From positions 1-38,491 of the IMG/VR virus record IMGVR_UViG_3300037132_000362: a stretch of DNA of 38,491 nucleotides. The stretch is one strand, 5' to 3'. This DNA is from a virus. Position 1 is the first letter of the stretch; the number at the start of each line of letters is the position of its first letter. Below the pieces are notes generated by a model that made no database searches, had not been told where the DNA came from, and saw only the letters and a list, made by a program, of their open reading frames with translations. The position numbers and the translations under genes were made by a program. Shown here piece after piece: positions 1 through 38,491 of the stretch.

Positions 1-1329
1 TTAATACAATACCCACGATCCGGCGTTGTAAACATATCCCACATAGCTGACGGAATTTGTCGTATCAAAATAGAGTTGCCCTTGGCTCCCTGAAACCGGG
101 GTGCCGCGAGCCTTGAACGCCGCAAGCATCACAGCGTTTGCAGAACTGGCGCCGGTCCAAGTCGAAGAATAGGCACCGGCAGCACCAATCTGATAAGCAA
201 GTCCAGAGTCAGCCCAGCCTCCCGCTGCGCTAAAGGCTAATTTTGTCCATCCAGTATTTGGGTCTGCGCCCCCACCGCCAACAGAGTCGCTATACACGGT
301 GATGAGGATGTCGTTAGGTGAAGCGGTGGTCAGATTCAGAGCGGTGGTCGGGGAGACTGAGCCCGTGATGGTTTGAACTGTCCCATCGAGTGTAGTTGTG
401 CCAAAAACGAACTCCGCGATTTGAGCGACAGGAGGACCGGAGGCACCTACAATCGTGACCGTACATACCCCTGAAGCTCCAGCGAGACCGGCAAATAAAG
501 AAATTCTTGCTCCCCCTTCAGTGAGGGAACTGATTAGCGTATAGGACGTTCCGAGATTATCTGAAATTGAGAGTGTCCCTGTGCCATAACTCGCCGCGGA
601 AAATATCAGCAGATTTCCCGTAACAACCGCACCAGAGGTAGAAATTGAACCACTCCCCGAGGCGTGCTGAATCAATACGGGGGTGTTGGATCCGAAGGGA
701 TTACCGACCCCGAACAAGGGAGTAGAGCCTCCGCCACCACTGGGAGTCACCCAGGAAGGCGCTGCACTTCCTCCGTTGGTTTGTAGCACTTGGCCGCTGG
801 TACCGGCCGCCAGACGTGCAGCAGCGCCAGCAGCGCCACCAACTATAAGGTCGCCCTGGGTGGTCATGGGGTTGGACATACCCCCCCCGCCGCCACCAGG
901 CGCGCTGATCACTCCAGCCGTGATCAGGATTGTGCTGCCGTCAGGCTTGACCGCGCCCAGGGCCGATGTTGTGGCCACCGGCAGATCGGACGGCACCAGT
1001 GTACGTAGAGCTGCGACGCCAGCCGATCCATCCGGCGTTGCAACGACCTCGTTGGCCGCGCCTGTTGGCAATGGCGTGGGCGGCGGAACATACCAGGTGC
1101 CATCCGCCTTAAGCACCTTGCCCGCGGCGGCATCGCCGGCGGCAGGAGCAGGCACAAGGCCCATAGATCCGCCCGCGCCGGTGTCGCCGGTGAACTTTGG
1201 CACATAGGCTGAAACATTGCGCACGACTGCGGGATCGAGCGACAGAGCACCAGCCTGCCACTCTACATTCAGACAACCGGAGGGAGCCGCGGGAGTCGAA
1301 TTGTTCAGGTTGATCGTCTGCGTTGGCAT
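1..1329 (-). CDS. Tail fibre / receptor-binding tip protein
   Basis: Complete 442-residue protein, ATG at 1329 preceded by GGGAG, TAA at the window edge. The N-terminal 60 residues are followed by short fibre-type linkers (residues about 60-200) rich in Gly, Ala, Ser and Pro, with motifs such as GKVLKADGTWYVPP and SGQVLQTNGGSAAPSWV. These are characteristic of trimeric tail-fibre shafts. The C-terminal half is a beta-rich Gly/Ser/Thr domain ending in an aromatic strand. It is the last gene of the tail operon, one base beyond the J-like tip protein stop, the place where siphophages carry host-recognition fibres. The family assignment rests on composition, motifs and position; the receptor cannot be inferred. 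Confidence 0.75.
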   Translation of the reverse strand: MPTQTINLNNSTPAAPSGCLNVEWQAGALSLDPAVVRNVSAYVPKFTGDTGAGGSMGLVPAPAAGDAAAGKVLKADGTWYVPPPTPLPTGAANEVVATPDGSAGVAALRTLVPSDLPVATTSALGAVKPDGSTILITAGVISAPGGGGGGMSNPMTTQGDLIVGGAAGAAARLAAGTSGQVLQTNGGSAAPSWVTPSGGGGSTPLFGVGNPFGSNTPVLIQHASGSGSISTSGAVVTGNLLIFSAASYGTGTLSISDNLGTSYTLISSLTEGGARISLFAGLAGASGVCTVTIVGASGPPVAQIAEFVFGTTTLDGTVQTITGSVSPTTALNLTTASPNDILITVYSDSVGGGGADPNTGWTKLAFSAAGGWADSGLAYQIGAAGAYSSTWTGASSANAVMLAAFKARGTPVSGSQGQLYFDTTNSVSYVGYVYNAGSWVLY

Positions 1330-1330
1330 C

Positions 1331-4300
1331 TTAACTCCCGTTCACAGTCCAGCCGCCGCCGCCTTCGCCGCCATCCGAAACAGCCACAGTTGCAGAGCCG
1401 CTGTAGGTTGGCGCGGCTACGCTGGTCGCGGTGATGGTATGAGTTCCGGCCGCATTCGGCGAAGAATATAGACCAGATGAATCGATGGTGCCCACAGTCA
1501 CACTGCCGCCAGCAACGCCGTCCACGCTCCAGGTCACAGACTGATTAGCATTGTTGGCGACGATGGCCGAGAACTGCTGCTGAGTCCCGGTGTTCATGCT
1601 CGTCGAGGAAGGTAGCACAGAGACCACGACTTCAACCGCTGACGAAGGCGAAAGATAGAGTGCAAAAACATCCGCCGCACCGCTCCAGATACCGCCCGAG
1701 CCGTCGCCAAACTGAAGATGAACGACGTTGGAGGCATCGAGGTAGCTTGCATAGATTCCGTGAGCCTCGCCAGTTGAGGCGGAATAATCCCAGCCGCTGG
1801 TGCCCACAATCGCCTGAAGAGTCGAGCCGTCGCCGGCGGCGGCCGGCAGATCCAGTGTGGCGCCATCCGCAACGCCCAGCGCGCATCCCACGCCAAAGAT
1901 CAGACCACCAGTCAGCGGGCATTGCGCCCACGTCGCGCCGCCAAGCGTCTGAGTGGTCCAGGTGCTTATATTGTTCTTCCAGGCGAAGACCATCACCGCC
2001 GCGTTGCCGTGCCAGACGTTCCCTTCGCCATCCTTATAGTTGAGGTGGACGATAAGGCTGGAATCGACATACGCGCCCACCCAGTGGGCATTGTGGCCTC
2101 CAGTAGGCACGCCGTCATGCGGATAGGCCACGGCAAAGGCTTGCGCGGAGGTATAACCAGCCGGCAGCGTGATCGTCGTTCCATCCGCCACGACGCCTCG
2201 GCCGAAGATAATCTTTTCGCCGCCCGCCAATGTGAGTTCCAGCCAGTTGAGCGTGCCATCAAATGTAGGCACATCGCTGCTGAGCCAGGTTGCACAGGCG
2301 TAGTTAAGCTGCCCAGGCCACCAGCTTCCGTCGTTGTCTTCATAATTGAGGGTGAGGCCAAAGGTGCTGTTCACCGCGCATAGTTTGATGGTGGCCATAT
2401 GCCCGGACCATGTTCCACCGCCATAGCCCGCGGGGCCGGCCCAGGAGAAGTTGTTGGCTGGTGAATAGCCGGTGGAAGGTAACTGGAAAAAGCCGCCGCT
2501 GGAAGCCGTGCCGGTGAAAAAGCTGAATTGCCCAGCCGCGAGCGGAATGGTTGTAAAGGTGGCGCTGTTACCGGGATCGCTGCCGGGAACGCTTGGCCAT
2601 CCGGCCTGAGTCGGATCGCTGGTGTCATACATGACAGCTTCGCTGTAAGGTCCGAGAATCAACTCTATTTCGCCGCTGTTCTCGTTTGGTTTGAGCGCGA
2701 TCTGGCCACCAGCGCCGCTTGCGCTGACCGTGGGAACGACCTTGGTTAGCGGCTCCAGCACCTCATACTCGCCCGCATATTGAAAATTGGTCGTCGTGTC
2801 GAGCGTGACGTGATCGCCGGCCTCGATCGCAGCCGCCAGGTTGCCGGCCGCGTCGCGCGCAAAGAAGGATGTGCGGAACTTTACACATGCCGGCGTGATG
2901 TATGGAGTCTGATCGAGGCCGAGCAGCCGATCACGCTCGTAGCAGGTGAGACGGCTGGCCTGGTCGTAAGTCGTCGTCGCAAAGTCCAGGCTTTGCTTGA
3001 CCTTATTGCGCAGCCGAGGAATTCCAAGGCCTACACACCCACGCGCCAGCATATTGGCCTTATGCCAGAATTCGGGAGCGCGCTCCTTGAAGCGAGAATA
3101 TAAAAGCCCACAACAGCCGACCGCGCCGACACTCTCCGGGAAGTTAGAGCCTTGCGAGATGAGCGTGAACGTCGAAGGATCAACTTCTGTTGGCAAGCCC
3201 ACGTCAATGATGTCGGGAACGGAATAAACCGTCCAGTTCTGGTCGTAAGGCGTATTGGTTGCGCCGATCGCGATTTGATCGTTCGCTTCGAAAGGATGAG
3301 GATCGACCGTCGTAACAACCGGATTGCCGCCGAAGGTGCAGGTGATGGAGGCGATCTGGCTGCACGCCGGCACCAGAATGTCGCGGTGGTTTGCGATGAA
3401 CCGATTGGCCGTTTTGTTGAGAGTCTGATCGTCGGCATTCCACGATCCGGGCAGGATGTGAGCGCGGCTGAAGGTGAAGACGCTGGCGCGCGGCATATCA
3501 CAATGAAGGCCGATCTTCCCCGCGTATTCGGTCAAATAAGAGCGGCAGCAGAGGAGCATCTGTTCCAGTATCGCTTGTAGTGTGGTCTGCGAACTGAAGC
3601 TATAATTACCCTCGAAGCGGCGCCGTCCGTTCGCTAGAAACTCATCGAAATACTGCGCAGCCGAGTAGAGTGGACCCCAGTCAAAGCGATTCTGCACCGC
3701 CGCGGTCAACTGATCCGGCCCTATATTCAAATCGAGTCCGTAGTCAGGCATCAGTCTGCGAAAGAGAACTGAATCCACAATGTGCCAGGCCGGATTCGTG
3801 GTGAAGGCATAGCCGGTTTGGTTGCCCTGATCGTCGAAGAGCCGGCAGCGGCGTGAGGCCCAAAGCCCCACGGGCGCGATGTCAGTAAAATTAGAAGCAT
3901 CACCCTGCTGCCTGTTTGGCGGCAACAGAATAGTTTGTTTGCGGAAGATTGAATAGTAAGCGATCCGGCTCCAAGGCAGCGGATTGATGGCTGTGGGGAA
4001 GAGCGGCCAGAGGTTATCCAGACCCTGATCAGGGCCGAAAGACGTGGGCGCAAGAGTGCCAGTGAGTGGTGAATCCGTGCCGCGATGGAAATTAAACTGG
4101 AAGGGGCCGCTGAGAAGGTCGCTCGGCGCCCCCGGAGCAACATGCTGGGCGTCCAGCCCATCGATCCAGTTATAAGGCGCGCCGCCATTCGGCAGGTCTC
4201 CAACCCATCCCGATGTGGAAGGCTTTGTCGATCCATTCCAGGCCAGCATGTCGTTGATCCAAAGCTCGATGCAGCGGTCCCACTCGCCATGCCCCAGCTT

Positions 4301-4462
4301 CCAGAAACCAATCCGGGAATAATCGAGTTTACTGTTGCCGGTGTTTTGGAGCATGTAATAGGGACTACGCTTGCCGGTGGCCCAGACAAAGCCATAGGAG
4401 AGCGGTATCGGAGTTCCTGTCGCGGAGGAAGCGGAGCTGGTCTGCGTGGTGGAGGCATTCAT
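1331..4462 (-). CDS. Tail tip / central fibre protein (J-like)
   Basis: A 1043-residue protein starting at an ATG that overlaps the preceding stop (ATGA, 4459-4462). The N-terminal ~590 residues look like a baseplate hub or tip attachment region (repeated YSRIGFWKLG-like and LWINDMLAW-like segments, Trp/Tyr rich). Residues about 650-945 contain three diverged copies of a ~100-residue beta module recognisable by the ends LTLNYEDNDGSWWPG, HLNYKDGEGNVWHG and HLQFGDGSGGIWSG. Residues about 947-1035 form a bacterial Ig-like (BIG2-type) domain (VTWSVDGVAGG, GLYSSPNAAGTHTITAT), closed by a Gly-rich tail. The place after M- and L-like genes matches lambda gpJ, though lambda K and I equivalents are absent. 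The repeats and Ig domain probably project outward to bind the cell surface (inference). Confidence 0.75.
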   Translation of the reverse strand: MNASTTQTSSASSATGTPIPLSYGFVWATGKRSPYYMLQNTGNSKLDYSRIGFWKLGHGEWDRCIELWINDMLAWNGSTKPSTSGWVGDLPNGGAPYNWIDGLDAQHVAPGAPSDLLSGPFQFNFHRGTDSPLTGTLAPTSFGPDQGLDNLWPLFPTAINPLPWSRIAYYSIFRKQTILLPPNRQQGDASNFTDIAPVGLWASRRCRLFDDQGNQTGYAFTTNPAWHIVDSVLFRRLMPDYGLDLNIGPDQLTAAVQNRFDWGPLYSAAQYFDEFLANGRRRFEGNYSFSSQTTLQAILEQMLLCCRSYLTEYAGKIGLHCDMPRASVFTFSRAHILPGSWNADDQTLNKTANRFIANHRDILVPACSQIASITCTFGGNPVVTTVDPHPFEANDQIAIGATNTPYDQNWTVYSVPDIIDVGLPTEVDPSTFTLISQGSNFPESVGAVGCCGLLYSRFKERAPEFWHKANMLARGCVGLGIPRLRNKVKQSLDFATTTYDQASRLTCYERDRLLGLDQTPYITPACVKFRTSFFARDAAGNLAAAIEAGDHVTLDTTTNFQYAGEYEVLEPLTKVVPTVSASGAGGQIALKPNENSGEIELILGPYSEAVMYDTSDPTQAGWPSVPGSDPGNSATFTTIPLAAGQFSFFTGTASSGGFFQLPSTGYSPANNFSWAGPAGYGGGTWSGHMATIKLCAVNSTFGLTLNYEDNDGSWWPGQLNYACATWLSSDVPTFDGTLNWLELTLAGGEKIIFGRGVVADGTTITLPAGYTSAQAFAVAYPHDGVPTGGHNAHWVGAYVDSSLIVHLNYKDGEGNVWHGNAAVMVFAWKNNISTWTTQTLGGATWAQCPLTGGLIFGVGCALGVADGATLDLPAAAGDGSTLQAIVGTSGWDYSASTGEAHGIYASYLDASNVVHLQFGDGSGGIWSGAADVFALYLSPSSAVEVVVSVLPSSTSMNTGTQQQFSAIVANNANQSVTWSVDGVAGGSVTVGTIDSSGLYSSPNAAGTHTITATSVAAPTYSGSATVAVSDGGEGGGGWTVNGS

Positions 4463-5622
4463 ATCGTGCGCCTCCGGTTGATCACGTTGAACGCAGTGTT
4501 GGCCGCGGCCTCGCCAAAGTTCTTTTCGTAGTTATTTTGCTCCACCATGATGCGATTCGGCGATTGGCAGGTTTGCAAGCTATAACTGCATTCCGTCGAG
4601 CCGGTGGCGCCGCACCTGCGGCCTCCCCATTGCAGTTGGCAAGTCTCCGAGTACTGCTCAAGCGGCGTATCATCCTGCGCGGGATTCAGGAGCTGCGTGC
4701 CTTTCAGCTTCACCGTGTCCACGCCAATGTCCGCAACGGTCAGAGTGCCGTGGATTTCGAGCCACGAGGCCTGGGCATCGGCTTGCCAGAGGCGATAAAT
4801 GAAGAGCGCGCCCTCGAGCGCGGAGCGGCGCATGATCTTCTCAAAGTCGCGTGAAAGCGTGTCGCCGCCGAGGTTTTGCAGCACGAAGGAACCCGTGTCG
4901 GTTTGCAGCGAGCGATAGGTTTTGAACTCCGGAACCTCCAGAATCCAAGGAAGATATGGGCCTCCGTAAATAGTTGAAATGAGTGGGCTGGGACTGGCAA
5001 TAAGGATACCTGCCGGCACGGTGAAATAGATCGCCACAATCGGAACAAGATTAATAGCTAAACTGCCTTCGAAAGAGATATTCCCCCCGCCTCCTTCTGC
5101 ATTCCAAGTCGGGGCAGATTCCCCCATTAGGTAGATTTCCGCATTCGGCACAGTGGGCGCGCCTATCGCACCTTTTACATCTGCTGCCCATAAGGAGCCG
5201 CTGAAAGTGGAAGTGTTGACTTCTCCAGGAAAACTTATTTCCGTCCAACCGCCGTCATCCACCACGCTGCCTAACAAACCACAAAACAAGCCTGTTATCA
5301 CAGCACTCGCGGGAATTGATGGAAAGGATGATATAGAGCTTGACCCCGCTCCCCTATAGATATGAGCGCCATCAGAAAAGCTACCCGCAAAGGCGATGCG
5401 GAGACCATAAGAATAAGCCACGGACTCACTCCCAGCAAGAGATCTCGGAGGCGTTGGAACCGGGTATAAAGCAGAATTCGTGATGACATTGGGGGCTGAG
5501 CAACTGCGATCAGACCAGTAGTAGGCGTTGCCGTTGGTGTCCAGCACGTCGAGCAGACTCACCGGCGCAATGCCGGTGTGCGCGCCGCCAACCGCCTTCA
5601 GCGATAGAGGATAAGCGATCAT
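4459..5622 (-). CDS. Tail tip protein, lambda gpL / DUF2163-like, cysteine-cluster C-terminus
   Basis: A 387-residue protein whose ATG (5620-5622) overlaps a TGA. Residues about 225-300 (VPEFKTYRSLQTDTGSFVLQ and LSRDFEKIMRRSALEGALFIYRLW) match the style of the DUF2163/BR0599 minor tail family. The C-terminal ~70 residues carry four cysteines spaced C-x8-C-x7-C-x6-C (CQLQWGGRRCGATG, ECSYSLQTC). In lambda gpL the homologous C-terminal cysteines hold an iron-sulfur cluster; here the residues are visible but the cluster is inferred. A roughly 130-residue Gly/Ser-rich insertion (about residues 60-220) separates the N-terminal strand from the conserved part and is unusual for the family. It lies between the M-like and J-like genes, the lambda gene order. 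Confidence 0.75.
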   Translation of the reverse strand: MIAYPLSLKAVGGAHTGIAPVSLLDVLDTNGNAYYWSDRSCSAPNVITNSALYPVPTPPRSLAGSESVAYSYGLRIAFAGSFSDGAHIYRGAGSSSISSFPSIPASAVITGLFCGLLGSVVDDGGWTEISFPGEVNTSTFSGSLWAADVKGAIGAPTVPNAEIYLMGESAPTWNAEGGGGNISFEGSLAINLVPIVAIYFTVPAGILIASPSPLISTIYGGPYLPWILEVPEFKTYRSLQTDTGSFVLQNLGGDTLSRDFEKIMRRSALEGALFIYRLWQADAQASWLEIHGTLTVADIGVDTVKLKGTQLLNPAQDDTPLEQYSETCQLQWGGRRCGATGSTECSYSLQTCQSPNRIMVEQNNYEKNFGEAAANTAFNVINRRRTI

Positions 5623-5666
5623 ACCGGGGCCCCCGACATGCGATTTTTGTATGCTGGGGTGGTCAT
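5619..5666 (-). CDS. 15-codon coupling mini-ORF
   Basis: A 15-residue reading frame, MTTPAYKNRMSGAPV, fills the 40-bp gap between two tail genes. Its ATG overlaps the stop of the M-like gene (ATGA) and its TGA overlaps the ATG of the L-like gene, so it could couple their translation. The peptide and DNA closely match the first 15 codons of the gene starting at 10437 (MTTPASKDRSPGAPE), including the GC-rich GGGGGCCCCGG stretch. This suggests a copied gene start rather than chance. Whether it is translated cannot be judged from sequence. Confidence 0.35.
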   Translation of the reverse strand: MTTPAYKNRMSGAPV

Positions 5667-6853
5667 CGCATCACCTCCAGCGCATACCAGCTCACCGCCG
5701 TGCCTTGCGGAATGCCGGGCGTTGTGTCAGAGAGGCCTGCGCCAACCATCGTTGGCGCGCCTGTATCGCCCCCGGTGGCCGCGAAGGTCATCTGCGTGCC
5801 GGGGCCGTTCAGCGTTGCCGTAATGCCGTAAGCAGCATGGGTGACGTTGATGGCGTGCAGCAGATTGGTGAGCGTGTCGGTCGTTCCCGATGTGCCGAGT
5901 GTGATCGAATATGCGGTGACGCCATCCCCCTGCACGCCGGCCAGCGTGCCTCCCAGAACATCGGCGGCCGCCGCAACAGTCAGCGTCCCGGCAAGTGATG
6001 CAAGCACCGGGGCCGTATGGACGACTGGTGGAATCGTGTAGAAGGTGCCGTCGCAGTTGATCTGCACGCGATGAATGTCGAGAGGCATCGACTGATAGGT
6101 GGCCACGATCTGCGGACCAATGTCCGTGGCGTTCCAGAGGCAGATGGTCTCCTGGAGCACACCATCGATATACAGATCGACGTTGCCGAACTCCGGGCCT
6201 TTCAGCATGTAGAGCCTGAAGCCATAGCCGCGATATTCGTAGCAGGCCCAGTCGCCGGCCACCGTGGCAGGATTGTCCATCGTCACATAAGCTGTGCCCA
6301 CCGTCGCCAGGCTCACATGCTCCGTGCCCTGGCTGCCAGTGACGGATTCTCGCGCCGTCTGTACCCAGGCATTCGTGGAGCTGTTGGTGGCCAGCTTCTG
6401 ATCGCCGAAATCGTTGATGATGAAGAAGGCGATCGCATCGTCGGTCCAGTCGGAGGGATATTCGACCATTGCCTGCTGCGAGATCTCTTCGAAGGTGACG
6501 TTCTGCACATCCCACATTCCGTTGCCAGTCTCAACCGGAATCACCTCGGTGGTGAAGCGGCCAACATAATGGCGGCCGCCGCCGTCCTGGTCGATGATGG
6601 TGAAGAGGCCATCTTCGTATTGTTCCCAGTACCTCTTTAACTCCCGCACACATGGCCAACTGCGGCCCAGCCAACTGAAATTGAAGACATGGCCGGTGTT
6701 TTGCGTCTCACGCGTCCAGGGCGTGCCTCCCACGGCCTTCTTGTTCAGCTTGGTGCTGACCCGCTTGCGCGTGAAGCCATAGTTTGGAGTCATCGAATCT
6801 TCGATGGTCTCATCCCAGGTGGTCGTCGGATTGAGAATGTCGGTGGCCGGCAT
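5663..6853 (-). CDS. Minor tail protein, M/Dit-like, with appended modules
   Basis: A 396-residue protein immediately after the tape measure gene (its ATG at 6853 overlaps the tape-measure stop), where lambda has gene M. Residues about 25-130 (YGFTRKRVSTKLNKKAVGG, VRELKRYWEQYEDGLFTIID) resemble the beta-sandwich of minor/distal tail proteins. Residues about 135-275 look like a jelly-roll, lectin-like module (NVDLYIDGVLQETICLWNA, PLDIHRVQIN). Residues 281-381 are the module shared with the tail tube gene at 11340-12668. I infer a distal tail ring subunit decorated with two carbohydrate-binding or structural domains. The core assignment relies mostly on gene order. Confidence 0.6.
   Translation of the reverse strand: MPATDILNPTTTWDETIEDSMTPNYGFTRKRVSTKLNKKAVGGTPWTRETQNTGHVFNFSWLGRSWPCVRELKRYWEQYEDGLFTIIDQDGGGRHYVGRFTTEVIPVETGNGMWDVQNVTFEEISQQAMVEYPSDWTDDAIAFFIINDFGDQKLATNSSTNAWVQTARESVTGSQGTEHVSLATVGTAYVTMDNPATVAGDWACYEYRGYGFRLYMLKGPEFGNVDLYIDGVLQETICLWNATDIGPQIVATYQSMPLDIHRVQINCDGTFYTIPPVVHTAPVLASLAGTLTVAAAADVLGGTLAGVQGDGVTAYSITLGTSGTTDTLTNLLHAINVTHAAYGITATLNGPGTQMTFAATGGDTGAPTMVGAGLSDTTPGIPQGTAVSWYALEVMR
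5711..6013 (-). repeat. Copy 1 of a 101-residue module shared by two virion proteins
   Basis: Encodes residues 281-381 of the M/Dit-like protein. It aligns end to end, with about a dozen differences by eye, with residues 111-212 of the tail tube protein (12033-12338). DNA differences are mostly at third codon positions. The segment GITATLNGPGTQMTFAAT, preceded by a helix-like LLHAINVTHAAY, is reminiscent of flagellin hook IN-type domains; that likeness is my inference. Confidence 0.9.
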
Positions 6854-9800
6854 CAGTTCATCCCTCCACCTGAGTTCTCGGCAAAGCTGTCGTTCAGCGC
6901 CGCGCGAATGTGATGCTTGTTGTCTTGCAGGAACCGCATACTGCTTTTGGCATCGATGGCGTGGAGGTGCAGGTGAATGTCACCCATTGACTGGCTTTGC
7001 ACGGGCATCTTGCCGCTTGGTCCAGACGCGGTACCGCGCGCCTGGCGCACCTGCTCAGCCTGATCCGCGGGCACAATCATTTCGCCCTGATGCAGCAGCG
7101 CCGGGCCTGTCTCCGGCACATAATCGGTGCCCACGGCGTAAGAAGCCTTCGACTCGCTATACTGGCTGCGGCCGGCCTTCTCCTCTTTGGTGAATTTACC
7201 TTCGGCTTCTTTGATCTCTGGAGTGATGTGATCGTTGCGATAGCGGCGGCCGCTTGGTCCCATCGCGCTGGTCGCCTTGAAGGCTTCGCTTTGCAGGCTC
7301 TCCATGTCGGAGTAGGCGGCAAGATAGTCCATCGAGCCGTTATGGAAGGCATCCGTGGTGTTTGCAATGCGCGGGCGCACGGTTTTTTCGTCGTATTCCT
7401 TGGCCTTGCCGCCCGAGCCGAGATAGCCGATCACCGCGCCGGCGACCGCGCCCACGGCCATGCCGATCGGACCAAAGGCAGCGCCCATTTCCGCGCCGCT
7501 GGCCGCGCCTTTCATCGCTCCGCCAGCTCCACCGCTGCCTTCATGCGCCGCATAGACGCCTATCGCGCCTTGCGCCGTACTACCTGCTTGGGCCATCCCT
7601 TTGCCGCCGCCGCCGCCAGAGCCTGTACCACCAGCGCCAGCCGTGGAGGATCCAGACCCTGATCCGCCCGCGTTGCCATCGTCGCCATCGTCGCCTGCAC
7701 CCTTTCCACCGCTCGCAAATTTAGCGCCTATTTGCTTACCAAGGCCGTATCCTTGCTTTGCCATACCGACGCCGCCTGAAATCTTGCTGGAGACGCCAGA
7801 TCCAGAGCCGGGAGTTTCCGCGCCACCGCCGGCGCCCGCGCCGCCGTCAGCCGTGGATCCGCCACCGAAGCCGCCAGAGCCGCCTCCAACGCCAGGCGCA
7901 AGCAGTGATGTGCTTCCGCCACTGCCATAGATTGAGCCGTCTGCCGTGGATCCGCCGCCAGCAAAGCCGCCTGGAACGCCCGCGCCGCCTGCTGTAGTGT
8001 TTCCGCCAGCACCCGCGCCCGGAGCGCCCGCGCCGCCACCGCTGATACTGGCAGAGCCAACGTGGATCACCGCGGATGCGACAGAGATGGAGCTATGCGC
8101 CACAGTGTTAGACCCATGCGCGCCGGCGTGCTCCATCTTCTCTTCTGTAGATTGCTTTTTACCAAAGATCAAGCTGCCGAGAAAGCCTTTCGCGCCGGTG
8201 GGCTGTCCATCCGCGCCGCCCTGGGCGCGCTGCTGAAAGTGCTGCCAAAGCCCCGCCGCCGCATTGCCCGCGGCCTTGTCGCCCAGCTCCTTGAGATACT
8301 TCTTGGGGTCTTCCATCCCCTTGAAGAACGACGTAAACTCCCCGGCCATCTTCTTGCGCGCTTCAGTCGAGGCCTCCACCATCTCCGCATTCTTTTCCTG
8401 CTCGGCGGCGACGGCGCGGCGGTTGAAATCCTCCTGCGAAATCTTCTGTTCGTCGAGTTCCTGCTGATAGTGCTGCAAGCGCTCGTCATATTCAGCCTGG
8501 ATCGACGCGGTCTTTTGCTTCTCCGCGCTCAGTGAGCGCACCCGCGCCGCTTCCTCGATGTGCGCGGTCTCATCCGCGGCGGTGCGCGCTTGCTCAGCCT
8601 TGCGTTGTGCGGCCTCTTGATCTTCGCGCTGCACCTGGGCGTTGGTTTCTTTTTGGGCGGCGGCCACGCGCGCGGCGCGGTTGGCCGGATCGAGATTCGG
8701 ATCGGCGTTGATGTCGGCCACGCGGTTTGCGCCTTCGCCGCGCGTGCGCGCCGTCCCGGTCAGGCCAGCCAGAGACGCCTGGCGCACGATGCGATCGGTC
8801 TCGCGGCCTTCATCCTCCAGGTGGCGCAGCTCCTCGTTGTGAAAGCGCGTGTGTACATCGGCGACGGCCTGGGCGCTGGTGATGCCGCGCTGTTTGAGAT
8901 CCTCGATCGCAGCCGCTTCGCGCTGGTGATAGAGATCGGATCCGCGCAGGCCGCTCTCGATCGCTTCCTCGTGAATCCTCGCCAGCTCTCGCGCATCCGA
9001 TTTTTCTGAACCGGCGTGGGTTTTCTGTTGATTGGCCAATTCGGCGTCGGCCTTGATTCTGGCGATGGCAACTTCGCGCGCCTCTTTGTCAGCCCCAGCG
9101 TTAGGCGCCACTGGATTGCCTAGAATTCGATCCTGTTCATTGCCATAAAAACGCTCTTCATGAGCGCGATCCGTAGCCTCGGCGACGGTGGCATCACGCT
9201 TCGTTTTTCCCGAAAGACCAACCTTTCCGGCGTATTTTAGATCAAGATCACTGAGCCGCTGCTCGTGAGCCTGCTCGGCCTCGCGCTGATGCTGGAGTTT
9301 ATCCAGATTTCTCTGAGCATCAACCAACGGCTTTGATGCCTCACCTACGGCGTGGCTTCGCTGCCATTCAAAACCGGCATAACCAAAGGCGCTGCGCCAG
9401 CCTAAAGTGTTGCCATTCTGAGCTTGTTGCATCTCGGCAGTGTATTTTTTGACCGCCTCAGTCGCTTCGTCGATGCGCAGCCGAGTGGTCTCAATGCTGT
9501 GTGTGTTGCCGAAATCCTCCGTTTTGGCTTTTGCGACTTCTTCCTCGTAATCACGCACAGCCTTGGGAAGCTGTGTCAGCGCGTCCCATAGCTTCTCCGC
9601 ACCGTGAATCAACGCAGTAAAGACCATGGCGCCGATCTGGATTGCGCCCAGGCCGATCATTGCGCCGCCGATTGCGCCAATCGCGCCCATCACTGCTGGA
9701 CTCTTCGAGATCACAGACTGCATGGCGCGCGGAATGCGCACGCCAAACTCCTCGGTGAGCAGCCGCACCTTCTCATGCGCACTGAGCGCACCCGCGCCCA

Positions 9801-9948
9801 TGTCGTTCATCCCCGCGCGCACCTTGGTTCCGGAGGATGCGCCGGCCGCGCCCACCTGGTTCAGCTTCTGCTCAACGCCGCCCAGCACCTGGCCGCTGGT
9901 GTTATCGACGACGTTGATCGAGATCTGAACCGCGCTGGTTTCTACCAT
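6853..9948 (-). CDS. Tape measure protein
   Basis: 1031 residues, by far the longest helical protein of the tail operon. The ATG at 9948 follows GGAG in a small hairpin. Residues about 80-115 form a hydrophobic Ala/Gly/Ile segment (AVMGAIGAIGGAMIGLGAIQ). Residues about 125-560 are charged, heptad-like coiled coil rich in Glu, Lys, Arg and Ala. Residues about 620-800 are a long Gly/Ala/Ser-rich low-complexity stretch. A second hydrophobic segment (FGPIGMAVGAVAGAVIGYLG) lies near 835. The end carries the common tape-measure signature GTDYVPETGPALLHQGEMIV. Length sets tail length; 1031 residues imply a tail of roughly 150 nm by the usual helix scaling (inference). Confidence 0.9.
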   Translation of the reverse strand: MVETSAVQISINVVDNTSGQVLGGVEQKLNQVGAAGASSGTKVRAGMNDMGAGALSAHEKVRLLTEEFGVRIPRAMQSVISKSPAVMGAIGAIGGAMIGLGAIQIGAMVFTALIHGAEKLWDALTQLPKAVRDYEEEVAKAKTEDFGNTHSIETTRLRIDEATEAVKKYTAEMQQAQNGNTLGWRSAFGYAGFEWQRSHAVGEASKPLVDAQRNLDKLQHQREAEQAHEQRLSDLDLKYAGKVGLSGKTKRDATVAEATDRAHEERFYGNEQDRILGNPVAPNAGADKEAREVAIARIKADAELANQQKTHAGSEKSDARELARIHEEAIESGLRGSDLYHQREAAAIEDLKQRGITSAQAVADVHTRFHNEELRHLEDEGRETDRIVRQASLAGLTGTARTRGEGANRVADINADPNLDPANRAARVAAAQKETNAQVQREDQEAAQRKAEQARTAADETAHIEEAARVRSLSAEKQKTASIQAEYDERLQHYQQELDEQKISQEDFNRRAVAAEQEKNAEMVEASTEARKKMAGEFTSFFKGMEDPKKYLKELGDKAAGNAAAGLWQHFQQRAQGGADGQPTGAKGFLGSLIFGKKQSTEEKMEHAGAHGSNTVAHSSISVASAVIHVGSASISGGGAGAPGAGAGGNTTAGGAGVPGGFAGGGSTADGSIYGSGGSTSLLAPGVGGGSGGFGGGSTADGGAGAGGGAETPGSGSGVSSKISGGVGMAKQGYGLGKQIGAKFASGGKGAGDDGDDGNAGGSGSGSSTAGAGGTGSGGGGGKGMAQAGSTAQGAIGVYAAHEGSGGAGGAMKGAASGAEMGAAFGPIGMAVGAVAGAVIGYLGSGGKAKEYDEKTVRPRIANTTDAFHNGSMDYLAAYSDMESLQSEAFKATSAMGPSGRRYRNDHITPEIKEAEGKFTKEEKAGRSQYSESKASYAVGTDYVPETGPALLHQGEMIVPADQAEQVRQARGTASGPSGKMPVQSQSMGDIHLHLHAIDAKSSMRFLQDNKHHIRAALNDSFAENSGGGMN

Positions 9949-9949
9949 G

Positions 9950-9964
9950 GTTTGCTCCGCAAAC
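9950..9964 (-). promoter_or_regulatory. Shine-Dalgarno hairpin of the tape measure gene
   Basis: On the minus strand GTTTGC-GGA-GCAAAC is a perfect 6-bp stem with the core of the GGAG ribosome binding site in the loop, ending two bases before the ATG. The same 20 bp, including the start codon, recurs at 24631-24650. It could tune initiation; function is inferred. Confidence 0.5.
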
Positions 9965-9998
9965 AGCCTTCAGCTATCAGCTCACAGCTATCAGTTTT
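9964..9998 (-). repeat. Heptamer array, five units
   Basis: Five CAGCTAT-type units in exact 7-bp register on the plus strand (AGCTGA-type on the coding strand). The TGA of the zinc-ribbon gene (9991-9993) lies inside the array, and the array touches the tape-measure leader hairpin. Confidence 0.85.
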
Positions 9999-10437
9999 TC
10001 TTTCGTTGAAACTTTGTGCCACAGCTGGGACACTCGGTTCCAAAGCGATTCTGCTGGCGCGCGCCACAGGCGCTGCACGCCGGGTGACGGCCCTGGAAAG
10101 CGGCGCGGGCGCGATGGAGAGCAAGTAGCCCCTCCGCCTCGCAGCTTGCCATCTCCGCAAGCGCAAGCGGTATGCCCGCATCTCGCAGCTCGTCAAGATG
10201 GAGCAGGTACTCGGCGAAGCGGTAATAGCCCCAGGCGAGAGTGCGCGGCGGAATCTGGCGCTCCATGCGCTCGACGGTCTCCGGGCTCGCGCCCTCGGCG
10301 TCGCGCCGAACACGGCTGCGCATGAAGTCGCTCTCGAAGATCTCTTCGAGGGCCATGCGCACGCCTTCCGTATCTTTCCAGACATCGAATACCTCCGGGG
10401 CCCCCGGCGAGCGATCTTTGCTCGCTGGGGTGGTCAT
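9991..10437 (-). CDS. Zinc-ribbon tail protein between chaperone and tape measure
   Basis: 148 residues from the ATG at 10437, which overlaps the preceding stop as ATGA. The frame stays open farther upstream, but that part has no coding character. The N-terminal 100 residues are helical and charged (GVRMALEEIFESDFMRSRVRRDAEG). The end carries a classic zinc ribbon, CSACG and CPSCG, 12 residues apart. In lambda-like tails the slot before the tape measure holds the frameshift chaperone GT; here a separately initiated second product may play that role. The exact function is unknown; zinc binding is inferred from the two CxxC pairs. Its first 15 codons resemble the mini-ORF at 5619-5666. Confidence 0.75.
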   Translation of the reverse strand: MTTPASKDRSPGAPEVFDVWKDTEGVRMALEEIFESDFMRSRVRRDAEGASPETVERMERQIPPRTLAWGYYRFAEYLLHLDELRDAGIPLALAEMASCEAEGLLALHRARAAFQGRHPACSACGARQQNRFGTECPSCGTKFQRKKN

Positions 10438-11168
10438 CCTTCCTCTTCGACTTTGGGCGCGGCCGGGGCAAACAAAAGATCGATAGCCGCAACCTTGTGG
10501 TAGGTGTCCATGAACTCGACAATGGCCTCGCGATCGGGCGCGGCGCCGTCCACCGTGTAGCCTTCGACGCTGACGACCAGCTCGTCGTACAGCTCGGCGA
10601 GCGTGGCCTGTGCGCCCAGCCATTGCGTCTTGCCGTTGCGGCTTCCGCCGATCACGCGTGAGCGGCTGCTCTCGCGCGAGAGGCGGCGCTGCTGGTCTGC
10701 CGAGGGTGTCTTGAAGTTGTGGCGCAGGTTGTGAAATTTGCGCATGATGCCAGAGTCATCCGCGCCCCAGGTGGCGTCGAGGTAAACCGATTCCTGGCCG
10801 AGAGTGATCCCCTCGTCGTCGTTGGCATCGCTGACTGAGACGGATATGACGGCGTTGGCCGCGCCCAGGCGGTGCGAGAGCGGAAGCAGAGACTTCCAGC
10901 TCTCGACCTGGTCGATGCTGGTTTTGCCGTCGGGCAGCGCATAGCCGCTGGCGGTGAGCAGGCATTGATCGACCAGGTCAAGCCGCGCGGCGCTGGAGTC
11001 GAAGCTGTCCAGCCGCTTGCCGCCCTGGTTTTCGCTGGTGGAGACAATGCCCTCGAAGTAGCGCAGCCACGTCTTTTTGGTGATGCGCACAAGGGTGAGC
11101 AGATAGCGCTTGCCGCGATCCTCAATGGCGATGATGCGCGGCTTGTTGAGTTCGATCGATGCAGACAT
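10434..11168 (-). CDS. Putative tail assembly chaperone
   Basis: I place the start at the ATG 11166-11168 (protein begins MSASIELNK), because AAGGGAAG lies just upstream; an upstream ATG at 11183 has no such site. The 244-residue product is mixed alpha/beta with no recognised motif. The call comes from position between tail tube and tape measure, where siphophages encode the chaperone that coats the tape measure. I looked for a slippery heptamer near the end that would fuse it to the next frame and found none; the ATGA overlap suggests coupled reinitiation instead. Confidence 0.5.
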   Translation of the reverse strand: MSASIELNKPRIIAIEDRGKRYLLTLVRITKKTWLRYFEGIVSTSENQGGKRLDSFDSSAARLDLVDQCLLTASGYALPDGKTSIDQVESWKSLLPLSHRLGAANAVISVSVSDANDDEGITLGQESVYLDATWGADDSGIMRKFHNLRHNFKTPSADQQRRLSRESSRSRVIGGSRNGKTQWLGAQATLAELYDELVVSVEGYTVDGAAPDREAIVEFMDTYHKVAAIDLLFAPAAPKVEEEG

Positions 11169-11207
11169 GGTTCTTCCCTTCATTTTTGGTTTGGATTTTG
11201 TACAGCG

Positions 11208-11224
11208 AAGGGTGAGGAACCCTT
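11208..11224 (-). other. Small hairpin in leader of the chaperone-position gene
   Basis: AAGGGT and ACCCTT flank a five-base loop. It is one of three hairpins in the 171-bp gap between the tube gene and the putative chaperone gene. Confidence 0.4.
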
Positions 11225-11233
11225 TTGAAGATT

Positions 11234-11261
11234 GAGGTTTCAGGCAGCCGGGAGAAACCTC
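11234..11261 (-). other. Inverted repeat, 8-bp perfect stem
   Basis: GAGGTTTC and GAAACCTC are separated by 12 bases, between the tail-tube terminator and the chaperone-position gene. It could be an RNA structure or a protein-binding site; nothing decides between them. Confidence 0.4.
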
Positions 11262-11294
11262 TACCGCTCCGGAGTCGTGGCGCGGGGCTTGCAG

Positions 11295-11326
11295 AAAAAG
11301 CGGGCGCGCCGCAAGAAAGCGCGCCC
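11295..11326 (-). terminator. Rho-independent terminator after the tail tube gene
   Basis: On the minus strand GGGCGCGC and GCGCGCCC form an 8-bp GC stem followed, after two bases, by TTTTT. It starts 14 bases past the tube stop codon. It would reduce readthrough so that the tube, needed in many copies, is made in excess of downstream tail genes (inference). Confidence 0.65.
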
Positions 11327-11339
11327 TGGAGAAAAACCG

Positions 11340-12668
11340 TTAGCTTTCCGGCGCGGCCAGATAGCCGGCCACATTGTTGGTAACGCTGAGCGAGATCGGA
11401 GGAACGCCAGCGGCCTGGTAGTTGGTGGTCTCGTCGTTCTCGACTTGCCAGACGGTCATATCGCCGTCGAAGCCGATCTTGGTGGTCTTCATGTGCATCT
11501 GCGGAACCGAGATCGTCATTTGCGCCGAGGCACCGGAGTTCACCGCGAGCTCGTAATCGCAGGCGGAATCGTTGGTGAAGCGGGCGTAGACATCGTCCGT
11601 ATCCTTCGCCGCAAATGTGGTGGTGAGCGAGAACTTGGGGTTGCCCTTGCGCACGAAGAGGCCATAGAGGCCGCCGCCAGGCGCGCGGTGATCGACATCT
11701 TGATTTTCCAGCTTCAGTGTCGTGCTCATGTGACGGCCGATAAAGCTGGCGGTTTCTCCCACCGGGCCGAACATCAGCGCCGCATCAGACCCGAGCAGAT
11801 AACTCTCGGTGGGCGCGGCGGGAAGCGTGCCGGTCAGCGTGCCGAGAATCTGCATCCCGCTGCCGATCATACCGATCTCGATCATGATGGCGCCGATGTC
11901 CGAGATGGTGAGCGTCAGATCGTTGACGCACATATCCGGGCACTTGTAATGCACGTCCTCGGTGTCTTCCATGTAGATCGTCGTCGGCACGGCCGTGCGC
12001 GTCGATTCATCGAAAGTGAAGGCGTGCGTGTAGATGCCGGGCGCCAGCGCGTCGGCAAGGCCTGTGCCCACCATCGTCGGAGCGCCTGTATCTCCAGACG
12101 TGGCGGCAAAGGTCATCTGCGTTCCAGGGCCATTGAGTGTGGCCGTAATGCCATAGGCCGCATGGGTCACATTGATCGCGTGCAGCAGATGTGTCAGCGT
12201 ATCGGTTGTGCCTGACGTGCCGAGAGTGATGCTATAGGCCGTGCTGCCATCTCCCTGGACTCCAGCGAGCGTGCCGGTGAGGATGTCGGTGGCATTGGCG
12301 ACCGCGAGTGTCCCCGCGAGCGATGCCAGCACAGGTGCGGACTCGGCTGTAGTGACCGTGTCGGTGCCCATCAGGAAAGCCAGAGCCCATGCCACGATCC
12401 ACGGGGAAGCTTCGCACTTGAAGCCGCTCAAAGCCGTCTCGTACTTCGTGATCTGGCCGTTGGTGGCGAAGGCTGTGCCCTTGCCGGCGTAGGCAATATC
12501 ACTGCGCCGCGTGATCTTGCGCTCCAAAACGGCCGCGCCGTCGAAACGCTGGCGGTAAGTGAGAGCCGCGTCGATCAAGGCTGTGTTCCAGGCTGCCTGG
12601 GAATTCACGCTGAGCATCAGGTTTCGAGCTGTCTTCCATTGCGAAAGAAAGTTATAAGGTCCGGGCAT
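11340..12668 (-). CDS. Major tail (tube) protein with an inserted module
   Basis: 442 residues from the ATG at 12668, which overlaps the preceding TGA (TGATG). A GTG one codon earlier is a possible start. Residues 1-110 (MPGPYNFLSQWKTARNLML, SGFKCEASPWIVAWALAFLM) and residues 213-442 (LTLTISDIGAIMIEIGMIGS, ETASFIGRHMSTTLKLENQ) together read as one tail-tube-like beta protein, split by the 102-residue module at 111-212 that also occurs in the M/Dit-like protein. The tube assignment comes from gene position before the chaperone and tape measure, a strong terminator directly after it, and beta-rich composition. An inserted domain would project from the tube surface as in decorated siphophage tails (inference). 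Confidence 0.65.
   Translation of the reverse strand: MPGPYNFLSQWKTARNLMLSVNSQAAWNTALIDAALTYRQRFDGAAVLERKITRRSDIAYAGKGTAFATNGQITKYETALSGFKCEASPWIVAWALAFLMGTDTVTTAESAPVLASLAGTLAVANATDILTGTLAGVQGDGSTAYSITLGTSGTTDTLTHLLHAINVTHAAYGITATLNGPGTQMTFAATSGDTGAPTMVGTGLADALAPGIYTHAFTFDESTRTAVPTTIYMEDTEDVHYKCPDMCVNDLTLTISDIGAIMIEIGMIGSGMQILGTLTGTLPAAPTESYLLGSDAALMFGPVGETASFIGRHMSTTLKLENQDVDHRAPGGGLYGLFVRKGNPKFSLTTTFAAKDTDDVYARFTNDSACDYELAVNSGASAQMTISVPQMHMKTTKIGFDGDMTVWQVENDETTNYQAAGVPPISLSVTNNVAGYLAAPES
12033..12338 (-). repeat. Copy 2 of the shared virion-protein module
   Basis: Encodes residues 111-212 of the tube protein. Boundaries match copy 1 (5711-6013) from APVLASLAGT to PGI. Flanking protein sequence is unrelated between the two genes, so the module moved as a unit. 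Confidence 0.9.
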
Positions 12669-13042
12669 CACTTCACCTCTGGGTCAGCGGCGTTTGCCGC
12701 GGGTTGTGTTGCTTGAAAAACAGGTTGCGCAGGCGCATCCGTGTGGCTAATGGCCGGTGAGATTACGCGTGCTGCCCTCTGGCTACCGGCTTTTACCGGA
12801 GCGGCCGGAGCTGTGGGCGTGGAAAGAATTGCTGGAGCGATCTCAAAGATCGGCTGGCCGTTGAATAGTTTGATCGAGAGCACGCGCCGCCATTCGCTGG
12901 CGAGAACGCGCACAGGCTTGCCGGGTGTGAAGATGTAGCAGAAGTGTCCATTGGCGATGCGCACCTGGCCACCGGCGCCGGCGAAGGCCAGACCCGCGGC
13001 GGAGAGCTGCACCTGAACGAAATCGGAAGGGCCGTTGCTCAT
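12668..13042 (-). CDS. Unknown small connector/tail gene
   Basis: 124 residues; the start overlaps the stop of the gp37-like gene (ATGA, 13039-13042). The N-terminal 70 residues are beta-rich with HFCYIFTPGKPVRVLASEW. The C-terminal 50 residues are an Ala/Pro/Gln-rich disordered tail. I recognise no family. Position between the head-tail joining genes and the tail tube suggests a joining or tail-completion role, which is only context. Confidence 0.7.
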   Translation of the reverse strand: MSNGPSDFVQVQLSAAGLAFAGAGGQVRIANGHFCYIFTPGKPVRVLASEWRRVLSIKLFNGQPIFEIAPAILSTPTAPAAPVKAGSQRAARVISPAISHTDAPAQPVFQATQPAANAADPEVK

Positions 13043-13560
13043 GATCCAAACCTCGCATTCGGGCCGTTGAATTGTGCGATGCCTTTGACAAGCACGGTGA
13101 TGGCGAAGAGCTGATCGACCGGGCCGCCGTCGTCAGGAACCACTAGCGAGACGCGCTTCAGCTCAATCGGCATGGAGCTGGTGCCGTCCGAGAGCGCCAG
13201 GCGCGCGCCGGCGAGTTGATTGAGCGCCACGTCGACCAGGCCGAGGGTTTGCAGGCGCTCGTCGGCTTTGGAGCGCAGGCTCGATTCGAAGCAAAGCACG
13301 TCGAAGAGCAGCCCGCTCTCGTAGGTGAGCCGCTGATTGTCACGCAGGTTGCTGAACTCGGCATCGGCAAATTGCACGCGCATCGAGGGCGGCTTGATGG
13401 CAAGCTGGCCCTGGGCGTTGAAGTCTTTGCTGTTGACGGTGCTGATGTCCACCATTACCGGCGCATCCACAGTGCCGTAGGCCGCGGGCATCACGGTCTT
13501 CAGCAGCGTGAGCAGCGCGCCTTCGACAAAGTCAATCTGGAATTGAGAAGGAGCGCCCAT
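13039..13560 (-). CDS. Mu gp37-like (DUF1834-type) tail completion protein
   Basis: Start placed at the ATG 13558-13560 (protein MGAPSQFQID, 173 residues), preceded by GAAGGAG... on the coding strand and overlapping the preceding TAA by one base. Upstream in-frame codons lie inside the neighbour. The protein has alternating strands and helices (ALLTLLKTVMPAAYG, YESGLLFDVLCFESS). In Mu the order DUF1320, gp37, then tail genes follows the head genes; here a gpG-like gene sits between. The family assignment is from order and general look, not a diagnostic motif. Confidence 0.5.
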   Translation of the reverse strand: MGAPSQFQIDFVEGALLTLLKTVMPAAYGTVDAPVMVDISTVNSKDFNAQGQLAIKPPSMRVQFADAEFSNLRDNQRLTYESGLLFDVLCFESSLRSKADERLQTLGLVDVALNQLAGARLALSDGTSSMPIELKRVSLVVPDDGGPVDQLFAITVLVKGIAQFNGPNARFGS

Positions 13561-14207
13561 TATGCACCCTCCAATCCGGCTTGCGCGCGGGCGCGGCGAA
13601 TGAAGCCGTTGACCATGGATTGAATGCGTGCAGGATCCTCGGGCCGGAAGACGCAATAAGGCCGGGCGGGGATGTTCTGGTGGCGGCCGTGCGCGCCGAC
13701 CGTACCGCGAATCTGATTGCGCGGGCCGCGAACATTGAGCGTGCGATTGCCCAGGCGTCCTTTGCCGAGCGAAGAGGTGAGCCGCGCAAAGCCGTGCTGC
13801 TTGACGTTGACCGTGGCAGCTTCCATCTTCGCGGTGCGCGGACCGATGGCCACCGCGCCGCGATCGCGCGAGCCGAATTGATGGACGGCCGCATAGGGAA
13901 CGCCTTGCGGGCCGATGGAGACAGAGTTTTCTCCGGCGGTGGCCTGGATGGAGTTACGCAGCCTGCCGCTCATTACCAGCGGTTTATGACCCTCAGCCCG
14001 CGCGCCGTAGCTTTTGATGGTCGAAGGCGCGAGCCGCGGCCAGGAGCCGGCCGGTGAGCCTTCCTCACGAAAGGTTTTGAAGATGGAGACAACCATAGCG
14101 CCGCCGATTTGTTTCATCAGCGCGCCTTTTTGCGCCAGCGATGCGCGGAAGCGCCCCAGCGAGACATTCACCGTGGCAGTGTCGATCTGGATGACTTCCG
14201 CGCTCAT
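13560..14207 (-). CDS. Virion morphogenesis protein, gpG / Phage_tail_S-like
   Basis: 215 residues, ATG at 14207 overlapping the DUF1320 stop as ATGA. Motifs typical of the Phage_tail_S (Mu gpG-like) family are visible: FREEGSPAGSWPRLAPSTIK near residue 45, KPLVMSGRLRNSI near 75, then VPYAAVHQFGS near 105, and ARPYCVF near 185. The central insertion (about 115-175) is basic and Gly/Arg-rich. The family acts at the head-tail joint or in tail completion. Among the more secure assignments of this block. Confidence 0.8.
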   Translation of the reverse strand: MSAEVIQIDTATVNVSLGRFRASLAQKGALMKQIGGAMVVSIFKTFREEGSPAGSWPRLAPSTIKSYGARAEGHKPLVMSGRLRNSIQATAGENSVSIGPQGVPYAAVHQFGSRDRGAVAIGPRTAKMEAATVNVKQHGFARLTSSLGKGRLGNRTLNVRGPRNQIRGTVGAHGRHQNIPARPYCVFRPEDPARIQSMVNGFIRRARAQAGLEGA

Positions 14208-14647
14208 ACGTACCCTTCTAGATTCTCGTGGCTGAAACGCAAGTGGCGATCCTTCTCGCTGATCGTTGGTCCGCCCAGTGAAGTCTGCGGCTGGAGCGCA
14301 GTGGATGGCTGGTCGAGCGAGGCTTTGGAGTTGGCAATATCTTTCAAGAAGGCGATAGCCTGGTCGAAGCGCTGCTGCACTGTTTCGCCGGGGGTGGTCT
14401 CACGGCGCCGCGAGAAGAGCAAGTAAATCGCAATGTCGAGCGTGAGCGCCTTCACATCATCCGATTGCTGGAGCGGCGTCACATAGCGCATCCGGCAATA
14501 GCTTTCAACGCGCCCCGAGGCCTCTTCCAGCGCCGCCGTGACAATGCCGGTATTGATTGTGCCGGTATTGTCGTCGTCGGTTAGCTCGATCAGATCCTTC
14601 GCGGTCATGCGAAGGGGAACGAGGTCGGTTTGGACAGCGTAGGCCAT
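14204..14647 (-). CDS. DUF1320 head-tail connector protein (Mu gp36-like)
   Basis: 147 residues. The N-terminus MAYAVQTDLVPLRMTAKDLI, the central helix with YCRMRYVTPLQ, and the pattern IAIYLLFSRRRETTPGETVQQRFDQ are characteristic of DUF1320, the Mu gp36 adaptor family that docks under the portal. Length is normal. The start codon lies five bases from a heptamer array, with no strong Shine-Dalgarno other than the GAG within the array. Confidence 0.85.
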   Translation of the reverse strand: MAYAVQTDLVPLRMTAKDLIELTDDDNTGTINTGIVTAALEEASGRVESYCRMRYVTPLQQSDDVKALTLDIAIYLLFSRRRETTPGETVQQRFDQAIAFLKDIANSKASLDQPSTALQPQTSLGGPTISEKDRHLRFSHENLEGYV

Positions 14648-14651
14648 GTGA

Positions 14652-14692
14652 TCAGCTCTCAGCTCTCAGCTTTTCAGAAATCAGCTTTGCAG
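14652..14692 (-). repeat. Heptamer array upstream of the DUF1320 gene
   Basis: TCAGCTC/TCAGCTT units (AGCTGA-type on the coding strand) occupy almost the whole gap between the gp35-like stop and the DUF1320 start; the last two units are degenerate. Confidence 0.8.
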
Positions 14693-14697
14693 TGCTA

Positions 14698-14931
14698 TTA
14701 CTTGATTTCCCGTGCTTCCTTGATGACGCCGCGCGCCAGCAGCAGCTCGGCTTCCGCCTGGGAAAAATGCTCAACAGATCCCATCTGGAAGACCTGGTGA
14801 TTGAAGAGAAAGCTGGTGAGCACCCGATAAAAAAGCTCCAGCTCAGGCTTGGGTTCCTTTCCAGGGCGCCTGGCTTGAGTTTTGGCGGCCGCTTCGAGCT
14901 TTGATTTTGATGCCGCTTTCTTTGTTGCCAT
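14698..14931 (-). CDS. Mu gp35-like small protein
   Basis: 77 residues. The first 28 are Lys/Ala-rich (MATKKAASKSKLEAAAKTQ). The rest is a compact domain, FLFNHQVFQMGSVEHFSQAE followed by AELLLARGVIKEAREI. That resembles the ~70-residue Mu gp35-type proteins encoded between the capsid and DUF1320 genes, which carry a short Rho-N/SAP-like helical motif. Role in virion assembly unknown. Confidence 0.65.
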   Translation of the reverse strand: MATKKAASKSKLEAAAKTQARRPGKEPKPELELFYRVLTSFLFNHQVFQMGSVEHFSQAEAELLLARGVIKEAREIK

Positions 14932-14966
14932 CTCGAAACCTCCCGGTCAGGGTGAATCTAAATTCG

Positions 14967-15001
14967 CAAAGGGCGCGCCCTTGTTGGAAGCGCGCCCTTT
15001 G
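14967..15001 (-). terminator. 12-bp perfect hairpin after the 46-aa gene
   Basis: CAAAGGGCGCGC and GCGCGCCCTTTG pair perfectly around an 11-base loop, starting 23 bases after the stop of the repeat protein gene. A U-rich tail is weak, so it may be an RNA stabiliser or attenuator as well as a terminator. It is very similar to the hairpin at 15194-15228. Confidence 0.55.
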
Positions 15002-15024
15002 AAAGTTACAGAGAAACACGCGCC

Positions 15025-15165
15025 TTACTTCTCGCGAGTCTCGGTGGTCTTCGTGTCCGTCGCGGGCTTCGCGTCGGCGTGGGTTTCCGTGGTCTTCGTG
15101 TCCGTCGCAGGCTTCGCGTCGGCGTGGGTTTCCGTAGTCTTCTCGGTGCGCTCGAAATCGGCCAT
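15025..15165 (-). CDS. 46-residue tandem-repeat protein downstream of capsid gene
   Basis: A short gene read from the ATG 15163-15165 to TAA 15025. After MADFERTEK come two exact copies of a 15-residue unit (TTETHADAKPATDTK) and a partial third, then REK. Composition is only Thr, Ala, Asp, Glu, Lys, His and Pro in the repeats, so the protein should be disordered and highly soluble. It lies between hairpins that follow it and the capsid gene, so it is probably transcribed with the capsid. Mu-type phages have a small gene here, but I do not recognise this one. The other frames across the same DNA are less plausible. Confidence 0.6.
   Translation of the reverse strand: MADFERTEKTTETHADAKPATDTKTTETHADAKPATDTKTTETREK
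15037..15138 (-). repeat. 45-bp tandem repeat within the 46-aa gene
   Basis: Two 45-bp units and a 12-bp partial unit; the two full units differ at one base, a silent change. Confidence 0.9.
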
Positions 15166-15193
15166 CGTTGCTCTCATTTCTGTTTTCAGTTGT

Positions 15194-15228
15194 CAAAGGA
15201 GCGCGCCTTTATTGGAAGCGCCCCTTTG
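15194..15228 (-). terminator. Hairpin after the major capsid gene
   Basis: 11-bp stem (coding-strand RNA CAAAGGGGCGC with GCGCUCCUUUG, one G-U pair), 16 bases past the capsid stop. Loop and stem resemble the 14967-15001 hairpin (shared CTTCCAA loop start). It could act as partial terminator or 3-prime stabiliser of capsid mRNA. Confidence 0.55.
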
Positions 15229-15243
15229 GGGTTTACGGGCCTA

Positions 15244-16320
15244 TCAGCCCTCAATGAGGCCGGCGATCGCGCCCATGACGGGCGGCGTGGCCAGCGCATT
15301 CAGGATCGGGACGCCGGTCTCGGGCGCGGTCACCTTGGTGTCGTAGTACCAGTCAACCGACTGGATGTAGGTCTTCCTGTCCAGCTCGGGATCGAGGAAC
15401 TCCAGAACGCCGAAGCCGTCGATGGTGCCGGGAGCTGCCGGTAGCGAGGCGTTTCCGCCGCCGCCCTCCGGACCCTTGCCGCCCGCCCAGGTGAAGCTCT
15501 TGGCGCAACTGATGTCGTTGCGGTCAGCCGAGGGCTTGCTGTAGCCCAGGAAGGCATTGCTGCCCCAGATATACGAATCGACCATGTTCTGCGTCGCGGA
15601 GAGAGCCCCGGCGCGCACACACTTGACGCCAAAGACCGAGGAGAGCTTGTCCAGGTCGATGATGCCGGTGATGTTCGTGTATTTGAAGCGGTTGACGATG
15701 TCGGGGTGATTGTTGAGCGTGTTTACCAGCGGGCTGCTGAGAATCAGCGTCATCTGGTTATCCGCCACCCCCGCCTGATGCAGCAACTCCTTGTAGGCGT
15801 TGATCTGGGCGATGGGGTGGGAGCCGTCTGTGCCAGTCTCCGGCACGGCGGGATACTTATCCCACTGCTGGTTAGTTCCCACGGTCAGATCCACGCCATT
15901 TGGGAAGTTGCTCAGTGAGAGCAGCAGCGCGGCTACCTCCGCCTCATGCACGCGGCGAATGCGTCCGATCAGGTCGCCCGTCATGTGCTGGCGAGTGCTG
16001 AAGCCCAGGCCGAGACCATAAGCCTCATCCTCGAACGGAACCTTGCCCTTGAGGGCATGCGACCGGCACATGTAGGTATCGGTCGAATAGGAGCGCCGAA
16101 TCGTCGTGGCGCCGTCGCCGGGGGCGCGCAGCGTGCTGCCCGGCAGAATCAGGTTGCCGCGATCCCATTTGAGATAGGGGAAGGACTGGCGCTCCACCGG
16201 AACATTCGGACAGACCAGGGGGAAGACCAGCGGAATCTCGTCATCCGGGAATTCCTTCGCGTAGTTGCTGAGCGCCACATTCGGAAAGCCCGCCGGCGCA
16301 AGACCCACATAACCGCCCAT
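15244..16320 (-). CDS. Major capsid protein
   Basis: 358 residues; AAGGAG lies eight bases before the ATG. The sequence has no Mu gpT signature that I recognise but fits an HK97-fold capsid: an N-arm, then a long central region with ALKGKVPFEDEAYGLG and a helix RIRRVHEAEVAALLLSLS, a beta segment TLILSSPLVNTLNNHP, and a C-terminal strand TYIQSVDWYYDTKV. Placement after protease/scaffold and decoration genes and before connector genes supports the call, as do the flanking hairpins and strong ribosome binding site. Experimental identification would be by virion mass spectrometry. Confidence 0.75.
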   Translation of the reverse strand: MGGYVGLAPAGFPNVALSNYAKEFPDDEIPLVFPLVCPNVPVERQSFPYLKWDRGNLILPGSTLRAPGDGATTIRRSYSTDTYMCRSHALKGKVPFEDEAYGLGLGFSTRQHMTGDLIGRIRRVHEAEVAALLLSLSNFPNGVDLTVGTNQQWDKYPAVPETGTDGSHPIAQINAYKELLHQAGVADNQMTLILSSPLVNTLNNHPDIVNRFKYTNITGIIDLDKLSSVFGVKCVRAGALSATQNMVDSYIWGSNAFLGYSKPSADRNDISCAKSFTWAGGKGPEGGGGNASLPAAPGTIDGFGVLEFLDPELDRKTYIQSVDWYYDTKVTAPETGVPILNALATPPVMGAIAGLIEG

Positions 16321-16374
16321 TTGTTGCTCCTTCTTCCGCTCGCGCGGGTGAATTCGTGTTACGTTACGCCGCGC

Positions 16375-16399
16375 GGCGCCGGGCGGTCAGCCAGGCGCC
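16375..16399 (-). other. GC-rich inverted repeat after the decoration gene
   Basis: GGCGCC occurs on both sides of a 13-base spacer in the 91-bp gap between the decoration and capsid genes. There is no U-run, so it is not a standard terminator. Confidence 0.35.
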
Positions 16400-16411
16400 A
16401 GGCGGTGAAGA

Positions 16412-17152
16412 TTAAACCTCGGTCACTGCGGCCGGAGTCGGTCCACCCATATAGGTGACGATCCACAAGCCGTTGACTGACTTCACTTTGGCAATATCGC
16501 CAATCGCAGCGAAGATGATGGTGTCGCCAAAACCGGCGATCTTGTTGGCCGCCGTGGTTACCTTGTGTGCGTGAGCGGTGGTAGCGACGAAAGTCAGCTC
16601 GATGCCGTCCTGCGCGGGTGTCGTGGGCGTTGCCAGGGTCATCGCCAAAGCCGCCGCGCCATTCAGCGCGTAGGTTCCAGCGACCAAAGGAATCGCTCCC
16701 GATGCCGCTTCGTAAATGACGCCGGCGGCGGCCGGAGATCCCGGATACAGGAAGCCGAAGAGGCCTAGGACGAAGACGTTAGCGAAGCTGCCCGGTGCAA
16801 CGTAGACCTGCGGCTCCAGAGCAACCGCGAGCACAGCCTGGCCGCTGGCTGCGGGAACGAGCTGCCCGGCGGCGTTGACCGTGAGGAGCTGTTGTGCTGC
16901 CACGTTGGCGCCGATCTGCGCCACAACTTGCCCAAACTCGATCACCGAGCAGGGATTGTTGACGTTAATCGCATCCTCTTCGAGAATGCCGATGCACGCC
17001 TGCCCAAGCGCGGATGCCAGAAGGCAATGGAAGGCGTCGGCGCCATAGATGACGGCCAGCCCGCGCAGGTAGCCGATGACGGCCGCGGGGAGCAGGCTTT
17101 CCTTCGCCTGCACTCCCTTGGGGCCTTTTGCTTCAACGTAGATGTTTGCCAT
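16412..17152 (-). CDS. Capsid decoration protein (DUF2190-like)
   Basis: 246 residues, ATG preceded by AGGAGG at ideal distance. Residues about 75-130 (VAQIGANVAAQQLLTVNAAG, GQAVLAVALEPQVYVAPGS) have the small beta-barrel look of DUF2190-type cement proteins. The C-terminal ~85 residues form a second beta module (IELTFVATTAHAHKVTTAAN, VKSVNGLWIVTYMGG) seen at the ends of several phage head surface proteins. Position directly before the capsid gene agrees. It probably sits on the outside of the head and stabilises it after expansion. Confidence 0.65.
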   Translation of the reverse strand: MANIYVEAKGPKGVQAKESLLPAAVIGYLRGLAVIYGADAFHCLLASALGQACIGILEEDAINVNNPCSVIEFGQVVAQIGANVAAQQLLTVNAAGQLVPAASGQAVLAVALEPQVYVAPGSFANVFVLGLFGFLYPGSPAAAGVIYEAASGAIPLVAGTYALNGAAALAMTLATPTTPAQDGIELTFVATTAHAHKVTTAANKIAGFGDTIIFAAIGDIAKVKSVNGLWIVTYMGGPTPAAVTEV

Positions 17153-17190
17153 GTGCGCCCTCCTGGGCTTTGATTCAGAATTTGTTTCGG

Positions 17191-17221
17191 CCTCGGATCT
17201 GTCCTGGTTACTGATCCGAGG
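17191..17221 (-). other. 9-bp hairpin between protease and decoration genes
   Basis: CCTCGGATC and GATCCGAGG pair around a 13-base loop in the untranslated gap. There is no U-run. It may be an attenuator that separates low protease output from high decoration/capsid output. Confidence 0.5.
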
Positions 17222-17268
17222 TCATTACTCAAGCCGCGACCGAACCAGGCGACGCCAGCTTAGAGCTG

Positions 17269-18600
17269 CTAGACCGCGCCGCCGGATGCGCCGACGGCCA
17301 TGGTCAACTCGGGCTGCTCGTCGGCGATCTGCGCAAGCGCCTCGCCGAAGGTGATCTTCTTCTCCGCCTGGCGTGCCCTGGCCGCGTCGGTCAGCGGATC
17401 GCCTGTGGAAGTCTTGGTTTTGCCCGGACCGGCGCTTTCGACGAAGCGGCCGCTGTGAATGATCTTCGGCAGGCCTTCCATGAAGAGCGTCAGCGTCTCC
17501 AGCGGAGTGACGGTCTTCTTGGCGTCGCCCTCGCCGAATTCGATGGTGGTGGTCAGCTTGGCCAGCTCGTCGAAGATCAGGCCGAGGCCCATCTTCTCGT
17601 AGGCCGGGATCCACTTGCCGGCCGTCTTGAGCCGGGCGATTGCGGCCGTGGCGCGCTGTTTCACTTCGCCGCCGGCGAGCGCCGTTTCGCGCTCGGCAAA
17701 CTTGGTGGTCTGCGCCGTGAGCTGCGTCTCCAGAGCGGTGACCTTGGCCACCAGCGGAGCGGAGGCTGCCGTTGCGGCTTCAGTGGCGATGCGCTGGGCG
17801 TCGGCTTCACTGAAAGTCTTGGGTTGTGCGGAGCCGCCAAACATCTCCGCGAAAAAGGCCTTGACCTCTTCTTTGATGGTTTTCGTTTCCGCTGCCACTG
17901 TTTCATCCTCCCCGAAGTCCACCTCGATGAACCTCGCGCCGTGATCGTTGAAGGCCAGGTCCTGAAGGCCCTTGACCTCTGGCGGCTGCGCGCCCAGATA
18001 GGCGACATGCCGCAAGCCGGTGATTTTGCCGTCGGCGTCGCAGTAGAATGCCGCCGAGCGCTTCTTGAAGCGCCCCGCCTGGCGCGCCTCGTTGAACTTG
18101 GGATCGACCTGCTTTTCGCGGGCCAGCAGCTTGTCGCCGTCCACGGCCAGCGCCTCAATCCAGCCATAGGCCGGCTTGTCGTCGGCCGGATGGCCGATGG
18201 TGGCGGGCGCTTCATGGTAGGTGGGGTCGTAGTTGCGCACCACGCGATCAAGATCGTCGCGCGAGATCAGGCCTTTGTTCGCGCCGCGATAGTCGCCGGC
18301 GCGGAAGATCTCGATCCAGCCGCGCGGCGCTTCGCCGTGCTCCTGGGTCTGCGTGTGCTTGGCTTCAAAGTCCTTGGTGTCGATTCCGGCCTTCTTCGCC
18401 GTGGCGGCGATCTTGCGGGCGACTGTCGCCTTCGCGGATTCCGGCACATGCGTTTCGTGGCCGAACATCTTGACAGCGGAGTCGATGTGATCGTCGTCGA
18501 TGGGCAGATGCCAGGTGGAAATATCCTGCGCGTCGCCCACATACGCGAACTTTTCCGCGGAGAGCGGTTTGCCGTCAACTGTCTTGGTCAACGCTGCCAT
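17269..18600 (-). CDS. Head maturation protease / scaffold (Mu protein I-like)
   Basis: 443 residues. The first ~70 (GKPLSAEKFAYVGDAQDIST, then WHLPIDDDHIDSAVKMFG, AARKIAATAKKAGID-like end) form a domain often found at the start of phage protease or accessory proteins. Residues about 90-235 match the Mu-like prophage I protease (GWIEIFRAGDYRG, IGHPADDKPAYGWIEAL, KRSAAFYCDADG, GLRHVAYLGAQPPEVKGL), with His of IGHP a likely catalytic residue. Residues about 250-330 are a scaffold-like coiled coil. No good Shine-Dalgarno precedes the ATG, which suits a low-copy assembly protein. It probably cleaves itself and the capsid during maturation. Confidence 0.8.
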   Translation of the reverse strand: MAALTKTVDGKPLSAEKFAYVGDAQDISTWHLPIDDDHIDSAVKMFGHETHVPESAKATVARKIAATAKKAGIDTKDFEAKHTQTQEHGEAPRGWIEIFRAGDYRGANKGLISRDDLDRVVRNYDPTYHEAPATIGHPADDKPAYGWIEALAVDGDKLLAREKQVDPKFNEARQAGRFKKRSAAFYCDADGKITGLRHVAYLGAQPPEVKGLQDLAFNDHGARFIEVDFGEDETVAAETKTIKEEVKAFFAEMFGGSAQPKTFSEADAQRIATEAATAASAPLVAKVTALETQLTAQTTKFAERETALAGGEVKQRATAAIARLKTAGKWIPAYEKMGLGLIFDELAKLTTTIEFGEGDAKKTVTPLETLTLFMEGLPKIIHSGRFVESAGPGKTKTSTGDPLTDAARARQAEKKITFGEALAQIADEQPELTMAVGASGGAV

Positions 18601-18690
18601 GAACTGAATTTAGAGCAATTCAGGACAGCCTTGTGTTGTAACTGGAAGTGACGGGGATGATGGAATAGTTTTCGCCGCGGAGAGCTAGAA

Positions 18691-18711
18691 TCAGCCATCA
18701 GCTATCAGCCC
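18691..18711 (-). repeat. Three-unit heptamer array
   Basis: TCAGCCA, TCAGCTA, TCAGCCC in register, in the 194-bp gap between gpF-like and protease genes. A second 7-bp pair, CAGAGAT twice, lies at 18748-18761. Confidence 0.7.
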
Positions 18712-18794
18712 TCCCGATAAGCTAAGATGGCTCGTCGGGGTCTCCGGCAGAGATCAGAGATCAAAAACAGAAATTCATTGTGCAGGATTCGGAG

Positions 18795-19592
18795 TTAGAA
18801 TGCAAGCCCGTGCCAGCCCTCGGGCCGGGCGAACATGGCGAGCAGCGGGAGGCGCTCAATGCCGCCTTCGCCGCTGCCTTCGGGCACATCTTCAGGCAGC
18901 ACGGGAATCACCGCGCACCGGCAGTTATAGCCGTTGGGCGGATAGATGCGCAGCCAGACCGGATCGATGGCCCGCGCGCAAAAGCCATCCAGCGCCGCAT
19001 GAGCGGGCCTGACGCGGAAATCTCCGGCGGTCCAGTATTGCCAATAAGGGAGCGCCTCCATCAGGCTCGGCTCGCGCATCTGCTCAAGCCGGCCGGCGCT
19101 GTAGGCTTTGCCGGAGTTGGTCTGGAAGACGGTGTCCAGTTCGAAGGCCGCGAGCTGCTCGACGCCGGCGTCGCTGGTCAGCTCGTTCACGGCCTTGCGG
19201 AAGTCGCTGGGCGACTCGCCCTTGGCCAGTGTGTCGGCCAGCGCATCGCGGATCTTCGCAATCAATCTCTGATCGCTGACTCCGGCCACCGTGAAGGCGT
19301 CATTGCGGTATTGGCTGGTGAGCCCGTCGAAGAGATCGCGTGTCACCGGCGTCAGATCGCGCAGATAGTCCACCGCGCCGGTGGGCGGCAGATTGAAGCT
19401 GAAGCCGACGTTGAAGGTGTCGCCCTGGGCATCGGCCTCAGCGAAGTTGCGCAGCCGCGAGCTGGTGGCCAGGTGAACCGGCCGCTTGGTTTTGACCAGG
19501 CCGACGCGGGCGATGTGCAGGCGGCCAAGCAGATTTGAGGCCGCCAGGTGGCGCGCCAGCAGATCGCCGAGCTGGACTTGACTGGAAGCCAA
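18795..19592 (-). CDS. Head morphogenesis protein, Mu gpF / SPP1 gp7-like
   Basis: I choose the TTG at 19590-19592 as start, because a perfect AGGAGG lies six bases before it and it immediately follows the portal stop. An ATG at 19628 would overlap the portal gene by 35 bases without such a site. The product is then 265 residues (LASSQVQLGD start). The C-terminal part carries the family signature RVRPAHAALDG followed by RIYPPNGYNCRCAVIPV. Gene order portal, gpF, protease is the Mu order. The protein is a minor head component ejected or placed near the portal. Confidence 0.85.
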   Translation of the reverse strand: MASSQVQLGDLLARHLAASNLLGRLHIARVGLVKTKRPVHLATSSRLRNFAEADAQGDTFNVGFSFNLPPTGAVDYLRDLTPVTRDLFDGLTSQYRNDAFTVAGVSDQRLIAKIRDALADTLAKGESPSDFRKAVNELTSDAGVEQLAAFELDTVFQTNSGKAYSAGRLEQMREPSLMEALPYWQYWTAGDFRVRPAHAALDGFCARAIDPVWLRIYPPNGYNCRCAVIPVLPEDVPEGSGEGGIERLPLLAMFARPEGWHGLAF

Positions 19593-19593
19593 C

Positions 19594-21063
19594 TCAGGCC
19601 TCCTGTTGTGGCGTGGCCGTGTCAACAATCTCTTTCACGCGCTTGGCGAAGACGCCCTTGGCGTCACCCTGCAGCTGCGCGAAGAGCTTGTCGTATTGCT
19701 CCATCTCCTCGCGCATCTGAGCCTCGGCCTGCCGCTCGGCAAAGGTGGCCGTCGAGCGGTCCGCTATCTTGATCTGGGGAGCGGAGCCGGCCACGGGAAC
19801 CAGAATGTCATCCGGATTCTGGCCGTTTTCACCACCGGCAAGAGGTACATCATAGCGCTGGGTCACATATCCGACTCTCAACTTGAGGCCCATACCCTGC
19901 AAGCCCATGTCAACGCTGAGGCGCTCAGCGAGATCCTCGCCCGTCTTGGTTTCAATGTCCCAGATGGGCATGGGCGCGTTGGGTCCGTAGTTCCACAGCA
20001 CCAGCGGCCGGATGAGCTGATCGTTGACCACAGACATCAAAGCCTTGCAGAGTGAGACGGAACGCGTATCGAAGGTGTCAGCGTGGGTTCTGCCCTGCGC
20101 CTGAGAGCCTTTACCGTCTTCCGAGCCGAAGCTGGTCAAGGTCTCGCCCTGAATGCGGCGCACGATCGAGAGCTGCATCGTCTTGAAGAATTCCTGATAA
20201 ACCTTGGGATCCTGGGCGCGGGCGATCTTGAGCAGCTCCGGCTCGAACTCAAAGCCTTTGGGCACCGCGACCGCGGTGTTGTCAATCAACGACTGAGCAA
20301 TGTCCACAGCCTGTTTGCGTTCCGAAGCGGAATCGGCGTCGTTGTAATGCACCACGGCCGTGCCGGGGCCTTTCTCAGCGAACTGCATCCACAGCCGCTG
20401 GATGTTGCGCTTGAACCAGCTCGGCCAGAAGACGTTCTTGAGCAGGGGGCGCCCCATCCGGTTGCGGCTCCGCTTGCGATAGCTGAAGATCAGGAACTTC
20501 TGCTCGGGCATGGGCGTGCCTTCGCTAGCCCAGGGATTGTCCAGAAGCTGGAGCGGGTTCACCTGCGGATAGAAGCGGTTGCCGAAGAGGAATAGCTCCT
20601 GCGGACAGTCGCTGATGTCCACCAGCTCCGCCTGGCCGGCCGAGGTGTCAAAGATCATCTCTTGCACGCTGAAGCCGTAGCCGGCGGCGTCGAGCACGCA
20701 ATCGAGCACCTCGTCGAAGTTCACAGTCTTGAGCTGGGCCTCGATGAACTCTTTCACATCCACGGCCAGCGAATCCTTGTCGTTGGCCGGCAGCACGGAG
20801 GTTGCGCGCTCCATGACTGAAAGTTTCAAGCCGTCAAGGGCATTGCCCACATCCTCGTCTTTGTCTTCCAGTTCGCGATAGTAGGCCATCGTCTGCGGCA
20901 GGTTGTAGGCCATGCTGCTGTAGATGTCGGAGGGGTTGCGCGTGCCTCCAAAAGCCAGCGTGTTGCGATAGAGCGAGAGCTGCTGCATGTAAAGGCTGCT
21001 GCTGCTGAGCAGCTCGCCTTTGGGCGGCAGCGGCGGTACGAGAGAAGTCTTATCGTCTGCCAT
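19594..21063 (-). CDS. Portal protein (DUF935, Mu gp29-like)
   Basis: 489 residues; the ATG overlaps the TerL stop (TGATG). DUF935 features are clear: YYRELEDKDEDVGNALDGLK near residue 60, then CVLDAAGYGFSVQEMIFD near 125, KFLIFSYRKRSRNRMGRPLL near 190, FKRNIQRLWMQFAEKGPGT near 220, IVRRIQGETLTSFGSE near 300. It forms the dodecameric channel at the head vertex for DNA entry and exit. Length is normal for the family. It is followed at once by the gpF-like gene. Confidence 0.93.
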   Translation of the reverse strand: MADDKTSLVPPLPPKGELLSSSSLYMQQLSLYRNTLAFGGTRNPSDIYSSMAYNLPQTMAYYRELEDKDEDVGNALDGLKLSVMERATSVLPANDKDSLAVDVKEFIEAQLKTVNFDEVLDCVLDAAGYGFSVQEMIFDTSAGQAELVDISDCPQELFLFGNRFYPQVNPLQLLDNPWASEGTPMPEQKFLIFSYRKRSRNRMGRPLLKNVFWPSWFKRNIQRLWMQFAEKGPGTAVVHYNDADSASERKQAVDIAQSLIDNTAVAVPKGFEFEPELLKIARAQDPKVYQEFFKTMQLSIVRRIQGETLTSFGSEDGKGSQAQGRTHADTFDTRSVSLCKALMSVVNDQLIRPLVLWNYGPNAPMPIWDIETKTGEDLAERLSVDMGLQGMGLKLRVGYVTQRYDVPLAGGENGQNPDDILVPVAGSAPQIKIADRSTATFAERQAEAQMREEMEQYDKLFAQLQGDAKGVFAKRVKEIVDTATPQQEA

Positions 21064-22481
21064 CAGAGGTAGCCTTTCAGTTGCGAATAGGATGTGGGCT
21101 TTTCAGAGGCTTGCACGCCTTCAAGGCGGCAAAAGCCATCGTCGGCCGCCAGGTCGGCCAGCGCCTTTGCCCAGAAGGCGTCGGCGTGGGAGTAGACCTT
21201 CTTCTTGGCGCCGCCGGCGACGGCTGTGTCCACCTCGATGCGCGGCGCATCGAAGGTGACGCCGGAGGCCGTGGCCTGGCGCTTGATGGCCATTAGCTCC
21301 GCGCGGATCTGCGGATCGTAGGGAATGCGGCTGCGCTGCTGTTCCATGCGCTTCTTGATCCGGATCGCGAGATCCGTCTTCATCTTGACGCCGTTATCGT
21401 TGGAGCCACCAAAGCTCACGCCCATCAGCCGGCCTTCGTTTTCCAGGTTGAGCAGATCGAAGAGGCCCACGCCCATGCCGGTCATGTCGATTGCGGACCT
21501 GGTCGTCATGCGCACAATCGGGTTGAGCTTCTTGGCCTGGTCTGGGAAGGTCATAGCGTGCAGCTTGACAACGGCGCGCGTCCAGGCCACGTCGCCGATC
21601 TTTTCATCGAGCCAGAGACAGGTGGCGTCACCCACCCGGCCCACGTCGATGCCGGAATTCAACCGGCCGCGTGGATGGAAGTCGGGCGGCAGATCGATGG
21701 TGGCGCCGGCGTCTTCGCATGCGCTGATCAGATCCAGAGTCAGCCAGGAGCCGGTGGATTTGAGGAAGACGCAGCAGAACTCCTGATTCCAGGTGTCATC
21801 GTCATTGAGGCCGATGCGCATCTCCTCGATATTGATGGGGCAGCCCTCGGCGACGGCTTTATACACATCAACCCAGTGGCCGCTCCAGCCGTCTTTCGTT
21901 ACCGCCAGACTGGACGATGCAACGCCATCCGCGAGGCCCAGGTTGCGCGCAATGTCAAAGAACTTGCCTTGCTCGCCGTTGGGTGTGCTGAGCACCTCCA
22001 GCGAGTTGCCCAGGGCAACCTGGCGGAAGACGGCCGCGAAGATTGCGTAGCTGTCCTCATGGTGCGCGAACTCGTCCAGTACGGCGTCGCCGGGATAGCC
22101 GCGCGCGGTGCGCGGGTTGGCGGGCAGCGCGATAATGCGGCTGCCGTTGGGAAAGCTGATCCGGCTCTGAATCGCGTCAATGCGCCCCAGCGCGTCCACA
22201 AAGTCTTCGTTGGCGAAGCTCTGCGCCGTGCCTCCCATGAGCTGGCAGAGCTTGGCGCAGGTTTCCACAAACTCAACCGATTGCGCTTTGGAGGCGGAGA
22301 GCACCGTCGTGGTGCGGCCGGGAACGCGCATCGAGATCTCGACGCGCCGGTAAGCTGTGGCGAAACTGAAGCCGATGCGCGCCGACTTCACCGCACATTT
22401 GAAGCGCGAGTTATCGTCGATCCAGCGCTGCTGATAAGGCCGCATCTGGAGAACAGCCGGGAGCTTCGCCTGGTCAAGCAT
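21063..22481 (-). CDS. Terminase large subunit (Mu gp28-like)
   Basis: 472 residues. The N-terminal ATPase has the Mu-type degenerate Walker A, CAVKSARIGFSFA (residues about 29-41), and a Walker B with catalytic acid, AVLDEFAHHED (near 135), followed by VLSTPNGEQGKFF (coupling motif region). The C-terminal nuclease begins NSGIDVGRVGDATCLWLDE, with an RNase H-fold acid in GIDVG, and continues to IDMTGMGVGLFDLL. It drives headful packaging of integrated phage DNA with flanking host DNA in Mu-type phages. The start overlaps the end of the DUF3486 gene by eight bases. Confidence 0.93.
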   Translation of the reverse strand: MLDQAKLPAVLQMRPYQQRWIDDNSRFKCAVKSARIGFSFATAYRRVEISMRVPGRTTTVLSASKAQSVEFVETCAKLCQLMGGTAQSFANEDFVDALGRIDAIQSRISFPNGSRIIALPANPRTARGYPGDAVLDEFAHHEDSYAIFAAVFRQVALGNSLEVLSTPNGEQGKFFDIARNLGLADGVASSSLAVTKDGWSGHWVDVYKAVAEGCPINIEEMRIGLNDDDTWNQEFCCVFLKSTGSWLTLDLISACEDAGATIDLPPDFHPRGRLNSGIDVGRVGDATCLWLDEKIGDVAWTRAVVKLHAMTFPDQAKKLNPIVRMTTRSAIDMTGMGVGLFDLLNLENEGRLMGVSFGGSNDNGVKMKTDLAIRIKKRMEQQRSRIPYDPQIRAELMAIKRQATASGVTFDAPRIEVDTAVAGGAKKKVYSHADAFWAKALADLAADDGFCRLEGVQASEKPTSYSQLKGYL

Positions 22482-23181
22482 TGGTGGTCACCTGGATCGG
22501 CGGCAATCCAAAGGTGCGCTCGCGCAGCAGGTTGATGTCGTCGATAGAGAATTGGCCTGTGCCCTTCTTGGCCGCCTGTTGCGTGGCTTGGTCAAGCCGC
22601 TCTCGGGCTTGCTTCTCACGCTCTTCCAGAATTTTGAGTTTGCGTGCATCCACCTCCACGCGCTTGGCTTGCAGATCCACGCGCTGGAGGCGGCTGAGCA
22701 TCAACGTGAGTTGGCCGAGACGCTCGAAGAACTTTTCCTGATCGCCCGGTGCTACGGTCTGGAGCATATTGAAGGCTTGGTCGCGTGCAGCGTTCATCAC
22801 CGCGGCGTTGGTCCCCGCCACATCTTTGTCCGCGAGAGATTCAACCCAAACGCGTGTCCGCGCGCTCTCCGCCATCACCTGGGCGCGCACCTGGCTCACA
22901 CGCAGATCGAACCAGCGCTGCAAGCTGGACTTGGCCAGGCGCAGGCCGGGAAAGAGGTCGAGCGCATCGGGATCGACATTCGGCCAGTCGATGAAGCCGC
23001 CGCCGTCCTTCTCCCACTCCGCGCTGTACGGCCGCGCGGAGTGCTCGGCGATCTCCACCCAGGTACGCCCCCGGCCGTAGAGCGCCTGGATCGCAGCCTG
23101 CGCGGACTGCGGCAGGCGGTCGATCTTCAGCGGCAGCTTGGTCTTCCGCGTCTCTCCGGTTTTCGGCCTGGGTTTGGTCAT
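22474..23181 (-). CDS. DUF3486 protein, probable small terminase (Mu gp27-like)
   Basis: 235 residues. The start reads KLPLKIDRLPQSAQAAIQAL then YGRGRTWVEIAEHS, the helix-turn-helix-like opening of DUF3486. A middle segment LAKSSLQRWFDLRVSQV follows, then a long coiled coil (DLQAKRVEVDARKLKILEER) and the end INLLRERTFGLPPI. It lies just before TerL, as gp27 precedes gp28 in Mu. It likely recognises the phage end for packaging. The ATG directly abuts a heptamer array. Confidence 0.88.
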   Translation of the reverse strand: MTKPRPKTGETRKTKLPLKIDRLPQSAQAAIQALYGRGRTWVEIAEHSARPYSAEWEKDGGGFIDWPNVDPDALDLFPGLRLAKSSLQRWFDLRVSQVRAQVMAESARTRVWVESLADKDVAGTNAAVMNAARDQAFNMLQTVAPGDQEKFFERLGQLTLMLSRLQRVDLQAKRVEVDARKLKILEEREKQARERLDQATQQAAKKGTGQFSIDDINLLRERTFGLPPIQVTTNA

Positions 23182-23182
23182 C

Positions 23183-23217
23183 TCTCAGCTTTCAGCTCAC
23201 AGCTATCAGCTTTCAGT
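23183..23217 (-). repeat. Heptamer array upstream of the gp27-like gene
   Basis: Five units of TTTCAGC type in 7-bp register end one base from the ATG of the DUF3486 gene, leaving only GAGAG from the array as possible ribosome binding site. Confidence 0.85.
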
Positions 23218-23253
23218 TTCGCGGCGTTAAAGTGCAATAACGCAGTTACGCGC

Positions 23254-23589
23254 TCAGTCGAAGGCCACGTCGTCGTTGCTCTTGCGGCGCGTATAGAAAC
23301 GCAGCCCCGCGGCGGTCAGCACGATTTCCGTCAGATAGCGGCGTCCGGTTTCATCGTCAATCGTCGTTTTGAAGTCAACATAGTCCAGCACCTGGAGATC
23401 CTGGAGTATCGTGATGACCTGGAAGCGCCCAACCGTTACGCCGATCTTGAGCAGCATGGCCCACAGATCGCTGTCGGTGTAGCGATCTTCCTGGAGCTTT
23501 TCGTGATTCTGCCGAATCAGATCCAGGATGATGCGCCGGCGCCGGCGCACGATCAGTTCGCTACGCTCCGCTTCATAGTTCATGGTCAT
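23254..23589 (-). CDS. Mu gp26-like winged-helix-type protein
   Basis: Start taken at the ATG 23587-23589 (MTMNYEAERS, 111 residues) or two codons later; the frame is open farther upstream inside the neighbouring gene. The arrangement is helix IVRRRRRIILDLIRQNHE, then LWAMLLKIGVTVGRFQVITILQDLQVLDYVDF, then two strands RYLTEIVLTAAGLRFY, which reads as a winged helix. A gene of this size precedes gp27 in Mu-like phages. Function is not established; a DNA-binding role is inferred. Confidence 0.65.
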   Translation of the reverse strand: MTMNYEAERSELIVRRRRRIILDLIRQNHEKLQEDRYTDSDLWAMLLKIGVTVGRFQVITILQDLQVLDYVDFKTTIDDETGRRYLTEIVLTAAGLRFYTRRKSNDDVAFD

Positions 23590-24142
23590 AGCCTTGTCCC
23601 CCATGGCGTTCATTACAGCGTTGCTCCGCTTCCTTTTCCTTCTGATCCAATGCCGTTTTTTCCTTTGAAAGTATTGTGTGCAAGCCTTTGATGTCACCCG
23701 CCAGATCGACCAGCATCACGTCCTGCTTATCGAACCGTTCAAGCATGTTCTCCGTTCCCTGCGCGGCAAACGTGGCCAACCTTTGCGTCTCGCGCGCCTG
23801 ATCGCCATTCAGGTCGGCCAGCCGCGTCAAGGCATCCGCCGTTCGGCTGGCCGCCTGCGCGCTCGATAACATACTCTGCGCCATAATCCCGGAACTCTCC
23901 CGGATCGCTACGATCAAAAAGTAGGCGATCACCGCGATCAGGAAGGACGGACCCCAGCTTTGCAGCAGCGTGAAGGCGCGCTCCGGCTGGCTGTTCAAAA
24001 CCTCGTAGCCGCCCAGCACTACGGCAGCTCCGCTGGCCCCGGTGATAGCCGCTCCCAGATGCTTCACCCAGGCTGACCGGGAGACGCTCCCGATCCCCGC
24101 CACCGCCGCCGCCTCAGCCGCCCCACCCAACATCGTCATCAT
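23573..24142 (-). CDS. Membrane protein with two hydrophobic helices and coiled-coil tail
   Basis: Start at ATG 24142 (MMTMLGGAAEAAA, 189 residues), preceded by GAGGGAA; the frame is open upstream but lacks coding look. Hydrophobic segments lie at about residues 29-50 (AITGASGAAVVLGG) and 60-82 (FLIAVIAYFLIVAI). The rest is a soluble helical tail (RLADLNGDQARETQRLATFA, ILSKEKTALDQKEKEAEQRC). It may belong to the lysis block or form an envelope-anchored phage factor. No family recognised. It overlaps the gp26-like gene by 17 bases. Confidence 0.65.
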   Translation of the reverse strand: MMTMLGGAAEAAAVAGIGSVSRSAWVKHLGAAITGASGAAVVLGGYEVLNSQPERAFTLLQSWGPSFLIAVIAYFLIVAIRESSGIMAQSMLSSAQAASRTADALTRLADLNGDQARETQRLATFAAQGTENMLERFDKQDVMLVDLAGDIKGLHTILSKEKTALDQKEKEAEQRCNERHGGQGYDHEL

Positions 24143-24185
24143 GGCTATTCCCTCGTCCCTGAAAACCCCATCCAACCCAAAAACC

Positions 24186-24298
24186 CGATCCGGGGGTCTG
24201 CCCGGAAAAAACTTTGGCCTACAGACCCTCACAATCGAACTCCTGACCCCCGTCGACCCCGTTCACGGAATTTCCATGTGGGGTAACACCCCGGATCG
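24186..24298 (-). promoter_or_regulatory. Structured gene-free region, possible cis-acting RNA
   Basis: A perfect 10-bp inverted repeat, CGATCCGGGG and CCCCGGATCG, encloses 93 bases containing a 7-bp stem (GGGTCTG/CAGACCC, 24194-24228) and a tight GGGGT-AAC-ACCCC hairpin (24280-24292). The inner stems compete with the outer one, as in a switch. It lies in the 244-bp untranslated gap 24143-24386, upstream of the two-helix membrane protein and the packaging genes. No known riboswitch class is recognised, and no clear promoter is seen. Confidence 0.4.
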
Positions 24299-24363
24299 CT
24301 CAGAACGCCCGCGCGTGCCCTCTATGGCCTGTTTCGCTTTTGCTTCGCTTTTCAGCCCGACAA

Positions 24364-24384
24364 CTGATAGCTGAAAGCTGATCT
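24364..24384 (+). repeat. Three-unit heptamer array, opposite orientation
   Basis: CTGATAG, CTGAAAG, CTGATCT in register on the plus strand, just past the stop of the gene at 24387-24632. Relative to that minus-strand gene the units are inverted compared with most arrays. Confidence 0.7.
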
Positions 24385-24386
24385 CT

Positions 24387-24632
24387 TCACAACCCCTCCA
24401 CCAAACCCCGAATTCTGCTGGCCGCCATGCTTTCCGTCATCCACAATGGGCGCCTGGTGCCTTGAATCACCAACTCGCGCTCCGCTTCGTCATACTTCCA
24501 GGTGATCGTCGTGCCTTTGCCGGAGGCCTCGCCCACGTCGCCCGTGCAGCGCATCTCGCCAGCCTGCGCCCGGATGCGCGCGCGGATCGCCCGGTAGCGC
24601 CACGGCTCGATCTTCTGGAAGCTGACCTGCAT
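24387..24632 (-). CDS. Unknown 81-residue phage protein
   Basis: The leader with GGAG in a hairpin loop is identical to that of the tape measure gene. The product has a basic N-terminal helix (PWRYRAIRARIRAQAGEMR), then beta strands TTITWKYDEAERELVIQGT, and a C-terminal helix MAASRIRGLVEG. I recognise no family. It lies in the lysis/small-protein block and is flanked by heptamer arrays on both sides. Confidence 0.65.
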   Translation of the reverse strand: MQVSFQKIEPWRYRAIRARIRAQAGEMRCTGDVGEASGKGTTITWKYDEAERELVIQGTRRPLWMTESMAASRIRGLVEGL

Positions 24633-24633
24633 G

Positions 24634-24648
24634 GTTTGCTCCGCAAAC
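24634..24648 (-). promoter_or_regulatory. Shine-Dalgarno hairpin, second copy
   Basis: Identical GTTTGC-GGA-GCAAAC stem-loop as at 9950-9964, at the same distance from the ATG, and again abutted by a heptamer array on its upstream side. Confidence 0.5.
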
Positions 24649-24650
24649 AG

Positions 24651-24685
24651 TTCTCAGTTGTCCAGTTCTCAGTTCTCAGCTAAAC
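24651..24685 (-). repeat. Heptamer array, GTTCTCA type
   Basis: Five 7-bp units (GAGAACT-type on the coding strand). The TAG stop of the small membrane protein gene (24680-24682) falls inside the last unit. Confidence 0.8.
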
Positions 24686-24898
24686 CTTCGCGGCCGCAGC
24701 TCGCGCCTTGAGCTTGGCCGCGACTTTGTCGGCCAAACCCTCGATGTCCTGCTCTTCGGTCTTCAGCGCGGAGCGGACCGCACTCTCAACCTGGATCAGT
24801 TGCGCGCTGTAGTGGCCTTTGACGATCACTCCCAACACAAAGCCCAGGAAGAGTCCCAGGACCAGCCAAAACGCATAGACAAACCAAACCAATTGCAT
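24680..24898 (-). CDS. 72-residue single-span membrane protein
   Basis: Start ATG 24896-24898 (MQLVWFVYAF), with AAAGGAG five bases upstream. One N-terminal membrane segment covers residues about 3-27 (FWLVLGLFLGFVLGVIV), then comes a helical cytoplasmic or periplasmic tail (DIEGLADKVAAKLKARAAA). Its place next to the holin-like gene suggests a lysis accessory such as an antiholin or spanin subunit, but no motif decides this. Confidence 0.7.
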   Translation of the reverse strand: MQLVWFVYAFWLVLGLFLGFVLGVIVKGHYSAQLIQVESAVRSALKTEEQDIEGLADKVAAKLKARAAAAKV

Positions 24899-24910
24899 CG
24901 TTTCTCCTTT

Positions 24911-24950
24911 CACTTCTGTTCACTGCTGTTCACTGCTACTCGTTACTATT
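24911..24950 (-). repeat. 10-bp-period array (TTCACTGCTG type)
   Basis: Four 10-bp units, progressively degenerate, read as AGTGAACAGC on the coding strand. They contain the TAG stop of the holin-like gene (24946-24948) and end at the AAAGGAG of the next gene. Confidence 0.75.
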
Positions 24951-25233
24951 GCTCAGGCGCATTCCGCGCCCGGTTATTGAACACATCCGCGGCCTTGTTC
25001 ACCGCGTAGAGCGTGCCCGTGATCCCCGTGACAAAGAATCCCAGCGGCCCCAGCACGGCGCCCAGCTCCGCAACCGACACCGGCCCATGCACCTTGACCA
25101 CCAGCGCCGTCACCCAACCCAGCGCAAAGGTCACCACCAGGGCTACGCAGATCCGCGTGTTGCTGACCGAGCCGTCCGACTCGCTCAGCCAACTGCGGAT
25201 GAATCCCAAAGCCTTGGCGCTGCCATCCACCAT
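24946..25233 (-). CDS. Holin-like protein with two membrane helices
   Basis: 95 residues from the ATG 25231-25233; longer upstream frames cross a repeat array. Membrane helices are predicted by eye at residues 28-46 (CVALVVTFALGWVTALVV) and 54-77 (LGAVLGPLGFFVTGITGTLY), joined by a short polar loop with KVHGPV and followed by a basic/Asn-rich tail. Size, topology and neighbours (Rz-like protein and endolysin upstream) fit a class II holin. No diagnostic motif exists for holins, so the call is contextual. Confidence 0.65.
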   Translation of the reverse strand: MVDGSAKALGFIRSWLSESDGSVSNTRICVALVVTFALGWVTALVVKVHGPVSVAELGAVLGPLGFFVTGITGTLYAVNKAADVFNNRARNAPEQ

Positions 25234-25236
25234 CGT

Positions 25237-25264
25237 CCTGACCCCTGATCCCTGACCCCTGACC
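25237..25264 (-). repeat. Heptamer array, CCTGACC type
   Basis: Four units CCTGACC/CCTGATC (GGTCAGG on the coding strand), a different unit with the same 7-bp period. They end two bases from the TAG of the Rz-like gene and three from the holin-like start. The unit itself may supply the Shine-Dalgarno (CAGG). Confidence 0.85.
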
Positions 25265-25265
25265 T

Positions 25266-25919
25266 CTAAAACTTGTGCCCGGCCACGTACCCCACCGCGC
25301 CGCCGATCGCGACCCACTTCACCGCGGTCACCGTCCTGTGCAGCCAGGTACCACCCTTGGCCGCCTTCTCCCACTCGTCGCGCTGCGCGGTCGTCGTCTT
25401 CAATTCCACCTGCACATCCGCCAACTCAATCTGCACCTGCGCCGCCGTCAACTGGCAGGCGCTCAGAGATGCCGCATTCTCCTGGCAGGTGATCGCGCCA
25501 TCCTGGAGCGCCTTGAAATCCACCTGGGGAATCTGCACAACCGGCTCACTCGGAACCTCAACCGTCTTGCCGTCAACCGTCTCTGTCGTCGGGGGCGGCG
25601 TCACAACCTGCAAAGGAGCGGGCAGGTTGGGAAAGAGCTTGCTGGCGTCAATCACGATCTGCTGCGCCGTGGCCGGCTTGGCCTTCTCAGCCTCCAGCGC
25701 GGCCAGTGTCAGCTTGAGCTGACCGGCGGTCTGCTTGACCACATCGGCGGCTTGCTTCGCATCACCCTTGGCCTGGTCAATCGTCTTTTGCTGCACGGCG
25801 GTCGTCGTCTCCGCCTTGAGCCGCGCATTGTGCTCCTGGAGCCATGTTGCTCCACCCACTAGCGCAAGCATAAAAACAATGAAAGCTGTGATACCGAGTT
25901 GGACCTTCGAGAGTGTCAT
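25266..25919 (-). CDS. Rz/i-spanin-like protein with membrane ends
   Basis: 217 residues from ATG 25919 (MTLSKVQLGI), with AGGAGG four bases upstream and an ATGA overlap with the endolysin stop. An N-terminal membrane segment at residues about 9-27 (ITAFIVFMLALVGGATWL) is followed by coiled-coil regions (TIDQAKGDAKQAADVVKQT and QVQIELADVQVELKTTTAQR) around a Pro-rich centre (PTTETVDGKTVEVPSEP). A second hydrophobic stretch lies at the C-terminus (VAIGGAVGYVAG). The position after an endolysin and the membrane-anchored coiled coil resemble inner-membrane spanins, but the second segment is atypical. Confidence in the family is modest. Confidence 0.55.
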   Translation of the reverse strand: MTLSKVQLGITAFIVFMLALVGGATWLQEHNARLKAETTTAVQQKTIDQAKGDAKQAADVVKQTAGQLKLTLAALEAEKAKPATAQQIVIDASKLFPNLPAPLQVVTPPPTTETVDGKTVEVPSEPVVQIPQVDFKALQDGAITCQENAASLSACQLTAAQVQIELADVQVELKTTTAQRDEWEKAAKGGTWLHRTVTAVKWVAIGGAVGYVAGHKF

Positions 25920-26401
25920 GATGCCTCCTGCACGGGCTTTTGCTGAGAGCTGAGAGCTGAGGGCTGAGGGCTTCCGTGCCACATCGCAGCCTCGGCTTCA
26001 CGCCGCGTCTTGAGCCCAGCCAGCTCCACCGCGCCGGCATGATCCCAAAGCAGGATCTGCTCCGCAGCCTGGTCATACTTACCGGAGTTGAGGTCTTTGA
26101 GTAGCGTCGAGTTGGAGAGCCGTCCCTGGCCCAGGTTGAAGACAAAGTCAACCAGCGCATCGAACTGCCCTTGCGTGAGCGAGACCTTCACCAGGCGCTG
26201 CACGGCCTGGATGGCATGATTCACATCGCTGATGAGAATGTCGGCCGCGTCCGGCTCGCTGATTCCGTCGGGAAAGCTCTGCGGATGCAACAGCCGGTGA
26301 CCGTAGCCGATGGTGGGAAAACCGCAAGCGTCGAGGTAGACCTTCGACCGGAAGCCTTCACTCCGCTTGAGAAGTTCCATCCCCGCCGCGCTGAGGTTCA
26401 T
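25916..26401 (-). CDS. Endolysin, T4-type lysozyme (GH24)
   Basis: 161 residues. The GH24 catalytic triad is visible: Glu15 in KRSEGF, Asp24 in YLDACG and Thr30 in PTIGYGH, with correct spacing. The conserved core continues with LTQGQFDALVDFVFNLG (about 81-97) and GLKTRREAEAAMWHG (about 134-148). No signal peptide is visible, so release would need the holin. The last ~18 residues (SPQPSALSSQQ...) are encoded by an in-frame heptamer array, so the natural C-terminus seems to have been extended by repeat growth. It hydrolyses peptidoglycan at the end of infection. Confidence 0.92.
   Translation of the reverse strand: MNLSAAGMELLKRSEGFRSKVYLDACGFPTIGYGHRLLHPQSFPDGISEPDAADILISDVNHAIQAVQRLVKVSLTQGQFDALVDFVFNLGQGRLSNSTLLKDLNSGKYDQAAEQILLWDHAGAVELAGLKTRREAEAAMWHGSPQPSALSSQQKPVQEAS
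25942..25976 (+). repeat. Heptamer array inside the endolysin reading frame
   Basis: Four GCTGAGA/GCTGAGG units and a degenerate fifth in register. In this orientation the minus strand reads TCAGCTC, which lacks stop codons, so the endolysin frame passes through as PSALSSQ. Confidence 0.85.
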
Positions 26402-26421
26402 TCGCTACGCTCCTGCAAAAG

Positions 26422-26484
26422 CTGTCAGCTATCAGCTATCAGTTGTCAGCCATAAACTGAAAGCTGAGAGCTGAAAGCTGTGAG
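26422..26484. repeat. Inverted heptamer array, nine units in one register
   Basis: Four TCAG-type units, one spacer heptamer (CCATAAA) and four AGCTGAA-type units follow each other in unbroken 7-bp register, with orientation reversing in the middle. The RNA could fold into a long imperfect hairpin. It lies 21 bases upstream of the endolysin start. Confidence 0.85.
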
Positions 26485-26560
26485 CTGCTTTTTCGAGCGC
26501 GGGGGCTGGAGCGTGGTTACCGCACTGCCTCCAACCCCAAAGCGCTCGCTGCTCTGACAT
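26432..26560 (-). CDS. Possible 42-residue protein upstream of the endolysin
   Basis: ATG 26558-26560 with AAAGGAG nine bases upstream; product begins MSEQRALWGWRQCGNH. The last ~15 residues (FQLSAFSLWL...) are read from the heptamer array. The good ribosome binding site is the main support; no family is recognised. The rest of the 327-bp gap 26402-26728 holds the inverted heptamer array, a second array at 26681 and otherwise nothing I can name. Confidence 0.3.
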   Translation of the reverse strand: MSEQRALWGWRQCGNHAPAPALEKAAHSFQLSAFSLWLTTDS

Positions 26561-26680
26561 GCCGCCATTCTCCTTTCGGTTGAAAGCGGTTATCTGATGA
26601 GCAGGATTGCACAGGGGGTATCCGCCCGGTGGGCGAGCTGAATATGCTGGCAAAGATGGCATAGTTACGGAGTGAAACGA

Positions 26681-26708
26681 GGGAATAGGGGGTGGGGAAT
26701 AGGGGCTA
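26681..26708 (+). repeat. Heptamer array, GGGAATA/GGGGGTG type
   Basis: Four G-rich 7-bp units (equivalently two 14-bp units) lie 21 bases past the end of the 111-aa gene. Unit sequence differs from the AGCTGA arrays but the period is the same. Confidence 0.75.
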
Positions 26709-26728
26709 GAAAACAGCTTTTTTAGGGC

Positions 26729-27064
26729 TTAAACCCAGGTGTCGCGTGTCGAGCGGCCATAGAAGAGCGAGAAACCCGGTTGCTCGTGGCGTGAAACGAG
26801 AACCTGCACCAAATCACGATCCTCCCAGGGAGCTTCCTGGAGGTATTTAAGAAACAACTTATCCTGCAATCCGTTGAACGCGCCGGCAAAGACCAGGCGC
26901 TCCATTGCTTTTCTATCGACAGCGTGCTGCCCAATTTCAACAAAATGGCCATAGTCGAACTCATCCATTCTGAGATTTAGCGCGTCGATTGCGGGATATG
27001 TCTCTGTTTCGCCGAGTTCCTCTATGAGGCCCGCCAGTATCAGGACATTGGTTACTATGCTCAT
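26729..27064 (-). CDS. Unknown 111-residue protein, third gene of lysogeny operon
   Basis: ATG at 27064, 21 bases after the stop of the exported-protein gene. Acidic, mixed alpha/beta: MSIVTNVLILAGLIEELG, YPAIDALNLRMDEFDYGHFV, then VFAGAFNGLQDKLFLKYLQE and VQVLVSRHEQPGFSLF. No signal peptide or membrane segment. I do not recognise the family; it looks like a small soluble protein of non-structural type. Its place behind the repressor suggests expression in the lysogen, as for moron or immunity genes. Confidence 0.7.
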   Translation of the reverse strand: MSIVTNVLILAGLIEELGETETYPAIDALNLRMDEFDYGHFVEIGQHAVDRKAMERLVFAGAFNGLQDKLFLKYLQEAPWEDRDLVQVLVSRHEQPGFSLFYGRSTRDTWV

Positions 27065-27085
27065 TCTGCACCCTTTCTACGAACT

Positions 27086-28150
27086 TTAATTGCTCGCGCG
27101 CGGAATGATTTGGAACGAATCCAGAAAGCGCGAGGCCTCAGTATAAGGCTTTCCAGCCGGATGCACAACCGACATTTGATAGAGCGTGGACCCTACCAGA
27201 TATATGCGGACGGACGAATGCATTTTGCTGTTCTCGGCTTCGAATTCGATGCCCGGAAAGACTCCGAGAGTGACCCTTTGCTCGCTGACCAAATGCGATA
27301 CCATGCCGATCAAAGCAACTCTTTCAGCCTCGTGAAGCAACGCATCTGAGTCCGCTTCCGAAGCCGCGGCCGGCGAAAGACCAACCCCGACAAAAAGGCC
27401 AACTGAGGAGTCTGGAGCAATGAATGTGCGCAGCTTGAAGCGTTTGGCGCTCGGATCGATCTCAGGCTCCGCGGGGAAAGCGATGCTGAATCCATCCGAG
27501 GGAAAGCGATAGGGCTGCAACTCTGTGCCGGCGCTCGTGAAACCAGAGGCGAGCACTGGACTTGGAGGCGTGGGAACGGAAGGCTGCGAAAGATAGGCCG
27601 GCGCGACGACTGGCGGCGGAAAAGATGCTGGCGCAACGACCGGCTGTGAAAGGTATCGCTGCGATGTCGGCTGCAAATAGCCCTTGATCGAATACGTCTC
27701 GCTGGCGCCCTCCCAGTAGAGTTTGACGCTGTCGCCGTGGAAGACCGCCTCGACGGTCATGTTCGGTCCAGGGGTCCGGCAATCTCTGTAAACGGTGGGC
27801 GCGTGCGGATCGTTGGCGTTGAATGCGTCCACAGCTACCACCACGCTCGAAAAGATGTTGACCTTGGACTCGCACCGAGCGATGGCAATGCTGTTGTCGG
27901 AGCGTTTCAGCATGAGAATCGAGCCTTGAACCTCCTGCGTTCCCGACGCTGGGTTTGAGAAGACGCCCGTGCAGCGGTTCCCGTAGCAGGTGGTGGACAT
28001 TCGCCCATTCACGTACCAGTCGTAGGCTGCCGTCGAAGACTGCTGATCGAGCACGGTCACCGTCTCGCGCTCAGCCTTTTTCGCAAAAGCGCTGGAGGCG
28101 CAAAGCGCCAGCGTAGCCACAGCAAGAATGCCAATTGCCTTCGCTTTCAT
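27086..28150 (-). CDS. Exported moron protein cotranscribed with the repressor
   Basis: Start ATG 28148-28150 (354 residues), overlapping the repressor stop as ATGA. The N-terminus MKAKAIGILAVATLALCASS then AFA-KK is a clear Sec signal peptide with predicted cleavage after AFA near residue 23. The mature protein has a beta-rich N-domain with paired cysteines (TTCYGNRCTG, ARCESKV, RDCRTPG), a Pro-rich linker at about 165-210 (VVAPASFPPPVVAPAYLSQP), and a C-domain (FPSDGFSIAFPAEPEIDPSA, FPGIEFEAENSKMHSSVRIY) that looks like bacterial surface proteins rather than phage ones. Likely periplasmic or secreted; could alter the host envelope or block superinfection (inference). Confidence 0.75.
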   Translation of the reverse strand: MKAKAIGILAVATLALCASSAFAKKAERETVTVLDQQSSTAAYDWYVNGRMSTTCYGNRCTGVFSNPASGTQEVQGSILMLKRSDNSIAIARCESKVNIFSSVVVAVDAFNANDPHAPTVYRDCRTPGPNMTVEAVFHGDSVKLYWEGASETYSIKGYLQPTSQRYLSQPVVAPASFPPPVVAPAYLSQPSVPTPPSPVLASGFTSAGTELQPYRFPSDGFSIAFPAEPEIDPSAKRFKLRTFIAPDSSVGLFVGVGLSPAAASEADSDALLHEAERVALIGMVSHLVSEQRVTLGVFPGIEFEAENSKMHSSVRIYLVGSTLYQMSVVHPAGKPYTEASRFLDSFQIIPRASN

Positions 28151-28644
28151 CGCAACATTCCTTTCTGATCTGATGGACCACGGGCGCGCCGGATGAACCG
28201 CCCGATGATGGAGCAATCTCGCTGGCCAGTCTCCCGCCAATCATCATAGACCTTTGCAACGATCTCGGCATATTTTTGTTTGGTCAGGAATTCCTGCATT
28301 CTTTCGGCTGTCGCCGTCACCGCCTCCATTGCTGCCGCAAGAAGCTCTCCGTCCGTTGATCTTTCCTCTTTCTTCGCCGTTGGCTCCGAGCGCAGCTTTT
28401 CCGCAAATATCGGACCTGCCTGCTCATACCACCAGTGGCGTTCGTGCTCTGGAGCCATTTCGGATAATTTCAGTAGAATTTGCGCTGATGGTTTGTCTGG
28501 CCCTTTTTCCCATAAAGCAACAGCAGATTGTCCTACACCAAGTCTTTTAGATATATCAACTTGCGTGAATTTAGAGGTTTTTCTCAATTTGAATATGGCT
28601 TCCGCGAGAGGGGGCCGCACCTTTTTATTTATCATTTCGCTCAT
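28147..28644 (-). CDS. Lysogeny repressor, Xre/cI-type HTH
   Basis: 165 residues (start ATG 28644; a second ATG three codons on). The helix-turn-helix spans about residues 12-65: AIFKLRKTSKFTQVDISKRL, GVGQSAVALWEKG and ILLKLSEMAP. The C-terminal part is helical (ELLAAAMEAVTATAERMQEF) and probably oligomerises; there is no LexA-type peptidase motif. It is divergent from the Ner-like gene with a palindromic operator between. By position it is the functional counterpart of Mu c. Confidence 0.85.
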   Translation of the reverse strand: MSEMINKKVRPPLAEAIFKLRKTSKFTQVDISKRLGVGQSAVALWEKGPDKPSAQILLKLSEMAPEHERHWWYEQAGPIFAEKLRSEPTAKKEERSTDGELLAAAMEAVTATAERMQEFLTKQKYAEIVAKVYDDWRETGQRDCSIIGRFIRRARGPSDQKGMLR

Positions 28645-28651
28645 TTTTTCC

Positions 28652-28680
28652 TTGACAAGAAAACATCAGTTGACTGATAT
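28652..28680 (+). promoter_or_regulatory. Early promoter driving ner-A-B
   Basis: TTGACA at 28652-28657, a 17-bp spacer, and TGATAT at 28675-28680, a near-consensus sigma-70 promoter directed at the Ner-like gene. On the other strand TAATAT (28677-28682) is a possible -10 for the repressor, but its -35 is poor. Confidence 0.75.
28665..28678. promoter_or_regulatory. Palindromic operator in the switch region
   Basis: ATCAGT-TG-ACTGAT, two perfect 6-bp half sites around TG, lies between the -35 and -10 and overlaps the -10. Repressor or Ner binding here would block the early promoter. Which protein binds is inferred. Confidence 0.65.
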
Positions 28681-28735
28681 TAGTGACTCAGAGGCGAACA
28701 ACGTTACAGGATTCCACGCGCCCCTCACAGGATAT

Positions 28736-28945
28736 ATGAACCCATCCACCTACCGCACGAAGCTCACCCGACACATTCAAGGCAGAGTTGCGCTCGCCCT
28801 GGGTGTAAGCCGCTCCCACGTTTCGATGGTGGTGAACGGCCACCGTCAGTCTCGCCGTGTGGAAGAAGCCATGGCCAAAGCATATGAGATCGTCGAGCGC
28901 AAAGTGCAGCGCTTCGCGCGCAAGTCAGAAAGGCGTGCCGCGTGA
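28736..28945 (+). CDS. Ner/Cro-like early regulator
   Basis: 69 residues from ATG 28736-28738 with CAGGA upstream; the much longer open frame upstream crosses the operator and repressor gene and is rejected. The HTH reads RVALALGVSRSHVSMVVNGH, followed by RVEEAMAKAYEIVERKV. It occupies the place of Mu ner, the negative regulator of early and repressor transcription. It is first in the operon leading to the transposase. Confidence 0.75.
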   Translation: MNPSTYRTKLTRHIQGRVALALGVSRSHVSMVVNGHRQSRRVEEAMAKAYEIVERKVQRFARKSERRAA

Positions 28946-29286
28946 AAAACCAGCGCCCGACAATCTCAGAACTGCGAGAAAACTATGGTAGGGCTGTTTA
29001 CCAGACTGAGCTGAATCAACGCTATGCATCGTTGATTCGGCAGCAAATTGATTCCTTTGCGCAATTCTTCACTGAAGACCATCCAGCCATACTGCAAACA
29101 CTTTACGGCGCGGATCTGCGCTTTATGCAAAAGCTCCAACCCTGTACGGCAAAGCTGAATCAGGGGGATCGCGCCCTTCTGCTGACACTCGTAAGGAGAT
29201 TTGCCGGAAAGCCACGCGAAGCCGCGGACTCAGCTATCAGCTCTCAGCTCTCAGCTATCAGCTCCTCTTCGCCGGAGGCAAAATAG
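28942..29286 (+). CDS. Unknown early protein between ner and A
   Basis: 114 residues starting at GTG, overlapping the Ner stop as GTGA. Helical (TISELRENYGRAVYQTELNQ, LIRQQIDSFAQFFTEDHP, LRFMQKLQPCTAKLNQGDRA). The last ~18 residues (DSAISSQLSAISSSSPEAK) are encoded by a heptamer array in its stop-free orientation, suggesting the original C-terminus was near residue 96. No family recognised. Confidence 0.7.
   Translation: MKNQRPTISELRENYGRAVYQTELNQRYASLIRQQIDSFAQFFTEDHPAILQTLYGADLRFMQKLQPCTAKLNQGDRALLLTLVRRFAGKPREAADSAISSQLSAISSSSPEAK
29228..29262 (+). repeat. Heptamer array within the gene before A
   Basis: Five TATCAGC/TCTCAGC units in register. In this orientation the plus strand has no stop codons and is translated as SAISSQLSAIS. 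Confidence 0.85.
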
Positions 29287-31203
29287 ATGGCCTCCGCGCA
29301 ATTGGCTCTTACGTTGCCGCTTCCCCAGCCAGTCTCTGGACCGCAGCGGGTACTTCTCACCAGCCCCGAGGCCGAGGCGCAGGCCTCACAACGGCTCGCT
29401 GTGATCGAGATGATCCAGAACTATCAGCGCGAACCGGAGCGCTTTGGCCGGCTGACCCTGCTTGATGGCTCGCCGGTCAGCAGCTTCAGCCGCATGGTGG
29501 AATTTGCCGCCGAAAGCAATCACGTCTCTCGCTGCACCGTCTTCAACTGGCTACGCAAGAACAAGGCCGGCGGTAAAGCCGCGCTGGCCGACAAGCAGCG
29601 CAAAGATCGTGGCACAAGCCGCTGGTTTGAAGCCTATCCGCAAGCGAAGAACTTCGCGGCATATCTCAGCCTGGGCGAATCCGGCTTGAGCGGTCTCGAT
29701 CCCTACCAAAACTTCGTGGCCCAGTCCGTCAGCTACATCCACTCCGAGCTGATCAGGCAATCAAAAGCCCTGGGCATTCCGCAAGATGATCTGCCGTCGT
29801 ATGGGACCGTGAGGAGATTTCTCGACCAGATTCCGGCATCAATGCGCATCTACGCGCAGAAGGGCAAGCGCGCCTATCGCGATCTGGTCAGCCCGCATTT
29901 GACCCGCGCTGTCACCGACGTGTATGCCAATCAGATCCTCGTCGGCGATCACGCCTACCACGATGTGATGCTTCGAAATGATTGCTTCTCGAATGTCGAG
30001 TGGGGCACCAAAATTCGCATCCGCATCACCGGCTTCGACGATTACCGCAGTCGCAAGATGATCGGCATGAGCTGGTGCTGGGAGGGCAGCAATCGCTCGC
30101 TCTGCGCGGCGATGATTCTGCCCTTCCGCACATACGGCCCGCCTGAAAGCGTTTTGTTAGATAACGGTAAAGACATGCAGAAGTTTGCCAAGGGCGCCGC
30201 CCATTATATGGGTGAGTCAACCGTGGCGCCGGAGCATTGGCGGCAGGCTGAAATCGAAACTCTCGAAGCGACGGGCTTTTTGGCGCGCACCGGCACGGCG
30301 GTGCAGTTCTGCCAGCCCTATCACGGCCAAGCCAAGAACATCGAGCGCTTCTGGGGCACGCTCCATTCAAACTGGGACAAGCTCTGGCCAACCTACACCA
30401 GCGGCAGCCCGTTCACGCGGCCGCAGATCACTACCGAGGCGATGGAGCGGCATGACAAGCTGATGAAGCGCGGCCGCGCCGATGAATCGGACCTGCCGAC
30501 GGCCAGCGCCTTTATTCAGGCCACCCGCGCCTGGATCGAAGAGTACAACGAAACGCCGCATATGGGCCTCGGCAACGACGGCGGGACGCCCAACGAGGTT
30601 TTCAAGTCCTGTTTCAATCCGAAACAGAAGCCGCCGATCGACGCGGCCACGCTGACCCTGCTGATGGGCGAGCGCACAGTGCGCACCGTGCGCAAATGCG
30701 TGGTGCATCTCGACAAAAAGCGTTATGAGCCGGTGAACCGCGAGGGCTGGCAGGCGCTGCACGATCTGGACGGCTCGGAGATCCTGCTGGCCTACGAACC
30801 CGCCGCGCCCGACGTGGCCACGGCGCTCACCCTCGACGGAAACTTCCTTTGCGCGCTGCAAACGGAGGAGCTGGCCCTCTACGCGCCCAGCGATCCGCAC
30901 ACCAAGGAGCTGATTTCGAATTCGATGGCCACGCGACGCGGCCTGGAAAAGCACACGCGCGAAAATCTGCGTGCCATCTCGATCACCGCCCGCGCGCAAG
31001 GCGCGCTCAGCCCGCTGGAGTCGATTGCGACGCGCCTGCAGTTGCCCGCAAATACCGGCCTCGCGGACCTCATCACGCAACGCACACCTCGGCCCTCCCC
31101 CAACACAGACGACACACCAAGCCGCCCGGCCACACCGGCCGAGGCGGCACGGCAAGGATTGAAACTCTTGGAGAAAAACCAGCATGATAGACAGAACGGA
31201 TAA
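29287..31203 (+). CDS. A: Transposase A (MuA-like DDE recombinase)
   Basis: 638 residues. The N-terminal HTH region reads FSRMVEFAAESNHVSRCTVF then NWLRKNKAGG. The catalytic triad is visible as Asp221 in LVGDHAYHD, Asp292 in VLLDNGKD and Glu353 in KNIERFWGTLH, with D-70-D-60-E spacing close to MuA. The retroviral integrase-type core ends around 440 (YNETPHMGLGNDGGTPNEVF), followed by a MuA-like beta-barrel (KKRYEPVNREGWQALHDLDG). The C-terminal ~100 residues are basic/disordered and would contact B. It carries out replicative transposition and integration. Confidence 0.95.
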   Translation: MASAQLALTLPLPQPVSGPQRVLLTSPEAEAQASQRLAVIEMIQNYQREPERFGRLTLLDGSPVSSFSRMVEFAAESNHVSRCTVFNWLRKNKAGGKAALADKQRKDRGTSRWFEAYPQAKNFAAYLSLGESGLSGLDPYQNFVAQSVSYIHSELIRQSKALGIPQDDLPSYGTVRRFLDQIPASMRIYAQKGKRAYRDLVSPHLTRAVTDVYANQILVGDHAYHDVMLRNDCFSNVEWGTKIRIRITGFDDYRSRKMIGMSWCWEGSNRSLCAAMILPFRTYGPPESVLLDNGKDMQKFAKGAAHYMGESTVAPEHWRQAEIETLEATGFLARTGTAVQFCQPYHGQAKNIERFWGTLHSNWDKLWPTYTSGSPFTRPQITTEAMERHDKLMKRGRADESDLPTASAFIQATRAWIEEYNETPHMGLGNDGGTPNEVFKSCFNPKQKPPIDAATLTLLMGERTVRTVRKCVVHLDKKRYEPVNREGWQALHDLDGSEILLAYEPAAPDVATALTLDGNFLCALQTEELALYAPSDPHTKELISNSMATRRGLEKHTRENLRAISITARAQGALSPLESIATRLQLPANTGLADLITQRTPRPSPNTDDTPSRPATPAEAARQGLKLLEKNQHDRQNG

Positions 31204-32146
31204 CACGTCGCGCGCACAGCAGCTCGCAACCGGCTTCCTGATTCGCAGTGGGATGTCTCCGGTGGACTTTGCGCGGCGGATTGGCTATAACTCATCCACA
31301 CTTCAGCAGTTCATGAACGGCCACTATTCGAAGATCGCCAACTCCTCGCGCATTGAGACGGCGATTCTCGACTTCATCGCCCAGAGCCCGTTGGAGCCGG
31401 AGAGCGAATACTGCGGCCACATCTACGAGACCGACGCGGTGCGCGTGATGCGCGGCGTCTTCGAGCGCCTGCTGGAGCGGCCGCAAGTTTACATGGTCTA
31501 TGCGCCGCCGGGAAGCGGCAAGACTGACGTTGCGCGCCACTTGATCGCCGAGCACAATGCGCGGCGCCAGCCGGATGAGAAGAGCTACATCTTCCGCGTC
31601 TATTGTAGGGCTAAAATTTGCCCGCGCGATTTGATGAAGCGCGTGGCCACCGCCTGCGGCGTGCAGGCTGACACGGCCATCGACCGCGCCATTCACAACC
31701 TGCGCTGGGACTTCAAAGATGCGCGCGTGGTGCTCTACTTCGACGAGGCGCAGCACCTGAGTATCGAGTGTTTTGAAACGGTCCGCGAGCTGCTCGACGA
31801 AACCCCGCGCTTCTCGCTCTGCTTCGCCGGCTCGCACGAGTTGGACCGCATCTTCGCGCGCTTTGCCGGCACGCTGGAGCAACTGGAGCGGCGCATCAGC
31901 GACAAGGTGACCTTGCCATCGCTCTCCGCCGACGAGGCGGAAGGCATCCTGCGCAGCGAGCTGCCCGATCTCCCGCTCAACCAGTCCTTTATCCGCCAGC
32001 AGGTTGAGCTGGCCACCATCTCTGTGCGCGTGGAGCGCAAAACGCAACGCTATATCAGTATCGGCAGAATCATGGCCGCCGTCCGCGAGATCCGCGCAGG
32101 GCTGCCCGCGCCGGCGGATGAAAAGAAAGTCGAGGTTGAGGCATGA
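31184..32146 (+). CDS. B: Target-selection ATPase B (MuB-like AAA+)
   Basis: 320 residues, overlapping A by 20 bases. An N-terminal HTH (MSPVDFARRIGYNSSTLQQF) precedes Walker A APPGSGKT (about residues 107-114), Walker B VVLYFDEAQH (about 183-192), and sensor-like LCFAGSHELDRIF. Arg-rich FAGTLEQLERRISDKV may include the arginine finger. MuB binds DNA as filaments, activates A and steers it away from the phage. The C-terminus KKVEVEA recurs at the end of the next gene. Confidence 0.93.
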   Translation: MIDRTDNTSRAQQLATGFLIRSGMSPVDFARRIGYNSSTLQQFMNGHYSKIANSSRIETAILDFIAQSPLEPESEYCGHIYETDAVRVMRGVFERLLERPQVYMVYAPPGSGKTDVARHLIAEHNARRQPDEKSYIFRVYCRAKICPRDLMKRVATACGVQADTAIDRAIHNLRWDFKDARVVLYFDEAQHLSIECFETVRELLDETPRFSLCFAGSHELDRIFARFAGTLEQLERRISDKVTLPSLSADEAEGILRSELPDLPLNQSFIRQQVELATISVRVERKTQRYISIGRIMAAVREIRAGLPAPADEKKVEVEA

Positions 32147-32328
32147 ATCCATTCAAAGGGATGACCCACATGGTGAAGGTTTTTCAAGCCAAAGATGGAA
32201 AGGGTTTGAGAAGCCTCGAACCAAAGCGCCCAGCCGGAATGAGCGCTCGGCAGTTCAAGAAGGCTGTAAAGCTATCCAGGCGCACCCGTATTCAGGCTGC
32301 GCAGAAGAAAGTTGAGGTTGCAGCGTGA
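32143..32328 (+). CDS. Small basic early protein
   Basis: 61 residues, ATGA overlap with B. Lys/Arg-rich (KGLRSLEPKRPAGMSARQFK, KAVKLSRRTRIQAAQKK), so it may bind nucleic acid. Its last codons and the start of the following gene (32305-32331) repeat the B/32143 junction (32123-32149) with four mismatches in 27. Confidence 0.65.
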   Translation: MNPFKGMTHMVKVFQAKDGKGLRSLEPKRPAGMSARQFKKAVKLSRRTRIQAAQKKVEVAA

Positions 32329-33047
32329 ATCACACTACGACACTTGAGTTGCTCGGCAGCGCCTGCGCATTGCAAGCGATGGACGCGCTGCGCGCCGGAG
32401 AAAAGCTGCCGCCCTCGCTGATGCGCCTGCTGGAAGAAGAGCAGAGCGCGGAAGCCCTCCCCAACGAGGCGGACTATACGCAGCGCGCTATTCGCTCCGG
32501 CGAGAAGCTGCCTCTGGATCTGGTCCACTTCCTGTTGGAAGTGGAGCGGCTGCTGGAAGAAGAGCAGAGCGCGGAAGCCCTCCCCAACGAGGCGGACTAT
32601 ACGCAGCGCGCTATTCGCTTGGGCGAGAAGCTGCCGGCTGACCTGGCTCAGTTCCTGTTGGAAGAGGAGCGGGAGCGGAACATCAAGTACTGCGAAATGG
32701 AGTACTGCGAAGGCTGCCTGAAACCTTATCCGGAGGGAACTGGTTTTGCAACGGACGATGATGTGTATCTCTGCCCGGCTTGCTGGGATGAGGTCATCCA
32801 CGATCCGGATTGCGCGGTGGGTTGGTTTGAACGGCTCCGCGCACGTCTAAGCCGCATGGCCGCATGGCTCCGTAGTTTGCCTGAGCGCATCGAAGCCTGG
32901 CAACCGACTGAACGCCAGATAACCATTTGCGATCTGTGGGTCAAGACGGCCGTGATCTGCATCGCACTCTATCTTGCCTTTGAAGTCGGCCGCGCCTTCC
33001 TGCCCGGCGGCGCGGCCTCAACCGTTTTATTTGGAGGAACAAAATGA
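32325..33047 (+). CDS. Repeat-containing zinc-finger membrane protein
   Basis: 240 residues starting at GTG (GTGA overlap). Residues about 24-115 hold 41-residue repeats with the core GEKLP-x-x-L-x-x-(F/R)LLE-x-E; the second and third are joined by a near-identical EEEQSAEALPNEADYTQRAI segment. A zinc ribbon follows (YCEGCLKPYPEG, YLCPACWDEV), then an amphipathic Arg-rich segment, and a C-terminal membrane helix (AVICIALYLAFEVGRAFL). No family recognised; topology suggests a cytoplasmic repeat domain anchored to the membrane. Confidence 0.75.
   Translation: MNHTTTLELLGSACALQAMDALRAGEKLPPSLMRLLEEEQSAEALPNEADYTQRAIRSGEKLPLDLVHFLLEVERLLEEEQSAEALPNEADYTQRAIRLGEKLPADLAQFLLEEERERNIKYCEMEYCEGCLKPYPEGTGFATDDDVYLCPACWDEVIHDPDCAVGWFERLRARLSRMAAWLRSLPERIEAWQPTERQITICDLWVKTAVICIALYLAFEVGRAFLPGGAASTVLFGGTK
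32427..32619 (+). repeat. Direct repeat, 70 bp identical, 123-bp period
   Basis: Bases 32427-32496 recur identically at 32550-32619. The 123-bp spacing equals 41 codons, so the reading frame is preserved. Identity at silent sites points to recent duplication. Confidence 0.9.
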
Positions 33048-33364
33048 CAACTGCAAAGGAACTGTTTCCAGATGGCCACTCTTCTTATTATTTGATCCCG
33101 AGCGGCGGCCCGGCGCAAAAACGACCCAGCCACCAGACCGTGATCAAACAGATGACGATTTTTCGCATGACCTCTTCTCTCTTCATGATCGAATTTCGAG
33201 GCGCTTGCGTTTGCATTAACGAGGCCTGGATCAATCGTGTGGGTTGGAGAGGTTTGGAGAGGAAGGCTTTCGCCTTGCGCCGCTATTTAAGGCGGTCAGC
33301 CGCACACAACTCAAAGGTCTGCTGGGCGGATAAACCCGGCGCGTTTTCAGGGAATGCCTATTAG
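33044..33364 (+). CDS. Unknown early protein, 106 residues
   Basis: Excellent GGAGGAACAAAATG start, ATGA overlap with the preceding gene. N-terminus MTTAKELFPDGHSSYYLIPS, then TIFRMTSSLFMIEFRGACVC and a basic RGLERKAFALRRYLRRS. Mixed alpha/beta, basic. No family recognised. Confidence 0.7.
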   Translation: MTTAKELFPDGHSSYYLIPSGGPAQKRPSHQTVIKQMTIFRMTSSLFMIEFRGACVCINEAWINRVGWRGLERKAFALRRYLRRSAAHNSKVCWADKPGAFSGNAY

Positions 33365-33374
33365 GAGGCCGCTG

Positions 33375-33590
33375 ATGCCCTTTCCCAAGGTTCGCGACGA
33401 GATGGCCTTCGAGCTTTATCGCTTCAGGAGCAATGCCGTCTGCCGCGGCTGCCAGCGGCCCATCGAGTGGTGGTGGACCGGCAGCGGCAAGCTCATCCCC
33501 ATGGACCCGATGCCGGAGGGCAGCTCGCCGGCCATCGCGCACTGGGCCACCTGCCCGCACGCGAAGACCTTCAAAGGAGGCAAGAAGTGA
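33375..33590 (+). CDS. Small zinc-finger-like phage protein
   Basis: 71 residues from ATG 33375 with TAGGAGG six bases upstream; an upstream ATG at 33354 lacks a site. CRGCQRPIEWWWTGSGKLIP then AIAHWATCPHAKTF give C-x2-C and H/C-x-H ligands, a small metal-binding fold that I have seen in many phage early regions. Probably structural or nucleic-acid-binding. Confidence 0.7.
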   Translation: MPFPKVRDEMAFELYRFRSNAVCRGCQRPIEWWWTGSGKLIPMDPMPEGSSPAIAHWATCPHAKTFKGGKK

Positions 33591-33817
33591 CCGCGCTTTC
33601 GCAACGCAAAAGCAAGCTGATTTTTGAGACCGGCGACACCGTGCGCGAGCGCGGGCGCCGCCGCGAAGTCATCATCGAAGCCGAAGACACTTATGCCTTT
33701 GTCCGGCTCAAAGGCACACGCACCCGCTTCATGATCGAATGGAGCGCCATCTACACCGCCGCCGCCAAGCTGGCCGCGGCTCAGCAGCGCCGCGAAAAAC
33801 TGGGAGGCAAGAAGTGA
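33587..33817 (+). CDS. Unknown 76-residue early protein, GTG start
   Basis: GTG at 33587 overlaps the preceding TGA and follows AAAGGAGG; upstream frame extension has no coding look. Product is basic with beta strands (RREVIIEAEDTYAFVRLKGT) and a helix (SAIYTAAAKLAAAQQRREKL), ending GGKK. The closing 15 bases, GGAGGCAAGAAGTGA, are identical to those closing the previous gene and again include the next GTG start. Confidence 0.7.
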   Translation: MTALSQRKSKLIFETGDTVRERGRRREVIIEAEDTYAFVRLKGTRTRFMIEWSAIYTAAAKLAAAQQRREKLGGKK

Positions 33818-34124
33818 ACAAGCCCGATAACCGCATGGTCTACATGGATGAAAACGGCGCGGCGCAGTGCGTCGTCTCCAAGGCCTCGTCACCATCCCAT
33901 CCGAGTTTGGCGGCGTGCTCACCGCGCTCCAGGCAGACATTCAACTTGCGCTCGTCTGTATCGAGACCTGGGGCGCGATCCCGATCCCGGTGGCCCGCGC
34001 CATCTAGCGCAACCTGGAGCCGGCCCGCGCGGCGCTCGACATGGCGATCCGCTGCGCGCCGCCCACCGTTGCGATCGGCGTCGCGGCAAAGGCCATCTCC
34101 CTGCTCGGCGCAGAGGCGAACTGA
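33814..34124 (+). pseudogene. Early gene broken by a frameshift and an amber codon
   Basis: Starts at GTG 33814 (MNKPDNRMVYMDENGAAQCV, VSK). Coding character then switches frame near 33883: VTIPSEFGGVLTALQADIQL, ALVCIETWGAIPIPVARAI continues until TAG 34005-34007, and resumes after it as RNLEPARAALDMAIRCAPPT, VAIGVAAKAISLLGAEAN to TGA 34122-34124. Restoring one G at AAGGCCTC and reading the TAG as sense gives a continuous product of about 103 residues. The original function is unknown. Either a decayed gene or sequence error; the second lesion argues for decay. Confidence 0.75.
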
Positions 34125-34402
34125 TGCCGGCGCCTTACATGAGCGAACTCTTTCAGGCTCCGCCCTATCTCTGCAAGGTTTGTGGCGCGCCGAAGAAGTC
34201 CGTGAACCACTGGCAGGTTGCCATCACGGAGCCGGGCGTTGAGGGCATCACTTTTCGGCCCATCGAGTTTATCGACGAGCCGCGCAATCCGCTCTTCATT
34301 TACGAGGAACTTTGCAGCCAGAGCTGTTCGCTCAAGCGCCACAATCGCTACCTCGACGAACTCAAAGCAGCACTCACCAAAGAAACCGAGGAAGTTCAAT
34401 GA
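34124..34402 (+). CDS. Small treble-clef/zinc-finger-like protein
   Basis: 92 residues from ATG 34124 (TGATG overlap with the broken gene). YLCKVCGAPKKSVNHW and ELCSQSCSLKRHNRY provide two Cys pairs, C-x2-C and C-x3-C, as in small zinc proteins that end with a basic helix. Acidic C-terminus (DELKAALTKETEEVQ). Function unknown. Confidence 0.7.
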   Translation: MPAPYMSELFQAPPYLCKVCGAPKKSVNHWQVAITEPGVEGITFRPIEFIDEPRNPLFIYEELCSQSCSLKRHNRYLDELKAALTKETEEVQ

Positions 34403-34941
34403 GTATCTCAATCGAAATTGAACGCGCCGCCGCAGCCATCGTCGACGGCACCAAGCCCACGCCCGAGCAGATCGACGACCTGGCCGCGCGCCACGTCCAC
34501 GCCAAGTTCGCCAAGGCGGAAGCCTCCGCGCAGCTCGAAGCAATCGAGGTCGAGGCAGTCGCCCTGGTCGAAGCCTGGGGCACCGTGCCGGCGCACGCCG
34601 AGAAGAGCCGGCGGCTGGCGGGCAAGCTCAGCGAGTTCACCGTCACCAGGGCGGACACGCTCACTATCATCGACGACCGCGTGGAGACGCTGCGCGAGGC
34701 GCTGGAAGCCAACGGCTTTGGCGAGTACTTCAAACGCCTCTTCACGCTGCGCTCGAAGTATGAAGTGGTGGAGGGCGCGGAGGCCGCGCTCAAGAGCGAG
34801 TCGCTGCCCAAGCGGCTGAGCGAAAAAGTGCTCAACCTCTGGGGCCGCTGCATCACCGTCAAGCCCAAGAAGCCCAGCCTCAAGGTCACGCTCGCCGATC
34901 CGGCCCAGCCCGCGAAGAAGGCCAAGAAAGCGGCGAAGTAA
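34399..34941 (+). CDS. Candidate Gam-like DNA-end protection protein
   Basis: 180 residues, ATGA overlap. An N-terminal coiled coil (KFAKAEASAQLEAIEVEAVA) leads to a beta segment LSEFTVTRADTLTIIDDRVE, a helix TLREALEANGFGEYFKRLF, strands YEVVEGAEAALKSES and a final strand CITVKPKKPSLKVTL, then a Lys/Ala tail. Size, early position after A-B, and coiled coil plus beta end resemble Mu Gam (which binds DNA ends and is ~174 residues), but residues do not match convincingly. I regard the call as possible, not established. Confidence 0.4.
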   Translation: MSISIEIERAAAAIVDGTKPTPEQIDDLAARHVHAKFAKAEASAQLEAIEVEAVALVEAWGTVPAHAEKSRRLAGKLSEFTVTRADTLTIIDDRVETLREALEANGFGEYFKRLFTLRSKYEVVEGAEAALKSESLPKRLSEKVLNLWGRCITVKPKKPSLKVTLADPAQPAKKAKKAAK

Positions 34942-35522
34942 TGGTTGAAGCATACCCACTCTATTGGCCGGAAGGATGGAAGCGCACTCCATCCTACAAC
35001 CGCACTCACAGCCGATTCAAAACCGGCTTTGCCGTCTCGCGCGACTTTCTGATCGCCGAAGTGAAGCGTCTCGGCGGCATACAAGTGATCCTCTCCACCA
35101 ATGTTCGGCTGCGTGGAGATGGTTTGCCTTATGCGAGTGAACGTGAGCCGGAAGATGGGGGAGCGGCGGTCTACTTCACTTACAAGAAGAATCAGATGTG
35201 CTTTGCCTGCGACCAATACAAGACTGTCAAAGAGAATCTGACCGCGATTGGCAAGACCATCGAAGCGCTCCGCAGTATGGAGCGGTGGGGCGCAAGCAAC
35301 ATGATGGAACGCGCCTTCCGTGGATTTGCGCAGTTGCCGGATAAGACAGGGCGCGACTGGTGGGAGATTCTCCAAGTTAGCCGTGATGCCTCGAAGGCAA
35401 TTATTGAATCGAATTTCCGCGTTCTTGCTCGTGTGCGCCATCCGGACGGCGGCGGCAGTGATCAAGCGATGGCCGAATTAAATCGCGCACGCGAACAAGC
35501 TCTGAAGGAGTGCACAAAATGA
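34941..35522 (+). CDS. J-domain phage protein
   Basis: 193 residues. The N-terminus AYPLYWPEGWKRTPSYNRTH is typical of phage proteins that carry a J domain at the other end. Residues about 138-190 form a DnaJ-like domain: DWWEILQVSRDASKAIIESN, then VLARVRHPDGGGSDQAM with the HPD motif intact. Such proteins can recruit host DnaK during replication or assembly. The upstream half (GGIQVILSTNVRLRGDGLPY, DGGAAVYFTYKKNQMCFACD) is a small alpha/beta domain of unknown role. Confidence 0.8.
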   Translation: MVEAYPLYWPEGWKRTPSYNRTHSRFKTGFAVSRDFLIAEVKRLGGIQVILSTNVRLRGDGLPYASEREPEDGGAAVYFTYKKNQMCFACDQYKTVKENLTAIGKTIEALRSMERWGASNMMERAFRGFAQLPDKTGRDWWEILQVSRDASKAIIESNFRVLARVRHPDGGGSDQAMAELNRAREQALKECTK

Positions 35523-35719
35523 TCGTCACCCGAATCCAGCTTTATTGCGACGGCGAACACGGCATCGAGATTCACTTCCCGGAAGACGCGCCGATGGACG
35601 GAGCGATCCTGACCCCGCACGAGCTGCGCAAGGAAGCAAAGAAGGCGGGCTGGGCGCGCATCGAAGGTCAGGATCTCTGCCCTGACTGCAAAGCCCAGCG
35701 GAAAGCAGGTCTCTTATGA
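35519..35719 (+). CDS. Small zinc-binding early protein
   Basis: 66 residues from ATG 35519 (ATGA overlap; AAGGAG eight bases upstream). LYCDGEHGIEIHFPEDAP and the closing LCPDCKAQRKAGLL supply Cys/His ligands. The middle helix HELRKEAKKAGWARIEGQD is basic. No family name recognised. Confidence 0.7.
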   Translation: MIVTRIQLYCDGEHGIEIHFPEDAPMDGAILTPHELRKEAKKAGWARIEGQDLCPDCKAQRKAGLL

Positions 35720-35910
35720 GGAAACAGGATTATCACGTTCAACCCGAAACGATGGAAGAGATCGCGCCGATGGTTCACCGTTCGCGCACTGCCGGGACCA
35801 TCATCTCCGACAAGACCCTCGATGCCTGGTGGCAGCAGTTGAGCCGGGCGAAGAAGACCGAACTCTACACCGGCAACTATGTGATCAAGCTCGAAGGCGT
35901 TGTGAGCTGA
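35716..35910 (+). CDS. Unknown 64-residue early protein
   Basis: ATGA overlap with the previous gene. MRKQDYHVQPETMEEIAPMV then TLDAWWQQLSRAKKTELYTG and YVIKLEGVV. Soluble, helical with a terminal strand. No family recognised. Confidence 0.65.
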   Translation: MRKQDYHVQPETMEEIAPMVHRSRTAGTIISDKTLDAWWQQLSRAKKTELYTGNYVIKLEGVVS

Positions 35911-35930
35911 CCAGGGGATAAATCCCCTGG
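35911..35930. terminator. 20-bp palindrome after the 64-aa gene
   Basis: CCAGGGGAT-AA-ATCCCCTGG starts directly after the TGA. A 9-bp stem with a two-base loop is too tight for a normal terminator hairpin and has no U-run; it may instead be a protein site or a small mobile palindrome. Confidence 0.45.
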
Positions 35931-35934
35931 CTAC

Positions 35935-35948
35935 CAACTGAGAACTGA
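35935..35948 (+). repeat. Two-unit heptamer array
   Basis: CAACTGA and GAACTGA precede AAAGG, the ribosome binding site of the next gene; same orientation as most arrays. Confidence 0.6.
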
Positions 35949-35957
35949 AAGGTTTTT

Positions 35958-36506
35958 ATGGACTGCTATACCGAACCGGCTCCTCGCGGCAAGCGTTGCA
36001 CACGCTGTCTTTGCTGCGAAGCGGTCATTGTCTTTGCCGGCGAAGCGCTCTGCGCCGCCTGTGACGACGACACGCACCCCGCGCTTCCCGAGCAGCCCGT
36101 TCACTTCTTCACTTCCTCGCCAGGGCCTGATTCACTTATTCACTCGTCCACTCCTTCACCCGTTCACTCCGAAGAACATCACCGCGCGGACGCAATAACT
36201 GTTCGCGTTCGTGGAAGCAACAATCACCTGACCTTAAAACTCAGCACCAGCCTAACTCCAAAAGAGGACACTATGAAACTCGCAAAACCGAAAATCGAAG
36301 AAGCCATTCGCAAGGCAGGCCCAGACGAGGCAGCCGGCGATCTCGCCGCGCGCCTGAAATTGACATTGGAACCGTCTACTACTTCCGCGCGAAGATCCGG
36401 AAGACGGCTCATCAATCCAAAGCGAAGCCTGCGCCACCCGCGCGCAGCAACAAAGCGACACGCGCAGTTGAAGGCAATGCCGCCGATCGCGCGGCCGCCG
36501 CGGTAG
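35958..36506 (+). CDS. Cys-rich protein, frame runs into the next broken gene
   Basis: ATG 35958 with AAAGG upstream. Residues 14-36 (CTRCLCCEAVIVFAGEALCA, ACDDD) hold two Cys clusters of zinc-ribbon type. Residues about 47-72 are encoded by an 8-bp repeat array (TSSPGPDSLIHSSTPSPVHS) and look disordered. No stop occurs before the ATG of the next gene at 36273, which is in the same frame, so as written the product would be a 182-residue read-through into the frameshifted gene. The original gene probably ended near residue 105. Confidence 0.45.
   Translation: MDCYTEPAPRGKRCTRCLCCEAVIVFAGEALCAACDDDTHPALPEQPVHFFTSSPGPDSLIHSSTPSPVHSEEHHRADAITVRVRGSNNHLTLKLSTSLTPKEDTMKLAKPKIEEAIRKAGPDEAAGDLAARLKLTLEPSTTSARRSGRRLINPKRSLRHPRAATKRHAQLKAMPPIARPPR
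36099..36170 (+). repeat. 8-bp array (TTCACTNN) inside a coding region
   Basis: Nine 8-bp slots in one register, seven of them TTCACT-like, two degenerate. Period 8 also shifts frame each unit; the frame used has no stop. Confidence 0.8.
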
Positions 36507-36616
36507 CTTCCTGGCCCGTCACGCTCAACGTCACCGTCGAGACCATGGACAAATGGTTTGACGCACTCTCGGCCGAGGCGAAGGCCGCGATCTTTGCCGC
36601 CATGTACGTGTTCTAG
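36273..36616 (+). pseudogene. HTH-like early gene with a one-base frameshift
   Basis: Begins at ATG 36273 after AGAGGA: MKLAKPKIEEAIRKAGPDEA, AGDLAARLK. At CTGAAATTGAC (36354-36364) the frame breaks. In the shifted frame coding continues DIGTVYYFRAKIRKTAHQSK and later PVTLNVTVETMDKWFDALSA, EAKAAIFAAMYVF to TAG 36616. Adding one A to the AAA run would give RLKIDIGTVYYFRAKIRK, a plausible helix-turn-helix. Lost base in a short homopolymer: true decay or sequencing error. Confidence 0.7.
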
Positions 36617-36637
36617 ATCGAGGGCTTCGTTAGCTGA

Positions 36638-36677
36638 GTTTCACTCGTTCACTGTTTCACTCATTCACTGTTTTACC
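36638..36677 (+). repeat. 8-bp array upstream of the winged-helix gene
   Basis: Five units of GTTTCACT/CATTCACT type in 8-bp register, ending just before AGAGGC, the ribosome binding site for the gene at 36691. Confidence 0.85.
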
Positions 36678-36690
36678 AGAGGCAAAACCC

Positions 36691-37164
36691 ATGACCGACA
36701 CGCTCTTCGAACTGCGCACCGAGATGGATATGCGACGCGAGGCCCTGGCCGAGAATCAGCGGCGCATTCACGACGCGCTGATGGGCCTGGGGCCTTATGA
36801 AGTGACCCAGCGCCAGCGGCGCCTGCTGGAGCTGCTGCGCGGCTGCCAGGGGCGCTTGCTGTCGCTCTCCATCCGCGATATAACGGCCCGGCTCGAAGCC
36901 GATCCGCGCTCCATCAAGGCCGACGTGCGTGACCTGGTGATGAGCTTCCACCTGCCCATTGTCTCCAGCCGCGACAGCGAAGACGGCGGCTACTTCTTTG
37001 CCGTCACCGCCGAAGAGCGCATTAGCGGCACCGCCGATTACGTCAAGGAAATCATCGCGCTGGCTCAGCGCGTGCGCATCATCCGCGGCCATCACGATCT
37101 GAGCGCCCTCTTCGGGCAAATCTTCATGGAACTGCCAACCGAAAACGAAAGGAACGCGGCATGA
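36691..37164 (+). CDS. Putative winged-helix early regulator
   Basis: 157 residues. After a helical N-terminus (ELRTEMDMRREALAENQRRI), residues about 40-105 read as a winged helix: RQRRLLELLRGCQGRLLSLS, IRDITARLEADPRSIKADVR, DLVMSFHLPIVSSR, then the wing DGGYFFAVTAEE. A C-terminal helix (YVKEIIALAQRVRIIRG) follows. No Mor/C-type late activator is otherwise visible in the window, so this is the best candidate for a middle or late regulator (inference). Confidence 0.65.
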   Translation: MTDTLFELRTEMDMRREALAENQRRIHDALMGLGPYEVTQRQRRLLELLRGCQGRLLSLSIRDITARLEADPRSIKADVRDLVMSFHLPIVSSRDSEDGGYFFAVTAEERISGTADYVKEIIALAQRVRIIRGHHDLSALFGQIFMELPTENERNAA

Positions 37165-37256
37165 ACGTGAATCTCAACTTTCTTTTTCGCTTTTACCTGG
37201 GCGTGATCTTTCTGCTGATCATCACCATGCTCGTCACCATCGCCAGCGTGCGCTGA
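37161..37256 (+). CDS. 31-residue membrane protein
   Basis: ATGA overlap with the preceding gene, GAAAGGA ten bases upstream. MNVNLNFLFRFYLGVIFLLI then ITMLVTIASVR is essentially one membrane helix with a basic end. The stop lies in the first unit of a heptamer array. Small phage membrane proteins of this size can act as holins, inhibitors or exclusion factors; nothing chooses among them. Confidence 0.65.
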   Translation: MNVNLNFLFRFYLGVIFLLIITMLVTIASVR

Positions 37257-37279
37257 TAGCTGAAAACTGATAGCTGAAA
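37252..37279 (+). repeat. Heptamer array after the 31-aa gene
   Basis: Four GCTGATA/GCTGAAA units. The TGA of the 31-aa gene is in unit one, and AAAGG of the next ribosome binding site begins in the last unit. Confidence 0.85.
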
Positions 37280-37288
37280 GGTTTTTCT

Positions 37289-37642
37289 ATGTACGTTCGC
37301 TCGATTCACCAGCCCCAGAAGATCGCGACGCCAAGTGATCCACAGCAAACTGTGGACCCGCTATTCGTCTGCTGGTTTTTCGGATGCGCGCAAAGACGCC
37401 GGCCGGGGCATATCTTTTGCCGGGAACATTGGTTCCAACTCTCCGACGAATTGCGCGGCGAACTCATCCAGTGCAAGTCGGACTGGCTTGATGGAAACAT
37501 CACCTGGCCGCCCTATCAGGCCGCGCGCTTCAAGGCTCTCATCCACCTTTGCAAACTTCACGGCGAAGACCCAGCCAAGCTCGAAGCCCGGCTCGCCGAA
37601 ATTCAACCCACACTGCAACCTTTGGAGAAGAATCATGAGTGA
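37289..37642 (+). CDS. Cys/His zinc-binding early protein
   Basis: 117 residues, AAAGG upstream. VCWFFGCAQRRRPGHIFCRE then HWFQLSDELRGELI show a C-x4-C ... C-x2-H pattern of a small zinc domain common in phage early proteins. Helical C-terminal half (RFKALIHLCKLHGEDPAKLE). Confidence 0.7.
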   Translation: MYVRSIHQPQKIATPSDPQQTVDPLFVCWFFGCAQRRRPGHIFCREHWFQLSDELRGELIQCKSDWLDGNITWPPYQAARFKALIHLCKLHGEDPAKLEARLAEIQPTLQPLEKNHE

Positions 37643-37883
37643 AATCAATAAGCTCGCGAATGAAATCGCGCTGGAAACAGCCAAGGAAGTGCTGATCGGC
37701 CACACGCTCATTGTCGAGATCGACGGCGTTCGCTATCAGGACATCGATACCGACTTCGATGGCGTCCCACTTGGCATCCAGCTCAAGAGAGAGCTGCGCT
37801 ACCTGAGGCTGCGCAACGGTCTCATCTGGCATCCCACGCAACCCAACCTGGTGGCGATTGTCAAAGCGGACGGTGAGTTATGA
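37635..37883 (+). CDS. Unknown 82-residue early protein
   Basis: ATG 37635, overlapping the previous gene by eight bases with GGAGAAGAATC upstream. NKLANEIALETAKEVLIGHT, LIVEIDGVRYQDIDTDFDGV, LGIQLKRELRYLRLRNGLIW. Small acidic alpha/beta protein; no family recognised. Confidence 0.65.
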   Translation: MSEINKLANEIALETAKEVLIGHTLIVEIDGVRYQDIDTDFDGVPLGIQLKRELRYLRLRNGLIWHPTQPNLVAIVKADGEL

Positions 37884-38491
37884 GGCCGCCGAAAACAATT
37901 CTGCTGGTGGGCGCGGACGAGGATATGGTTTCGCGGCTCAAGTTAGTGCTGTGGGCATATCACTATGCGGTCACTTCCGCGGCCAGCGCCGACGCGGCGA
38001 TCGCGGAGTTCCGCGAAAGACAATACGAGCTACTCTTCTGTCTTTATCCGCTGGCCGGCGTCGAGCAGCTCCTCGACCAGGTGCGCGCGTCGGAGCATCC
38101 CGCGCCCTCCATCGTCTACGCGCCCGAGCTGAAAGCATATCCCGCTGGGATCTTCGCGGACTGCATTGTGCTGAGCAACTGCCCGCGCGCGGAGCTGCTG
38201 GACCGCGTCAAGATTCTCTCTGCCCGCAAGCGCGGACCAAGGCCGCTCAGGAAGCCGGTGGCTTCTGTGCTGAGAACTGCCGGGTATCAACGCCAGTGCC
38301 AGAGGATGGGTTGCAGGAACTTGATCGACCCAAAGCACCCATCAAAGAGATTTTGCAATGATGCTTGCCGCCAGCAGGACGGCCGGGAGATGCGTAAGTT
38401 GAAACCCAAACGCCTCTGCGACGAATGCAAGAAGAAACTCCGCAGGGGAGAAGGATTGAAGGATGTCGCTCACGAAACCCCAGCTCGGTAG
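37880..38491 (+). CDS. Pseudo-receiver domain fused to a zinc finger
   Basis: 203 residues, complete, ATGA overlap. Residues 5-120 follow the response-regulator receiver pattern (KTILLVGADEDMVSRLKLVL, WAYHYAVTSAASADAAIAEF, RERQYELLFCLYPLAGV), but the strand that should end in the phospho-acceptor Asp reads ELLFCLYPL and lacks it. Residues about 135-195 hold CQRMGCRNLIDPKHPSKRFC, NDACRQQ and LCDECKKKL, a multi-Cys zinc module of the kind found in phage DNA-binding proteins. Probably a phosphorylation-independent regulator (inference). Confidence 0.65.
   Translation: MRPPKTILLVGADEDMVSRLKLVLWAYHYAVTSAASADAAIAEFRERQYELLFCLYPLAGVEQLLDQVRASEHPAPSIVYAPELKAYPAGIFADCIVLSNCPRAELLDRVKILSARKRGPRPLRKPVASVLRTAGYQRQCQRMGCRNLIDPKHPSKRFCNDACRQQDGREMRKLKPKRLCDECKKKLRRGEGLKDVAHETPAR

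Follow-up and report, generated by a model that had tools for sequence, protein, structure and literature searches.

What is one and the same domain doing in two tail proteins of a phage that are otherwise unrelated, and where did it come from? The question is raised by a 38,491-base uncultivated virus record (IMG/VR IMGVR_UViG_3300037132_000362), here called the window, whose own sequences are denoted W. Extra domains on tail tubes have long been known, without a clear function or origin. Here a donor can be identified, an outer-domain repeat of host-group flagellin that occurs in two forms in two different virion proteins; with the donor identifiable and with close relatives that lack the module as natural controls, the function of a tail decoration becomes directly testable. 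The case also ties the adhesion of phages to a variability in flagellin outer domains that has had no explanation.

The module and its two carriers

The minus strand of the window carries a siphophage tail cassette with genes for tube, candidate chaperone, candidate tape measure, tip, L-like and J-like proteins (Table 1). The Mu-type portal, together with an AAA ATPase encoded beside a 638-aa HTH protein, indicates that the virus is probably a Mu-like transposable siphophage; the transposase domain of the 638-aa protein is weakly supported, by its HTH match. Three minor features of the cassette were recorded. A strong terminator-like stem (9 pairs and a T-run) lies directly after the tube gene, at 11302-11326 on the minus strand. 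The minus-strand frame 9991-10623 overlaps the chaperone candidate in a way that resembles programmed-frameshift tail chaperones (G/GT type). The J-like protein has a weak Big_2-like match near its C-terminus (PF02368, E 0.0013, below the cut-off).

Table 1. Features of the window that bear on the module and its setting
Feature	Position	Strand	Basis
J-like central tail protein, 1043 aa	1331-4462	-	PHROG 31, E 8.5e-15
L-like tip protein, Cys-rich C-terminus	4459-5622	-	sequence and gene order; homologues in related prophages
Dit/M-like tip protein, 396 aa: N-terminal domain, CBM6/35-like domain, module in last hairpin	5663-6853	-	model; gene directly after tape measure gene
CBM6/35-like domain, last strand (residues 386-396)	5666-5698	-	fold match of model
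Module copy in tip protein (residues 280-381)	5711-6016	-	insert in last hairpin of CBM-like domain; missing from 42/45 related proteins
CBM6/35-like domain, main part (residues 134-267)	6053-6454	-	3nqh, Z 13.3, rmsd 2.6; CBM35 2w1w, Z 11.5
Tape measure protein candidate, 1031 aa	6853-9948	-	between tube and tip genes; length; homologues in related phages and prophages
Tail assembly chaperone candidate	10434-11183	-	between tube and tape measure; homologues at same place
Tail tube protein, 443 aa, two-domain T5/P74-26 type with inserted module	11340-12671	-	Pfam PF18906; model versus 8ed0
Module copy in tail tube protein (residues 111-213)	12033-12341	-	insert between 'MGTDTV' and 'YTHAFTFDE'; missing from 59/66 related tubes
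Mu-type portal	19594-21063	-	Portal_Mu, E 9.7e-66
Probable Mu-type transposase (638 aa) and AAA ATPase (320 aa) pair	29287-32146	+	HTH_28, E 3e-4, below cut-off; AAA_22, E 5.9e-18

The original prediction held that a single module stands in two otherwise unrelated virion proteins with about a dozen differences between the copies, that it splits the tube fold, and that the copies are old and under selection; our results agree with it on each of these points. Locally aligned with BLOSUM62, the tube and tip modules score 438, against a mean of 48.5 (sd 7.7, maximum 80) for 300 shuffled sequences, while the parts of the two proteins outside the module do not align to each other in a pairwise comparison. 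The copies, of about 102 residues, are 86% identical in amino acids and 75% in nucleotides; 40 of the 102 aligned codons are identical, 49 differ silently and 13 carry replacements. Positions 5711-12338 take in both copies and everything between them. With dN at 0.097 and dS at about 1.3, synonymous divergence is near saturation, so the pair is not a fresh duplication.

Two simpler explanations were rejected. Recent duplication within the genome is ruled out by the near-saturated silent sites, at which, moreover, the W tip copy is no nearer to the W tube copy than to the copies in other tubes. An artefact of composition is ruled out by a real score far above that of shuffled sequences; also against it, the profile matches examined in two sets of about 400 genomes (described below) are flagellin, FliD or phage proteins.

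The tube protein passes Pfam PF18906 (Phage_tube_2; E 2.5e-8, 34.3 bits, cut-off 27), its residues 85-419 matching profile positions 61-265 with room for an insert of about 100 residues. Its model (pLDDT 75) matches the P74-26 tube 8ed0 over 309 aligned residues (Z 26.2, rmsd 3.5) and the T5 tube with Z 23.8; a two-domain fold is predicted for residues 10-434, and single tube domains match either half of it, as two tandem tube folds. In the model the module sits between two strands of domain 1, and this portion has low model confidence (pLDDT 41-55). Folding did without the alignments that contain loose module fragments (A4, A5), whose rows were misplaced.

P74-26, whose tube matches the predicted fold, has a smooth tube without extra domains and a lumen of about 45 A (PMC10034513), whereas T5 has an Ig-like domain instead. 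A domain of about 100 residues per subunit would be too big for such a lumen, which passes the tape measure and the DNA, and this argues for display on the exterior. The natural reading of the predicted fold, and of the absence of the module in homologues, is that it faces outwards. There would then be three copies per ring and, by a rough scaling from the length of the tape measure protein, something of the order of a hundred per tail, a very rough figure.

The tip protein is modeled with a pLDDT of 84, and CBM6/35 structures match it with Z of 10-13.3 over about residues 134-396. The module region of this model consists of strands with a helix at 328-338, which is atypical for Ig domains. 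For the N-terminal Dit ring domain there was no family match, and the fold-search lists were occupied by CBM. Evolved Dit proteins of lactococcal and other siphophages are likewise tip proteins encoded after the tape measure gene that carry CBM-like domains; the W protein differs in that its CBM-like domain is interrupted by a flagellin-type module, and it is called Dit/M-like without an N-terminal Dit match. Fold searches with the tube and tip models listed no flagellin or FliD chain for the module, the lists being filled by tube and CBM matches, and so this result does not count against a flagellar fold.

A removable insert

Relatives were taken from IMG/VR, giving 66 distinct tubes and 45 distinct tip proteins for comparison. 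In these, both the loop of the tube ('MGTDTV..PYTHTFTFDE') and the hairpin of the tip protein ('..CDGTKN..TG..VSWYALEVMR') are short as a rule. A large insert is found in seven of the 66 tubes, and in all seven it is the module, in the same loop; three of the 45 tip proteins have it, with one copy in W, one in L006 and three in tandem in L007. The segment is not integral to either protein in all homologues, since 59 tubes and 42 tip proteins do without it. The module is a removable insert that occupies the same tube loop across distant tube clades.

Presence in one protein does not entail presence in the other. In L022 and contig G325:C12 the tube has the module and the tip protein lacks it, in L006 and L007 it is the other way round, and both copies are seen only in W among relatives with a complete tip gene (tip state was scored leaving out L001, L002, L003, L030 and L031, where that gene is incomplete). 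In L007 the tip protein (9001-10680, the same protein as L143 6876-8555) reaches 559 aa with its three tandem flagellin-type modules. Only one other large insert was found at either loop in the 66 tubes and 45 tip proteins, an unrelated 31-residue Pro/Gly-rich linker at the module's hairpin in the tip protein of L099 (15361-16293), from which it follows that this loop tolerates other inserts.

On a tube tree computed without module residues, presence of the module requires four gain or loss changes, at least three of them forced by well-supported branches. Comparison of W with the clade II tubes gives an identity of about 31% for the flanks and 77-78% for the modules; within clade II, the flanks are 81% and the module 74% identical. 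Since the clade II module is less conserved than its flanks, the contrast between W and clade II is explained by horizontal transfer and not by a slowly evolving module. For the pair L001-L002, dS is 0.45 in the module versus 0.92 in the flanks. The module has been gained or lost several times and has moved between tube clades. It is also under purifying selection: for W and L030, dN/dS is about 0.09, alike for module and tube core.

Flagellar repeats and the host group

Scanning genomes with the module alignment led to a phage contig in the Acidobacteriaceae MAG bog_96 and to a flagellin in the MAG palsa_418. This flagellin (L144 6822-9854) has a Flagellin_N domain (E 6e-28) and several module-like repeats, and adjoins motA/motB. 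Matches were present in 31 of 398 Acidobacteriaceae genomes, where every examined non-phage match is flagellin or FliD (an identity confirmed by Pfam for representatives), and in only 6 of 396 genomes of a phylum-wide sample, all of them again flagellin or FliD. The strongest match in a cellular protein is to L149, a flagellin that is complete at 958 aa and comes from bog_96, the same MAG that contains the phage contig with three modules. Its repeat at residues 405-500 scores 109 bits (E 2.9e-33) and is 55-63% identical to every phage module. The tandem-repeat junction 'NLTDTTPGIDGTL' is common to L149 and the L007 tip protein, and a linker 'VVN.APV' precedes the repeat in L149, L006 and L007.

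In a tree of 59 repeats the L006 and L007 tip modules cluster with repeats of L149 (87/82), the tube-type modules and the W tip copy make up a single group (93/97) and the FliD repeats form a clade of their own (100/100); many other forks are without resolution. The module had originally been described as possibly flagellin-IN-like, which stands as far as homology to the outer repeats of Acidobacteriaceae flagellins is concerned and does not stand as membership of the Pfam family. Another L149 repeat, at residues 323-377, passes PF07196 Flagellin_IN with 32.1 bits, and none of the phage modules passes its cut-off of 22.7 bits (best E 0.36). Neither carrier, tube or tip protein, matches Flagellin_N or Flagellin_C. 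Judged by sequence, the two carriers are not flagellins, and their module is homologous over its full length to the outer-domain repeats of Acidobacteriaceae flagellins and, more distantly, to those of FliD, the flagellar cap.

The likeness to these FliC and FliD repeats extends to the whole module, to the tandem arrangement and to the common inter-repeat junction; the difference is that the phage module stands below the PF07196 cut-off in virion proteins without flagellin D0/D1. Other searches with the module found no sequence match among carbohydrate-binding or Ig families and chance matches only among solved structures searched by sequence. In 50,697 phage records there was no tblastn match for the module, the tube or the flagellin repeats, and comparison with known phages gave no PHROG above noise. 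We infer that capture ran from flagellin to phage, as the tandem repeats are widespread in flagellins and rare in phages.

The host group is indicated by module-less relatives that are integrated as prophages in chromosomal contigs of Acidobacteriaceae (6.3, 4.1 and 1.7 Mb), where homologues of the tube, tape measure, tip, L-like and J-like genes follow in order; they were found through the CBM-like part of the tip protein, whose last 274 residues served as the query. Because related prophages reside in their chromosomes, the Acidobacteriaceae (soil Acidobacteria) are probably both the host group and the donor of the module. Flagellins are present in all eight genomes tested. In genomes with module-less prophages the main flagellins have about 330-430 aa and give no match to the profile of the phage modules. 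The 958-aa flagellin belongs to the bin of the triple-module phage, whose tip protein is found alongside the flagellin most similar to it. In bin G325, which contains the module-bearing contig G325:C12, the flagellins have no module match, so the phage module and the flagellin of the bin do not always go together. Phage contigs that lack host flanks may be misbinned. A further observation concerns L144, where the frame over 6822-10375 is broken before Flagellin_C and Flagellin_N and Flagellin_C fall in separate ORFs; the split may be genuine or an artefact of assembly.

A probable role of the module on the tail

The reading that we favor, with a probability of roughly 0.6, is that a host flagellar outer-domain repeat was captured as a multivalent exterior decoration of tube and tip that serves as an accessory adhesin. 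The adhesin-like decoration of tail and tip in the original prediction is kept here as a probable reading. A group of probably Mu-like Acidobacteriaceae siphophages would have taken up the filament repeat and grafted it in frame into surface hairpin loops, one in tube domain 1 and one in the CBM-like domain of the tip protein. Pointing outwards, with three copies on each ring of the tube and further copies at the tip, it would act with low affinity and through multivalency. Its likely targets would be the outer domains of the host's own flagella, or else anything to which the flagellum itself adheres, and the CBM-like domain and the J-like protein would continue to bind the primary receptor. 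The pattern among relatives suggests a detachable decoration, swapped between phages, that may aid sticking to the host or its surroundings.

Decoration of tails is already known. Tail tubes can be studded with Ig-like domains, as in lambda gpV, T5 pb6, SPP1 gp17.1* and YSD1_22, and there too an optional domain on a conserved tube fold is repeated along the tail, is promiscuous between virion proteins and has a proposed accessory role in adsorption (PMC9022992, PMC7385642). The W domain differs from these in being a flagellin outer repeat that is not identified as Ig-like, and in its two sites, one a loop within domain 1 of the tube and the other in a tip protein. We found no report of a flagellin-type domain or flagellin-derived module on a phage tail tube or tip in the open-licence literature searched.

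In some bacteria flagellin outer domains have been described as adhesive, and on the filament they can form pairs with one another (PMC8931119). A more specific proposal is that the tail docks like-with-like on the host flagellum, the tube copies lying along the filament and the tip copy guiding the tail to the cell; we consider this doubtful. It is possible, and we hold it tentatively, that the module is a decoration that binds carbohydrate or matrix in a general way, comparable to Ig-like tail domains or Hoc, its flagellin ancestry being incidental, and that flagella and tails alike stick to soil or peat polysaccharide. The embedding of the tip module in a CBM6/35-like domain fits this, as do the proposed help of tail-tube Ig-like domains in adsorption (PMC9022992) and the adhesiveness described for flagellin outer domains (PMC8931119), but the domain family has no known ligand and no carbohydrate-binding family matches the module.

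A ligand-free role as a structural spacer or stabilizer of tube and hub seems unlikely. The precedent is domain 2 of YSD1, which is inserted in the tube fold and girds and stabilizes the ring (PMC7385642). Most relatives, however, have no module in tubes that are up to 86% identical outside it, the module also occurs in the CBM-like domain of the tip protein, where the same bracing role is impossible, and in L007 it is triplicated in tandem. That a selfish or neutral cassette recombines into permissive loops and is tolerated there is highly improbable, for while patchy distribution, horizontal exchange and tolerant loops would suit it, dN/dS is as low as that of the tube core (about 0.09), no border repeat exceeds 6 bases at either insert of the window, and a homologue of a host domain takes up the module, leaving no space for a mobility gene.
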